Source: Prevotella sp.
Lineage (GTDB): Bacteria > Bacteroidota > Bacteroidia > Bacteroidales > Bacteroidaceae
Direction: 5' to 3'
DNA length: 56,522 nt
Assembly: GCA_017960525.1 (NCBI GenBank)
Contig: JAGCZA010000042.1
Location: 1-56,522, forward strand
The translations under genes and the position numbers were made by a program. Below are positions 1-56,522 of the stretch, piece after piece; positions within the stretch are counted from its first letter, which is position 1, and each line of letters begins with the position of its first letter. The notes under the pieces were generated by a model. That model saw only the letters and a list, made by a program, of their open reading frames with translations. It did no database searches and had not been told where the DNA came from.

Positions 1-56
1 GATTTTATCAGCTGACCATACACCGGCTGTCCGAAAAAATGTGTACTTTTGCCCAT
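1..56 (-). CDS. IS4-family transposase, DUF4372-type N-terminus (5' fragment)
   Basis: Only the first 18 codons are present and the frame runs off the window. The peptide begins MGKSTHFFGQPVYGQLIK. From memory this matches the start of IS4-group transposases with a DUF4372 N-terminal domain, which are common in Bacteroidales and typically start with an S/K-T-H-F-F-G-Q-P motif. The protein would be a DDE transposase acting on its own IS ends. The start codon at 56 fits because the family begins at this motif. The leader of about 100 bases between the IS end and this ATG contains a hairpin. Nothing can be said about whether the rest of the gene is intact. Confidence 0.65.
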   Translation of the reverse strand, partial: MGKSTHFFGQPVYGQLIK

Positions 57-99
57 GGTTACGTTTGATCTTGTTTGGTGACAGCAAAGGTAACCAAAA

Positions 100-128
100 G
101 GGCTGACACCTAATACTGGTATCAGCCC
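100..128 (-). terminator. Hairpin in the IS leader
   Basis: gggctgacacc (100-110) faces ggtatcagccc (118-128) across a 7-base loop, with one mismatch that is a G-U pair in a minus-strand RNA. It lies between the IS end and the transposase start. A hairpin here could block read-through from outside into the transposase, a control known in other IS elements. That role is inferred. Confidence 0.45.
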
Positions 129-323
129 TAATTTAATCTCAATGAACAAAGTTTAGCGGACAGTAATAAAAAATAATAGGGCAAAATAAAAATTACCCCG
201 TCGATCAGAACTTTAAAGGGGGCAAAAACAAAAGGTTTTTGGGGGTCAACGTCGCTTTGCCCTCAGGGGGCAAACGCGCGCGGCTTTTCCATTGTACGTT
301 ACTGATTTACAATAACTTGTGAG

Positions 324-411
324 CGGAGAGAGCGAGATTCGAACTCGCGAACCAGTTTTGCCGGTCACACGCTTTCCAGGCGTGCCTCTTCAGCCACTCG
401 AGCATCTCTCC
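324..411 (-). tRNA. tRNA-Ser (anticodon GGA)
   Basis: On the minus strand the gene starts GGAGAGATGC and ends TCTCTCC plus a discriminator base. The 7-bp acceptor stem pairs 405-411 with 325-331. The anticodon loop reads CTGGAAA between complementary CACGC and GCGTG arms, giving anticodon GGA. A long variable arm, as in all serine tRNAs, precedes the T-arm with GTTCGAATC. The 88-nt length fits tRNA-Ser. CCA is not encoded. It reads UCC/UCU serine codons. Confidence 0.93.
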
Positions 412-428
412 TTGCGGTTAAGCGGGTG

Positions 429-436
429 CAAAGGTA
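429..436 (-). promoter_or_regulatory. Probable -7 element of tRNA-Ser
   Basis: TACCTTTG on the minus strand matches the Bacteroidetes TAnnTTTG -7 element and lies 18 bases before the mature tRNA end, leaving a short leader. No good -33 TTTG is seen at the expected distance. Confidence 0.5.
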
Positions 437-498
437 TTAATTTTCCTGCTCATATTTGCAGAACCGCTGTTTTTTTATAATTATTTAAGGTTAAACTA

Positions 499-1740
499 TT
501 ACCAGCCAAACTCGGCGAGACCAGCGGCCTGGTACCATTGCATCAGTCGTATGTTGTCATTGAGTTTGTTGATGCTGAAGGTAATGTTGGTGTAGCCTGA
601 TATGTTGGCTTTGTCCTGTGGCACATACATACCCAGTCCGCCATAGCGGTCTTCGGTAACAGTAAAGTCGCGGAATTCTTGCTCGTTGTTTGGCGACTTG
701 TAGTAAACGTGTTTGTTGGACATCCATACGGGAGCCATCTTGCTGTAGACAACGGCACGGTCGAACACGCGCTTCCATTGTGCATACTCGTTTTCGCTGG
801 CGTAGCGCAGGATGAAGTCGTTCATGTCGAACTGGGTATGGTCGAAATAGTAAATCAGTCCGTCTACGTTTGGCCTGCGTCCCCCGTCTTCCATCTGTGG
901 CAGGAATGTACCTAAGACGGCATGCGTTGCCTGCGCCAGATTCTCCAGCTCGCTGGTTTTCACTACGGCTATGGGCTCTATGTAACCATAGGAGTTCTGG
1001 GCAAAGTATGCGTCGGCTACTGTCTTATAGAAGGTTGGGCTTTGGCTGAAGAGGGCAGGAACGATTGTTTGGTAAGGGGCTCCCTCGCCAGGGATTTCTG
1101 CTGCCGAAGCGATGATGTAGTCGGTGCACTCGCGCAATTCGTAGGCCGACTCCACACATTGGAAGGCACAACAGTCGGCAAAGACGAAACTGAACTTGGG
1201 GAATGTACCCAGTGTCTGAGCCATTTCAGGAATATCCATCCACTTAGTGCCAACGGTGTTGTCCGCTCCGTATGCCCTGGTGGAACGGCTGAAGGCCGGG
1301 GCTTGGTTGCGAATAATCCAGCCGTCGGCGTGCCCCCAAAGCACCAGTCCGTAGCTTTCAGCCTTGTAGTTGTCAATGGCCCATTGTATGGCCATCCTTA
1401 ATGTGGCAGGGTCGCCAGAGTTGATTTCGCTGTCGAAGGTCTCCAGTCTGATGGTGTCGCCATTCTCCACGAGCATGAAGTATGGTTTCTGCTTGGACGT
1501 AGTGTTGTTGCGCTTGTCTACAAAGAGCAGCAATTTACAATTGTCAGCCAGCTGTTTGCTGCCTTCCATCATCTGGACAATGTCTTCTTGGGCAAAGTCA
1601 ATCCTAGAAGAGTTTTGCGTCAGGTTATTGTCAGCTGCCATATAGACCAGCACGGTGCGCTTGATTATTCCGTCATCCTTCTTGTCGTGGCAGGCGGAAA
1701 GCAGCAATGCACCAATAATAATGGGCAATAGTTTTCTCAT
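499..1740 (-). CDS. Clostripain-like (C11) cysteine peptidase lipoprotein
   Basis: A secreted or outer-membrane-anchored cysteine peptidase of the C11 (clostripain) family, expected to cut after basic residues. The chosen ATG at 1740 starts MRKLLPIIIGALLLSAC, a type II signal peptide with lipobox Cys17. An upstream ATG at 1815 would add 25 residues that overlap cdd and hide the signal. Two family motifs are visible: the catalytic His in L-W-G-H-A-D-G-W and the catalytic Cys in F-A-D-C-C followed by V-E-S-A-Y-E. Length, 413 aa, is usual for Bacteroidales members. It starts 4 bases after the cdd stop, so the two are probably co-transcribed. The exact substrate cannot be read from sequence. Confidence 0.85.
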   Translation of the reverse strand: MRKLLPIIIGALLLSACHDKKDDGIIKRTVLVYMAADNNLTQNSSRIDFAQEDIVQMMEGSKQLADNCKLLLFVDKRNNTTSKQKPYFMLVENGDTIRLETFDSEINSGDPATLRMAIQWAIDNYKAESYGLVLWGHADGWIIRNQAPAFSRSTRAYGADNTVGTKWMDIPEMAQTLGTFPKFSFVFADCCAFQCVESAYELRECTDYIIASAAEIPGEGAPYQTIVPALFSQSPTFYKTVADAYFAQNSYGYIEPIAVVKTSELENLAQATHAVLGTFLPQMEDGGRRPNVDGLIYYFDHTQFDMNDFILRYASENEYAQWKRVFDRAVVYSKMAPVWMSNKHVYYKSPNNEQEFRDFTVTEDRYGGLGMYVPQDKANISGYTNITFSINKLNDNIRLMQWYQAAGLAEFGW

Positions 1741-1744
1741 CTTG

Positions 1745-2218
1745 TTAGAATTCTGTGAAAGAGAGTGGCATAAGGTTGCGGATACCGTCGACAATATAGA
1801 CACACCGTTTGCCATAGAGCAAGATGTGGATGGGGTGGCCGAATCGTTTTTCGGTCTCTATCATCACCTGCCGGCAGGTGCCGCAGGGCGACACGGGGTC
1901 GTCGGTCAGATTGCCGTCCTTGTCGCGTGCGGCTATGGCCAGCGTCTTTATTGGCTGGTCCGGGTAGTCGGCCCCAGCCGCGAAGATGGCTGTCCGCTCG
2001 GCACAGATGCCTGCGGGGAAGGCGGCGTTTTCCTGGTTGCAGCCTTTGATGATGATGCCGTTGTCGAGCTTCAAACAGGCTCCCACATGGAACTGTGAGT
2101 AAGGTGCATAGGAAAGCTCTGTGGCCTCGATGGCCTTTTCCACTATGTCGTGGTCTTCTGTTGTCAGATCTTCCATCTGGCACGCCTTAATCTGGATTTT
2201 CAGTTTTAGGTCTTTCAT
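1745..2218 (-). CDS. cdd: Cytidine deaminase
   Basis: Deaminates cytidine and deoxycytidine to (deoxy)uridine in pyrimidine salvage, in the cytoplasm. The zinc-site motifs are clear: C-A-E-R-T-A-I, with the catalytic Glu and a zinc-binding Cys, and P-C-G-T-C-R-Q, with two more zinc-binding Cys. This is the small homotetrameric three-Cys form; 157 aa is slightly longer than usual because of about 15 extra N-terminal residues. An ATG inside that extension (MEDLTTED) is a possible alternative start. It sits between rny (40 bases upstream) and the C11 peptidase (4 bases downstream) on the same strand. upp, another pyrimidine-salvage gene, lies elsewhere in the window. Confidence 0.92.
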   Translation of the reverse strand: MKDLKLKIQIKACQMEDLTTEDHDIVEKAIEATELSYAPYSQFHVGACLKLDNGIIIKGCNQENAAFPAGICAERTAIFAAGADYPDQPIKTLAIAARDKDGNLTDDPVSPCGTCRQVMIETEKRFGHPIHILLYGKRCVYIVDGIRNLMPLSFTEF

Positions 2219-2257
2219 GCGGAACTTTCACTTATCACTTAACTGTTCACTCTTCAC

Positions 2258-3799
2258 TTACTTGGCGTATGCCACGCTTCGTGTTTCGCGTATGACGGTG
2301 ATTTTCACCTGTCCGGGATAGGTCATCTCGGTCTGGATCTTCGATGCAATCTGTCCGCTGAGTGCCTCGGTCTCGGCATCGTCCATCTTGTCGGCTCCCA
2401 CGATGACGCGCAACTCACGTCCAGCCTGGATGGCGTAGGTCTTGTTCACACCGGGATAACTCATGGCAATGGCTTCCAAGTCGTTGAGGCGCTTGATGTA
2501 TGCCTCGACTATCTCGCGGCGTGCACCTGGGCGTGCACCGCTGATGGCGTCACACACCTGCACGATGGGGGCGAGCAGCGTCTGCATCTCCATCTCGTCG
2601 TGGTGGGCGCCGATGGCGTTGCAAATATCGGGCTTCTCCTTGTACATCTCGGCAATCTTGGCACCGTAGAGGGCGTGTGGCGTTTCGGTGTCCTCATCAG
2701 GCACTTTGCCTATGTCGTGCAACAGTCCGGCACGCTTGGCCTTCTTGGGATTGAGACCCAGTTCGGCGGCCATAATGCCGCAGAGGTTGGCGGTCTCACG
2801 AGCGTGCATCAGCAGATTCTGGCCGTAACTGGAACGGTATTTCATCTTACCAATGATGCGGATGAGTTCGGGATGCAGGCCGTGGATGCCCAAGTCGATG
2901 GCGGTACGCTTGCCGGTCTCGATGATTTCGTTCTCCAGTTGCTTCTTCACCTTGGCCACCACTTCCTCGATGCGTGCCGGGTGGATGCGTCCGTCGGCCA
3001 CAAGTTGGTGCAGGGCCAGGCGGCAAGTTTCACGTCTGACGGGGTCGAAACCGCTGATAACAATGGCCTCTGGGGTGTCGTCGACCACTATCTCAACGCC
3101 GCAAGCAGCCTCCAGGGCGCGAATGTTGCGGCCCTCACGTCCGATGACGCGGCCCTTCACATCGTCGTTCTCAATGTGGAACACCGATACCGAGTTCTCC
3201 ACAGCCGTCTCAGTGGCCACGCGCTGAATGGTCTGGATGACAATCTTCTTGGCCTGGGCGTTGGCGTTGAGTTTGGCCTCGTCCATAATCTCGTTGATGT
3301 AACTGGCAGCCTGGGTCTTGGCCTCGTCCTTGAGGCTCTCCACCAGGCGGTTGCGTGCCTCTTCAGCCGAAAGGCCAGAAAGTTCTTCCAGTTTCTCACG
3401 CTCTTTCTGCTGCATCTTGCCCAGTTCTTCCTGTTTGAGGGCGAGGGCTTTTTTCTCATTGTCGATGCGCTGCTGCTGTCCGTCGAGTTCGTTCTTGCGG
3501 CGTCCCAGTTCGTCCTGTCGCTGGTTGAGCGAAATCTCACGCTGCTTCAGGCGGTTCTCACTCTGCTGGATGTGCTGGTTGCGCTGCTGCACTTCCTTCT
3601 CCAGTTCGCTTTTCTTGTTGAGGAACTTTTCCTTTACCTCAAGCAGTTTCTTCTCTTTGATGACTTCAGCCTCTTTGTCGGCGGCAGCCACCATTTCGTT
3701 GTACTTTCCCTTGATGACTCTCGAGAACAGGAAATATCCGCACACCACACCTAATGCCAGTGCGGCTACGGCAATCAAAATAACAAAAATAATGTCCAT
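2258..3799 (-). CDS. rny: Ribonuclease Y
   Basis: Membrane-bound endoribonuclease that starts mRNA decay. Domains in order: one N-terminal transmembrane helix (about residues 3-25), a long Lys/Glu/Gln-rich coiled coil (about 30-150), a KH RNA-binding domain with the [11 protein letters not shown] signature (about 205-270) and an HD metal-dependent hydrolase domain with L-L-H-D-I-G-K. Length, 513 aa, is typical. It follows zapA by 61 bases and precedes cdd by 40, on the same strand, in the zapA-rny order usual in Bacteroidales. The ending R-S-V-A-Y-A-K is the normal family C-terminus. Confidence 0.96.
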
Positions 3800-3860
3800 A
3801 AAAATAAAGTTATCAATATATTTATTTGTTAATATTCTCCCTTTCTGTCGTGTCTGCCCA

Positions 3861-4163
3861 CTATTTCAGGGCATCCTCTATTTCAGAAGTCAATTGCGAG
3901 AGAATATTATCGTAAGGCACGGTGTCGTTCTTTGCCATTTCCTTTTCATAACGTAATGCTATCTCTATGAGAGTCATTAGTGCTATGATATGGTCGCTCT
4001 TTCTGCCTTTGTACACTTGGTTGTAGGCACCGTAACGCTCAGAAATCAGTTTGGCTGCAGCCCGATAGTACTCCTCATCCTCCCGGTTGTGAAGCACCAT
4101 CGCAATGTCCTCGTCGTAGACATGCAGCCTTATATTGAGTTTCTCCTTACTTTCTTCCGCCAT
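3861..4163 (-). CDS. zapA: Cell division protein ZapA
   Basis: A small cytoplasmic protein that bundles and stabilises FtsZ filaments at the division ring. The 100-aa protein has the ZapA layout: an N-terminal beta region ([12 protein letters not shown]) followed by a helix rich in charged residues with [14 protein letters not shown]. It starts 9 bases after the stop of the 98-aa coiled-coil gene, and rny follows. This linkage is typical for the phylum and supports the call, since ZapA proteins are divergent. Confidence 0.85.
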
Positions 4164-4172
4164 TGCTTCTTC

Positions 4173-4469
4173 TTACTTCTCGTCGCTAAGCACGGTGATG
4201 CATTTGTTGATGTCGCGAATCAGTTTTGCCACATGGTCTTTGGCACTCTGCAGGTCTCCGTCGGTAATCTTCATCATGCTTGCCATCTGCAGCGACTTGT
4301 ATTCATTCTCCTTCTGAGCCAGTTGGGCCTTCAACTGCTTGATCTGCTGATCCTGTTCCTCGACCATTGCATAAAGGTCACTATTCTCCTTCTTCACTTC
4401 TTTGAATTGGAGAATCATCTGCCTTACACGGGTTTGGAAAGTGGCTATAACTTGCTCATTCTGGGTCAT
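4173..4469 (-). CDS. Small coiled-coil protein upstream of zapA
   Basis: A 98-aa protein, almost wholly a predicted coiled coil with heptad-spaced Leu, Ile and Val among Gln, Lys and Glu (about residues 15-65). No catalytic motif or membrane segment is seen. It is the first gene of the zapA-rny run and stops 9 bases before zapA. Its position and coiled-coil nature suggest a ZapB-like or division-linked scaffold, but this is inference from context; no named family is recognised with certainty. The start at 4469 has a good -7 promoter element about 20 bases upstream. Confidence 0.75.
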   Translation of the reverse strand: MTQNEQVIATFQTRVRQMILQFKEVKKENSDLYAMVEEQDQQIKQLKAQLAQKENEYKSLQMASMMKITDGDLQSAKDHVAKLIRDINKCITVLSDEK

Positions 4470-4488
4470 GTCTATACCTTTTGACCTA

Positions 4489-4496
4489 CAAAGTTA
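4489..4496 (-). promoter_or_regulatory. -7 element of the zapA-rny-cdd operon
   Basis: TAACTTTG on the minus strand, 20 bases before the first start codon, matches TAnnTTTG. No convincing -33 TTTG lies 19-21 bases further up. It probably drives the five-gene run 4469 down to 499. Confidence 0.5.
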
Positions 4497-4522
4497 GGCA
4501 TTAAAAATTAGAAATCGGAAAT

Positions 4523-4580
4523 AAAAAAAGGAGAGTTTGCCCGACTTAACACGTTTTAATCATTTTTCTCTCCTTTTTTT
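4523..4580. terminator. Bidirectional terminator
   Basis: aaaaaaaggagag (4523-4535) is perfectly complementary to ctctccttttttt (4568-4580) across a 32-base loop, giving an A-tract/T-tract hairpin on both strands. It lies 10 bases beyond the stop of the 4591-5226 gene and should end that transcript. Confidence 0.7.
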
Positions 4581-4590
4581 GAATCCTTAA

Positions 4591-5226
4591 CTATTTCTTT
4601 GCCTCTTGCTTGTCATCTGTCGGCTGCTTCTCTTTCTTGGCGAGCATCACCACACGGTACGTGAAGTCGGTCACCCACTTCTCTGTGAATCCAAGTTTCT
4701 TGTTGTATTCTCTCACGTCGATGACAGTCTTGATGACGCTGGCATCCTTGAAGTCGTTCTTGGTGAAGATGTCGTTGACGGTGGTAGCCACCATCGAGCG
4801 GATGGTCTTCTTGAAGATGGAGGGCAGGCGCAGTTTGTATTTCATCAAATTAGTGACAAGCATCATCACGTCCTGCACGAAGTTCTGGAATTGCAGCATG
4901 TATGTCTGCACGTCCTGAATCTTCCGGCAGCGGCGGTGTATGCTCTGGTCGATTTCCTTGAAGAACTGGTCGTCCATCTCGTAGAGTTCTTTGAGCATTT
5001 TCTTGCAGCGTGCCTTTTCGCCAATGCCCAGTTTGCCGCCTTGTGTGGGTACGCGGAGGGTGGTCTTGAAGATGCGGAGGTCGGGCAGTACGTTCAGGTT
5101 GGTGATGTTCAGTTCCGAAGCCATAATGGCCTGGAAATACACACGTATGAGGGTCATGAAATCTTCCATTCCTCCCACTTTCTTTTCCTCTTCGTTTTTC
5201 TTGAATAGTTTATCTATAAGTCCCAT
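4591..5226 (-). CDS. Conserved hypothetical protein (211 aa)
   Basis: No family is recognised with confidence. The protein is soluble and mostly helical, with a charged N-terminus (L-F-K-K-N-E-E-E-K-K), a basic middle (I-H-R-R-C-R-K-I-Q-D) and a Lys-rich tail. It has no signal peptide and no long membrane helix. It is 28 bases downstream of panB on the same strand and is followed by a strong terminator, so it is probably the last gene of a panB transcript. Codon use matches its neighbours. It resembles conserved Bacteroidales proteins of unknown role seen near housekeeping genes; no function is proposed. Confidence 0.8.
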   Translation of the reverse strand: MGLIDKLFKKNEEEKKVGGMEDFMTLIRVYFQAIMASELNITNLNVLPDLRIFKTTLRVPTQGGKLGIGEKARCKKMLKELYEMDDQFFKEIDQSIHRRCRKIQDVQTYMLQFQNFVQDVMMLVTNLMKYKLRLPSIFKKTIRSMVATTVNDIFTKNDFKDASVIKTVIDVREYNKKLGFTEKWVTDFTYRVVMLAKKEKQPTDDKQEAKK

Positions 5227-5254
5227 TTTTACAGATGATTATATGATATATGAA

Positions 5255-6076
5255 TTAGTATGATTCTTGCTCGTTGGGGAAGTCGCCGCTCTTCACGTCG
5301 GAGACATAGTTGCCGATGGCGTCGGTCATTACGGCGTTCAGGTCGGCGTAGCGGCGCAAGAAGCGGGGCGAGAAGCCTTGCGTCATTCCCAGCATGTCGG
5401 CTATGACGAGAATCTGTCCGTCGCAGTGGTTTCCAGCACCGATGCCGATGGTTGGAACGGGGATTTCGTTTGTCACCTGCTCGGCCAGTTGTGCAGGCAC
5501 TTTCTCCAGTGTGATAGCGAAGCAGCCGGCCTCTGCCAGCGCCTTGGCGTCGGAGAGCAGTTTGGCGGCCTCCTGCTCCTCCTTGGCACGGACGGCGTAG
5601 GTGCCGAACTTGTTGATGGACTGAGGCGTGAGGCCCAGGTGGCCCATCACGGGAATACCGGCGTCGAGGATTGCTTTTATGGTGTCGAGTATTTCCACAC
5701 CGCCTTCCATCTTCAGGGCGTCGCAGCCGCTCTCCTTCATAATGCGGATAGCGTTGGCCACACCGTCGTGACGGCCAGTCTGATAGGAGCCGAAGGGCAT
5801 ATCGCACACTACGAGGGCGCGCTTGACGGCTTTGACCACCGAGCGGGCGTGGTAAATCATCTGGTCTACGGTGATGGGCAGGGTTGTGCCGTTGCCCGCC
5901 ATCACGTTTGAGGCAGAGTCGCCGATGAGTACGCCGTCGATGCCGGCGCGGTCGACGATGCCTGCTGTGGTGTAGTCGTACGAGGTGAGCATTGAGATTT
6001 TCTCACCCTTCTCTTTCATTTCTATAAAGCGGCGTGTTGTGACTTTTCTTTCGTCGCTGACTAAATATCCAGCCAT
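5255..6076 (-). CDS. panB: 3-methyl-2-oxobutanoate hydroxymethyltransferase
   Basis: Transfers a hydroxymethyl group from 5,10-methylene-THF to 2-oxoisovalerate, giving ketopantoate, the first committed step of pantothenate and coenzyme A synthesis. The (beta/alpha)8 enzyme has the family signatures [15 protein letters not shown] (metal-binding Asp), [16 protein letters not shown] and T-I-G-I-G-A-G. Length, 273 aa, is normal. It is 34 bases downstream of the GNAT gene and 28 bases upstream of the 211-aa unknown. No panC or panD is in the window. Confidence 0.96.
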
Positions 6077-6110
6077 TCTCTGTTTGATTTAGATATGATA
6101 AATAAAATGA

Positions 6111-6626
6111 TTATACGAGGATTTTCTGAAACAATCGGGCATCGTGGTAGGTCTGCCCGTCGTATATCCAGTCTTTGAGCAGGGCGTCGTCGGCGTAGCC
6201 CAAGTCTCGGAAGAGCGTCACAGCCGTTTTGTTGGCCGTGCTGATGATAGCATAGATTTGATGCAGATGCAACGTGCGCAGAGCGTATTCGTGGAGGGCT
6301 TCGAGGGTGCTCTTTGCCAGATGCCGCCCCCGTTCATTTTTCACGATGACGATGCCCACCTCTGCCCGCAGGTGCTTGGGGTCGAAGTCGGTCAGGTCGG
6401 CCAGCCCCACCACCTTGTGCGCTTCGTCTTCAATGATGAGGCGCACCTGCTTGTCGGCATAGATGTCGGCAGAGGCGTTGGCCACATAGTCGTGGAGGGC
6501 GTAGCGCGAATAAGGCACGCTGGTGGCCCCGACGTCCCATAGTTGCCTGTCGTTCTCTATGTGGTAGAGCAGGTCGAGGTCTTCAGGCTCAATGGCCCTG
6601 AGGGTGATGTGTGGCAGTTCTTTCAT
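6111..6626 (-). CDS. GNAT-family N-acetyltransferase
   Basis: An acetyl-CoA-dependent acetyltransferase of 171 aa in the RimJ/RimL/SpeG branch. The start at 6626 is chosen because the protein then begins M-K-E-L-P-H-I-T-L-R-A-I-E-P-E-D, the usual first strand, and because its ATG overlaps the stop of the glycosyltransferase as ATGA. A longer open frame to 6842 has no homology-like content. The acetyl-CoA loop is N-E-R-G-R-H-L-A, with the following I-Y-A-I-I-S-T-A-N-K-T-A and F-R-D-L-G-Y segments typical of GNAT motif B. Substrate is unknown; polyamines, ribosomal N-termini or an amino sugar are all possible. Confidence 0.85.
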   Translation of the reverse strand: MKELPHITLRAIEPEDLDLLYHIENDRQLWDVGATSVPYSRYALHDYVANASADIYADKQVRLIIEDEAHKVVGLADLTDFDPKHLRAEVGIVIVKNERGRHLAKSTLEALHEYALRTLHLHQIYAIISTANKTAVTLFRDLGYADDALLKDWIYDGQTYHDARLFQKILV

Positions 6627-7756
6627 CTGATGACTTCGCGTGAGGTGATAAGTGTTTTCGTTGAGCAATTGTAGGTGCCAGTCTCCGACTTTCCGTCGCG
6701 GGCGGCCATATCGATGATTTGCCCGTAGGTGAAGGCGTCGGTGTCGTAGACGATGCATTGCCCCTCTCTGCCAGCGGGCAGTTCGTCGCCCTTGTGCAGG
6801 AAGGTGGCCATCAGCCCCTTCTGGCGGGCCAGTTTTTGGCACTCGTCCAGCATCTGCTGGCTGCCCACAAAGACATATTCAAAATCTTCAGCCTGTGGGT
6901 CGATGAGTCCCAGGGAGTTGCGCAGCCGCCTGTACTGCATTTGCAGGAGCGCAATGAAGGCCCTTCCGTAGATGGCCACCTTGATGGGCAGGGTGACGAG
7001 CAGCGAGAGGTGGCCGTAGTGCTTGCGGAAGAAGATGAGCATGGCCTGATAGAAGACGTGGACGTAGCGGAACGAACTTTTCTGTGTGGACTCCCCCTTG
7101 TAGTGGACAATGTGGGCAGGCACATACCAGTTCTCGTAGCCCCCCTTCAGGATGCGGTAACTCAGGTCGATGTCTTCTCCGTACATGAAGAACTCCTCGT
7201 CAAGCAATCCTACGCGGGCAAGTGCTTCACGGCGCAACAGGCAGAAGGCTCCGCTCATCACGTCGATGCGTCCAGGTTCGTCCCAGGGCAGATGACTCAG
7301 GTAGTAGCGCGAGGAGTTGCCCAGCATCTTCAGCAGCGACACGTATGGGGTGGGGATGCCGCGCCTCGATTCGCGGGCGGCGGTTCCGTTGGCGTTGTGC
7401 ATCATCACGCCTGCGCCACCCACATTCGGGTGCTCGTCCATAAACTGGAGCACGGTCTTGATGCTGTCCTCGGCCACGAAGGTGTCCGGGTTGAGCAGCA
7501 GCACGTATTCGCTCGTCGACTGGCGTATGGCAATATTATTGGCTTTCGAGAACCCCAGGTTGTGGTTGCTCTCAATGAGCGTGATGCTTTTCCCGAAACG
7601 TTCCTTCAGATACTCCACAGTACCGTCGTCAGAGTGGTTGTCAACAACAATAATCTCGCTGTCGATGCCCTCCGTTGCACGCCTGACGCTGACGATGCAC
7701 TGCTCCAGATATTGGGGCACGCGGTAACTGATGATGACGACTGTAAGTTTATTCAT
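6623..7756 (-). CDS. Family 2 glycosyltransferase with C-terminal extra domain
   Basis: A GT-A-fold sugar transferase of 377 aa. The N-terminus M-N-K-L-T-V-V-I-I-S-Y, the nucleotide-sugar Asp in V-V-D-N-H-S-D-D and the metal-binding N-P-D-T-F mark a GT2 enzyme of the rhamnosyltransferase-like group (WcaA/Rfb type). The later G-E-D-I-D-L-S-Y-R supplies the acid/base region. Residues from about 285 form a second small domain with no known function. The start at 7756 overlaps the stop of the membrane-protein gene by 8 bases, and its own stop overlaps the GNAT start, so the three genes are translationally coupled. It probably adds a sugar to lipopolysaccharide, capsule or a glycoprotein. Confidence 0.9.
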   Translation of the reverse strand: MNKLTVVIISYRVPQYLEQCIVSVRRATEGIDSEIIVVDNHSDDGTVEYLKERFGKSITLIESNHNLGFSKANNIAIRQSTSEYVLLLNPDTFVAEDSIKTVLQFMDEHPNVGGAGVMMHNANGTAARESRRGIPTPYVSLLKMLGNSSRYYLSHLPWDEPGRIDVMSGAFCLLRREALARVGLLDEEFFMYGEDIDLSYRILKGGYENWYVPAHIVHYKGESTQKSSFRYVHVFYQAMLIFFRKHYGHLSLLVTLPIKVAIYGRAFIALLQMQYRRLRNSLGLIDPQAEDFEYVFVGSQQMLDECQKLARQKGLMATFLHKGDELPAGREGQCIVYDTDAFTYGQIIDMAARDGKSETGTYNCSTKTLITSREVIR

Positions 7757-8192
7757 TATCGGCAGGTTCTTGGGATGTTTCAGCGAGGCAGCGTCGCATG
7801 GTAGGCATGACGAAAGGCAGCGCGAGCGCCGTGATAATGGCCAGATAGCCGAAGGCTGGTTCGTAGGCAAGCAAATAATATAATAATGTGTTGCCCACAA
7901 GCACCGTCCCAAGCATAAGCAGCCTCAGCGTGCCCCATTTTTTTAGTGCCGCTGCTTTGCGCTCCAGCAGGTCGTCCCTCACCTTCTGTATACTGAACAA
8001 CTTCAGCGACAGCGGCACGACGGCCAGCGACAGCAGTATCGCCACCGTTTGGAGTACGAACCGTGTCCCGTCATCAACGTCAGAAAGTACGGCGATGTCC
8101 ATGTCCATAAACTCCCCGCCTATATACAGGGCCAGCGCAATGGCGCATATCAGCGCAAACAACGCGGCCAGGATATTTCTCGTCTCTTTCAT
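7749..8192 (-). CDS. Four-helix membrane protein, unknown
   Basis: A 147-aa protein with four hydrophobic helices (about residues 8-26, 47-67, 91-110 and 116-133), a short acidic loop after helix 1 (D-V-D-D-G) and a basic segment before helix 3. No family name can be given. It is the first gene of a coupled unit with the GT2 and GNAT genes (8-base overlap), so it may help membrane placement or substrate supply for the glycosyltransferase; that is inference only. Confidence 0.75.
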   Translation of the reverse strand: MKETRNILAALFALICAIALALYIGGEFMDMDIAVLSDVDDGTRFVLQTVAILLSLAVVPLSLKLFSIQKVRDDLLERKAAALKKWGTLRLLMLGTVLVGNTLLYYLLAYEPAFGYLAIITALALPFVMPTMRRCLAETSQEPADNE

Positions 8193-8230
8193 GCCATATA
8201 TGAGAATTTCGTGTGCAAAGGTAACAAAAA

Positions 8231-8260
8231 AATCCGAATACCACCAATGGTACTCGGATT
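8231..8260 (-). terminator. Terminator after the ammonium transporter
   Basis: aatccgaatacca (8231-8243) faces tggtactcggatt (8248-8260), 13 pairs with one G-U in the minus RNA and a 4-base loop, followed on the minus strand by a T-rich run. It lies about 75 bases past the amt stop. Confidence 0.75.
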
Positions 8261-8333
8261 ATTTTAAATCTTATTGATTATTTAATCATCTTCACTCCAT
8301 CTGTTATTGTCAGAGCGAGAGAACACACTTTCG

Positions 8334-9671
8334 TCATTTGTGACCGATTTGGGCCAGGCCGTAGTGCTCGTCGTGCTGAGAGAAGTCGAGGCCCACCTTC
8401 TCGCTGTAGGTCGAGACGCGCATGGGGATGAGACAGTCGATGAGTTTGTAGCCCAGCCAGCTCATGGCGAAAGTATAGACAAAGACAATGACGATGGCCA
8501 GCAGATGGTAGAGGAAAATGACAAAGCCCTCCCACGTGCCGGCAATGAGTCCCTCCTGGATGAAGATGCCCGTGAGCACGGTGCCGAAGATGCCGCCCGT
8601 GCCGTGGGTGGGGAAAACGTCGAGGGCATCGTCAATCTGCGAGTGGGAGCGCCAATAGACGGCCACGTTGCAGATGAGGGTGATGACGAAGGCGATGAAG
8701 ATGCTCTGGCCCACGGTGACATAGCCTGCCGACGGTGTGATGGCCACCAGGCCGACCACGCAACCCACGGCGGCACCCATGGCCGACGGTTTGCGGCCGC
8801 GCAGACAGTCGAAGAATATCCACGTCATCATGGCCGTGGCCGAGGCGGTGTTGGTGTTCAGAAACGCCTTGACGGCCTGACCGTCGGCATGCAGCGACGA
8901 GCCGGCGTTGAAACCGAACCAGCCTAACCAGAGCAATGCAGCACCCAGCAATACAAACGGGATGTTGGCCGGTTCGCTCTTCTCCGTGCTGCGGCGCCCA
9001 AGGTAGATGGCTCCGGCGAGGGCGGCAATGCCTGACGAGGCATGAACGACGATGCCGCCGGCAAAGTCGATGACGCCCCACTGCATAAACAGTCCTTCGG
9101 GATGCCACGTCATGTGTGCCAGCGGGCAGTAGATGACGAAAAAGAAGAACATCATGAAGAACAGATAGGCCGAGAAGCGCACCCGCTCGGCAAACGACCC
9201 CGTGATGAGCGAGGGCGTGATGATGGCGAACTTCATCTGGAACAGGGCAAACAACGCCAGTGGAATCGTTGCTCCGCCCAGCACGTTGCCTGCTGGCGTG
9301 GTGTACACTTCGGCACCTACGTTCTGGAACATCAGGAATGTCAGCGGATTGCCAATCACACCGCCAATGTCATCGCCGAAGCACAGCGAGAAGCCGACGA
9401 CCACCCACAGCACCGAAATCAGTCCCATGGCAATGAACGACTGGAGCATGGTAGAGATGACATTCTTCGCCCCCACCATGCCGCCATAGAAGAACGACAG
9501 GCCGGGCGTCATCATCAGCACAAAAATCGTGGCCGTGATGAGCCAAGCCACATCGGCTGCCGAAACCACCGACCAGTCACACTCAAACGTAGGCTCGCCC
9601 ACGAACACACCTGCGACGGCTATCAGTGTCATCGCCGCCATCAGGATCTTCCAACGTCTTTTTACCTTCAT
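8334..9671 (-). CDS. amt: Ammonium transporter (Amt/MEP/Rh family)
   Basis: An inner-membrane ammonium channel/transporter of 445 aa with about 11-12 hydrophobic helices. Family signatures include T-P-G-L-S-F-F-Y-G-G-M-V near the N-terminus, the first pore His in I-V-V-H-A-S-S-G, the W-L-G-W-F-G-F-N-A-G-S segment, and the second pore His in F-P-T-H-G-T-G-G-I-F-G. The tail G-L-D-F-S-Q-H-D-E-H-Y-G is typical of Amt proteins that bind a PII regulator. No glnK/glnB gene is next to it here, which is unusual for amt loci. A leading cleavable or first helix is present. It stands alone between two non-coding gaps. Confidence 0.96.
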   Translation of the reverse strand: MKVKRRWKILMAAMTLIAVAGVFVGEPTFECDWSVVSAADVAWLITATIFVLMMTPGLSFFYGGMVGAKNVISTMLQSFIAMGLISVLWVVVGFSLCFGDDIGGVIGNPLTFLMFQNVGAEVYTTPAGNVLGGATIPLALFALFQMKFAIITPSLITGSFAERVRFSAYLFFMMFFFFVIYCPLAHMTWHPEGLFMQWGVIDFAGGIVVHASSGIAALAGAIYLGRRSTEKSEPANIPFVLLGAALLWLGWFGFNAGSSLHADGQAVKAFLNTNTASATAMMTWIFFDCLRGRKPSAMGAAVGCVVGLVAITPSAGYVTVGQSIFIAFVITLICNVAVYWRSHSQIDDALDVFPTHGTGGIFGTVLTGIFIQEGLIAGTWEGFVIFLYHLLAIVIVFVYTFAMSWLGYKLIDCLIPMRVSTYSEKVGLDFSQHDEHYGLAQIGHK

Positions 9672-9698
9672 AACATCTAATCTATTGATTTACGCCTG

Positions 9699-9706
9699 CA
9701 AAATTA
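9699..9706 (-). promoter_or_regulatory. Possible -7 element of amt
   Basis: TAATTTTG on the minus strand lies 28 bases before the amt start. The nearest TTTG is 23 bases up, longer than the usual 19-21, so the promoter may be weak or activator-dependent, which would suit nitrogen control. Confidence 0.4.
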
Positions 9707-9786
9707 CAACAATTTGACAGAATACCCACCAAACCCTTCCCACTTTGCCTGTTAAAACAACCATTTACTTTCTTTTTGTAAAGCAC

Positions 9787-9808
9787 AAATGGCGGAAACC
9801 CGCCATTT
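9787..9808. repeat. GC-rich hairpin upstream of amt
   Basis: aaatggcgg (9787-9795) and ccgccattt (9800-9808) form a perfect 9-bp stem with a 4-base loop. It lies in the 9707-9913 gap upstream of amt. No T-tract follows on the minus strand, so it is a candidate protein-binding or attenuator site. Nothing else recognisable is in this gap. Confidence 0.45.
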
Positions 9809-9913
9809 CGTTATCACTTTGCACCAAAAGCCCACCGTTTCGTTACAAAACGTCATTTCCGTCAATGATATACATATTATGACGAAACGTCTACTTAGAC
9901 GGTCTGGTACACT

Positions 9914-10093
9914 TTATTCCACAATCTTGTCGAGCCCGTAGTAGCGGTTGATGAGCCTCCAGTCATTCATTTGCCCATATTCCAAGACGCGTTGAATGAT
10001 GTATGAGGAATGAGTGTTCATCATCAACTGCGATGTGTCAACATCTCAGAACAAATTCCGTGAAAACATGCTAAGACATTCCTTGCTGCTCAT
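9914..10093 (-). pseudogene. Decayed small gene (DUF6922-like) with in-frame stop
   Basis: On the minus strand an ATG at 10093, preceded by ggag, opens a 59-codon frame interrupted by TGA at 10046-10048. The readable text is L-F-(stop)-D-V-D-T-S-Q-L, then Y-I-I-Q-R-V-L-E-Y-G and D-W-R-L-I-N-R-Y-Y-G. From memory this fits a Bacteroidetes small-protein family (DUF6922 type) with an L-F-W-D-x-D motif, where the Trp codon TGG would have become TGA. The C-terminal part seen in relatives is also missing. Whether the upstream 15 codons are still translated is unknown. The family role is not established. Confidence 0.55.
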
Positions 10094-10192
10094 ATACTCT
10101 CCATTTTTTCTAATAAAAACTTCATCAATTTGTGAACTTTATTTCATTTTCTTGTGATTATCCCCCATACAATCTTGAAATCATACAAAATT

Positions 10193-10228
10193 GGCACTAA
10201 TTATGGAGAATAATTCCTAATTAGTGCC
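10193..10228. repeat. Perfect 11-bp hairpin
   Basis: ggcactaatta (10193-10203) and taattagtgcc (10218-10228) are perfectly complementary across a 14-base loop. It stands just beyond the strong terminator 10249-10285, so it may be a second terminator or an unrelated palindrome. Confidence 0.5.
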
Positions 10229-10248
10229 CCATCCCTCGTTGACTCAAA

Positions 10249-10285
10249 AAGCCCGCCACACCTCTTTCGCAGATGTGGCGGGCTT
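10249..10285 (-). terminator. Strong intrinsic terminator of the cohesin/dockerin operon
   Basis: aagcccgccaca (10249-10260) and tgtggcgggctt (10274-10285) form a perfect 12-bp GC-rich stem. In the minus RNA it is followed at once by a run of U. It lies 21 bases past the stop of the 53-aa gene and closes the operon 12873 to 10306. Confidence 0.88.
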
Positions 10286-10305
10286 CTCTTAGGGTGCATT
10301 TGATG

Positions 10306-10467
10306 TTAATCAGGATCAAAATAACCATCCTCATCCACACCACCGTAACCACGACCCACTTTGTTGCCGCCCATGGTGCTGTGCACATAGTCGCTGTCTG
10401 TTAACATCGTTATTGGACTTAGCTCCATCGTTTTTATGGCAGGGGCTTGGTAAGCTTGCTTCTTCAT
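10306..10467 (-). CDS. Small Gly/Asp-rich protein (53 aa)
   Basis: The frame starts ATG-AAG-AAG at 10467, 9 bases after the stop of the 392-aa secreted protein, with AAGGAAG as a possible ribosome site. It ends just before the operon terminator. The product begins M-K-K-Q-A-Y-Q-A-P-A, has a short hydrophobic stretch, then a tail rich in Gly and Asp (M-G-G-N-K-V-G-R-G-Y-G-G-V-D-E-D-G). It has no signal peptide. Short proteins starting M-K-K-x-Y-x-x-P with a Gly-rich end are frequent in Prevotella, and their role is unknown to me. Support comes from spacing, the terminator and the tidy frame; expression is unproved. Confidence 0.6.
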   Translation of the reverse strand: MKKQAYQAPAIKTMELSPITMLTDSDYVHSTMGGNKVGRGYGGVDEDGYFDPD

Positions 10468-10476
10468 AGTTCTTCC

Positions 10477-11655
10477 TTATTTTATGATTACTTTTTTACC
10501 GCTCTTTACATAGATGCCCTTTGCAGGCATTTCCACACGCTGGCCATTCAGGCTATAGATGTCCTCATTCTCCTGATTCAACTTCGCATCCGAGATGCCT
10601 GTCGACTCGTCGAAAGCAAAAACCATGCGCGACCCATTAGAATTACCATATTCTGCTCCAGCCGCATCAAAATCAAAATATGCCCGGAATGCCTTTATCT
10701 CGGTTTTTCCTGTTGAGAAGTAAAAATAGTCATTATAGAGGAACATACCATAATCAGGAATCGTTGTGCCACTTACGTAATTACCGATGAAACTGTCATA
10801 GTGTCGTCCAACTTTATATTCTACGACAGCCTCTTGTGGATCTATGTCAACCCCATCAACGGTAAACTCAGTTACATCAGCGCTTACTTTAATTACATAG
10901 GGATGGTTCTTCTGGATAGCAGTAGCAGACGTAAAGTTTACAGCAATATTATCACCATCAGGAGTACAACCTGTAAAGTCTCCCAATAGCACATCGTCGC
11001 CGAAAGCAGCCTTCACCTGTGCCTCCGTCATAGCGAAGGGCAGGCAGATAGTGCTCCACACACCAGCATTGATGGTGCGATAGACGCGAACATTCACATT
11101 GCTTGCTGCTTCGGGGGCTGTGGTTGAAGTCTCGAAAAGCTCAGTGCGAATGTCCGATGCCTCGCCAATGACGATGCGGAAGGACACATCGGCTACAGGA
11201 ACATCGCTTCCCCCAACAGTGCTCAGGAATACGTTGCTCAGGCTTGCGTTCAGGCTCGTGCCTCTCACGAGAGACTCATCAGCCTGTATTGGTAGTTTCA
11301 ACAACGTGCCTGATGTGGCTGTAAACGTTGGAGAACCAGATATGGCGACACAGGCCACACGATACACCTTTTGCTCAGTAACGTAATTGATACTGACCGA
11401 GTGCGCATCGGTGTAACCATCGCCCTTTTCATAAGCAAACCTCGAACCGTTTGGTACCAGCGAGATTCCTTCTGGCAAAGCCAAGTAAAATTGGTAGGCC
11501 GTAATCTCGTTCTCATTGGCAAACTGGAAAGAAACAGTCATTTCCCCCTGTCCGCCCTGTGGAATGTTTGTATCGGCAACCGTAAGAGTGTTCTGTGCAT
11601 CTACCGTAACTGAAAAACACAGCAACCCAATTACCATAATAAATATTCTTTTCAT
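10477..11655 (-). CDS. Secreted cohesin-like domain protein with sorting-type tail
   Basis: A 392-aa exported protein. Residues 1-20 form a type I signal peptide ending V-D-A-Q. Residues about 22-165 look like a cohesin / carbohydrate-binding beta sandwich (V-A-D-T-N-I-P-Q-G-G-Q-G-E-M-T-V-S-F and F-Y-L-A-L-P-E-G). The middle (about 180-340) is a beta-rich domain seen in other Bacteroidales surface proteins (W-S-T-I-C-L-P-F-A-M-T). The end, I-Y-S-L-N-G-Q-R-V, G-I-Y-V, G-K-K-V-I-I-K, is a short sorting-like tail. It follows the cohesin-dockerin gene by 24 bases and precedes the 53-aa gene by 9. Its ligand is unknown; a cohesin-dockerin contact with its neighbour is possible but untested. Confidence 0.75.
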   Translation of the reverse strand: MKRIFIMVIGLLCFSVTVDAQNTLTVADTNIPQGGQGEMTVSFQFANENEITAYQFYLALPEGISLVPNGSRFAYEKGDGYTDAHSVSINYVTEQKVYRVACVAISGSPTFTATSGTLLKLPIQADESLVRGTSLNASLSNVFLSTVGGSDVPVADVSFRIVIGEASDIRTELFETSTTAPEAASNVNVRVYRTINAGVWSTICLPFAMTEAQVKAAFGDDVLLGDFTGCTPDGDNIAVNFTSATAIQKNHPYVIKVSADVTEFTVDGVDIDPQEAVVEYKVGRHYDSFIGNYVSGTTIPDYGMFLYNDYFYFSTGKTEIKAFRAYFDFDAAGAEYGNSNGSRMVFAFDESTGISDAKLNQENEDIYSLNGQRVEMPAKGIYVKSGKKVIIK

Positions 11656-11679
11656 ACGTTCTATGTTTATTCGTTGTGA

Positions 11680-12873
11680 TTATTGAGGATCAAGAGCATC
11701 TAAGGACACCTGACGTGAAGTGAAGGTGCGCCCCAACACTTTGTTGAGCGCAATCTGGGCATCAGAAATGTCTATCATTCCATCATTGTTTAAGTCTGCC
11801 CCTTTTGAGGAGAAAGAATCGTTTGTTGCGCCAACAATATGGTTTACGATTGTCACCACATCGGCAATTGTTATCTGTTGATTGTTGTTTGCATCGCCCT
11901 TTTCTGTTTCATTAACAGTAATGGGTACGTACACTGGCGGCACACCTATACGTGTGCCTTCAGGCGTGACAAAGACCGCATTTGTAAACTTGATTGGGAA
12001 TGTTCCAGCATCTCTATATGGGGAAATATATAATTTTAAGTTAATGACAGCCCCATCATTATCCGATAGTTCGCCACCAGTTAAATCAAAAACAGAAAAG
12101 CAAATATTTCTATCAAAGTTTAGGTTTCCATCATGTGATAGGCTATGCTCATCATGGCGGTTATTTACCAAAGTTGGTTCTTCTAAAAGCCTAACGCCAA
12201 ATGGCAGGATTAAATTGAATTGATAGTTTGCTATCGTATTGACATTTTTCAACTTAATTTGCACCTCGATAACTTTTTCTGTATAAGATTCAATAGCATC
12301 CATATAAACGGCGTTTGAAAGTTGTGTTATATCAGTAGCATCTGTGACTTCAAAATCTTCGAAAATCTGGCCGTTTCTTTCATAATGAATGTTGTCATAG
12401 AATATGGAAAAAGATATCTCCTCGTAGCCATACATTCCAATCTTTGCTAGTATATTTTCACCAGTTTTTAAAACAGATTTAGGAATGGGAACAAGATCAG
12501 CCTCATGAGTGCGAACCTCACCAATATAGACCCCATTTATCCATATTTTTTGATACATAAAGTTTCCTTTATTATAATAATAGAACACATCATCCTTCAC
12601 TTCTGCCAGATTGAAACTAATTCTTTCACAAAGCCAAGATTCAGGAGTTACCTGTTCATATACCATATTAGCAGTTGTTGTCCATCCAGAATCATCATAA
12701 TCTACTTCATACCAGCTTTTTCCTTGAGCATCAGCATATGGCAAATCTTTTTCTCCATTCATCAGAACAAACTTGCTCCCACCTTCATAATTACATAATT
12801 CTGTTCTTGTCTGTCCCCATGCCACCATCGGCAATGCCAATGCCAGCATCATAAATAATCTTGCTTTTTTCAT
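11680..12873 (-). CDS. Secreted protein with beta-sandwich, cohesin-like and dockerin domains
   Basis: A 397-aa exported protein with a signal peptide (about 1-20, ending A-W-G-Q). Residues about 25-165 resemble a GH2-type jelly-roll (W-Y-E-V-D-Y-D-D-S-G-W; I-W-I-N-G-V-Y-I-G). Residues about 190-315 form a cohesin-like domain (Y-Q-F-N-L-I-L-P-F-G-V). Residues about 326-381 are a type I dockerin with two calcium loops, G-D-A-N-N-N-Q-Q-I-T and A-D-L-N-N-D-G-M-I-D. It is the first gene of the three-gene operon and lies behind an unusually long structured leader (12928-13217). Carrying both partner folds, it could self-assemble or bind other cohesin proteins; no enzyme motif is seen. Base composition is AT-richer than its neighbours, which may mean transfer. 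Confidence 0.75.
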   Translation of the reverse strand: MKKARLFMMLALALPMVAWGQTRTELCNYEGGSKFVLMNGEKDLPYADAQGKSWYEVDYDDSGWTTTANMVYEQVTPESWLCERISFNLAEVKDDVFYYYNKGNFMYQKIWINGVYIGEVRTHEADLVPIPKSVLKTGENILAKIGMYGYEEISFSIFYDNIHYERNGQIFEDFEVTDATDITQLSNAVYMDAIESYTEKVIEVQIKLKNVNTIANYQFNLILPFGVRLLEEPTLVNNRHDEHSLSHDGNLNFDRNICFSVFDLTGGELSDNDGAVINLKLYISPYRDAGTFPIKFTNAVFVTPEGTRIGVPPVYVPITVNETEKGDANNNQQITIADVVTIVNHIVGATNDSFSSKGADLNNDGMIDISDAQIALNKVLGRTFTSRQVSLDALDPQ

Positions 12874-12927
12874 AATCTTAGTGTTTTAAAAAGTTAATAA
12901 TAATACGTTAGTTCTTAAGCACAACGA

Positions 12928-13217
12928 GTGTGAGCCTTCTCGACATCCTTAGTCTGAAGGTCCTGGAATACCCGTATAAGTAAGAATGGAAATCGGCTCA
13001 CACCTGTAGGGATATATGGGAACTGGCTCCATAGCGGAGCGAGTGGTATATATGCTACTACAGGAGAAGCACCAATCAAACTTCTCACCCTTATACTTCG
13101 AATTTTCCAGGTTCTCAGACGGGTCAAAGCCTAATAGCTCTCCTCGATGTCGCCACTCCTTGCGGAATGACGGGGCAAAGATAAGCATTTTAGTTGAAAG
13201 ATGCAACATTGTGAGCC
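12928..13217 (-). ncRNA. Candidate structured RNA or long leader
   Basis: Four helices abut with no bases between them: 12928-12936 with 12995-13003 (9 bp), 13004-13009 with 13058-13063 (6 bp, with inner ATATAT and GCTCC/GGAGC stems), 13064-13069 with 13081-13086 (6 bp), and 13087-13090 with 13121-13124 (4 bp). A further GGCTCAC (13211-13217, minus strand) could pair with the 12995-13001 arm instead of 12930-12936, giving two mutually exclusive folds. A complete Bacteroidetes promoter lies just upstream on the minus strand, so the RNA would be about 300 nt, either separate or the 5' leader of the dockerin gene at 12873. No known RNA family was recognised. Confidence 0.5.
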
Positions 13218-13236
13218 GTTTTTTTCATTTTGGCGG

Positions 13237-13267
13237 CAAATATAGTGCAAAAAGACCTTTCCCGCAA
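13237..13267 (-). promoter_or_regulatory. Promoter of the structured RNA / dockerin operon
   Basis: On the minus strand TTG (13265-13267), 20 bases, TATATTTG (13237-13244). Both boxes and the spacing match the Bacteroidetes housekeeping consensus. Transcription would start near 13230 and reach the gene at 12873 after about 360 bases. Confidence 0.65.
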
Positions 13268-13352
13268 GTCCTTTTCTGTCCTTTTCAGCGTAAGTGGAAA
13301 AAAGTTTGTATCTTGCGCCGCTTTCGCGCCAATTATTGCGATTTGGCAGATA

Positions 13353-13398
13353 ATTCCGAATGGAAACTTGCACGTATTCGGAATTTGTTGTAATTTTG
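13353..13398 (+). promoter_or_regulatory. Promoter with overlapping palindrome for the 13449 gene
   Basis: TTG (13368-13370), 20 bases, TAATTTTG (13391-13398) match the consensus. attccgaat (13353-13361) and its inverted copy attcggaat (13376-13384) flank the -33 box, leaving 14 bases between them. The layout is that of an operator, which may be bound by the downstream product or another regulator. That is inferred. Confidence 0.6.
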
Positions 13399-13448
13399 CA
13401 GAAAATTCCAAATAGAAATGGAAAGGGTAATAATAAACGTTATCGGTT

Positions 13449-14021
13449 ATGCTTGATGGCCAGAAGAAACAGGAACTGTTGAAACAGGAGGTGGAGCGGA
13501 TGATGGGGCGGCAGCTGAAGGAGGCCCGCGACTTCGAGGAGCTGAGCGAGCTGTTATCGTCGCATACACGCGAGCGGCTGTCGCCAACGACGCTGAAACG
13601 GCTGTGGGGCTATCTGCCCCATGAGGAGGTGCAGACGCGGCGGCATACGCTCGATGTGCTGGCACGGCTGACGGGTTTCCAGGACTATGAGGATTTCTGT
13701 GCACGGGCAGACGGATTGGACGAGGTGCAGAGCGGTATTCTCACTGAGTCGAGCATCACGACGGAGGGGATGAGGCGCGGCCAGCGGCTTGTCATCACCT
13801 GGCGGCCAGACCGCAGAATCGTGGTGAGGCACTTGGGGGACAGCCGTTTTGAAATTGTGGAGGCCGAGAACACAAAACTGTGTGTGGGCGACACGTTCCG
13901 CTGCCACCTGATGATTCAGCACGAGCCGCTCTATATGGATGATGTCGTGCATCTTGGACAACCTGCCATGACATACGTGGCAGGGCAGTGCGACGGCGTG
14001 TTTGTCACGGTATGTGATTAA
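13449..14021 (+). CDS. Conserved Bacteroidales protein with helical DNA-binding-like N-terminus
   Basis: A 190-aa cytoplasmic protein. The N-terminal half is helical and carries the recurrent segment L-S-P-T-T-L-K-R-L-W-G-Y, followed by T-L-D-V-L-A-R-L-T-G-F-Q-D-Y-E-D-F, a pattern common in Bacteroidales proteins of unknown role that looks like a helix-turn-helix scaffold. Residues about 105-190 form a beta-rich domain (G-Q-R-L-V-I-T-W-R-P-D-R-R). It converges on the Ser/Thr kinase gene with a 4-base overlap of stops. Similar proteins often sit near such kinases (recalled, not checked). It may be a regulator or phosphorylation partner; function is unknown. Confidence 0.75.
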   Translation: MLDGQKKQELLKQEVERMMGRQLKEARDFEELSELLSSHTRERLSPTTLKRLWGYLPHEEVQTRRHTLDVLARLTGFQDYEDFCARADGLDEVQSGILTESSITTEGMRRGQRLVITWRPDRRIVVRHLGDSRFEIVEAENTKLCVGDTFRCHLMIQHEPLYMDDVVHLGQPAMTYVAGQCDGVFVTVCD

Positions 14022-15643
14022 AACTCCTTGATTACCCCGAAATCCTTCCAGTAGTCAGCAGCCTCGTAGGCCGCCTTGCAACCTTTCGGGACATAGAGCG
14101 TCGCATAAGCACTGTTGGTGAATACTTCTTTACTGATGGCAGGAGGTGTTTCCATGTGGCAACGGACGCTGGTCAAGGCATCGCACCTGATAAATGCCCT
14201 ATCGCCAATTTCACTTACCGATGCCGGCAAGGTGATGGCCTTCAAACTGGTACAACAAGAAAAAGCATCTTTTTCTATTGTCGTGATTGTTTCGGGAAGA
14301 GTCATCTCCTGCATGTCCCATCTTCCCCAAAAAGCACTATTGCCAATGGCTGTGATGCCGTCAGGGATATTTGAGGTTTTGCAGCCTACTACGAGCTTGT
14401 TGGTGGCGGTCTCGATGATGGCGTTGCAGTCTGAGCGCGAATCATACACCGTGTTAGCTGGGTCCACGCAAATATGTTTCAAACTGGAACAGTTGGCGAA
14501 AGAAAGCCCGCTAATGCTTGCCAAGTTAGCAGGAATGACAATGGAGTTGAGGGCCATGCACCCACAGAAGGATGTCCATTCTGGCAATAATATCACTCTG
14601 CCGAAGAAGCGGAATTCATCAAACGACGTAATACTGGTTTCCACGAACGCATCGCTAATGTTTCTCACAGCGGCTGCCTCACCCATGCTCAGCTCGCCAT
14701 CGCCATTCGTATCCCAATGAGCCACACAAATGTCCTTTACATGTTTGTCAGCAAAGTTGATGATTTCTTCGGGGTGTGGGGATTCTTCGACAAGCGAAGC
14801 GTCACCCTTCTTGCCGAGCGGCAAATCCCCTTGAGCAATAAGGCGGGAGATGAGTGGTGGGAGATAGATAGCTGCTGACAACACTAACAGGCTAACAATG
14901 AGAACTATCCATGGGGTCCACTGCCAGCAGCGGTGCAAGTCCTTTTGGACGGTTGCCACGCTGGTGTAACGGCGATCAAGAGGTGCACAGCACTTGCGGA
15001 TGACCATGCGCGATGACCACCCCGTGCGCAGTTCACGGAGGATGCAGCCAAGGGAATAGATGTCGGAAGGGCCTTCGGGAGCCATATAGCCCTCGGTGCC
15101 CGCCGGGGCTTTCAGAATGGCGTGGCTGTCGGTGTCGGAGAGTCCGAAGTCAATGAGTTTCAGGTGCTGCCCGTTGTGGGTGAGCATGATGTTCGAGGGC
15201 TTCAGGTCGCGGTGCTGCGTCTGCCGGCTATGCACGTAGCCCAGTGCCTCCATGAGCATGTTGGCGACATGCCGCCGTTCCTTTCTTGTGTGCCCACCCT
15301 GCGCCAGCCATTCTTTCAGCGTCACGCCGTCTATCCACTCCATCACGATGCATAGTCCGTAGCCCTCCACCTCCTCCAGGGAGAAGGCCGACACCACCAT
15401 CGGATGCTGCAACTGGCTGATTATCTCATATTCCTTTTGTAGGAGAGTGCGATAGACGCTGTCATCCCGATACTCCTCCTTCAGCCCTTTGAGCACCCAC
15501 CACCGTCCCTGCCGTTTGGCACGGGTCAGCAGGAATACTCTACTGCTTGGAATACTTGAAAACTCCGTAAACTCCCTACTGTTTACGATGTCAGCGGGTT
15601 TTATGAATCCTGACGTTGGCTCTGATTCAAATGCTTTTTCCAT
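14018..15643 (-). CDS. Transmembrane Ser/Thr protein kinase with outer leucine-rich repeats
   Basis: A 541-aa membrane kinase. Residues about 30-240 are a compact Hanks-type kinase: V-L-K with ATP-binding Lys52, H-R-D-L-K-P-S-N with catalytic Asp146, D-F-G at 165-167 and Y-M-A-P-E at 186-190. The glycine-rich loop is degenerate. One transmembrane helix (about 242-266) leads to an EF-hand-like loop D-T-N-G-D-G-E-L-S (about 311) and BspA-type leucine-rich repeats (about 345-520). The layout is a receptor kinase in mirror order: kinase inside, repeats outside. The start at 15643 follows a promoter; an upstream ATG at 15709 lies inside that promoter. Its ligand and substrates are unknown. Confidence 0.85.
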   Translation of the reverse strand: MEKAFESEPTSGFIKPADIVNSREFTEFSSIPSSRVFLLTRAKRQGRWWVLKGLKEEYRDDSVYRTLLQKEYEIISQLQHPMVVSAFSLEEVEGYGLCIVMEWIDGVTLKEWLAQGGHTRKERRHVANMLMEALGYVHSRQTQHRDLKPSNIMLTHNGQHLKLIDFGLSDTDSHAILKAPAGTEGYMAPEGPSDIYSLGCILRELRTGWSSRMVIRKCCAPLDRRYTSVATVQKDLHRCWQWTPWIVLIVSLLVLSAAIYLPPLISRLIAQGDLPLGKKGDASLVEESPHPEEIINFADKHVKDICVAHWDTNGDGELSMGEAAAVRNISDAFVETSITSFDEFRFFGRVILLPEWTSFCGCMALNSIVIPANLASISGLSFANCSSLKHICVDPANTVYDSRSDCNAIIETATNKLVVGCKTSNIPDGITAIGNSAFWGRWDMQEMTLPETITTIEKDAFSCCTSLKAITLPASVSEIGDRAFIRCDALTSVRCHMETPPAISKEVFTNSAYATLYVPKGCKAAYEAADYWKDFGVIKEF

Positions 15644-15677
15644 AGGGCAAGGCTGGAGTATTATTTCTTCTGGCCTG

Positions 15678-15710
15678 CAAAGGTACGAAAACTTTTTGAA
15701 ATCATTCAAA
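15678..15710 (-). promoter_or_regulatory. Promoter of the receptor-like kinase gene
   Basis: On the minus strand TTTG (15707-15710), 21 bases, TACCTTTG (15678-15685), about 35 bases before the start codon at 15643. It supports 15643 over 15709 as the start. Confidence 0.65.
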
Positions 15711-15830
15711 AAAAGTGAGGAGAAAAAAAATCCCCCTCCCTCCAGAGTGGCGGGGCAGAGTCAATATAATAATTAAAGAGTTCCTATGCCTGTCTGTGCC
15801 ATTTCACTATAGCCATGGGTGTTCCTTTCT

Positions 15831-15866
15831 GAACTGCCAAGGGATTCAGGGATTATTTTTGAAGAA
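15831..15866. repeat. Imperfect 36-bp direct repeat, copy 1
   Basis: This segment begins gaactgccaaggg and ends tttttgaagaa. It matches 16616-16651 at 32 of 36 positions in the same orientation. It lies 26 bases past the stop of the PIN toxin gene, so the two copies bracket the toxin-antitoxin pair. Confidence 0.75.
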
Positions 15867-15892
15867 ATGCGAAAAAGGGGCTAAATAAAGGT

Positions 15893-16309
15893 TTAAGGCA
15901 GAGATTTCATTCTATTCGCAAACTCGTCCAAGCCTATAACACGGAATTGCGGAAATGGGGAATCTATTACATCCTGGAAATGCCCATCGTCGGTTACAAT
16001 TAAATCGGCTTGACAGACAAAAGCACAATCAACAAATTTGTTGTCATCAGCATCCTGTGTTACCAAGTTCAAGTGGAAATATGGGTCTTTGCGAAGGACA
16101 TTCCTGGAACGCGCAATGACTTTCAGAAACAATTCTGCGGCAACTGGAGACGCTTTCATACGAAGAATCTCTTCATATTCAAAGAGAATTTCAGTTGATA
16201 CGCACAACGTATATTCGTTTGCCAAGAATTTGCCAAAGAGGAAATGATACCTACTTTTGGCTCCGAGAATTTGTAACAGACTATTGGTGTCAAGCACTAT
16301 GCTTAGCAT
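15893..16309 (-). CDS. PIN-domain toxin (putative toxin component, COG1569 type)
   Basis: A 138-aa PIN-fold nuclease, probably an RNase toxin. Acidic active-site residues are visible: V-L-D-T-N-S-L-L at the start, S-T-E-I-L-F-E-Y-E-E in the second helix, and D-A-D-D-N-K-F-V-D with I-V-T-D-D-G-H-F at the end. The second gene of a pair, its ATG lies one base after the antitoxin stop, so translation is coupled. It is of usual length and shows no damage. The RNA target is unknown. Confidence 0.85.
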   Translation of the reverse strand: MLSIVLDTNSLLQILGAKSRYHFLFGKFLANEYTLCVSTEILFEYEEILRMKASPVAAELFLKVIARSRNVLRKDPYFHLNLVTQDADDNKFVDCAFVCQADLIVTDDGHFQDVIDSPFPQFRVIGLDEFANRMKSLP

Positions 16310-16310
16310 A

Positions 16311-16541
16311 CTAATTTGCCTGATAATGACACGGAACTCTCAGATGCTCACCACGCAGATGTTCCAACTTATCTTCGTCTAAGGTTCCATTGTCCCATAG
16401 ACGCTGCATCTCGCGTTCAAGCCGTTGGGCATAGAAATCGCGGAGTACATCCATCAGGTCATTCAATTCCTGTTCGTCCTGTGCTCCAGCAAATGATTCG
16501 AGAATCATCATTTGCGAAGGATTCATAGCGCTTATTTGCAT
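16311..16541 (-). CDS. Antitoxin partner of the PIN toxin
   Basis: A 76-aa acidic, helical protein beginning M-Q-I-S-A-M-N-P-S-Q-M and ending R-V-P-C-H-Y-Q-A-N. From memory this fits small Bacteroidales antitoxins with an N-P-x-Q start, D-E-Q-E-L-N-D-L middle and a W-D-N-G-T-L-D-E segment. The open frame reaches 16625, but the promoter lies inside that extra part, so 16541 is the start. It would bind and block the PIN protein and probably repress the shared promoter. Confidence 0.78.
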   Translation of the reverse strand: MQISAMNPSQMMILESFAGAQDEQELNDLMDVLRDFYAQRLEREMQRLWDNGTLDEDKLEHLRGEHLRVPCHYQAN

Positions 16542-16594
16542 ATTAGATAAATAAATTAAACTCCCCGCCCCCGTAAGACTGGCTTTGTCGGCTG

Positions 16595-16625
16595 CAAAGA
16601 TACGAAAAAAAATCTGAACCGCCAA
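16595..16625 (-). promoter_or_regulatory. Promoter of the toxin-antitoxin operon
   Basis: On the minus strand TTG (16623-16625), 20 bases, TATCTTTG (16595-16602). The -33 box lies inside the second copy of the 36-bp direct repeat. Confidence 0.68.
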
Positions 16626-16651
16626 GCGATTCGGAGATTATTTTTGAAGAA
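16616..16651. repeat. Imperfect 36-bp direct repeat, copy 2
   Basis: This segment begins gaaccgccaagcg and ends tttttgaagaa, matching 15831-15866 at 32 of 36 bases. The copies start 785 bases apart. This copy supplies the -33 box of the toxin-antitoxin promoter. Confidence 0.75.
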
Positions 16652-17179
16652 GGTTTGGGTGGGGGGAGTTGTTACTGGGATGTATTTTGTTTTACAATGA
16701 CCCCTTCGTGCGTGGGATCTCTACACCGGGATTTTGGCAAGGGGGTGGGGAGGCGGATTGTAGAGGGGGAAGATGGGGTAAATGGAGTTAGAAGGCATCT
16801 AACTGGTAGTTTGCTACGGGCAAACTACCAGAAAGGTGCCTTCAAACTATGGTTTTGCTACGTCCAAATTTGGAGAAAGATGGCTTGTAAAGAAATCGGA
16901 AACGTCCCTGTTTACTGGGGTTTCGAGAGGGTGGGGTGGTGCGGGGGCTGCCCCAGCGGTCTGTCTGTTTCGTGGGCTTGGGCCGTTCTGCGTGCTAAGG
17001 AAGTTAATTTGTTGTTTCTTTTTGTTAATTTCTGCACATATTTATGGTTTTGTGCAATATTTGGGTGCCCAGAAATTGCACAAAAATATTTGTTTGTGCA
17101 ACATTTTGCTCTAAAAGGAGGGGTAATGATGAAGGAAATTACTGATAAATTTCTTTACATTACGATGGCGGGAAGGGGA
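16652..17179. other. Non-coding gap with a hairpin and repeated TTTGTGCAA sites
   Basis: About 530 bases without a supportable gene. ctggtagtttgc (16803-16814) and gcaaactaccag (16820-16831) form a perfect 12-bp stem with a 5-base loop, extended by aaggca and tgcctt outside. Three TTTGTGCAA-type sites follow: 17049-17058, its inverted copy 17075-17084, and 17093-17102. An A/T-rich stretch and a purine-rich aaaaggagggg lie near 17110-17125. A regulatory or small-RNA role is possible but not shown. Confidence 0.5.
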
Positions 17180-17794
17180 TTATTTTTCCTCAAAAGGGGT
17201 GCGGTTGAGTATGGAGCGGGCCAGCGTCACCTCGTCGGTGTATTCCAGTTCCCCTCCTACGGCAATGCCTCTGGCAATGACGCTCACCTTGACGTTAAGG
17301 TTTGACAACTTCCTGAATATGAAGAAGTTTGTTGCGTCGCCTTCCATCGTTGGACTAAGTGCCAGAATGACCTCGTTGACGCCGCCTTGGCTGACGCGCT
17401 CCACCAGCGAATTGATTTCCAGGTCGCTGGGGCCGATGCCGTCCATAGGCGATATGAGGCCTCCGAGCACGTGGTAAAGGCCGGTGAACTGCTGGGTGTT
17501 TTCCACGGCCAACACATCCTGTATATTTTCTACGACACACACCGTTGAGCCGTCTCGTCGGGGGTCGGCGCAGATGGGGCAGATGTCGGTGTCGCTCACG
17601 TTGTGGCATTTCTGGCAGAACTTCACCTCGTGTTTCAGGGTGGCTATGGCGGTTGTGAAGCGGTCTGCATAGTCGTTGTCCTGGCGCAACAGGTGGAGCA
17701 CCAGCCGCAGGGCCGTCTTGCGGCCTATGCCCGGCAGTTGTGCAAAAGCCTGTACTGCCTGCTCCAATAGTCTTGATGGGTATTGCTGTATCAT
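17180..17794 (-). CDS. recR: Recombination mediator RecR
   Basis: Acts with RecO (and RecF) to load RecA on gapped single-stranded DNA. The 204-aa protein has the family order: an N-terminal helix-hairpin-helix ([11 protein letters not shown]), a four-Cys zinc finger (F-C-Q-K-C-H-N and I-C-P-I-C-A-D), a Toprim domain (V-V-E-N-I-Q-D-V, with later [12 protein letters not shown]) and a C-terminal Walker-B-like segment with G-G-E-L-E-Y-T-D. Length is normal. The ABC-F gene ends 8 bases upstream on the same strand. Confidence 0.97.
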
Positions 17795-17802
17795 CTCAAT
17801 CT

Positions 17803-19593
17803 TCAGTCTTCAATCTCCGACAGTTCCAGCCATCGTAGCGATTTCTCGTCCAGTTCGTCTTTCAGCGCAGGCAGGCGCTTGCTCAATGCCGTGATTTCCT
17901 CTACCGAGGTCGTGCCTCCGCAAAGTGCCTCCTCTATCTGCTTCTGCTCGGCTTCCAAAGCGGCAATGTCTTTTTCCAGTTGCTCAAACTCCCGTTTCTC
18001 CTTGTAGGTGAGTTTGCGGACTCTCTCCGCAGGAGCGGCTTTTGCAGAAGTCCTGACTGGGGTAGGGGTGTCCGGGCTGCTCGGGAGGGTCTTCTCCCAT
18101 TCCCTGTATTGCGTGTAGTTTCCGGGGAAGTCCTTCACCACGCCGTCGCCTTTGAACACGAGCAGATGGTCAACCACCTTGTCGGTGAAATAGCGGTCGT
18201 GGCTGACAACGATGACGCAGCCTGGGAAGTCTTGCAGATATTCCTCCAGTATTTGCAGCGTCACGATGTCGAGGTCGTTGGTAGGCTCGTCGAGCACCAG
18301 GAAGTTGGGCTGGTGCATCAGTACGGTGCAGAGGTAGAGTTTGCGCCGCTCGCCGCCGGAAAGGTTTGCCACGTAGTTGTATTGCTGTTCGGGCGTGAAG
18401 AGGAAGTGCTGCAGGAACTGGCTGGCAGAGAGGTGCCGCCCGCCGCCCAGGTCGACATATTCGGCAATGTCACGCACTATGTCGATGACCTTCTGGCCCT
18501 CGCTGAACTTCAGTCCCTCTTGCGAGAAATAGCCGAAGCGCACGGTGTCGCCGATGACGATTCGCCCGCTGTCGGGCTGCAGTTCGCCCAGCAGCATTTT
18601 CAGGAAAGTGGTCTTGCCCGTGCCGTTGTTGCCCACGATGCCCATCTTCTCGAAGCGTGAGAAGTTGTAGTAGAAGTCCTTCAGGATTATTGTTGAGCGT
18701 TGAGGGTCTGAACTCTCAACTCCAAACTCTTTCGATATATACTGGCACTCGAAGATTTTCGAGCCGATGTAGATGTTGCTGGCTTTCAGGCGGATGGCCC
18801 TTTCCTCTATGCGGCTTTTGGCTATGCGTTCCAGTTCGTAGAAGGCATCCTCGCGGCTCTTTGCCTTGTGGCCGCGTGCCTGGGGCATACGGCGCATCCA
18901 TTCCAACTCTGTGCGGTAGAGGTTGTTGGCGCGGGCAATCTCGGCACGTCGGTTGTCTATTCGCTCCTGCCGTTTCTCCAGATAGTAGGAGTAGTTGCCG
19001 CGATAGGTGTAGATGGTGCGGTCGTCGAGTTCCAGGATGACTGTGCAGACGCGGTCGAGGAAGTATCGGTCGTGGGTGACCATTAGCAGCGTTTTGTTGC
19101 CTCGGTTCAGGAATCCCTCCAACCATTCAATCATCTCCAGGTCGAGGTGGTTTGTCGGCTCGTCGAGGATGAGCAGGTCGGGTTCGGTGATGAGCACGTT
19201 TGCCAGCGCCACGCGCTTCTGCTGTCCGCCAGAGAGTTGCCCCATCGGCTGCGAGAGGTCGCGAATCTTCAGTCGGGTGAGTATCTGCTTGGCCTTCAGC
19301 ACTTTCTCCGGGTCGTTCTCGTGGTTGAAACAAGCGTCAAGCACGCTCTCCGACGGGTCGAAACGGGGCGACTGCTCCAGCATGCCCACCTTCAGGTCGC
19401 GACGGAAGATAATGCTCCCGGAGTCGTAGCCGTCCTTGCCTGCCAGCAGCGACAGCAGGGTGCTCTTGCCCGTGCCGTTTTTGGCAATCAGTCCCACCTT
19501 CTGCCCTTCGGCAATGGAAAAACTGATGTCCTCGAACAGCAACAATGCGCCAAACGATTTCGTCAGGTTCTGTACGTCTAAATACGGTCTCAC
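17803..19593 (-). CDS. ABC-F family ATPase (Uup-like)
   Basis: A cytoplasmic twin-ATPase protein without membrane domains, of the ABC-F group that acts on ribosomes. Two nucleotide-binding domains are seen: [12 protein letters not shown] with L-S-G-G-Q-Q-K-R and [12 protein letters not shown], then G-N-N-G-T-G-K-T-T with L-S-G-G-E-R-R-K and [12 protein letters not shown] charged linker lies between, and a C-terminal coiled coil (about residues 525-596) points to Uup. The GTG at 19593 (V-R-P-Y-L-D-V) is preferred because relatives start with x-x-Y-L-x-V-x-x-L-T-K; the ATG at 19632 would lie upstream of the probable promoter. About 596 aa, co-oriented with recR. Confidence 0.9.
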
Positions 19594-19597
19594 GCCG

Positions 19598-19605
19598 CAA
19601 AGGTA
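19598..19605 (-). promoter_or_regulatory. -7 element right before the ABC-F start
   Basis: TACCTTTG on the minus strand ends 5 bases before the GTG at 19593. Transcription would begin at or beside the start codon, so the mRNA may be leaderless. No TTTG lies at the usual distance; the closest is 24 bases up. Confidence 0.45.
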
Positions 19606-19742
19606 GTGCTTTTTTACGAAACAGACAACCAAATCTGCAATTTTCTTGCATTTTGGGGATTTCCAGCCCCTGTTTTGTAAGTCTTCCCCAACTTCCGCAA
19701 GCTATATTACTGAAGGTGTGTTCTATAAATTGAAGAAACTAC

Positions 19743-19877
19743 GCGCAGCCGCTCCCCTCCCTTCAAGAGGAGGGGCAGGGGTGGGTCTGTATTATCCTGT
19801 CTCTATTATCTTGTTTCAGAGAAAGATACTGACCCCACCCCCAACCCCTCCCCTACAAGGGAGGGGAGGGGCTGCGC
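19743..19877. repeat. Long imperfect inverted repeat, C-rich intergenic element
   Basis: The arm gcgcagccgctcccctccc... (19743-19792) is inverted and about 80 percent matched at 19826-19877, ending gaggggctgcgc, with a spacer of about 33 bases. It occupies the 19633-20006 gap between guaA and the ABC-F gene. C-rich 'ccaacccctcccctac' palindromes like this recur in many Bacteroidales genomes (recalled). It may end transcripts or be a repeat-family member. Confidence 0.65.
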
Positions 19878-20006
19878 ACAATTTAGCGGATTAATAGAAA
19901 TCATCTGAAACAAATTACCGTAATTTCGATAATGGGGTGTCCAATTTGATATACCCAATATTTGCTCACCATGTGGGAGAATCCGTTGGTGTAAGGGCAG
20001 GGATTG

Positions 20007-21551
20007 TCATTCCCACTCGATTGTTGCGGGCGGCTTTGAGGAGATGTCGTAGCAGACGCGGTTGACGCCACGGACCTTGTTGATGATTTCGTTGGAGACA
20101 CGGGCCATGAAGTCGTAGGGCAGATGGGCCCAGTCGGCAGTCATGGCGTCGGTGCTGGTGACGGCACGCAGGGCAACGGGATGCTCGTAGGTGCGCTCGT
20201 CGCCCATCACGCCCACGGAGCGGACGGTGCTCAAGAGGATGGCACCCGCCTGCCACACCTTATTATATAGTGTCTCTCCATCGGCATCGACATACTCGCG
20301 CAGGCCGCGGATGTAGATGTCATCGGCCTCTTGCAGGATTCGTACCTTCTCAGGTGTGATGTCGCCAAGAATGCGGACGGCAAGGCCGGGGCCTGGGAAG
20401 GGATGGCGGAGAATGAGGTGTTCGGGCATTCCCAACTGGCGGCCTACGCGACGCACCTCGTCCTTGAACAGCCACTTCAGGGGTTCGCAAAGTTGGAGGT
20501 TCATCTTCTTGGGCAGTCCGCCCACGTTGTGATGGCTCTTGATGACTTTGCCCGTGATGTTCAGGCTCTCTATGCGGTCTGGGTAGATGGTGCCCTGGCC
20601 CAACCATTTGGCATCCTTGATTTTCATAGCCTCGGCGTTGAACACCTCCACGAAATCGCGACCGATAATCTTTCGCTTCTGCTCGGGGTCAGTAACGCCG
20701 GCCAGGTCGGCAAAGAACTTTTCGCTGGCATCGACACCTACGACATTCAGGCCCAGTACTTTGTAGTCGTCCATCACCTGACGGAACTCGTTCTTGCGCA
20801 ACATACCGTGGTCCACGAAGATGCAGGTGAGGCGTTGGCCAATGGCCTTGTTGAGCAATACGGCAGCAACCGACGAATCCACACCTCCACTCAGGCCGAG
20901 GATGACGCGGTCGTTGCCCAGTTGCTCCTTCAGTTCGGCAACAGTAGTGTCGACAAACGAGGCGGCACTCCACTCCTGACGCGAGCCGCAAATGTCGACC
21001 ACAAAGTTCTTCAGCAGCATCTTGCCTTGTGACGTGTGATAGACTTCAGGATGGAACTGAACGGCCCATACCGGCTGGACGGTACTGGCAAATGCGGCAT
21101 TTTCCACATCCTTGGTCGAGCCGATGACCTTGAATCCTTCAGGAATGGCGGTAATGGTGTCGCCGTGGCTCATCCACACTTGGGAATGCCATTGAAAACC
21201 TTTGAACAAAGGGTTTGTGGTATCGACGGTCTCCAGATTGGCGCGGCCATATTCGCGGCTGTCGGCCTTCTCCACCCGTCCGCCCAACGTTTGGCTGATG
21301 AACTGGGCGCCGTAGCAGATGCCCAGCACGGGCACCCGACCCACGAACTGGGAAAGGTCTACTCGGAACGCCTCCGGGTCGTGTACGGAGAAGGGAGAGC
21401 CGCTCAGGATGACGCCAATGACTGCCGGGTCGTCCTTCGGGAACTTGTTGTAAGGCAGAATCTCACAGAAGGTGTCAAGTTCACGCACGCGGCGCCCTAT
21501 CAACTGCGTTGTCTGCGACCCGAAGTCGAGGATGATAATCTTTTGTTGCAT
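20007..21551 (-). CDS. guaA: GMP synthase (glutamine-hydrolysing)
   Basis: Converts XMP to GMP with ATP and glutamine, the last step of GMP synthesis. The N-terminal class I glutamine amidotransferase domain has the nucleophile in L-G-I-C-Y-G-A-Q-F and the His-Glu pair in Q-F-H-P-E-V-Y. The ATP pyrophosphatase domain has the P-loop [11 protein letters not shown]. The dimerisation domain ends K-P-P-A-T-I-E-W-E, the usual GuaA end. Length, 514 aa, is normal. It follows the alpha-amylase gene by 56 bases on the same strand. Confidence 0.98.
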
Positions 21552-21607
21552 ATTCCAAAAAGAAAGTTCTTATGTTATTATGTCTAAAAAAACGTTCTTG
21601 TGTCTTG

Positions 21608-23629
21608 TTATTGGTTTGAGACGACGGCCTTAAGCCCGTCCTTGGTGTAGTAGCCGCCATTCTCGAAGACAAGGTCGTCAGTCTGCGGAGAGCCATTGTT
21701 GCTGAAGATAATCATGGCAGGCTGCTTGACCGAGGTCTTGTTCTGGCGAGTGCCGTCCCACGTCCATTTCCACACATTGCGTCCGTTGGCAGCCTGGCCC
21801 AACTGCTGACAGACCACGCCCGGCCAAGTACCGCTGGCAGAGGTGAAATTTTCAGCAGGCGTATTGCTCCACGCCCAGCAGTAGATCTTCTGTGTCCAGG
21901 TTGTGGGTGCCTCAAAGAAGGCGCAAATCTCATCTTTGCCGACGGTACAGAACGCAGGCACTTCAACAGGCATATCGCTCTCCTTCGGTTTGACGACGAA
22001 TGTGCGGCTGACGATACCACTCACCTTGCCTCCGACGAGCAGACCTGCCTTCAGCGTGGTAGTACCCACGGCGATGGGCAACAGGAAGCCGCTGGCCGCA
22101 CTTGGACTGCTTGCCGTCGGCGTTGTACCATCGGTGGTGTAGACTAACTGTGCACCCTGCGCGCTACTCACGGCACTAAGTGTTGCCGTCAGCTGCCCTT
22201 CGTATGTGCCCGACGGCAGGTCTATGTAGGCCGTCTCCAGCGATGTGGGCAGATAGTAAGCGTAGTGATAGCCTTCCACCACCTTTGCCCACTTCTGGGT
22301 GTCAATGCCTTCCTGCTTGCCAATGGCTACGAGCAGGGCTTCCTTGTTGCCGGCGTTCACGATGTTCACATAGCTGCCGCTGTTCGACTGGATATTCCTG
22401 AAGCTGCTCTCGTTGGTGATGCCGGCCGTCTTTCTGGCAGCCACCATCGCCTTTATCTGCGAAGGATAGGCCAACCAGTGCTTCAGGAACACGCAGGGCG
22501 TTCCGGGCATGGCCAGCATGTAGGCGTTGGCGGCAAGGGTGTCCTTGCGCAGCGGGTCCTGGGCGGCATTAGAGCGTTTCTCCGTGTCGTGGTTCTCTAC
22601 GAAAGTCACGGCGTAGCGGCGGTACTTCCCTGCATCCTGGTTGGGGCTGATGAGCGGCCAGTTGTTGTCGTTGCGCTGGCCCAGCCAGTTGTACGCCCCA
22701 TTGTTCATGGCATTGCGCACGGTGTAGCGGAACTGGAAGTCGAAGGCGGCGCTCTGTATGACACCGTTCATACTGGTGCCCTCAATCCAGTTCTTGATGG
22801 TCGTGGTGCCGTCCCAGCACTCTCCCACGGAGAACTCCGGCTTGGCCGAAGCATTGTACTGGCCGGTGAACGAGGCCGAGTAGCCCTTCACCATATCGTA
22901 ACGGAAGCCGGCATAGCCCAGGTCGTTCTTCAGGAAGTCAAGGTAAGCCTTGACGGTGGTCTGCACGTTCTTGCTCTTGTGGTCGAGGTCGCGCATGCCG
23001 TCCCAGCCTTCGCCCGTGTCTTTGTTTGGGCCCACCTTCTTGCCGTTGCGTGCAGCCTCGTCGTCGGCACAGATGTCGTTGTAGGTCATCTGGTAGGTCA
23101 CGCCTTTATAGGTCTCGGCAGGAAATTCCACCCAGTTGGAGATTTCCTTGCGGTGGTTTATGACTACGTCGGCAATGGTCTTGATGCCATTGGCCTTGAA
23201 GGTGCTAATGAGCGAGCGCAACTGCGCTTCGGTGCCAAACGAGCTGTTGTAGTTGGTGAACCAGTAGAGGTCGTCATAGCCCATCGACTGTCCGCCACAA
23301 TAGCCGCTCTGCGGCAGCCACACCAGGTCGAAGGTGCCGCTGAACTGGTCGGTCTGCTGCTCCAACACGGTCCATTGCGTGTCGTCGTAACTGTCCCAAT
23401 AGAAGCCTTGCAGCATCACGCCGCCATAGTTGGCCGGCCAACCTTCAGAAGCCACAGTCTCAACTGGGGCCGGCTCGTCCGGTTTTGTCGAGGTGGTGTC
23501 TTTCTGCTCCTCAGGAGTTACAGGTGGAGCAGGAGTTTCGGCGGGGTCGTCGGAGCAGGAAACCAATCCTGCAAAGGTGGCAATGCCCATGATGAGCATC
23601 ATAGCCAAGAGTTTCTGTTTTGTCTTCAT
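21608..23629 (-). CDS. Alpha-amylase lipoprotein (GH13) with C-terminal starch-binding-type region
   Basis: A surface or periplasmic lipoprotein that hydrolyses alpha-1,4-glucans. The signal peptide has a lipobox ending at Cys25, followed by a Pro/Thr/Glu linker. The GH13 barrel (about 63-440) shows D-V-V-I-N-H (region I), G-F-R-Y-D-M-V-K-G-Y with nucleophile Asp245, Glu270 in S-V-G-E-C-W-D and Asp348 in V-E-N-H-D-T. The closest type is the bacterial/plant-like GH13 amylase group. A beta domain follows the barrel; residues about 475-540 look like a chitobiase-type Ig domain (T-T-D-G-T-T-P-T), and the last 100 residues resemble a starch-binding module rich in Trp. 673 aa. Its gene starts 18 bases after the helicase stop. 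Confidence 0.9.
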   Translation of the reverse strand: MKTKQKLLAMMLIMGIATFAGLVSCSDDPAETPAPPVTPEEQKDTTSTKPDEPAPVETVASEGWPANYGGVMLQGFYWDSYDDTQWTVLEQQTDQFSGTFDLVWLPQSGYCGGQSMGYDDLYWFTNYNSSFGTEAQLRSLISTFKANGIKTIADVVINHRKEISNWVEFPAETYKGVTYQMTYNDICADDEAARNGKKVGPNKDTGEGWDGMRDLDHKSKNVQTTVKAYLDFLKNDLGYAGFRYDMVKGYSASFTGQYNASAKPEFSVGECWDGTTTIKNWIEGTSMNGVIQSAAFDFQFRYTVRNAMNNGAYNWLGQRNDNNWPLISPNQDAGKYRRYAVTFVENHDTEKRSNAAQDPLRKDTLAANAYMLAMPGTPCVFLKHWLAYPSQIKAMVAARKTAGITNESSFRNIQSNSGSYVNIVNAGNKEALLVAIGKQEGIDTQKWAKVVEGYHYAYYLPTSLETAYIDLPSGTYEGQLTATLSAVSSAQGAQLVYTTDGTTPTASSPSAASGFLLPIAVGTTTLKAGLLVGGKVSGIVSRTFVVKPKESDMPVEVPAFCTVGKDEICAFFEAPTTWTQKIYCWAWSNTPAENFTSASGTWPGVVCQQLGQAANGRNVWKWTWDGTRQNKTSVKQPAMIIFSNNGSPQTDDLVFENGGYYTKDGLKAVVSNQ

Positions 23630-23647
23630 AGTTGCAAAATTATTTGA

Positions 23648-26600
23648 TTAATAGTTTATTTGGTTTGTTTCGTAATAGGCATGACGGTCTTTCAGGAATT
23701 TGAGCAGCCGGGCAAAGGTGGCGTTGCGTGCCAGCAGTACCGGGTTGCCCACAAGCAACAGATGTTCGCGGGCGCGGGTCATAGCCACGTTCAGTTTGCG
23801 GTCGATGGTGCTGCCGTCCTCCTCGAAAGTGTTGTCGGCCAGAAAGTCCAATTGGTAGGGTTTCTGTATGGTGAATCCGTAGACGATATAGTCGCGTTGG
23901 CTGCCCTGATAACGCTCTACGGTATCGATGGTAATGTCGGTCAGGCCGTCTATTCCGCTCTGGGCGATGCAGTTTCTCACCTCGGCTATCTGGTTGCGGT
24001 AAGGCACAATGACGCCAACCGTCTGTGTGGCCGAGAAGGTCTCGCCTGCCAAACGGCAGATGGTCTCTACGGCTGCGGCAATGGTCTTCGCCTCGGCGGT
24101 ATTCACCTTGTCCGACACCAAGGTACCGTCCGCCTGCGGTTCTACAGCCATAAAGGCGATACGCTCGTTGCGTAGCACATGCTCTATGCCGTTGCTGCCA
24201 TTGGTCGTCAGGTCGAGGGGTCGCAACTGGTGGGGCAAGGGAACTTCTTTCAGTCGTCCTTGGTAGAACGCTTGACTGGGGAAGAGGGCGATGTCGTGAT
24301 GCATACGCCCCTGATGGGTGAGCATATAGACCACGGATGGGTCGTCGCGATAGCGAGTCAGCAGCCGTTGGAAGAGCGACTGGCGACAACTGGTCAGATG
24401 GATGTTCTTCAGCACCTCATCGGTTACGAGTGCCTCTTCCTCGCCTTGTTGCACGACGGCAGGCAGTTGCTTGTGGTCGCCAATAAGCATCATCTTGCGG
24501 ATGGCACACGCACCATCAGGACTGGTGGCACTAAGCAGGCCAAGCAGATGAGGCTCTAATATCTGCGAGGCTTCGTCGATAATGGCAAGGCCAAACTGCT
24601 TCAGTTGGAAGAGGTGGATGTTGGAGTTGAGGGCCGTGGTTGTGCCAACAAAAATGCGTGTGTCGGAAATGAGTTGTCGTAGTTCACCAGTATTGTGGCA
24701 GTTCTTCACCCTCTCGTCCAGCAAGTAGGAGCGGTAGGTCTCATCGGCACTATTGCGCCCGCCAATACGCAGGAAGTCGAGTCCGCTCTCCACCAGTTTG
24801 CTGCAAATCTCTTCTACGGCACGATTGGTGTAGGAGAGCAGCAGGACGGGGTCGTTTGACGAAAGCAGTTCCTCGTGAAGTGTGTTCATCAGTCCGTAAG
24901 AGGTCTTGCCCGTTCCAGGCGGGCCGATGATGATGAACAGGTCGCGGGCTTGCTTCGCCCGAAGTGCCAGTTCGTTGAAAGAGCCATAGTCGCCTCGAAG
25001 TGTGAGCGTATTGTCAACGGCAGGCCGTCGTTGGAGCATCAGCAGGTCGCGACGCTCTTTGGGAGCCGACAGGAAGGCGTGCACGCCCCTGTAGAGCGAG
25101 GCCGACGAGGCCTCCATAAAGTCGTGCTCGATGGCCCATAGCCGCTTTCCGTCGTGCCAGAACACGCAAGCGTCAACCTGTGTGGCACGCAGCCGCAAGG
25201 TGAGCGTGGTGGTGGTGATGTCGGTCAACGTGGCGCGGAACACCATCGTGCGTCGGGCGTCAGGTTCCGAATCTTGGTCGTAGGGATAGAGAATGACGAT
25301 ATCGCCCTTCCTGAAGTTGGAGATATCGTGGTCGGGACGCTCCTTGAAGTTCAGCACTACCGTATCGGTCGACTGGTGAGAGTCGGGGGTTGGCGGCTGG
25401 GGCGAAACGAGTTCCAGACCGTCGTAGATGTTGCCGGCCAGACGTTTGTCGGCCAACGAACTGTGCCACTTGTCGGCAAAGCCCGCGTTCTCCTTTGTCT
25501 GGTTGCCCACTTTGGCCATCAAGTGCTCCGTCTCCACGAAGGTAAGCATACGCAGATAGTAGGCCCGCTCCAAGGGCGAGGCTGCTCCGATGGGAGCCAG
25601 CAGGGCCTCTAACTGAGGCCGTTGGTATTGCTGCCACAACGTGCCACGGGTGTGGCTGGTGTTCAGGTCGTCGGGCGTGAGCCGCAACAGTACATCCAGG
25701 CCTCCACGACTATAACTGTATTCGGCGGCGGCGATGGCGTTGCGCATCTGTATGGCTTCAAGCATCAGTTTTGGGGCAAAGCCCAATGAGAGCAGCCCAC
25801 GAGTATAGCGCGAATAGAGGAGGAAAGCGTGCAAACGTCGCTGGTTGCGCTCATACTGCTCGCGGTAGTTGTAGCGCAGCAACAGCATATAGAGCAACAA
25901 CTGCACGTAGTGCTTTGACTGTTGCACAGGCGTGTCCGGGTCTTGCTGGGGGAAGCCGCCTTTCCCCGACTTTTGCTCGATGAGCACACGCATATCCAAT
26001 TGCAGGAAGTCCATACGCCCTTGCAGACCGAGCATCTCCGAAAAGAATGATGGCTCGACCATCACCTCAGAAGCGTTGAAGGCAATACCGTCGCTCTGAA
26101 GGGCCGTTGGCAGCACGTGGCCTATCACGTTGCGAATGTGCTGCTTCTGCTGCATGGCCTGTTGGTGGAAGTCGTCGTCTGGAGCGCAAGCGAGCAAAGA
26201 CAGGGCGTTCTTCTGGAAGAACTCGCGTGCACTCTCGCTATAGGGTTGGTCTGCGGGATAGAGTCGCAACTGTTCGTCCAGCAGTTGGCCGGCCATGTTT
26301 CCCAATACGATGGCCTGCGTGTTCTGGGCTGGTTTCAACTTGCCTATAAGGTGGTTCAGATGGGTGGCGCCGTAACTCTCGAAACAGGCGGCAACAGCCG
26401 AGATGTCTACAAGATAGTCCGGTTCGTAGATGATGAGTTCGGGATAGAGCACGCCGTCGCTCTCGCGGGGTCTCACCAGGTTCAGCTGGCAGCCTTCACT
26501 AAGTTGGCTGCGCAGGCTGCTCCAGTCCCAGTCAGGATAGGCAGCTTTGTCGGTTTTGCCGCCGTAGTGCACCTTCACGTCATCGGCACCAGGTGTGTCA

Positions 26601-27067
26601 GCATGGCCATAAATATAAGTGGTGTCCCATCGGTCGACCACCATTCGCATACATTCTGGCAGCCGGACGGTGGCGGTAGCTGTACGGTCGGCAGGAAAGT
26701 GTTTCGACAATTCATCGGGAACGTGTGTCTGCCACAACAGGCCGATGAGCTGGGCCACAGCCTTCAGGTCGTAGGCAAAGTTTTCGGCCAGCTCTTCGTC
26801 GGTCAGCCTGTCCTGCTGCCGCAATCTCACACGGGCGTCGTGCACGACTTTGAAGAGGCGACGAGGGGCGTGATACTCCTTCAGCACATAGTCGGTCTTG
26901 GCAAAAGGCCCGCCAAAGCGGATGCCGGCAATGGCCGTCTTGCGGTCGAGGCAGCGCAGAAACGTACGGTTCAGTTGCCGGTAGGCACGGCGACAGAACG
27001 ACTGCACGCGGACTGCGTCAAGCAACTCGTCAAACAATATTTTTGCCTCTTCCTCCCTGCTGTTCAT
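23648..27067 (-). CDS. Dna2-like superfamily 1 helicase with an internal PD-(D/E)XK nuclease
   Basis: A 1139-aa nucleic-acid enzyme. The front third is unassigned; residues about 340-400 carry a Cas4/Dna2-type nuclease core: G-R-M-D-F-L, then V-L-I-E-Q-K-S-G-K and Q-S-K-H-Y-V-Q-L-L-L-Y. From about residue 700 it is an SF1B helicase: Walker A G-P-P-G-T-G-K-T, Walker B I-I-D-E-A-S-Q, motif III G-D-H-K-Q-L-P-A-V, and late motifs D-T-V-E-R-Y-Q-G-S-Q-R-D and V-A-M-T-R-A-R-E. It may process replication or recombination intermediates; a defence role is also possible but not supported by neighbours. It has its own promoter and lies 18 bases before the amylase gene. Confidence 0.85.
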   Translation of the reverse strand: MNSREEEAKILFDELLDAVRVQSFCRRAYRQLNRTFLRCLDRKTAIAGIRFGGPFAKTDYVLKEYHAPRRLFKVVHDARVRLRQQDRLTDEELAENFAYDLKAVAQLIGLLWQTHVPDELSKHFPADRTATATVRLPECMRMVVDRWDTTYIYGHADTPGADDVKVHYGGKTDKAAYPDWDWSSLRSQLSEGCQLNLVRPRESDGVLYPELIIYEPDYLVDISAVAACFESYGATHLNHLIGKLKPAQNTQAIVLGNMAGQLLDEQLRLYPADQPYSESAREFFQKNALSLLACAPDDDFHQQAMQQKQHIRNVIGHVLPTALQSDGIAFNASEVMVEPSFFSEMLGLQGRMDFLQLDMRVLIEQKSGKGGFPQQDPDTPVQQSKHYVQLLLYMLLLRYNYREQYERNQRRLHAFLLYSRYTRGLLSLGFAPKLMLEAIQMRNAIAAAEYSYSRGGLDVLLRLTPDDLNTSHTRGTLWQQYQRPQLEALLAPIGAASPLERAYYLRMLTFVETEHLMAKVGNQTKENAGFADKWHSSLADKRLAGNIYDGLELVSPQPPTPDSHQSTDTVVLNFKERPDHDISNFRKGDIVILYPYDQDSEPDARRTMVFRATLTDITTTTLTLRLRATQVDACVFWHDGKRLWAIEHDFMEASSASLYRGVHAFLSAPKERRDLLMLQRRPAVDNTLTLRGDYGSFNELALRAKQARDLFIIIGPPGTGKTSYGLMNTLHEELLSSNDPVLLLSYTNRAVEEICSKLVESGLDFLRIGGRNSADETYRSYLLDERVKNCHNTGELRQLISDTRIFVGTTTALNSNIHLFQLKQFGLAIIDEASQILEPHLLGLLSATSPDGACAIRKMMLIGDHKQLPAVVQQGEEEALVTDEVLKNIHLTSCRQSLFQRLLTRYRDDPSVVYMLTHQGRMHHDIALFPSQAFYQGRLKEVPLPHQLRPLDLTTNGSNGIEHVLRNERIAFMAVEPQADGTLVSDKVNTAEAKTIAAAVETICRLAGETFSATQTVGVIVPYRNQIAEVRNCIAQSGIDGLTDITIDTVERYQGSQRDYIVYGFTIQKPYQLDFLADNTFEEDGSTIDRKLNVAMTRAREHLLLVGNPVLLARNATFARLLKFLKDRHAYYETNQINY

Positions 27068-27090
27068 CTGGGTTGGTGTTTTCTTTGGTG

Positions 27091-27120
27091 CAAAGATAAC
27101 ACATTTCCCTGAAATGGCAA
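27091..27120 (-). promoter_or_regulatory. Promoter of the helicase gene
   Basis: On the minus strand TTG (27118-27120), 19 bases, TATCTTTG (27091-27098), 24 bases before the start codon. It probably also serves the amylase and guaA genes downstream. Confidence 0.68.
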
Positions 27121-27162
27121 AACTTATTACAGAAAAACTCGCAGTTAGGAGATTATCTTGTC

Positions 27163-30100
27163 TTAATTCTTGATGAACTTGCAGACGGTGCGGTGGCCTT
27201 TGGCGTCGGTGATGCTGGCGGCATAGGCTCCTGGGCGCAGCATATCGAGGGAGAGGGTGGGGGACTGAGTGGTGGTGGAGTAGATGCTCTGTCCAGCCAT
27301 GTTGATGATGCTTACCGTCAGGTGTTCGCGACTGTCGTTTTCACCTATCATAAGACAGCCTGAAGCGTAGCGGACGGTGGGCGTTCCAGCTTTGGCAATA
27401 TCGCAGATGCCGGTCATAATGACTTGCTCGACAGGTGAGACATAGCTCGACGTCAGGTTGGCTTTGGCGATAGTGGGTACGTTCATCGTAAATACATCGT
27501 CGGTGCCATCAGGGTAGCGGCCTGCGGTCTCGTCGGCTTTCATCATTCCGTAGGTGAGGCGATCGGCCCACGACCCGTCGGTGGCGGTGAGCAGCACGTC
27601 GCCGCCCTCGGCAGCCAGTTTGAACGAGGCGTGCAGCTGCGTCATCGGCACCAGTTTGTCGCACCAAACCACGAGATAGCCGTGGGCGGGAATCACGGTG
27701 TTTCCTGAACCTGTGATTTGGTATTTCTGCGGCTTGTCGGGATTGTCGGAGAGGTACATACCTGCGACATCGATGTCGTCTTCAGTTGTGTTGTAGAGTT
27801 CCACCCAGTCGTTGCGCTTAAAGTATTCGTTGACGTAGATGCCGTTGGCGGCACTTACCTCGTTGATGCGGACAGGTGCGCTTCCAGCCACTTTTACGGG
27901 TGTGAAGGTGGCTGTGAGACTGACATTGCTACCTGTGGGCAGGCTGATGACGGGTTCGGTGGAGGTGATGCTGCCCCCCTTCTTCCAGCCAGCGAAGCTG
28001 TAGCCGGCAGGAGCCTTGGCCTCCAGCTGTACGGGTGCAAAGAGGTGGCCGTTGAAGTCGGCGTAGGGTACGTCAATGCCGTTGATGAAGAGTTTTGCCC
28101 CCTCTGTGTCGCTCTTCAGGGTGACGTTCTGCCTTGTGGTGCTGTTGAGTTTCATTGGCGAGAACTGCTTCAGATAGTTAGTCAGCTTGTTGGAGCGCCC
28201 TTTCAGCTCGTTTTTGATGTCGGTGGCAGCCCGGTCGGGGTCGTGGCCGTCGTTGATGTTCTGCTGTTTCATCAGTTGCGTCATCGGCTGCACTTCGGCC
28301 AGCAGTTCGTCTACAATTACTCCGGCACGTGTCGGTTCATAGACACTGCCTGCCACTATGCAGAAGGTGTCGATGAACTTGTGGCGGTAGGCCTCGTTCT
28401 CCAACAGATTGAGAAAGAAACTGACGAAGTCCAGGCTCTTGTATTTCTCGAAGTAGGTGAACGGGTTTTCCCCGCTGTCACTCTTGCATCCTGCGAAGGC
28501 ATAGTCGAGGTCGAAGCTGACGAAACGGTAGCGCCCATCGTTTTGGCTGCGATATGCCTTGATATTATTGTCGGGCCAGTCGTCGTTAAAAAGGAAGAGG
28601 GTGACGGCCATGTAGTTGGTGAACTCGTCGATGTCGAGCAGGGTCTTCAGCTCGTCGTAGGCTCCAGCATCGTTGATGCGCTTGCCCAGCTCGAAGATGC
28701 GCTTGATGACCTCGTCGGTGCCGTTTTTCATCTCGAAGTTCTCGAAGGCGTCCAGTTCCTCGTCGTCGTAGCCCCAGTTGGCGTATGCGAACTTGTCGTT
28801 GTTGACTTCCCTCAGATTGAGCACGCCGCGCAGTTCGCCGTTCACATATTCAATGACAGGCACGTATGACTGTACATCGACGTCCATTCCCGACCGCTGT
28901 ATAATGGTCTCCAAGGCGGGGTCCATAAATCGGGCATTGTGTGTCCACACGTCGTTTCCGCCATTGCGCACCAGCACGGCCTTGTTGCGGATGTAGGGTT
29001 TCTGTGGGAAGAACGAGAAGTCGAAGTGGTTCTGTCCGTCGAAGATCTTGTTGCTCTTCAACTTGAACGAGCGGAACCGCTGTGAGCGTGTCCATCCGCC
29101 GCTGACGGCGATGTTCACGTCCTGGTTGAAGAGCATTTCGCCTTCAGGGCTGATGTAGCTGAAGTTCACGGGCCGGTCCCAGTCCTGGTTGTAGTTCCTG
29201 GGGAAGTCCTGGCCGTTGCCGGTCTTGCCGTTGGTGCCGTCGCCGTCGCAGTCGATGCCGGTCTTCGGGTCGGTGAAGTATGACTTGTCGCCTGCGATGC
29301 TGATGATGGGCAGGGTGTACTTGTTGCTGGTCTTGATGTAACTGCGTGTGACGGGCACGCTGGGCAGGTAGCCGTCCTGGAAGAAGCGCACGGTGAGGTT
29401 GGTGGTCTTGTTGAAGGTGAACTGGCCGTCCTTGCTCTCCTTGCTTGTCTCTATGGCCTGGCCGTCGCCAGTGTAGAGTTCCCATACGACATCGTCGAAG
29501 TAGAAGTTGTTTTCCTGCTTGTCTCCGTTCAGGTTGAAGGCGATGGTCTGCATATCCTCGACCGTCTCTTCGCCTCCTCCCCACCACCAGCCGCCGCCTT
29601 GCTTGCCAACCTGGTCGTCGGTGATGGTGCCTTCGTAGGTGATTTCCTGCCACTGGGTGGTCACGTCGTAGCCGCCGTCCAGGAAAGTCCAATAGATGTA
29701 ATTGTGGGGCGTGGTGTGTGTCTGTGCCGTGATGTGGGCTTTCTTGTCGGCCCTGACTTTCATGCTGAAGCGGTATTTCTCGCCTGAACGCCAGATGTGG
29801 CCTGGGGTATAGACGAAGAACTGTGCATCCCATTCGTACTGCGGATTGGCGATAGCATGCACGCGGATGCCTCGGCTCCCGTTGTAGCCCACGCCGTCGA
29901 CGATGCGCTCTGCATCGCCGTCACCGTCGGCATCGCGGCTGATGAGACAGGCGGCGCCTTCGCCCTCGCAATCGCCGTTGATGATGTAGTCAACCCATTC
30001 GGGAATGTCGCTTTGGGCCACAGGGCCTGTAGGCACGCTGCCGTCGGTGGTATACATCAGCGTGGCGCCTTCGGGGATAGTAACGCTGACACTCATCGAG

Positions 30101-30612
30101 CCGTCGAACAGGCAACTGCCCTTGCTCACCACGGGCGTCTCCAGACGCTGGCTGGTGAAGGTGGAGGTGGCATTGGTAGCCCCAGGTGTGGCATTGGCCG
30201 TCCATCCCCATTCGTTGCTGCCGTCGCCCTTTCTGGCCCAAGCCGTGCGGCTGATGGCGGTGGGGTAGGAGGCTGTACAGATTTGGCTGCTGCCGTCACT
30301 CAGGATGATGGTGCCGCCGTCGCAGTCGAGTTTGAAGGGTGCCTGTGTGGCCTTGATGTCGTTGGAGCCGAGCCACACCACCTTGAACCCATTTGCAGGC
30401 ACGCTGCCCATATCGTTGGGCATTTGCCAGCGCGTCAGGTTGGCGGCATTGTCACTCAGGTAGAGGCCGCCCAGGTCTATGGCCTTGTCGCCTGGGTTGT
30501 AGATTTCTATCCAACTGTCGAAATTGCTGGCGGGACTCATTTCCACGCCTACGTTGGCAGCCATCAGTTCGTTGATGACCAGCGCTGCCGTTGCTAATGT
30601 TGATGCTGTCAT
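27163..30612 (-). CDS. CotH-kinase protein with two lamin-tail domains and sorting-type tail
   Basis: A 1149-aa protein. Order: lamin-tail domain (I-N-E-L-M-A-A-N, about 12-115), chitobiase-type Ig segment (Y-T-T-D-G-S-V-P-T), a carbohydrate-binding-like beta domain, a CotH kinase domain (about 480-830, with R-S-F-K-L-K-S-N, F-N-D-D-W-P-D-N-N and F-V-S-F-D-L-D-Y-A-F), a second lamin-tail domain (I-N-E-V-S-A-A-N) and a C-terminal sorting-type tail. CotH domains are known protein kinases of spores and bacteria; here the target is likely extracellular. The start at 30612 is chosen because the 64 codons above it are charged and lie under tandem repeats. Only about 10 residues precede the first domain, so the usual signal peptide is missing or very short. 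Confidence 0.8.
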   Translation of the reverse strand: MTASTLATAALVINELMAANVGVEMSPASNFDSWIEIYNPGDKAIDLGGLYLSDNAANLTRWQMPNDMGSVPANGFKVVWLGSNDIKATQAPFKLDCDGGTIILSDGSSQICTASYPTAISRTAWARKGDGSNEWGWTANATPGATNATSTFTSQRLETPVVSKGSCLFDGSMSVSVTIPEGATLMYTTDGSVPTGPVAQSDIPEWVDYIINGDCEGEGAACLISRDADGDGDAERIVDGVGYNGSRGIRVHAIANPQYEWDAQFFVYTPGHIWRSGEKYRFSMKVRADKKAHITAQTHTTPHNYIYWTFLDGGYDVTTQWQEITYEGTITDDQVGKQGGGWWWGGGEETVEDMQTIAFNLNGDKQENNFYFDDVVWELYTGDGQAIETSKESKDGQFTFNKTTNLTVRFFQDGYLPSVPVTRSYIKTSNKYTLPIISIAGDKSYFTDPKTGIDCDGDGTNGKTGNGQDFPRNYNQDWDRPVNFSYISPEGEMLFNQDVNIAVSGGWTRSQRFRSFKLKSNKIFDGQNHFDFSFFPQKPYIRNKAVLVRNGGNDVWTHNARFMDPALETIIQRSGMDVDVQSYVPVIEYVNGELRGVLNLREVNNDKFAYANWGYDDEELDAFENFEMKNGTDEVIKRIFELGKRINDAGAYDELKTLLDIDEFTNYMAVTLFLFNDDWPDNNIKAYRSQNDGRYRFVSFDLDYAFAGCKSDSGENPFTYFEKYKSLDFVSFFLNLLENEAYRHKFIDTFCIVAGSVYEPTRAGVIVDELLAEVQPMTQLMKQQNINDGHDPDRAATDIKNELKGRSNKLTNYLKQFSPMKLNSTTRQNVTLKSDTEGAKLFINGIDVPYADFNGHLFAPVQLEAKAPAGYSFAGWKKGGSITSTEPVISLPTGSNVSLTATFTPVKVAGSAPVRINEVSAANGIYVNEYFKRNDWVELYNTTEDDIDVAGMYLSDNPDKPQKYQITGSGNTVIPAHGYLVVWCDKLVPMTQLHASFKLAAEGGDVLLTATDGSWADRLTYGMMKADETAGRYPDGTDDVFTMNVPTIAKANLTSSYVSPVEQVIMTGICDIAKAGTPTVRYASGCLMIGENDSREHLTVSIINMAGQSIYSTTTQSPTLSLDMLRPGAYAASITDAKGHRTVCKFIKN

Positions 30613-30757
30613 ATTCTTGTTTTGTTCGGTTTTCTCTTTTTCAGGGCTTTGTCCTTTCGTGGCCGCACATCCGTCCTTTTGTGGACTTTCCTCCGTTCTT
30701 TCCCGTTCTTTCCTCCGTTCTTCCTGGGACGGAAGTCCGTTCTTCCTCGACCCGCGA

Positions 30758-30835
30758 CAACTGTCAAAAAGGTTTTTGTCAGTTGTCAAAAAGGTTTTCG
30801 TCAACTGTCAAAAGGCTTTTCGTCAGTTGTCAAAA
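30758..30835. repeat. 22-bp tandem repeats upstream of the CotH gene
   Basis: Three and a half copies of a 22-bp unit (ca-a/g-c/t-tgtcaaaaaggtttttgt): 30758-30779, 30780-30801, 30802-30823 and a partial copy from 30824. On the minus strand each copy carries TTTTGACA. The units alternate aac and agt forms. They lie between a -7 element (30901-30908) and the start at 30612, thus probably in the leader. Confidence 0.85.
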
Positions 30836-30900
30836 TCCCGCGTCATATATTTTCTTGATACGCCAAAAAGCACGTTGCTCCTGTTTCGGTTTTCGGGGTG

Positions 30901-30908
30901 CAAAGGTA
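30901..30908 (-). promoter_or_regulatory. -7 element upstream of the CotH gene
   Basis: TACCTTTG on the minus strand within the cgTACCTTTGca context seen in other promoters here. No TTG at the right distance. It implies a leader of about 280 bases that includes the tandem repeats. Confidence 0.45.
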
Positions 30909-31038
30909 CGAAAAAACCGCGATACAGGCCTTGTTCCTTTTATTTATTATTGTTTTTCGTTTATAGATTGTTGCAACGATGTGACAATTTGGAAAGAAAA
31001 TGAAACATTCGGAGGGGGTGCCTGTGCAAATTACTTTG

Positions 31039-31046
31039 TAATTTTG
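31039..31046 (+). promoter_or_regulatory. -7 element of the xylan cluster
   Basis: TAATTTTG lies 30 bases before the first start codon at 31077. No TTTG is seen 19-21 bases upstream, where the sequence is G-rich. An activator-dependent promoter would fit an inducible polysaccharide cluster; this is inferred. Confidence 0.45.
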
Positions 31047-31076
31047 TAGCGAAAAATAAACTTCAACGCAATCGTT

Positions 31077-32567
31077 ATGAAAAAATCTCTTTTACTTCTG
31101 CCGTTTTTGGCAATGATGTTCGGCTGCACCTCCCCGGAGAAGAAGGCCGACAATCCCGTGCTCACCATCGAGGGGGGAAAGATTCAGGGCGTCTGTGCCG
31201 ACAATCCTGGTGTGTTTGTCTATCGCGGCATCCCATACGCTGCCGCGCCCATCGGCGACCTGCGCTGGAAGGAGCCGCAGCCCGTCGTGGCCTGGGACAG
31301 CGTCCGCCTCTGCGACAAGTTCGGTCATCCCGGTTATCAGGCCGTCCACTATCCTGGCTTCTATGCCTCGGAGTGGGGTTATGGCGACGAGGCCCCGTAT
31401 AGTGAGGACTGCCTCTACCTGAACGTTTGGACGAAAGCCCCTGGCCAGGTGGACAAGAAGTTGCCTGTGGCCCTGTGGATTCATGGCGGCGGCTACCGCG
31501 AGGGCTGGGGTTCGGAGCCTGAGTTCGACGGACAGGAATGGGCGTCAAAGGACGTGGTGCTCGTCACCATCAACTACCGTCTGGGCATCTTCGGCTTTAT
31601 GACCTATCCCGAACTGTCGGCCGAAAGCCCCAACCACGTGAGCGGCAATTACGGTATACTTGACCAGATCCAGTCGCTGAAGTGGGTGAAGGAGAATATC
31701 GCCCAGTTTGGCGGCGACCCCGACAACGTGACCATCTTCGGCCAGAGTGCCGGCGCCGGCAGCGTGCGCACCCTCTGCGAGAGTCCGCTGGCCCGTGGCC
31801 TCTTCCACAAGGCCGTCATCATGAGCGGCGGCGGCATCAATGTGCCCGCCAAGGAGGGTGAGGAGGCCAAGCCTGCCACGCCGATGAACCGCTTCTTCAG
31901 TTACAACCCGACGCTGGCCGAGAGCGAGGCCGAGACGAAGAAAGTGATGGACTGGGCCGGACTGACCGACCTGGAGAAACTGCGCCACGCCTCGACGGAG
32001 ATTATGTACACCGTCGGCCAACTCTACAACATGGTCACCAAGAACGACGTGTTCCTGATGCAGCGTCCCATCGTCGACGGCTATGTCTGCACAAAGACCT
32101 TCGACGAGGCCACCCGCGAAGGCACCATCGCCGACATTCCCTATATGATTGGCTACACGCTGAACGATATGGGTTCGATGGGGCCTGGCATTGCCGAGTT
32201 CTGCAAGGTTCGCCAAGAAAAGGGCGGCAAGGCTTGGGCCTACGAGTTTGCCCGTCCGCTGCCCGACGACGGCAATCATCCTGAAATCACCGACCGCCTG
32301 AAGGGTGCCTTCCATTCCTCCGACCTCTGGTTTGTGTTCAAGAGCCTGAAGCACTGCTGGCGCCCCTGGACACAGGGCGACTGGGACCTGGCCGAGAAGA
32401 TGCTCACCGCCTGGACTAACTTTGCCAAGTACAGTGATCCCAACGGCGAAGACGGCACAGCCCTGGGATGGGCACCCTGCACCGCCGAGGCTCCACAGTT
32501 CATGCTCTTCAAACTCGACGCCAACGATGCCGAGGCATCGGAGATGGGCGAGCCAATCCTTCCTTAA
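31077..32567 (+). CDS. Type B carboxylesterase lipoprotein
   Basis: An alpha/beta-hydrolase of the para-nitrobenzyl esterase / carboxylesterase B family, 496 aa. A lipobox (M-M-F-G-C, Cys17) anchors it to a membrane. The oxyanion motif H-G-G-G-Y and the nucleophile elbow G-Q-S-A-G-A (Ser224) are clear, as is the E-D-C-L-Y-L-N-V-W signature. A His near H-S-S-D-L-W completes the triad; the acid residue is less certain because the usual D-E-G segment reads L-N-D-M-G. It is the first gene of the xylan cluster and ends 9 bases before the GH8 gene, so it may remove ester-linked groups from xylan or its oligomers. Confidence 0.88.
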   Translation: MKKSLLLLPFLAMMFGCTSPEKKADNPVLTIEGGKIQGVCADNPGVFVYRGIPYAAAPIGDLRWKEPQPVVAWDSVRLCDKFGHPGYQAVHYPGFYASEWGYGDEAPYSEDCLYLNVWTKAPGQVDKKLPVALWIHGGGYREGWGSEPEFDGQEWASKDVVLVTINYRLGIFGFMTYPELSAESPNHVSGNYGILDQIQSLKWVKENIAQFGGDPDNVTIFGQSAGAGSVRTLCESPLARGLFHKAVIMSGGGINVPAKEGEEAKPATPMNRFFSYNPTLAESEAETKKVMDWAGLTDLEKLRHASTEIMYTVGQLYNMVTKNDVFLMQRPIVDGYVCTKTFDEATREGTIADIPYMIGYTLNDMGSMGPGIAEFCKVRQEKGGKAWAYEFARPLPDDGNHPEITDRLKGAFHSSDLWFVFKSLKHCWRPWTQGDWDLAEKMLTAWTNFAKYSDPNGEDGTALGWAPCTAEAPQFMLFKLDANDAEASEMGEPILP

Positions 32568-32576
32568 TCCGACAAT

Positions 32577-33926
32577 ATGAAGAAAACACTCATAACTATG
32601 GCTCTGATGGCCTTGAGTCTCACTACCACATTGGCCTCGAAGCCCTGGACAAAAGGGGGCTTCGAGACCAATCAGTATCGTAACCTACTCGTCGAAATGG
32701 GCTATGCCAAGGCCGATGTCGATGCCAAGTTGAAGGAAGTCTTCAACGACGTGTTCCGTGGCCCCAACAAGGTCTATTTCGAGGTGGGCGACACGATGGG
32801 CTATGTCTCCGACGTCAAAAACCACGACGCCCGTACCGAGGGTATGTCCTACGGCTTGATGATTGCCGTGCAGTTCGGCGAGAAGGATATCTTCGACCGC
32901 CTGTGGCGCTGGAGCAAGCGCTATATGCAGCACCAGGACGGCTCGCGCAAGGGTTACTTCGCCTGGAGTTGCAAGACCGACGGCACCCACAATGCCGAGG
33001 GTGCTGCCAGCGACGGCGAACTCTACTTCATCACCGCCCTCATCTTCGCCTCCAACCGCTGGGGCAACGACACCGGCATCAACTACAAGGCCGAGGCGCA
33101 GCACATCCTGGACTGCATCCAGCCCCGCGAGTACACACCGGAGCCCAGGCCGGGCTTCGGAGGCTTTGCCCCTCAGCAGACGGGGCCTCAGAAGATGTAT
33201 CTCATCGACCCTGAGACGCGGCTCATCACCTTCACCCCCGACGGCTTCGGCCAGCGTTTCACCGACCCCAGTTACCACATCCCCGCCTTCTACGAGGTTT
33301 GGGCACGTTGGGCCGACGACGGGCGGGCCGACTACTGGAGCGACTGTGCCGCCAAGAGCCGGGCGTTCCTCCACAAGTGCATCAACGAGAAGACTGGCCT
33401 GAACGGCGACCAGTGCCAGTACGACGGCAGCGAGATGCAGATGCCCCGCTTCCCTGGTATGCAGCAGGGACCGCAGGGAGCGCCCCGCCGCAACGGCAAC
33501 AACAACTTCCGCTACGACTCTTGGCGTGTGCCCATGAACATCGCCCTCGACTACGAGTGGAGTTGTGCCGACCAGCAATGGCAGCAGCAATACGGCGAGA
33601 AGATACAGAACTTCTTCTACAGTCAGGGCGTTAATACCTTCGTCGACCAGTACCGCCCGGACGGTACACTGCCTGAAGGCAACGAGATACTCGGCGCAGG
33701 CGGCTTCCGCAAGTTGCGCCACAGCATCGGACTGGTGGCCACGGTGGCTGCCGCCTCGGTGATGTGTTCCCACGACAAGAGCAAAGAGTTTGTCGATGCC
33801 CTGTGGAACGCGAAGCACGAACCTTTCGACGACGGCTATTTCGATGCCTATTACGACGGTTTGCTCCGCCTCTTCGCCTTTATGCACCTGAGTGGCAATT
33901 ACCGCGTTATTCCTCCAACCAAATAA
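32577..33926 (+). CDS. GH8 reducing-end xylose-releasing exo-oligoxylanase
   Basis: An exported family 8 glycoside hydrolase of 449 aa that probably removes xylose from the reducing end of xylo-oligosaccharides. A signal peptide ends near L-A-S-K at about residue 21. The (alpha/alpha)6 barrel carries T-E-G-M-S-Y-G with the general acid Glu88, A-S-D-G-E with Asp146 and Y-D-S-W-R with the probable base Asp314, matching the Rex subfamily. It has an unusual Gln/Gly/Pro-rich insertion around residues 185-200 and 290-312. It lies 9 bases after the esterase and 8 bases before the next gene. Confidence 0.9.
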   Translation: MKKTLITMALMALSLTTTLASKPWTKGGFETNQYRNLLVEMGYAKADVDAKLKEVFNDVFRGPNKVYFEVGDTMGYVSDVKNHDARTEGMSYGLMIAVQFGEKDIFDRLWRWSKRYMQHQDGSRKGYFAWSCKTDGTHNAEGAASDGELYFITALIFASNRWGNDTGINYKAEAQHILDCIQPREYTPEPRPGFGGFAPQQTGPQKMYLIDPETRLITFTPDGFGQRFTDPSYHIPAFYEVWARWADDGRADYWSDCAAKSRAFLHKCINEKTGLNGDQCQYDGSEMQMPRFPGMQQGPQGAPRRNGNNNFRYDSWRVPMNIALDYEWSCADQQWQQQYGEKIQNFFYSQGVNTFVDQYRPDGTLPEGNEILGAGGFRKLRHSIGLVATVAAASVMCSHDKSKEFVDALWNAKHEPFDDGYFDAYYDGLLRLFAFMHLSGNYRVIPPTK

Positions 33927-33934
33927 ACGATACA

Positions 33935-35881
33935 ATGAAAAAGACACTCTTATCAATTGTTTTATTGGGTTCGGCCTTGACGGCTGTGGCCCAGCCCCGT
34001 GCCAACAGCGACGGTACGGTAACTTTCCAGTATAAGAACGATTCGGCCCGCTCGGTGCTGGTCGATGTGCAGTTTGCAGGCCGAAAGGAGATGACACGCG
34101 GCGCAGACGGCGTGTGGACGGTGACTATCGGCAACAAAGGCGAGGCGCAGTCGCCCGTGGCCCCCGATATGTACCCCTACTGCTTCATCGTCGACGGTGT
34201 GAGCGTGATGGACCCCAAGAACCCGCAGTATTTCCCCAACGAGGGCTTCAAGAACAGCCTGCTGGAGATTCCGTCGGAATCGGTGCCACACGCCATCCGT
34301 AGCGGCGTTGCCCATGGGCGGCTGGAGTATGTGAACTACTACTCGAAGAGCCTTGGTGCCACCAATCATGCTGTTGTCTATCTGCCGCCTGCCTATATGA
34401 GCGATATGCAGAAGAAATATCCCGTCTTCTACCTTATCAGCGGCACCACCGACACAGAGGAGGTCTACTATAAGGTAGGCCGTGTGAACTACATCCTTGA
34501 CAATCTGCTGGCCGAGGGAAAGGCCAAGGAAATGATTGTCGTCCTGCCATACGGCAATCCTTCCAAATTGTTGGTCAATCCTCCAGCCCAGGGTGCCCCG
34601 CAAACGCGGTTTGGCGGCGATGTGTTCAGCAAGGATCTGATCAACGACCTTATGCCCTATATCGAGAGCAACTACCGCACCAAGAACGATCGTGATTCAC
34701 GTGCCATCGGCGGTTTCTCCCGTGGCGGCAACCAGGCCCTGTACAACGGCCTGACAAACCTCGACAAGTTCTCCTACCTGTGCAGTTATAGTTCGTTCAC
34801 CTCGACCGACATCCCTGATGTCTACGACCAGGCTGCCGAGTTGAACAAGAAAGTGCATCTGTTCTGGCTGGGCGTGGGCACCGACGATTTCCTCTACGGC
34901 AATGCCCGCGACTATATGGAGTTCCTCGACAAGAAGGGCATTCGGTCGGTCAAGGAGTTCACCACCGACAAGTTCGGTCATACTTGGATGAACGCCAAGT
35001 ATTTCCTGGCCAAGACCCTGCCCCTGCTCTTCAACAAGAAGGCTGCCGAGGCGGCTATGAGCGAGGGGAAACCGGCACCCGCCGCCACAGGACAGGAGCA
35101 GCAGTTTACGCCAGGCGTGATGGCCCGTCTGTTCCCCAGGCCCATCATTTCGCCCGAATATGGTGAGCAGGGTGTCACCTTCCGCCTCAAGGCTCCTGAA
35201 GCCAAACGGGTGGAGTTCGATTGTGAGATTCTGCCGGAGAACGTGGTGATGGAGCGCGACAGCGACGGCGTTTGGAGCCTCACCCGCAATGACATCCTCT
35301 TCGAGACCTTCGAGTATCGTTTCGTCGTCGACGGCACCCCCGTGGCCGACCCCAGCAATATGTATATTTCGCCGGAAAAGGGCTTCAAGTACAGTGTGGC
35401 CGACAACCCGAAATCGCCGTTCAACTTTGCCTCACAGGGCGACATCCCTCACGGACGCACCAGTTATGACCTGGACCGAGGCGAGGCCTGGTACACTCCG
35501 CCAATGAATAACGGGCGCATGAGCATGCCTTCCTTCATCCAACTTGTGCCTGGAGAGGGCGATACAATGGAAAGTTGGTTCAAGGTGGGCGGTGCCGATG
35601 CTATTGCCGACCGCCTGCTGGCCGACAAAGCCACGCGCCCGTGCATCATTACCACAAGTTCTCTTGAGTTTATGCAGGGCATGCGCCAGATGCCGGGCTT
35701 TAGTGTGAAGACTCTGCGTGCCGACGACTACCGCACGTGGACCGAGCGTCGCCGCGCCCTGATCAAATTGCTGATTGACGCTGGCAAGGAGCCTGCTCAG
35801 TCATTCCCAAGAATGGGTGGCGGCTTCGGCGGCGGCTTTGGTGGCGGCTTCGGTGGCGGCTTTGGTGGTAATAATTTTTAA
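33935..35881 (+). CDS. CE1-like esterase with two beta-sandwich domains and Gly-rich tail
   Basis: A 648-aa exported esterase. The signal peptide ends A-V-A-Q. An N-terminal E-set / CBM48-like domain (about 25-115) precedes an alpha/beta-hydrolase domain of the ferulic-acid-esterase / enterochelin-esterase type with nucleophile G-G-F-S-R-G-G and catalytic His in F-G-H-T-W. A second E-set-like domain (about 395-480) repeats the first. The last 150 residues form a degraded second hydrolase half lacking a serine elbow. The end is (G-G-G-F)n. The start at 33935 is chosen over the longer frame because of the signal peptide. Likely role: release of feruloyl or acetyl groups from xylan. Confidence 0.85.
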   Translation: MKKTLLSIVLLGSALTAVAQPRANSDGTVTFQYKNDSARSVLVDVQFAGRKEMTRGADGVWTVTIGNKGEAQSPVAPDMYPYCFIVDGVSVMDPKNPQYFPNEGFKNSLLEIPSESVPHAIRSGVAHGRLEYVNYYSKSLGATNHAVVYLPPAYMSDMQKKYPVFYLISGTTDTEEVYYKVGRVNYILDNLLAEGKAKEMIVVLPYGNPSKLLVNPPAQGAPQTRFGGDVFSKDLINDLMPYIESNYRTKNDRDSRAIGGFSRGGNQALYNGLTNLDKFSYLCSYSSFTSTDIPDVYDQAAELNKKVHLFWLGVGTDDFLYGNARDYMEFLDKKGIRSVKEFTTDKFGHTWMNAKYFLAKTLPLLFNKKAAEAAMSEGKPAPAATGQEQQFTPGVMARLFPRPIISPEYGEQGVTFRLKAPEAKRVEFDCEILPENVVMERDSDGVWSLTRNDILFETFEYRFVVDGTPVADPSNMYISPEKGFKYSVADNPKSPFNFASQGDIPHGRTSYDLDRGEAWYTPPMNNGRMSMPSFIQLVPGEGDTMESWFKVGGADAIADRLLADKATRPCIITTSSLEFMQGMRQMPGFSVKTLRADDYRTWTERRRALIKLLIDAGKEPAQSFPRMGGGFGGGFGGGFGGGFGGNNF

Positions 35882-35891
35882 TACCCCTTGA

Positions 35892-39884
<3,993 letters not shown>

Positions 39885-39926
39885 TAATAAGTAATACATT
39901 TTAATAAATTTACATTAATAAAAAAC

Positions 39927-42149
39927 ATGAAAAAGAAAATCTTTTCACTTTTCCTTGGCCTGTTGTCCGTCGTAGGCGCACAGGCTCAGTTGTCATCGAA
40001 CCCCTATAAATTCCTTGGCAACATCACTACCAGAGGTAATGTAGAAGCTGGAGGCGGTGTTCCTTCATATTATACGCTCTGGAACCAGATTACTTGTGAA
40101 AACGAATCGAAATGGTCTTCTGTAGAAGGAAGTCGCGGTAATTTCAACTGGAGTGGAGCTGACAGGGCTTTCAACTATGCCAAGCAACACAACTTCACCT
40201 ATAAGTTCCACGCTTTGGTTTGGGGGGCTCAGTATCCCAGTTGGTTGGAGAATCTGCAAGCAGGTGAGCGTTTTGCCGCTATGACCAACTGGTTCAACCA
40301 TGCTAAGGAGCATTATAATACTCTGCCCATGATTGATGTGGTTAACGAGGCTGTCGGTATGCATCAGCAGGGCAATCCCATGATCAAGGAAACACTGGGA
40401 GGTGGTGGCAAAACTGGCTACGACTGGCTGATCAAGGCTTTCGAGATGGCTTACGAGCGCTGGCCGGATGCTATCTTGATTTACAATGACTACAACTCCA
40501 TCCAGTATGATATAGACAATTACATTAACTTGGTACGCACATTGCGCGATGCCGGAGCACCTATTGATGCCTATGGTAACCAGTCTCACGCAGTGTCCGA
40601 CATGAGTTCGGCCAGTTTGGAAGCCGCTTTGAATAAGCAGCAAGACGCCCTTAAGATGCCTATGTTCATTACGGAATTGGATATTGACATTGCTAACGAC
40701 GCACAACAAAAGGCACAGTATCAGAAAGTGTTGCCGGTGATGTGGGAAGCTCCCTATTGTGCTGGTATTACCCTTTGGGGCTATGTCCATGGAGCCACAT
40801 GGGTTTCTAACTCAGGCCTTTACAAGGATGGCAAAGAGCGTCCAGCTATGACTTGGATTAGGGAGTATATGGCCACCGATGCTGCCAAGAACGCTGTTGG
40901 TCCCTTCCCCGGAACGAAGAAAGAGGCATCCATCTATATTCGTCCTGCTGCCCTGAAAGTGGCCAAGGACGACGTGCTGCCCATCAAGGTGCGTGCAAAA
41001 ATGGCTACAAAGACTATCGAGAAGATTGACCTCTATGTAGATGAGACTCTGATTGCCACAATGACTGAGGAACCTTATATCACAGAATATACTGCCAGTT
41101 CGACGGGACAGAAGAACTTGAAAGCTGTGGTCACCACTACCGACGGCTCAACCTACGAGCGTTTTTCGCGCATTCAAGTGTCCCGTGGCACCAAGCGCAA
41201 GCCTTTCAACGACGTTGTTGTAGAACTGCCTGGAACCATCAAGATAGAAGAATATGACGAGGGTATGTCGGGTGTGACGTATAGTAACGCAACGCGCAAC
41301 ACAGTTACCACTAACACTACCAAGGACGGCCAGTGGATGGAGTACACCGTTGACGTGAAAGAAGACGGCCTCTACACTATGGAGGTGGAAGTTGCCTCCG
41401 CAAAGACCGGCGGCATGTTCCATCTGTCAGAATACGGGTTTGACAACCTCACCTTTTTCACCAATATCTACGAGGTGCCGAATACTGGCGGCACTACTGT
41501 GTTCCAGACCCTGCGTGTCCCGATGACGGCGCCCCTGACGGCCGGACGCCACGTATTTTGCTTGAACATTGACAAGGGTGGTTTCCGCATCAAGAGCATA
41601 ACCTTCAAGGGTACACCTGTCATCGACCTGCCTGGTACGCTCGAGGTTGAAGATTTTGCCTCAAGTAGCGAGGGTGTTGACATCATAAGTGGCAATGGTG
41701 GCACGGTTCTCGGTAATACAGCCAAAGACGAGTGGATTGAATATACCGTCGATGTCAAACAGGCCGGTAAATACAACTACGAGGCTACCGTATCGTCAGA
41801 TGTGACGGGCTCTTCGTTCAAGATTGTCGTGATACAAGACGACGGGACTGAAAAGTCGCTCGTCAATATCAGTGTGCCTAAGACTGGCGGCCTGGACAGT
41901 TACCAAATAAAGAAGGGTGTCATCCGAAATGCACTCAAGGAAGGTAAACAGAAAATGCGTATTGTCATTACCAATGGCGGTTGTAACATCGATAGGGTTG
42001 ATTTTATTAGTACAGAAACTACTGGCATTAATGAGGTGGTGGACGATGACAAAACTACTGGCGTATCCTACAACCTGTCTGGCCAGAAGGTGGCAGCAGG
42101 CTATAAGGGTATCGTTATCAGCAACGGTCGCAAAACGATCATAAAATAA
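39927..42149 (+). CDS. GH10 endo-1,4-beta-xylanase with two CBM6-like modules
   Basis: A 740-aa exported xylanase. The signal peptide ends A-Q-A-Q. The GH10 barrel (about 25-325) has acid/base Glu141 in D-V-V-N-E-A-V and nucleophile Glu250 in I-T-E-L-D-I-D. An Ig-like link (about 330-425) precedes two CBM6-type beta sandwiches, from L-P-G-T-I-K-I-E-E-Y and from L-P-G-T-L-E-V-E-D-F, each with W-M-E-Y-T-V-D-V or W-I-E-Y-T-V-D-V. The C-terminus Y-N-L-S-G-Q-K-V ending G-R-K-T-I-I-K is a sorting-like tail. It would cut xylan internally while bound to the polymer. It is 42 bases after the GH2 gene and 24 before the CE6 gene. Confidence 0.95.
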   Translation: MKKKIFSLFLGLLSVVGAQAQLSSNPYKFLGNITTRGNVEAGGGVPSYYTLWNQITCENESKWSSVEGSRGNFNWSGADRAFNYAKQHNFTYKFHALVWGAQYPSWLENLQAGERFAAMTNWFNHAKEHYNTLPMIDVVNEAVGMHQQGNPMIKETLGGGGKTGYDWLIKAFEMAYERWPDAILIYNDYNSIQYDIDNYINLVRTLRDAGAPIDAYGNQSHAVSDMSSASLEAALNKQQDALKMPMFITELDIDIANDAQQKAQYQKVLPVMWEAPYCAGITLWGYVHGATWVSNSGLYKDGKERPAMTWIREYMATDAAKNAVGPFPGTKKEASIYIRPAALKVAKDDVLPIKVRAKMATKTIEKIDLYVDETLIATMTEEPYITEYTASSTGQKNLKAVVTTTDGSTYERFSRIQVSRGTKRKPFNDVVVELPGTIKIEEYDEGMSGVTYSNATRNTVTTNTTKDGQWMEYTVDVKEDGLYTMEVEVASAKTGGMFHLSEYGFDNLTFFTNIYEVPNTGGTTVFQTLRVPMTAPLTAGRHVFCLNIDKGGFRIKSITFKGTPVIDLPGTLEVEDFASSSEGVDIISGNGGTVLGNTAKDEWIEYTVDVKQAGKYNYEATVSSDVTGSSFKIVVIQDDGTEKSLVNISVPKTGGLDSYQIKKGVIRNALKEGKQKMRIVITNGGCNIDRVDFISTETTGINEVVDDDKTTGVSYNLSGQKVAAGYKGIVISNGRKTIIK

Positions 42150-42173
42150 AAGGTAACAAAACAGTCATAAAAG

Positions 42174-43673
42174 ATGAGAACTATTCTATTAACAATCACT
42201 ATGTTGCTGTGCCCAGTTGTCGGTGCATACGCTGAAGTTGACCCTAACTTCTACATCTTCCTGTGTTTCGGCCAATCGAACATGGAGGGTAACGCCCAGT
42301 GGGAGTCCCAAGATGTAGGCAATGTTGATCCTCGATTCCAGATGCTCGCAACGTGTAATTTCAGTTCTCCTAAGCGTACTTTAGGCAACTGGTATAAGGC
42401 TGAATGTCCCATAGTCAGCCCAGACGGCAAGTTAGGCCCGACAGACTATTTCGGACGGACGATGGTTCAAGAACTCCCTGACAAGAAGATTGGTGTTATT
42501 GCAGTTGCTATGGGTGGCAGTCCTATAGAGATGTTCGACAAGGACCTGTACGAACAAAAGCTCAAGGACAATCCCAACGAGTGGTGGGCCATACTGGCCA
42601 AGCGTCATTATGGCGGCAATCCCTACGGTCGGCTCATCGAGATGGGTAAGAAGGCCCAGCAGGTAGGTGTCATCAAGGGCATCCTGCTGCATCAGGGCGA
42701 GTCGAACAATGGTGACCCCAACTGGCCCGGGATGGTAAAGAAAATCTATAAAGATATGCTGAAGGACCTTGGCCTCCGGGCCTCTGATGTGCATATTTAT
42801 GTCGGCGAGACGGAGTATGCCGAAATGGGTGGTGGCTGCTCTTGGCACAACACCGTGGTCGCAAAGATTCCCGAGGTCATTCCTACTGGTCATGTCGTGT
42901 CAGCGAAAGACATTCCTGGCAATGGTACTGACCCCTGGCATTTCTCGGCTGAAGGCTATCGCATCTTCGGAAAACGGTATGCTGAGGCTGTTCTGGATGT
43001 GATGAATCATCCTGAGGCTTACACCAAATGCTATTCCATTGATGAACGTCTTACAGGCACTTTGTCTGCATTGTCTAACAAGACATTTGCCATCGTCAAC
43101 GAGGACGAGGGCAAGGCTTTCTATTGCTCTATCGGACAGGATCTGGTGTACGACGATTATGAGAAAGCATTCAACATATCCAACGAAGGTTATCTGTTCA
43201 GTCTTTCGAGAGTGGGCACCGGACGTGGTCTGAAACTCGTAACTCCTGACGGTGAGGTGTACTCGGTGGATGGTGCTACTGCCTATCTGAACTCGCAGGA
43301 TGTTACGGGCAGTTGCTGCTTCATCAATGGCTTGAACAACCAGAAAGGTTATGAAATCGCCAACGGTGCTGTTTGGAATCTTGAATACGTGGAGGGCAAG
43401 GGCTGGTCAATGAAGAACGGCGGTACGGGCAAGTATATGAAAGATGCATCGCATCCTGCCATATTCGACGAACCCACCTACTTCACCTTCTGCACCCTTA
43501 AAGAAGTGACAACAGGTATTGATGAACCACAACTTTACTCCTCCTCAACATCATCCCTCCGTAACTCCTTCATCTATTCCGTCCAGGGCTTAAAGGTTGG
43601 CACCAAGGAGCAATGGAACACCTTACCCGGCGGCATCTATGTTGTAGACGGTAAGAAGATTCTGAAACGATAA
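42174..43673 (+). CDS. CE6-like acetylxylan / sialate-type SGNH esterase
   Basis: A 499-aa exported SGNH hydrolase. After the signal peptide (about 1-20), block I is F-G-Q-S-N-M-E-G with the nucleophilic Ser; later blocks are H-Q-G-E-S-N-N-G and D-P-W-H-F-S-A-E-G-Y with the catalytic Asp-His. These match carbohydrate esterase 6 (DUF303), which removes acetyl groups from xylan. Residues about 290-440 form an extra beta-rich domain of unknown role, and the tail I-Y-S-V-Q-G-L-K-V ends G-K-K-I-L-K-R. Its stop TAA touches the ATG of the next gene. Confidence 0.9.
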   Translation: MRTILLTITMLLCPVVGAYAEVDPNFYIFLCFGQSNMEGNAQWESQDVGNVDPRFQMLATCNFSSPKRTLGNWYKAECPIVSPDGKLGPTDYFGRTMVQELPDKKIGVIAVAMGGSPIEMFDKDLYEQKLKDNPNEWWAILAKRHYGGNPYGRLIEMGKKAQQVGVIKGILLHQGESNNGDPNWPGMVKKIYKDMLKDLGLRASDVHIYVGETEYAEMGGGCSWHNTVVAKIPEVIPTGHVVSAKDIPGNGTDPWHFSAEGYRIFGKRYAEAVLDVMNHPEAYTKCYSIDERLTGTLSALSNKTFAIVNEDEGKAFYCSIGQDLVYDDYEKAFNISNEGYLFSLSRVGTGRGLKLVTPDGEVYSVDGATAYLNSQDVTGSCCFINGLNNQKGYEIANGAVWNLEYVEGKGWSMKNGGTGKYMKDASHPAIFDEPTYFTFCTLKEVTTGIDEPQLYSSSTSSLRNSFIYSVQGLKVGTKEQWNTLPGGIYVVDGKKILKR

Positions 43674-46256
43674 ATGCAGATGATATTTATGATAAAAAGA
43701 ATAATGATTGCAGTGGTAGCCAGCATGACGCTTGCTACCGCTGCTACTGCTTCTGAACGCACTATTGACATTAGTGGCAACAACACATCGTCGAGTTATG
43801 TCAGCTATAGCACCTCTTTCTCAATTGCTTCTGGCAATGTCGTCAATGTGAAGATGGCCCGCTACTGCTACTTCTCGTCGACCATTACCGGCAAGGGTAT
43901 GCTTAACCTCTATGCTGGAGGTGAGCGTTGTTACTTGGGCACCGAGAAGGGCAAGACTTGGCCCAACTGGACAAACTTTACGGGTGACATCCATATCTAT
44001 CCCTTCAAGGAGAACTCTTCATCGGCAGGCTTCTATGGCGTGGTGCTTGCTCATGGAGGCAAAAGTTCGACGGCAGAAAACGCCCTTGACGATGCCAAGT
44101 CGGGCAAGGTGAACCCCTCGATGGCCAACAACCACGTCACCCTGCACGACGGGGCAACGATCTGTTGCGAGGCGAACACCTCTGGTGCAGGCTTTCGCAT
44201 CGGCGAGCTACAGACCGAGGCTGGCTCTACGCTGCAGGGCTATATGAAGAAGTCGCGTGCCGCCTATTATCTCCTTGGTGGGTTGAACACCGACTTCACC
44301 CTGGCAGGAACCATCAAGCCTTCAGACTATGACGATGCCACGTTGATGGGCATTGTCAAGGAAGGTACGGGCACAATGACCATTACTGGAAACAACAACT
44401 GTGTGAGCGGTGCCCTGCGCATCCTTGCAGGACGTGTACAGGTGAGCAATGACTGTGCCGAGGCAGAGCAGAAGAAACTTCGCGGCGCATTGGGAGCACG
44501 ACCGAACACCTCCGATGCCATTGCCTACGTATTTGAGAACGGTCTGCTTGGCGGAACTGGAAGCATCGGTGGCACAGTAGACAACTACGGCACCGTGGAG
44601 CCAGGCGACTTCGAGCCTAACGGCGACGTGGTGGGAGTAACCACTGGCACGCTGACCCTCCGCAACTATGTCACGGCATCGAAGCAACCGAACCTCTGCT
44701 TGCGCCCAGCCTCGAAGCTGCGCTTCAAGATTGTCTCTGCCACCGACTACGACCGTTTGGATGTGGGCGGTAGCGTGAAATACAACAATATTGCGCAGGA
44801 CTTCTCTGAGAGCGACAAGATGCCCATCATTGAAATATCGCTCTTAAATGAAATGGAAGATATGCAGATTGGCGACGAGTTCACATTGCTTACTGCCAAG
44901 GAAAAGACTGGCGACTGGCAATTCGAGCTGAAGCAGCCATCGAAATACACCTGGGAACTCGTGGAGGAAAAGACCGACGGTGCCTACACCCTCAAGGCTC
45001 GTATTGTCTCGCTCAACAACTCCGACGACCCGGACAACCCGGAAAACCCATACAATCCAGACGACCCGGATGTTCCTGTGATGGGGCCGTATTATGACGA
45101 CGGCATAGACGACACCGCCGATACGAAAACTCTGCGCTACTACGCCGAGGAGTGCGGCAAGTATGTCGGTGTGGCCCTCTGCACCTACAAGGGCTACCAG
45201 AGCGATCGTGAAGAGGCTTGTCGTCAGTTCAACATGATGGTGGCCGAGAACGAGATGAAGATGGATGCCCTGCAGCCCAGCCAGGGACAGTTCAGTTTCG
45301 GCGGTGCCGACAACCTTGTCAGCCTCGCCCGGAGCAATAATATGGCCATTCGTGGCCACTGCCTTGTCTGGCACCAGCAGCAGCCCCAGTGGTTGAGCAG
45401 CGACGGCAAGAAGAACGACAAGAATTGGACCCGTCAGGAGGCATTGGCCATTATGAAGAACCACATCGAAAAGGTGATGAGCCACTTCAAGGGCAAGGTC
45501 ACCGAGTGGGATGTGGTCAACGAGTGCCTTGACGACGACCAGAGCATTATCCGCTCCAACCCTGAAGGCTACACACTGCGCCAGACCGTTTGGCAGCGTG
45601 CCATCGGCGACGACTACATTGACTCCGCTTTCGTCTATGCCCATCGTGCCGACCCCTCCGTTGTGCTCTACCTGAATGACTATGACGTGGAACTTCAGGG
45701 CAAGGCCAAGGCCGTGGCTTTCCGCAATCTGGCTATGCGCCTGAAGAACCGTGGCATCCCCATCGATGGCGTAGGACTACAGTGCCATTTCTCCGTGGGT
45801 GAGGTCGATTCCGTGAAACTCGCCTCCACCGTGCAACGCTTCGGCCAGGACGGCCTGAAGTGCGTCATTACTGAGTTGGATATGGGCATTCCCTCCACAA
45901 CGTCTGCCAACCTTCAGGAACAGGCCCGCATTTATCGCGTCATCACCGACATTATGCTGGCCAACGACAACTGCCCCTATATGGTCATCTGGGGCGTGAA
46001 GGACAACGACAGTTGGCGCTCCGCCTCCAGTCCGCTGCTCTTCGACTCTGGAATGGGCAAGAAACCCGCATGGCGGGCCGTGCGTTCTGCTTTGCGTCAT
46101 CATAGTATCTCTACCACTACAGGCGTCGGCAGGACAGTGGCTTTCCAGCCTTCTGTGGAGTATCCTGTCTACGACCTGCAAGGACGGCGCGTCAACGGTC
46201 AGCCGAGGAAAGCTGGTATATATATATATAATGGTAAGAAAATAGTTGTCAAATGA
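43674..46256 (+). CDS. GH10 xylanase fused to an autotransporter-type beta-helix domain
   Basis: An 860-aa exported enzyme with an unusual front half. Residues about 25-440 are repetitive and beta-rich, with autotransporter-associated repeat motifs (G-T-G-T-M-T-I-T-G-N-N-N, L-R-I-L-A-G-R-V-Q-V, G-T-G-S-I-G-G-T-V). A linker of D-D-P-D-N-P-E-N-P repeats (about 449-467) leads to the GH10 barrel (about 480-815), with acid/base Glu617 in D-V-V-N-E-C-L and nucleophile Glu734 in I-T-E-L-D-M-G. The tail Y-D-L-Q-G-R-R-V ends G-K-K-I-V-V-K. The ATG at 43674 directly follows the CE6 stop; later in-frame ATGs at 43680 and 43692 are possible starts. Its stop overlaps the DUF6057 start. Confidence 0.92.
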   Translation: MQMIFMIKRIMIAVVASMTLATAATASERTIDISGNNTSSSYVSYSTSFSIASGNVVNVKMARYCYFSSTITGKGMLNLYAGGERCYLGTEKGKTWPNWTNFTGDIHIYPFKENSSSAGFYGVVLAHGGKSSTAENALDDAKSGKVNPSMANNHVTLHDGATICCEANTSGAGFRIGELQTEAGSTLQGYMKKSRAAYYLLGGLNTDFTLAGTIKPSDYDDATLMGIVKEGTGTMTITGNNNCVSGALRILAGRVQVSNDCAEAEQKKLRGALGARPNTSDAIAYVFENGLLGGTGSIGGTVDNYGTVEPGDFEPNGDVVGVTTGTLTLRNYVTASKQPNLCLRPASKLRFKIVSATDYDRLDVGGSVKYNNIAQDFSESDKMPIIEISLLNEMEDMQIGDEFTLLTAKEKTGDWQFELKQPSKYTWELVEEKTDGAYTLKARIVSLNNSDDPDNPENPYNPDDPDVPVMGPYYDDGIDDTADTKTLRYYAEECGKYVGVALCTYKGYQSDREEACRQFNMMVAENEMKMDALQPSQGQFSFGGADNLVSLARSNNMAIRGHCLVWHQQQPQWLSSDGKKNDKNWTRQEALAIMKNHIEKVMSHFKGKVTEWDVVNECLDDDQSIIRSNPEGYTLRQTVWQRAIGDDYIDSAFVYAHRADPSVVLYLNDYDVELQGKAKAVAFRNLAMRLKNRGIPIDGVGLQCHFSVGEVDSVKLASTVQRFGQDGLKCVITELDMGIPSTTSANLQEQARIYRVITDIMLANDNCPYMVIWGVKDNDSWRSASSPLLFDSGMGKKPAWRAVRSALRHHSISTTTGVGRTVAFQPSVEYPVYDLQGRRVNGQPRKAGIYIYNGKKIVVK

Positions 46257-48145
46257 TGAAGTCATTAAAGTCTCTTGTTCCTGCACTTCTCACGATAGCC
46301 GTAGTTGCGGTGCTGCTGTTGGTGCTTGAGGGAGATTTTCTTTGGAAGGTACAGGAGCAGAATCTGTTCCTTGCCACTCCTTTGTTCTTCAAGGAGCAGC
46401 TGGTTGTGCCAGGCGGATTTCTTTCATGGCTTGGTGCGTTCTTCACGCAGTTTCTCTACCATCCTTGGGTAGGGGTGCTGCTGATTGCCGTTTGGTGGCT
46501 GCTGCTTGCTTGGCTTGTGGGGCGTGCTTTCCGGCTCAATGGGTGGTTGAGCCTGCTCTCTGTTGTTCCTGTGGTTCTTATTTTGGTGACCATTGTCGAT
46601 ATGGGTTACTGGGTTTATATGTTGAAGCTCCGTGGCCACTTCTTTGTCACCACCATTGGCGCAACTACAGTTACGGCACTGGTATGGGCTTTTAGGGTTT
46701 TGAGTGATAAGATCAAACTCCTAACCATCCTCTTCCCATTCTTTACCTGTGTCATCGGCTATCCCTTGCTGGGCATTTATGCGCTGGCAGCCAGTCTGCT
46801 GATGGCCGTATGGATATGGCGGCTTGAGCCACGGAAGGGTATGGCGGTGACTGTCTGTGCAGTTGGACTGTTGAGCATTGTCGTTGTTCCGTTGCTATGC
46901 TACCGCTATATGTACTACCAAACCAATTTGCTGAATATCTATTATGCCGAGCTGCCGCTTTATTACATCCAAGAGGACTATCAGGAGTATTACGTTCCTT
47001 ACTATCTGCTTTTGGCTTTTTTCGTGGGACTGGCTCTCACTCCAATCCCTACTGTGAAGGAGAGGCATATTGAGTCTCAAATGCAGAAAAGCACGGGCAA
47101 GAAAGGGAAGACGCCAGCTGTTCCCTTCTTTCAAAGGGAGGGGTTCAGGAAAGGGCTTGTTGGGATTGGTCTTTTGACTGCCGCTGTCATCTATGCCGTG
47201 TGCTATTGGTATCGCGATGAGAACTTCCAGCGTGAGCTGGCCATGCAACACTGCATGGAGCAGCTCGACTGGCAAGGGATGCTCCGCGAAGCTGCCGCCC
47301 AGCAGGATGAACCTACACGTGCCATCGTGGTGATGCGCAACATTGCTCTGGCACGTCTGGGGCGGCAGGGCAACGAGATGTACCACTACCTGAACGGATC
47401 GAAGCGCATCAACGCACCTTTCGACATGCGTATGCTATTGGTGACAGGGCCGCAGACCTACTACCAATACGGTATGGTGAATAGTTGTTACCGCTTGAGT
47501 ATGGAGATGTGCGTGGAGTTCGGCTGGCGTGTGGAGTATATAAAGTATCTGGCACTCTGTTCTGTTCTTAATGGTGAGTGGCAGGCGGCCCGCAAGTACA
47601 CTCATTTGTTTCACCGCACCCTGTATTTCCACGATTGGGCCAGCCGTTTGGACGCCCTTATCGCGAAGCCTGACGAGATTGCAAAAGACCCCGAAATGGG
47701 TTTCATCACCCACATGATGCACTACGACAGCCGCCTGGCTTCCGATCATGGCTATGTCGAAGAGTCTGTTATGAAGAACCTGACGGCCAGCACATTCGCT
47801 TCAGACCCCATTTTCGTGGAGCAGGCTATGCTGGCATCGCTCTACACAAAAGACGTGAGGCGTTTCTGGCGGCATTTGTCTGACTATGTCAAGCTGCATC
47901 CCAACCAGCCTTTGCCCATCCATGTTCAGGAGGCAGCCCTTCTCTTCGGCACTTTAGAGGACCGCCATGGCCTCGATACCTGGCCAATCAGCGAGAGCGT
48001 ACGTCAGAGCTACAACCGTTTCTTGGAGGTCACCCCCCGCTACAACAATATGGAGGCAGATGTGGTGCGCAAAGCCCTGGGTCCCCTTTTTGGACGCACA
48101 TACTTTTACGAGTACTATGTGATGATTGACTTGCAGCAGTATTGA
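46253..48145 (+). CDS. DUF6057 multi-pass membrane protein
   Basis: A 630-aa inner-membrane protein. The first about 250 residues form some eight hydrophobic helices; residues about 275-300 are a basic loop; one more helix (about 305-325) follows; the remaining 300 residues are soluble and helical with tetratricopeptide-like spacing. It matches the Bacteroidetes family DUF6057, whose function is not known. Its ATG overlaps the stop of the GH10 gene (ATGA), so it is translated with the xylan cluster. That coupling hints at a role in export, sensing or surface display, but nothing in the sequence proves it. Confidence 0.82.
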   Translation: MMKSLKSLVPALLTIAVVAVLLLVLEGDFLWKVQEQNLFLATPLFFKEQLVVPGGFLSWLGAFFTQFLYHPWVGVLLIAVWWLLLAWLVGRAFRLNGWLSLLSVVPVVLILVTIVDMGYWVYMLKLRGHFFVTTIGATTVTALVWAFRVLSDKIKLLTILFPFFTCVIGYPLLGIYALAASLLMAVWIWRLEPRKGMAVTVCAVGLLSIVVVPLLCYRYMYYQTNLLNIYYAELPLYYIQEDYQEYYVPYYLLLAFFVGLALTPIPTVKERHIESQMQKSTGKKGKTPAVPFFQREGFRKGLVGIGLLTAAVIYAVCYWYRDENFQRELAMQHCMEQLDWQGMLREAAAQQDEPTRAIVVMRNIALARLGRQGNEMYHYLNGSKRINAPFDMRMLLVTGPQTYYQYGMVNSCYRLSMEMCVEFGWRVEYIKYLALCSVLNGEWQAARKYTHLFHRTLYFHDWASRLDALIAKPDEIAKDPEMGFITHMMHYDSRLASDHGYVEESVMKNLTASTFASDPIFVEQAMLASLYTKDVRRFWRHLSDYVKLHPNQPLPIHVQEAALLFGTLEDRHGLDTWPISESVRQSYNRFLEVTPRYNNMEADVVRKALGPLFGRTYFYEYYVMIDLQQY

Positions 48146-48193
48146 CTACGTCCTTATAAGTCTTATAAAAAAGGGTTAAACTTCCGAAATTGC

Positions 48194-48225
48194 TTTGCCA
48201 ACTCTGAATATTCTTCGTATTTTTG
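48194..48225 (+). promoter_or_regulatory. Promoter of upp
   Basis: TTTG (48194-48197), 20 bases, TATTTTTG (48218-48225), giving a leader of under 20 bases before the ATG at 48250. Confidence 0.72.
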
Positions 48226-48249
48226 CACACCAAACCAAAGCAGACCGCT

Positions 48250-48906
48250 ATGAGAGTGATTAATCTTAGTGAGCAGAACTCGGTGATGAACCAGTATATG
48301 GCCGAGATTCGCGACAAGAGTTACCAGAAGAACCGGCTGGTGTTTCGCAACAACATTGAGCGTATCGGTGAACTGATGGCCTACGAAATGTCGAAGACCT
48401 TCACCTACAAGCCCAAGACTGTGACCACACCGCTGGGCACGCTCGACATTCCGTTGGCGAAGGACGATGTGCTGGTGGCCACCGTGCTGCGTGCAGGTCT
48501 GCCGTTCCATCACGGCTTCCTGCGCGTGTTCGACCGTGCCGACAATGCCTTTGTCTCGGCCTATCGCATGTACACCAACCGTGAGCATACCGAGGTGGGC
48601 ATCCACACCGAGTATATGGCTTCGCCGTCGGCCAAGGGCAAGACGCTCATCATTGTCGATCCCATGTTGGCCACGGGCGGCTCAATGGTGGCGGCCTACG
48701 AGGCCCTGCTGAAGACGGGGCGCCCCCACCAAGTCCACATTGCCTGCGTCATCGGCACGCCTGAGGGCGTGGATATGCTGGGCAAGAACGTGGCCGACGA
48801 TGTGACGCTCTGGTGTGCAGCCATCGACCCCGGCATGAACGAGCACAAGTACATCGTGCCCGGCTTTGGCGACTGTGGCGACCTGTGCTACGGCGAGAAA
48901 CTTTAA
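48250..48906 (+). CDS. upp: Uracil phosphoribosyltransferase
   Basis: Makes UMP from uracil and PRPP in pyrimidine salvage. The 218-aa type I phosphoribosyltransferase shows L-R-A-G-L-P-F, the PRPP loop I-I-V-D-P-M-L-A-T-G-G-S, and the uracil-binding end P-G-F-G-D-C-G-D. The ATG at 48250 (M-R-V-I-N-L-S) is chosen because the promoter lies just before it; the longer frame to 48223 starts inside the -7 box. It lies 37 bases before the FMN-binding gene on the same strand and complements cdd in nucleoside salvage. Confidence 0.97.
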   Translation: MRVINLSEQNSVMNQYMAEIRDKSYQKNRLVFRNNIERIGELMAYEMSKTFTYKPKTVTTPLGTLDIPLAKDDVLVATVLRAGLPFHHGFLRVFDRADNAFVSAYRMYTNREHTEVGIHTEYMASPSAKGKTLIIVDPMLATGGSMVAAYEALLKTGRPHQVHIACVIGTPEGVDMLGKNVADDVTLWCAAIDPGMNEHKYIVPGFGDCGDLCYGEKL

Positions 48907-48943
48907 AACAGTAAACATCAACTTAAATAGGACTAAACAGACA

Positions 48944-49336
48944 ATGAGAAAACTGATGATTGCAGGTTTTGCCCTGCTGCTGACTATCGTGCTGGTGAGC
49001 GCCGACAAGAACGACGGCGTAATGGTCAAGGAGAATGGTGCCTACGTGGTGAACACCACAGAACTGGGCAAGAAGGTCGACGGCTATGCCGGCCCCACGC
49101 CCCTGAAGGTCTATATCCGCAAGGGAAAGGTGGAGAAGATTGAGTTCCTGCCCAACCAGGAGACACCCAAATACTGGAATGCAGTGAAGAAGCAGATGCA
49201 GAACTCGTGGGACGGTATGAAGGTGGCCGACGCAAAGAAGGCGCAAGTGGACGGCCGTACAGGTGCCACCTTCAGCAGCGATGCTGTCAAGGAGAATGTG
49301 AAACTCGCCTTGGAGTACTACGAGAAGAACAAGTAA
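48944..49336 (+). CDS. Exported FMN-binding domain protein
   Basis: A 130-aa protein with an N-terminal signal peptide (about 1-20) and one FMN-binding domain. The segment D-G-R-T-G-A-T-F-S-S-D-A-V matches the [S/T]-G-A-T motif whose Thr is flavinylated by ApbE in RnfG/NqrC-type and extracytosolic flavoproteins. So it may carry a covalent FMN outside the inner membrane and pass electrons. The start at 48944 is chosen for the signal peptide. It is 37 bases downstream of upp with no promoter between. No apbE or partner reductase lies in the window. Confidence 0.82.
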   Translation: MRKLMIAGFALLLTIVLVSADKNDGVMVKENGAYVVNTTELGKKVDGYAGPTPLKVYIRKGKVEKIEFLPNQETPKYWNAVKKQMQNSWDGMKVADAKKAQVDGRTGATFSSDAVKENVKLALEYYEKNK

Positions 49337-49352
49337 GCCGACTTTCAGGCTT

Positions 49353-50357
49353 TCATCCTTCACCCCCCTTGCCCTCTCCCTGTTCGGGAAGCGGCGAGGG
49401 GGATGTTTCTTTCCGCTTGCTCCATATCTCAATGCTGTTGACAATGTTTTGCCACAGGATGTAGCAGCCGGGGCCGACGCTGGAGAGCGGGTTCAGGTAG
49501 GCCGTGGAGAGCCAGATGGCAAAGGCAGTATTCTTCTGCCCCAGAGCCTGGCCAGCCTCCTGCGTGTGGCGGAAGAAATGGCCGATGAAACGACCCACGG
49601 CGAACTGCACCACACACAGCACCAGCCCCGTCAGGGCGATGGCCAGGAGCAGCCAGAGGGGCGCCTGGGCGTGGACAATATTGCGGACAGTCGTGCCTGT
49701 GACAATCATCAGCGAGCAGGCCCAGAGATAGTAACTCAGGTCGCGCACGTCAATGATACGGCGGTGCAGGCCGTGCAGATGGTGCTTCACCACGTAGGCC
49801 AGCAGCATGGGCACCAGCAGCACGATGGCCACCTCGTAGAGAATCTTGGCAAAAGCCGACAGGAAGGTGATGCCTGCCGACGGCTCTATCAGGGGGAAGC
49901 AGACAGGCACGATGAAGGCGGTGACAAAGTTGGAGATAAACGTGTAGGTGGTCATCTGCTCCAACGAGCCGCCCAACTTTTGGGTGACAACGGCGGCAGC
50001 GGTGGCGCAGGGCGATATGATGCACATCAAGATGGCCTCCAGCAGGACGAGCACAGAAAACGACAACTGCCCGGGGAACAGGAGGACGGGCGCCAGCAGA
50101 AGCGCTACGAACAGCAACTGGAACAAGGCCACCCACCAGTGCCACTGGACGGGCAGCAGGCGGCGGAAGTCCACCTTGCAGAACGTGACGAACAGCACCA
50201 GAAACATAAATAGCGGCAGGATGGCAGAGAAGAAAGGGACCATCGCCGTGCCCGCGCTGTTGAGCGCCGGAACGAAGGCAAAAGGCAAATAGGCCAGCAC
50301 CCCAATGCCCATAGCCACAGGCAGCGTCCAGTCTTTCAGAAATCTAACAATGTCCAT
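49353..50357 (-). CDS. BASS-family transporter (bile acid:sodium symporter-like)
   Basis: A 334-aa inner-membrane protein with about nine to ten hydrophobic helices and the BASS-like segment S-P-C-A-T-A-A-A-V-V in the middle, where the family has its two crossover helices. Substrate unknown; organic anions or small acids are possible. The start at 50357 (M-D-I-V-R-F-L) is used because the longer frame runs into the promoter. The last 18 residues (K-E-T-S-P-S-P-L-P-E-Q-G-E-G) are encoded by a C-rich palindrome at about 49362-49403, unlike any transporter tail, so the normal C-terminus seems to have been replaced. It converges on the FMN-binding gene. Confidence 0.83.
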   Translation of the reverse strand: MDIVRFLKDWTLPVAMGIGVLAYLPFAFVPALNSAGTAMVPFFSAILPLFMFLVLFVTFCKVDFRRLLPVQWHWWVALFQLLFVALLLAPVLLFPGQLSFSVLVLLEAILMCIISPCATAAAVVTQKLGGSLEQMTTYTFISNFVTAFIVPVCFPLIEPSAGITFLSAFAKILYEVAIVLLVPMLLAYVVKHHLHGLHRRIIDVRDLSYYLWACSLMIVTGTTVRNIVHAQAPLWLLLAIALTGLVLCVVQFAVGRFIGHFFRHTQEAGQALGQKNTAFAIWLSTAYLNPLSSVGPGCYILWQNIVNSIEIWSKRKETSPSPLPEQGEGKGGEG

Positions 50358-50366
50358 ATCTGCGTG

Positions 50367-50396
50367 CAAAGGTACGAAGCGGAAACAGATTGACAA
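50367..50396 (-). promoter_or_regulatory. Promoter of the BASS transporter
   Basis: On the minus strand TTG (50394-50396), 19 bases, TACCTTTG (50367-50374), ending 9 bases before the ATG at 50357; the leader would be only a few bases long. Confidence 0.65.
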
Positions 50397-50505
50397 CGGA
50401 ATCGTGTGTTAATTTTTCACAAAAAGCAAAGGCAATAGACGGCTATTTCCGCAAAAAAACGTATATTTGCCAATGTAAATTTGTTTAACTAACCTATTGT
50501 TTATT

Positions 50506-50913
50506 ATGGACTACAAGATTATCGACATTGAAGGCGTAGGCGATGTCTATGCAGAGAAATTGGTTGCCGCTGGCATCAACAAAGTAAGTGAACTGCTGGA
50601 GAAGTGTGCAGCACCCAAAGGTCGCAAGGAACTGGCCGAGGCTACGGGCATCAGCGAGAAACTCATTCTGCGCTGGACCAACCATGCAGACCTGTTCCGC
50701 ATCAACGGCGTAGGCCCCCAGTTCTCTGAGTTGCTCGAGAAGGCCGGCGTCGATACCGTGAAGGAGTTCCGCCACCGCGTGGCCGAAAATCTGCAGCCGA
50801 AACTGGAAGAGGTCAACGCCGAGTTCCACATCTGTGGCCGTGTTCCCTCTGTTTCAGAGGTTCAGAAAATGATTGACCAGGCCAAGGAACTGGAGCCAAA
50901 GATGACCTACTAA
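50506..50913 (+). CDS. DUF4332 helix-hairpin-helix protein
   Basis: A 135-aa cytoplasmic protein with two helix-hairpin-helix units: I-E-G-V-G-D-V-Y-A-E-K-L near the N-terminus and I-N-G-V-G-P-Q-F-S-E-L-L in the middle, each followed by a helix with T/S-V-x-E-F/L. This is the DUF4332 layout, thought to bind DNA or act as a scaffold; no enzyme site is present. The ATG at 50506 is preferred over 50497 because it begins directly with the first unit. A -7-like TATATTTG lies about 40 bases upstream. It is followed by the terminator-promoter element at 50934. Confidence 0.85.
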   Translation: MDYKIIDIEGVGDVYAEKLVAAGINKVSELLEKCAAPKGRKELAEATGISEKLILRWTNHADLFRINGVGPQFSELLEKAGVDTVKEFRHRVAENLQPKLEEVNAEFHICGRVPSVSEVQKMIDQAKELEPKMTY

Positions 50914-50920
50914 GCGCTCC

Positions 50921-51091
50921 CCTTCAGAAAAAACGGGCGAATCGTTTGGCGGTTCGCCCGCTTTTTCGTAACTTTGCGGTCACAAACTAATAGTAGATTA
51001 GACATAATAACAAAAGAACGAACTATGAAACAAATGAAGAAACTGCTTGTCTGCACGATGTTGCTGGCAATGCTTGGCTGCCTGAATGTGG
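50921..51091 (+). repeat. Duplicated 171-bp block, copy 1
   Basis: This block covers a terminator hairpin, the promoter, the leader and the first 22 codons of the gene at 51025. It matches 52088-52258 at 168 of 171 positions with no gap. It marks one edge of a recent tandem duplication. Confidence 0.9.
50934..50976 (+). promoter_or_regulatory. Terminator hairpin overlapping a promoter, copy 1
   Basis: cgggcgaa (50934-50941) pairs with ttcgcccg (50953-50960) and a T-tract follows, forming a terminator for the DUF4332 gene. The hairpin loop holds TTTG (50945-50948); 20 bases further is TAACTTTG (50969-50976), a full consensus promoter for the gene at 51025. So one 43-bp element ends one transcript and starts the next. 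Confidence 0.75.
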
Positions 51092-52047
51092 CAGCACAGA
51101 CTTTGGTGTTCCATCTTGCAGGCGGTGCGAAGAGCACGGTCTCGCTGCCCGCCACGTTTACCGTTACGCCTTCGGGCAATATGCTTGTCATCGAAAGCGA
51201 TGGCACCCGCGTGGAACTGAGCGACGGCGACGTGACGTGCGTGACTTATCGGGCCAAGAGTGGCGATGTGAACGGCGACCAGACGGTCGATGTGGCCGAC
51301 ATCTCCACCATTCTCAGTCTGATGGCTGGCTACAAACCAGGTGAGGACGACAATCCTGTGGACACTGGCCAGGCTCCTGCAAATGCGAAGGGCATAGACC
51401 TTGGTCTGCCCAGCGGCACCCTGTGGGCTAATATGAACGTTGGGGCCACGTCGCCGCAGGAGAACGGACTTTACTTTGCCTGGGGCGAAACCAAAGGCTA
51501 CACCAGCGACACTTCCGATGGAAGGCTGTTCGACTATGCCTCGTATAAGTGGATGACTGAGGGGCAGTCGTCCTATTTGTGGATAAACAAGTATCAGGTA
51601 GCCGACAACCTTACAGATGGCTGCTGGTATCAGTACAGCTGGGATATTTTGGATTACGAGTTCATCGGCGACGGCAAGGCTACCCTTGACCCAGAGGACG
51701 ATGCTGCTGCCGTGAACTGGGGCGGCGATTGGCAGATGCCCACCATCGAAGACTTTAACGAGTTGCTTGAAAACACAACAAATGAGTGGATTACCGTAGG
51801 CTCAATGACTGGTCGCAAGTTTACGAGCAAGACCAATGGCAATTCTATTTTCCTCCCTGCCGCAGGTTACCGTAAGGAAGCCTCGCTCGTAGATCAGGGC
51901 ACGGTAGGATATTACTTGTCGGCGACGCTATATCCTTCGGGCACGCATGGCGTGAAGTTACTCTCCATCGCTTCTGGGCAAGCGACTACAATCAACGTCT
52001 TCATACGCACCTATGGTCGGAGTGTTCGCCCCGTCCTACGAAAATAG
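51025..52047 (+). CDS. Secreted FISUMP-type protein with dockerin-like motif (paralog 1)
   Basis: A 340-aa exported protein. The signal peptide ends V-A-A-Q; an L-G-C inside it could also act as a lipobox. Residues about 25-80 are a small beta domain (V-F-H-L-A-G-G-A-K-S), absent from its paralog. G-D-V-N-G-D-Q-T-V-D-V-A-D-I-S is one dockerin-type calcium loop. Residues about 125-340 are a Fibrobacter-succinogenes-major-paralog (FISUMP) domain: D-L-G-L-P-S-G-T-L-W-A-N-M-N-V-G-A, with W-G-E-T-K-G-Y and ending R-S-V-R-P-V-L-R-K. The fold is C-type-lectin-like in relatives (recalled), so a surface binding role is likely. It has a nearly identical promoter and leader to the next gene. Confidence 0.82.
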   Translation: MKQMKKLLVCTMLLAMLGCLNVAAQTLVFHLAGGAKSTVSLPATFTVTPSGNMLVIESDGTRVELSDGDVTCVTYRAKSGDVNGDQTVDVADISTILSLMAGYKPGEDDNPVDTGQAPANAKGIDLGLPSGTLWANMNVGATSPQENGLYFAWGETKGYTSDTSDGRLFDYASYKWMTEGQSSYLWINKYQVADNLTDGCWYQYSWDILDYEFIGDGKATLDPEDDAAAVNWGGDWQMPTIEDFNELLENTTNEWITVGSMTGRKFTSKTNGNSIFLPAAGYRKEASLVDQGTVGYYLSATLYPSGTHGVKLLSIASGQATTINVFIRTYGRSVRPVLRK

Positions 52048-52087
52048 TGCACAATGTTCCTCTGTTCCGTCGGATTTGCAATTCCGA

Positions 52088-52258
52088 CCTTCAGAAAAAG
52101 CGGGCGAATCGTTTGGCGGTTCGCCCGCTTTTTCGTAACTTTGCGGTCACAAACTAATAGTAGATTAGACATAATAACAAAAGGACAAACTATGAAACAA
52201 ATGAAGAAACTGCTTGTCTGCACGATGTTGCTGGCAATGCTTGGCTGCCTGAATGTGG
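52088..52258 (+). repeat. Duplicated 171-bp block, copy 2
   Basis: Second copy of the block at 50921-51091, with three substitutions: one lengthens the terminator stem by a base pair (a to g at 52100) and two lie just before the start codon. Confidence 0.9.
52100..52143 (+). promoter_or_regulatory. Terminator hairpin overlapping a promoter, copy 2
   Basis: gcgggcgaa (52100-52108) pairs with ttcgcccgc (52120-52128), with a T-tract after. TTTG (52112-52115) in the loop and TAACTTTG (52136-52143), 20 bases apart, form the promoter of the gene at 52192. Confidence 0.75.
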
Positions 52259-53049
52259 TAGCGCAATCGCTTAAAGGTGACGTGAACGAAGATGGAAAGG
52301 TTGATGTTGCTGACATCTCCACCATTCTCAGTCTGATGGCTGGCTACGAACCAGGTGGGGACGACAATCCATCTGGCGACGGCCATGCACCAGAAAACGC
52401 GAAGGCTGTGGACTTGGGCCTGCCCAGCGGCACCCTGTGGGCTAACATGAACGTGGGTGCCACGTCGCCGCAGGAGAACGGACTTTACTTTGCCTGGGGC
52501 GAAACCAAAGGCTACATCAGCGAAACTTCCGATGGGCGGCTGTTCGACTGGGCATCGTACAAGTGGATAACTGAGGGGCAGTCGTCTGAATTGTGGATAA
52601 ACAAGTATCAGGTAGTCGACAACCATACAGATGGCTGCTGGTATCACTACAACTGGGATGTTGTGGATTACGAGTTCATCGGCGACGGCAAGGCTACCCT
52701 TGACCCAGAGGACGATGCTGCTGCCGTGAACTGGGGCGGCGGCTGGCGGATGCCTACTTACGAGGACTTCACGGAGTTGCTGAACAACACCACTAACGAG
52801 TGGATTACCGTGGGTTCGGTCACTGGCTGCAAATTTACGAGCAAGACCAATGGTAATTCCATTTTCTTTCCTGCCGCAGGCTTCCACAATACCAGTTTGC
52901 AGTCATTGACCTGCAACTACTGGTCGTCATCGCTCCACCCATTGGACACGTACTTCGCGCGTTTCCTCCACTCCAATTTGAGAGGCGCGGCCATGTATGA
53001 CAGTAACCGCTACAACGGATTTTCGGTTCGCCCTGTGCTCAAAAAGTAG
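52192..53049 (+). CDS. Secreted FISUMP-type protein with dockerin-like motif (paralog 2)
   Basis: A 285-aa exported paralog of the upstream gene. The signal peptide is the same, but the small beta domain of about 55 residues is deleted; a dockerin-type loop G-D-V-N-E-D-G-K-V-D follows almost at once. The FISUMP domain is nearly identical through T-N-E-W-I-T-V-G-S, K-F-T-S-K-T-N-G-N-S, then the last about 65 residues diverge (N-Y-W-S-S-S-L-H-P), with only the final S-V-R-P-V-L-K-K shared. The start at 52192 is fixed by the shared leader. It was probably made by the duplication at 50921/52088. Confidence 0.82.
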   Translation: MKQMKKLLVCTMLLAMLGCLNVVAQSLKGDVNEDGKVDVADISTILSLMAGYEPGGDDNPSGDGHAPENAKAVDLGLPSGTLWANMNVGATSPQENGLYFAWGETKGYISETSDGRLFDWASYKWITEGQSSELWINKYQVVDNHTDGCWYHYNWDVVDYEFIGDGKATLDPEDDAAAVNWGGGWRMPTYEDFTELLNNTTNEWITVGSVTGCKFTSKTNGNSIFFPAAGFHNTSLQSLTCNYWSSSLHPLDTYFARFLHSNLRGAAMYDSNRYNGFSVRPVLKK

Positions 53050-53114
53050 TGCACACTATTCCTCTGTTCCCTCCATTGTGTGGGCTGGCGGTATGTCCCT
53101 GAATTATCCCTAAA

Positions 53115-53197
53115 CAACGGATTTCACGAATTAAACGGATTTACAACCACCTGACAATCAGTTGTGGCCTTATCCGTTTAATCCGTGAAATCCGTTG
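53115..53197. repeat. 26-bp inverted repeat of 'caacggattt...' type
   Basis: Arm 53115-53140 (caacggatttcacgaattaa...) is the inverted complement of 53172-53197 at 25 of 26 positions, with an inner acaac/gttgt stem. A partial third copy follows near 53211-53226. Sequences of this kind recur between genes in Bacteroidales (recalled). It may terminate the FISUMP transcript, but lacks a T-tract. Confidence 0.7.
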
Positions 53198-53282
53198 TAT
53201 GATTATCCTTATCCGTTCAATCCGTTGTTCTTCCGATATGTCACCTTCGCTGTATCCGCCCGCCCCTAATGTGCTGCGGAAA

Positions 53283-53339
53283 TTGGACGAACCAACATTC
53301 ACGTTTGGCCGCACCAAACGAAGGGTTTGGACGAACCAA
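53283..53339. repeat. Pair of TTGGACGAACCAA palindromes around a hairpin
   Basis: TTGGACGAACCAA occurs at 53283-53295 and 53327-53339; between them cgtttgg (53302-53308) pairs with ccaaacg (53314-53320). Each 13-mer is itself nearly palindromic. They lie past the rhaM stop. The rest of the 53050-53419 gap shows no gene. Confidence 0.5.
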
Positions 53340-53419
53340 AACGGGAGATTCCTCCGTTGTCTTTTTCGTTTGCGTAGCGCAAATTAATGCTTGCGTTAGC
53401 TCAAATTGTTCGGAAAGTT

Positions 53420-53740
53420 TCAATCCAGGTGGAAAACCTCTGGCAGAGGGATGGTGATGGGTGAGTTGTCTGGGTTCACCTCCATAATGTCGGCCATCAT
53501 GTCCCACCAGCGCTGCGTGATAGGATCCACGTTCTCCGTGTCCTGCGAGTTGCCCTCTTTGGTGCACTCCTGGTAGGCAAAGAGGATGTTTGTGTCGCGG
53601 TCCCAGTAGATGCTGTAGTTCTGTACGCCCTGTTCCTTGATCATCTTCACCAGTTCCGGCCAGATGGCGGCGTGACGTTTCTGGTACTCTTCCTCGAAGC
53701 CCGGCTTGAGGAACATCTTAAATGCAAATCTGCGTGTCAT
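53420..53740 (-). CDS. rhaM: L-rhamnose mutarotase
   Basis: Interconverts alpha and beta anomers of L-rhamnose before its breakdown. The 106-aa dimeric alpha/beta-barrel protein (DUF718) shows R-F-A-F-K-M-F-L-K-P-G at the start, Y-Q-K-R-H-A-A-I-W-P-E-L with the active-site His, N-Y-S-I-Y-W-D and R-W-W-D-M-M-A-D-I-M near the end. Length is normal. No rhamnose isomerase, kinase or aldolase is in the window. It follows a GT2 gene by 17 bases on the same strand, so the two may share a transcript. Confidence 0.93.
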   Translation of the reverse strand: MTRRFAFKMFLKPGFEEEYQKRHAAIWPELVKMIKEQGVQNYSIYWDRDTNILFAYQECTKEGNSQDTENVDPITQRWWDMMADIMEVNPDNSPITIPLPEVFHLD

Positions 53741-53757
53741 AGCTTTTTAGTGGTGTT

Positions 53758-54636
53758 TTAAGTTAATGATAGGTAGTATCCGAGTTTATACATCTTGAAA
53801 AGGCTCAGTTTGGGGCGGTTCCCGCAAAGGTTTCGGCGAATCAGGGAGCCGAAGAGGTGGTGACAGAGCCGGATAGCCGACTTGACGAGGCCGATGTGTA
53901 TGCCGTCTGTGAAGGTAATGATCTGTGAATAGCCGCGCAGTTCGTCACGAAACTCGTAGAGCGTGCGCAGCCCCTCCTCGGTCTTGGCCACGAAATGGGG
54001 ATTGTCTTCAAAAGTGCAGAACCCCACGGGGTTGTCTATGTGGCTGATAGCGATGCCGGCTCGTCGCAGCTGTTTGCCCCAAAACACATCCTCGTAGCCG
54101 TATTTACGGAAACGCTCATCGAAAGGGTGCTCCAGCATAATGCCGCGCCTCACCATGAAATTGCAAGTGTGAAAATGCAGGAAAGGGCGCTTGCGCCGCT
54201 CTTCGGCTCGGTGCTGATGTTCGCATTGCCGCTCGTAGATATAGCGCAAACAGGTATCATCGTCTGTTCCAACCGTGTAGCCGCCGTATGCCACTTGCTC
54301 CGTTTCGGCATCCAGATAGTCCTGTAGATAGTGTGGGCTGACGATGGTCATATCGCAATCCAGGAACAGCAGCCACCCGTATTGGGCTTGGGTGGCCAGA
54401 AAATTGCGTATGACCGCCCGCCCGCTGTTCGCGCCCCGGTCTATGAAACGGCAATGGGGTAGGGCGCCCACTTCACGGCAACACTCTACGCAACGGCGGT
54501 CGGAAGACCCGTCGTCGGCCACGATAATCTCGTAGTGCAGACCGTCGATGGTCTCGGCTTGACGGCTAAGTTCTGTCACCATCTGGCGGCAGTCAGCGTT
54601 GTAGACAGGGATGAGTATCGACAGTTCTTTCTTCAT
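53758..54636 (-). CDS. Family 2 glycosyltransferase
   Basis: A 292-aa GT-A-fold enzyme starting M-K-K-E-L-S-I-L-I-P-V-Y-N. It has V-A-D-D-G-S-S-D, the metal site L-F-L-D-C-D-M-T and a later G-Y-E-D-V-F-W-G-K segment like the GT2 glycosyltransferase C-terminal region of galactosyl/chondroitin-type enzymes. There is no membrane helix, so it acts at the inner face of the membrane. The ATG at 54636 fits the conserved first strand; the longer frame to 54738 is unsupported. Sugar donor and acceptor cannot be told. It overlaps nothing and runs away from rpsP. Confidence 0.9.
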   Translation of the reverse strand: MKKELSILIPVYNADCRQMVTELSRQAETIDGLHYEIIVADDGSSDRRCVECCREVGALPHCRFIDRGANSGRAVIRNFLATQAQYGWLLFLDCDMTIVSPHYLQDYLDAETEQVAYGGYTVGTDDDTCLRYIYERQCEHQHRAEERRKRPFLHFHTCNFMVRRGIMLEHPFDERFRKYGYEDVFWGKQLRRAGIAISHIDNPVGFCTFEDNPHFVAKTEEGLRTLYEFRDELRGYSQIITFTDGIHIGLVKSAIRLCHHLFGSLIRRNLCGNRPKLSLFKMYKLGYYLSLT

Positions 54637-54645
54637 TTCAAGCGA

Positions 54646-54653
54646 CAAAATTA
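54646..54653 (-). promoter_or_regulatory. Possible -7 element of the GT2 / rhaM unit
   Basis: TAATTTTG on the minus strand, 9 bases before the start codon. The nearest TTTG is about 24 bases up, slightly too far for the consensus. Confidence 0.4.
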
Positions 54654-54693
54654 CACAAAAATAATTAAACGAGGCCACAAATAAAGGGAAAAG

Positions 54694-54725
54694 TTTGCTG
54701 GATTCGGAAAAAAAGAGTAATTTTG
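54694..54725 (+). promoter_or_regulatory. Promoter of rpsP
   Basis: TTTG (54694-54697), 20 bases, TAATTTTG (54718-54725), a full consensus match. The leader is about 65 bases and AT-rich. Confidence 0.75.
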
Positions 54726-54796
54726 CAGCCGCTTTCACGAGATGGAAGCATGAAATTCAATTAAAGTTACAAAATTAAAACATTAAAGATTAAAAC

Positions 54797-55327
54797 ATGG
54801 CAACAAAAATCAGATTGCAGCGCGGTGGCCGTAAGGGCTATGCTTTCTACAGCATTGTCATCGCCGACGCTCGTGCACCACGTGATGGTCGTTTCACTGA
54901 GAAGATTGGTTCTTACAATCCCAACACCAATCCCGCCACAGTAGACTTGAATTTCGACCGTGCATTGTATTGGCTGGAAGTTGGCGCACAGCCCACTGAC
55001 ACTGTTCGTAACATCCTTAGCCGCGAGGGCGTACTGCTGATGAAGCATCTGCGCGGTGGCGTGAAGAAGGGTGCATTCGACGAGGCTACTGCCCAGCGCA
55101 AGTTCGATGCATGGAAAGCCGACAAGCAGCGCGGCCTTGAGAAGGTGGCTGCCGACGAGGTTAAGGCCAAGAAAGAAGCCGCTGAGAAGGCTCTGGCCGA
55201 AGAGAAGAAGGTGAACGAGGCTATTGCCAAGAAGGTGGCTGAGAAGAAGGCTGCCGCTGTGGCCGAGGCTGCTCCCGAAGCACCCGCCGCAGAGGAGGCT
55301 GCTCCCGCTGCCGAGGCAGAGGCATAA
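54797..55327 (+). CDS. rpsP: Ribosomal protein bS16
   Basis: Small-subunit ribosomal protein. The first about 80 residues are classical S16: [34 protein letters not shown]. The remaining about 95 residues are an Ala/Lys/Glu helix and an A-P-E-A-P-A-A-E tail, an extension usual in Bacteroidetes. 176 aa in all. It has its own promoter and terminator, so it is monocistronic here; rimM and trmD, its partners in other phyla, are absent. Confidence 0.97.
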
Positions 55328-55353
55328 GCCACAGTTTTCAAAACTGCTCTCTA

Positions 55354-55388
55354 AAGGTTGCAACTCGCACAGGGTTGCAGCCTTTTTT
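55354..55388 (+). terminator. Terminator of rpsP
   Basis: aaggttgcaa (55354-55363) pairs with ttgcagcctt (55375-55384) with one bulge, followed by TTTTTT. It lies 26 bases after the rpsP stop. Confidence 0.82.
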
Positions 55389-55475
55389 CTATATTTCCCC
55401 TCACAAAAAAGATATTTATTCTCGTATAGTGAAAATATTTCTGCCGAAACGTTCTGCCGTTTCAGAATAAATTTG

Positions 55476-55483
55476 TAACTTTG
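55476..55483 (+). promoter_or_regulatory. -7 element of tkt
   Basis: TAACTTTG lies 37 bases before the transketolase start. The -33 position lacks TTTG. Confidence 0.45.
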
Positions 55484-55520
55484 TGGCGAATTATGTTTTA
55501 TATTAATCTAATAGTTATTT

Positions 55521-56522
55521 ATGAACGACAACAAAGTGATGAACCGCGCAGCCGACAATATCCGAATCCTGGCTGCAGCAATGGTAGAAAAAGCAAAGAG
55601 TGGACACCCCGGCGGAGCAATGGGTGGTGCCGATTTCATCAACACGCTTTATAGCGAATTCCTGGTTTACGACCCTGAGAATCCCGCATGGGAGGGCCGC
55701 GACCGCTTCTTCCTCGACCCCGGCCACATGGCTCCGATGCTCTACAGCCAACTCTGCCTCATCGGCAAGTATGGTCTGGAAGACCTGAAGAACCTGCGCC
55801 AGTGGGGCTCGGTGACGCCTGGTCACCCTGAGCGCGAGATTGAGCGCGGCATCGAGAACACCAGCGGCCCGCTTGGCCAGGGCCACACCTTCGCCGTAGG
55901 TGCCGCCATCGCCGCCAAGTTCCTGAAGGCCCGCCTGGGCAATGTGATGAACCAGACCATCTACGCTTACATTAGCGACGGTGGCGTGCAGGAGGAGATT
56001 TCGCAGGGCGCTGGCCGTATCGCCGGTAACCTGGGTCTCGACAATCTCATCATGTTCTACGACGCCAACGACATCCAACTCTCCACACGCACCGAGGTGG
56101 TGACCTGCGAGGACACCGCTAAGAAGTACGAGGCTTGGGGCTGGTACGTGCAGAAGATTGACGGCAACGACGTGGACCAGATTCGCGAGGCCATCAAGAA
56201 GGCACAGGCTGAGAAGGAGCGTCCGTCGCTTATCATCGGCCATTGCATCATGGGTAAGGGTGCCCGCAAGGCCGACGGTTCGTCGTATGAGAGCAACTGC
56301 GCCACACACGGTGCACCCCTCGGCGGCGACAACTTCGTGCAGACGATGAAGAACCTGGGTGCCGATCCCGAGAATCCGTTCCAGATTTTCCCAGAGGTTC
56401 AGGAACTGTACGCAAAGCGTGCCAAGGAGTTGCGTAAGAATTGCGACGAGCGCTACGCCGAGAAAGCTGAGTGGGCCAAGGGTCATCCCGTGCAGGCCAA
56501 GCAGTTGGAGGAGTGGTTCAGC
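55521..56522 (+). CDS. tkt: Transketolase (5' part, runs off the window)
   Basis: Thiamine-diphosphate enzyme that moves two-carbon units between sugar phosphates in the pentose phosphate pathway. The 334 codons present give the N-terminal TPP-binding half: K-S-G-H-P-G-G-A-M-G, D-P-G-H-M, G-P-L-G-Q-G, the diphosphate motif S-D-G-G-V-Q-E-E and F-Y-D-A-N-D-I-Q-L-S. The frame is open to the last base, so the gene continues beyond 56522. The ATG at 55521 follows a -7 element. It starts 193 bases after rpsP, separated by a terminator. Confidence 0.96.
   Translation, partial: MNDNKVMNRAADNIRILAAAMVEKAKSGHPGGAMGGADFINTLYSEFLVYDPENPAWEGRDRFFLDPGHMAPMLYSQLCLIGKYGLEDLKNLRQWGSVTPGHPEREIERGIENTSGPLGQGHTFAVGAAIAAKFLKARLGNVMNQTIYAYISDGGVQEEISQGAGRIAGNLGLDNLIMFYDANDIQLSTRTEVVTCEDTAKKYEAWGWYVQKIDGNDVDQIREAIKKAQAEKERPSLIIGHCIMGKGARKADGSSYESNCATHGAPLGGDNFVQTMKNLGADPENPFQIFPEVQELYAKRAKELRKNCDERYAEKAEWAKGHPVQAKQLEEWFS

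Follow-up and report, generated by a model that had tools for sequence, protein, structure and literature searches.

Attenuators of the trp type are built from alternating strands whose neighbours compete for pairing; in one register a helix forms before a U-run, and the regulated gene follows downstream on the same strand. The preQ1 and SAM-II riboswitches have a conserved core with a pseudoknot placed beside the expression signal. In Bacteroides, the available part of one report (PMC11697453) describes FopS, an sRNA family with a single-stranded 5′ stretch and a terminator hairpin, which comprises nine intergenic, four antisense and one 3′ UTR-derived RNA, is reported to act in trans as a repressor of a PUL and is said to be deposited in Rfam. 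Some of the candidate RNAs from the human microbiome (HMP2) come from Bacteroidetes, span 80-132 bp and have predicted terminators (HMP2_4205, HMP2_1065), according to the accessible portion of the source (PMC8040213). In the text available from three further surveys (PMC11109978, PMC8632094 and PMC2965389), term look-ups returned none of the Bacteroidota names sought.

Here we describe an RNA encoded on the minus strand of a Prevotella contig, within a stretch of 56,522 nucleotides that was analysed as a whole (the window). It belongs to an RNA family of the Bacteroidota for which Rfam 15 has no entry. In the window, the leader RNA of ~250 nt lies between a divergent gene (13449-14021, plus strand) and a minus-strand gene whose product carries a Dockerin_1 domain (Pfam PF00404, E 1.2e-5; Table 1), and the element is best explained as the 5′ leader of the mRNA of this dockerin-domain gene. 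A sequence-only reading of positions 12928-13267 had proposed an unrecognised RNA behind its own promoter, which is supported by strong covariation and by the lack of any Rfam family on the element. The consensus promoter that it claimed was found as a Bacteroidetes-type promoter on the minus strand, with a TTG standing 20 nt upstream of the -7 box, and the pattern GCTCACAATG..TATCTTTG has its sole match in the own genome at this site. The TTTG of the -7 box is almost invariant among 51 aligned genus members. The GCTCACAATG block is present in many members, not all. The 5′ end of the RNA at 13171 was presumed from the usual spacing after a -7 box. The Bacteroidetes promoter consensus is given as TAnnTTTG in the available part of one source (PMC9723704). 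The same reading had pointed to a third copy of GGCTCAC that could compete for a helix arm and thereby allow two exclusive folds. This copy exists (minus strand, 13217-13211), but it lies upstream of the presumed transcription start and hence would belong to the promoter and not to the RNA; two exclusive folds stand in principle, with strand M contested by an upstream strand A and a downstream strand T, though not through this copy.

Several observations concern the surroundings of the element. The divergent gene had no Pfam match, and its family also lies upstream of the RNA in the relative loci L020, L022, L023, L036, L045, L047 and L049 (by eye). A block TAnnTTTGCAAAAAATACAGCTCACAATG..TATCTTTGC, consisting of two promoter-like boxes around GCTCACAATG, occurs whole or in parts in L092, L093 and L090 without the RNA; it is a repeated promoter module before accessory genes such as, by inspection, a nucleotidyltransferase-like gene, toxin-antitoxin-like pairs and an ATPase-like gene. 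A tRNA-Ser (GGA) gene stands at the window edge (323-411, minus strand).

Table 1. Features of the element and its surroundings in window coordinates; cells, pairs and both-side changes refer to the 51 aligned genus members.
Feature	Position	Strand	Evidence or remark
Promoter, GCTCACAATG block and -7 box TATCTTTG	13216-13176; box 13183-13176	minus	Bacteroidetes-type pattern match
Leader RNA, window member	12920-13171	minus	Alignment of 51 members and covariation; 3′ limit is the end of alignment A2
P1, 5′ hairpin	13171-13165 / 13158-13152	minus	6/7 pairs with both-side changes; 83.3% of cells paired
P2, outer pairing, poorly supported	13151-13147 / 12946-12942	minus	85.4% of cells paired; 1/5 with both-side changes
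P3	13120-13115 / 12957-12952	minus	5/6 with both-side changes; top-ranked covarying column pair; also in the wider family
P4, conserved core, CCUGGAA/UUCCAGG	13111-13105 / 12968-12962	minus	99.4% of cells paired; 4/7 with both-side changes
P5	13095-13090 / 12980-12975	minus	6/6 pairs with both-side changes
P6 (helix 2 of the sequence-only reading; helices 6 and 7 of the covariation table)	13063-13058 / 13009-13004	minus	97.1% and 92.2% of cells paired; 5/6 with both-side changes
P7	13053-13048 / 13017-13012	minus	90.2% of cells paired
P8, inside P7	13039-13036 / 13030-13027	minus	91.3% of cells paired
Strand M, GUGUGAGCC and following linker	12981-13003	minus	M:T and A:M tests on relatives
Strand T	12928-12951	minus	Its GGCUCACAC (12936-12928) pairs with 13003-12995, which is helix 1 of the sequence-only reading
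U-run position after T	12920-12927	minus	Weak in the window (UCGUUGUG)
Downstream gene	11680-12873	minus	Encodes 397 aa, with a signal seen by inspection at the N terminus and Dockerin_1 at residues 325-378
Helix 1 of the sequence-only reading	12928-12936 / 12995-13003		GTGTGAGCC/GGCTCACAC
Helix 2 of the sequence-only reading	13004-13009 / 13058-13063		CTGTAG/CTACAG
Helix 3 of the sequence-only reading	13064-13069 / 13081-13086		GAGAAG/CTTCTC
Helix 4 of the sequence-only reading	13087-13090 / 13121-13124		ACCC/GGGT

The homologs and paired substitutions that the reading had proposed as a check were both found. Fifty-five distinct genus members were collected and 51 of them aligned (alignment A2). 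Over the whole structure, 92.5% of 2816 cells were paired and 35 of 56 pairs had changed on both sides, with a covariation score of 0.306; shuffles gave 0.144 and slid versions no more than 0.077. When column pairs were ranked free of any structure by a corrected G statistic, pairs of P3, P5, P4 and P6 held the top seven places, below which column pairs outside the helices mix in. Helix 1 paired at all nine positions in 51/51 members; one of its pairs has both-side changes, and five are invariant and say little alone. One further feature of this helix, a pair that is U-G in 42 members, fixes the RNA strand as minus. Helix 1 crosses P3-P5 and would make a pseudoknot if both form. P7 and P8 were not seen in compact relatives (by eye). 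The core letters around P4 are invariant or nearly so in the 51 members, some of them outside helices, and similar core letters stand in order- and phylum-level copies (by eye). That the minus strand encodes a genuine structured RNA is, in our judgement, almost certain.

The same alignment bears on the reading's own alternative, a small protein gene of 86 codons (12949-13209). This frame is open in 26/51 members, and in 17/51 some reading frame runs open from end to end of the stretch, yet no third-position excess was seen over the 51 members (0.223/0.254/0.248), the segment length is not a multiple of three in 24/51, and base-paired covariation is found instead. Nine members that share the gap pattern of the window do show a synonymous excess, 0.62 vs 0.28 expected, under a uniform model without transition bias and with pairs that are not independent. 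The coding objection is mostly answered, though the nine members lean the other way, and a protein gene is extremely unlikely.

The helices of the sequence-only reading fared unequally. All four pairings that it listed are perfectly complementary and follow one another in the sequence without a gap. A 9-6-6-4 abutting chain appeared in 0/2000 dinucleotide shuffles of 12928-13267, a count that is indicative only as the chain was defined post hoc; two abutting helices of at least 6 bp occurred at least once in 87/500 shuffles, and the three of this region were reached in 5/500. Folding of the plus strand (12928-13267) gave a modest z of -2.0, and the minus strand (12900-13267) did better at -3.5. 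By comparison among members, helices 1 and 2 were kept, whereas helices 3 and 4 lay barely above shuffles (81.8% vs 79.0% of cells paired; covariation 0.152 vs 0.120), and the main covarying helices P3, P4 and P5 are absent from the reading's list.

Relatives of the RNA extend well beyond the genus. A DNA search matched 13/60 related genomes, own included, all of the same genus and three via short stretches only, and a wider genus search matched 121/398 genomes, many through the promoter part only. Thirty-six loci came from a pattern search of named genomes. Most are in Prevotella/Prevotellaceae MAGs, a few in genomes assigned to Bacteroidales or Bacteroidaceae or named just 'bacterium', and many are from ruminants; the one in Cecembia was taken as chance. 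With the own genome included in each count, R1, a covariance model of the core, matched 114/301 genomes and 19/30 genera of the taxonomic family and 25/247 genomes and 21/174 genera of the order, and a second model, R2, matched 19/296 genomes and 10/140 genera of the phylum sample. The genomes matched by R2 include some from further families of the class and, tentatively (E 1e-7), a single one from beyond it. P3-P5 covariation in the wider sets was 0.930 vs 0.174 and 1.042 vs 0.194, in alignments fitted to that structure; further pair types, one of five measures, were not above shuffles there. The Rfam scan that the sequence-only reading had suggested returned no Rfam 15 family at cut-off on the window element, nor did permissive settings; outside the element there was a weak match to a CRISPR repeat (E 0.53, 13401-13425). 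At gathering cut-offs no family was found on the element in 50 relative loci, a permissive scan of L186 gave no match, and one of L194 gave five matches, all far below cut-off.

A deeper search of 20 chosen genomes found the RNA in 17, with 1 to 16 copies each (E <=0.01), and the own genome has ten copies. Such copy numbers ahead of unrelated genes, together with L047 and L049, which look alike upstream and differ downstream, would fit a MITE- or REP-like mobile or repetitive element folding by chance, but both sides have changed in most pairs, and the copies keep a fixed orientation relative to the next gene. Moreover, the window copy and a Bacteroides-like copy (L138) had no blastn match on phages or plasmids, and we judge a mobile element very unlikely. 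Close to the end of one viral contig, the pattern matches exactly.

Some copies depart from the common form. L047:2468-2777 and L049:5803-6112 look alike in the upstream part and the first hairpin and differ in core variants and downstream genes, as if recombined within the leader. A short variant (L104:2413-2514), standing before a membrane-like gene, lacks most of the core and runs from the first hairpin and a GAGGAGAGC motif on to GGCTCACAC, a T-like strand (by inspection). A longer subtype has a 3′ GAACTCCCACG .. CGAATTTGGGAG, another T:Q-like pair, in L187:1499-1678, L093:2024-2203 (minus strand) and L019. The own genome has this subtype too, ahead of a lipoprotein-like gene.

Next genes were assigned with a simple ORF caller for 99 non-redundant copies. 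This gene shares the strand of the RNA in 91 and has the opposite strand in 5, with 3 copies not assessable, which makes 91/96 assessable copies; its ATG stands a median of 70 nt away (quartiles 52 and 144), and the gene starts <=100 nt from the match end in 59/91. A discrete small RNA acting in trans would end at T and its U-run, the downstream gene being served by its own promoter or by read-through. The family does have a U-run after T and a compact fold with a possible pseudoknot, but a free RNA of this kind would be expected to show no fixed relation to the next gene, and the 99 copies show one; in addition, two copies stand ahead of one gene in a single leader in L169, L184 and L095. We therefore consider a small RNA quite improbable, and where the sequence-only reading had left riboswitch or attenuator beside free small RNA, the former is favoured. 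That the RNA acts in cis as a leader is very probable.

The genes that follow are often those of exported proteins. N-terminal signals, called by a simple hydropathy and lipobox rule, were found in 46/91 first genes vs 44/167 other genes of the same loci as controls (Fisher p 1.3e-4), and 38/91 first genes had a cytosolic look. Each of the ten copies in the own genome stands before a gene whose product has, by inspection, a hydrophobic or signal-like start: four BspA-type LRR proteins, one dockerin-domain protein, one SHOCT-domain protein, two lipoproteins, one further secreted protein and one small membrane protein. Elsewhere, CD225 and SRA genes (Pfam) stand downstream and, by inspection, SusC-like, sigma-factor-like, zinc-ribbon, TerB-like and XRE-like genes.

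Computed duplexes over the 99 copies arrange five strands, Z-A-M-T-Q, in a chain. Neighbouring strands fit their own partners better than swapped ones and non-neighbours hardly do so; neighbouring pairings share a strand and thus compete for the same bases, being mutually exclusive. M:T is the best-supported strand pair (73/99); in the window it reaches -27.0 kcal/mol, with 4/57 swapped partners equally good. After T, the copies have a mean of 6.3 U in 10 nt, and 76% have at least 6 U of 10 compared with 11% in the background. The prevalence of M:T, which pairs in all genus members, and the distance to the ATG would also suit a switchless 5′ UTR domain of fixed structure, whose M:T pseudoknot would be permanent and would either stabilise the message or make it ready for ribosome entry. 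We hold such a fixed domain to be improbable and lean towards an exclusive-strand, cis-acting attenuator, for which we infer transcription start, termination, the direction of switching, and the existence and nature of a controlling factor.

In such an attenuator, a conserved rod P3-P4-P5 would be accompanied by two flanking and two loop strands. In the off register, the 5′ loop strand A would pair with the 5′ flank Z, and the 3′ loop strand M with the 3′ flank T; M:T, directly before the U-run and knotted with the rod, would be terminator-like and halt transcription. The on register would have A:M inside the loop, which keeps M from T and leaves T free for Q before the start codon, T:Q becoming possible once Q is made. 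A putative factor on the conserved core (AAUCUGGnnAAUU .. GGGnnUnCCAGAnCCU) would choose the register, the conserved letters between P3, P4 and P5 being the natural place for it, and its choice would set the expression of the next gene, often that of a surface or secreted protein. It is possible, if doubtful, that the RNA senses a small ligand; otherwise a protein or another condition would be sensed. As both the U-run and A:M are weak in the window, this copy may use the registers differently or respond less.

Bacteroidota are major gut and rumen bacteria whose choice of surface proteins is only partly understood. If the attenuator reading is true, a multicopy leader RNA outside Rfam, which genera of several families in the phylum share and which is enriched ahead of genes with N-terminal signals, would add a new layer to the control of this choice. 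The covariance models from this analysis provide a target list.

Compared with described systems, the family shares features with several of them. As in trp-type attenuators, neighbouring strands compete, a helix would stand before a U-run in one register and a same-strand gene lies downstream; unlike them, it has a conserved P3-P4-P5 core knotted by loop strands and a terminator-like loop of 30-60 nt, and the family is spread over unrelated genes. With preQ1 and SAM-II riboswitches it shares a conserved core and a possible pseudoknot beside an expression signal, whereas it is longer and its genes point to no single metabolite. The DUF805 RNA (RF03081) is likewise cis-regulatory, by its Rfam type, but is a separate model of 68 positions without overlap with the element; in L160 it lies at 1683-1748, directly after a family member (1501-1637), and recurs ~1 kb on (2647-2715). 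FopS, as portrayed in the available part of its report, is also a multicopy Bacteroides RNA with a terminator; identity with it was rejected, as the fold of our family differs from the published seed and terminator hairpin and no Rfam family matched (PMC11697453). Some of the HMP2 candidates, compared by the descriptions in the accessible part of that source, are also Bacteroidetes RNAs with predicted terminators, and overlap with them is possible (PMC8040213). The RNA, which belongs to none of the families tested, would work like an attenuator or an orphan riboswitch.
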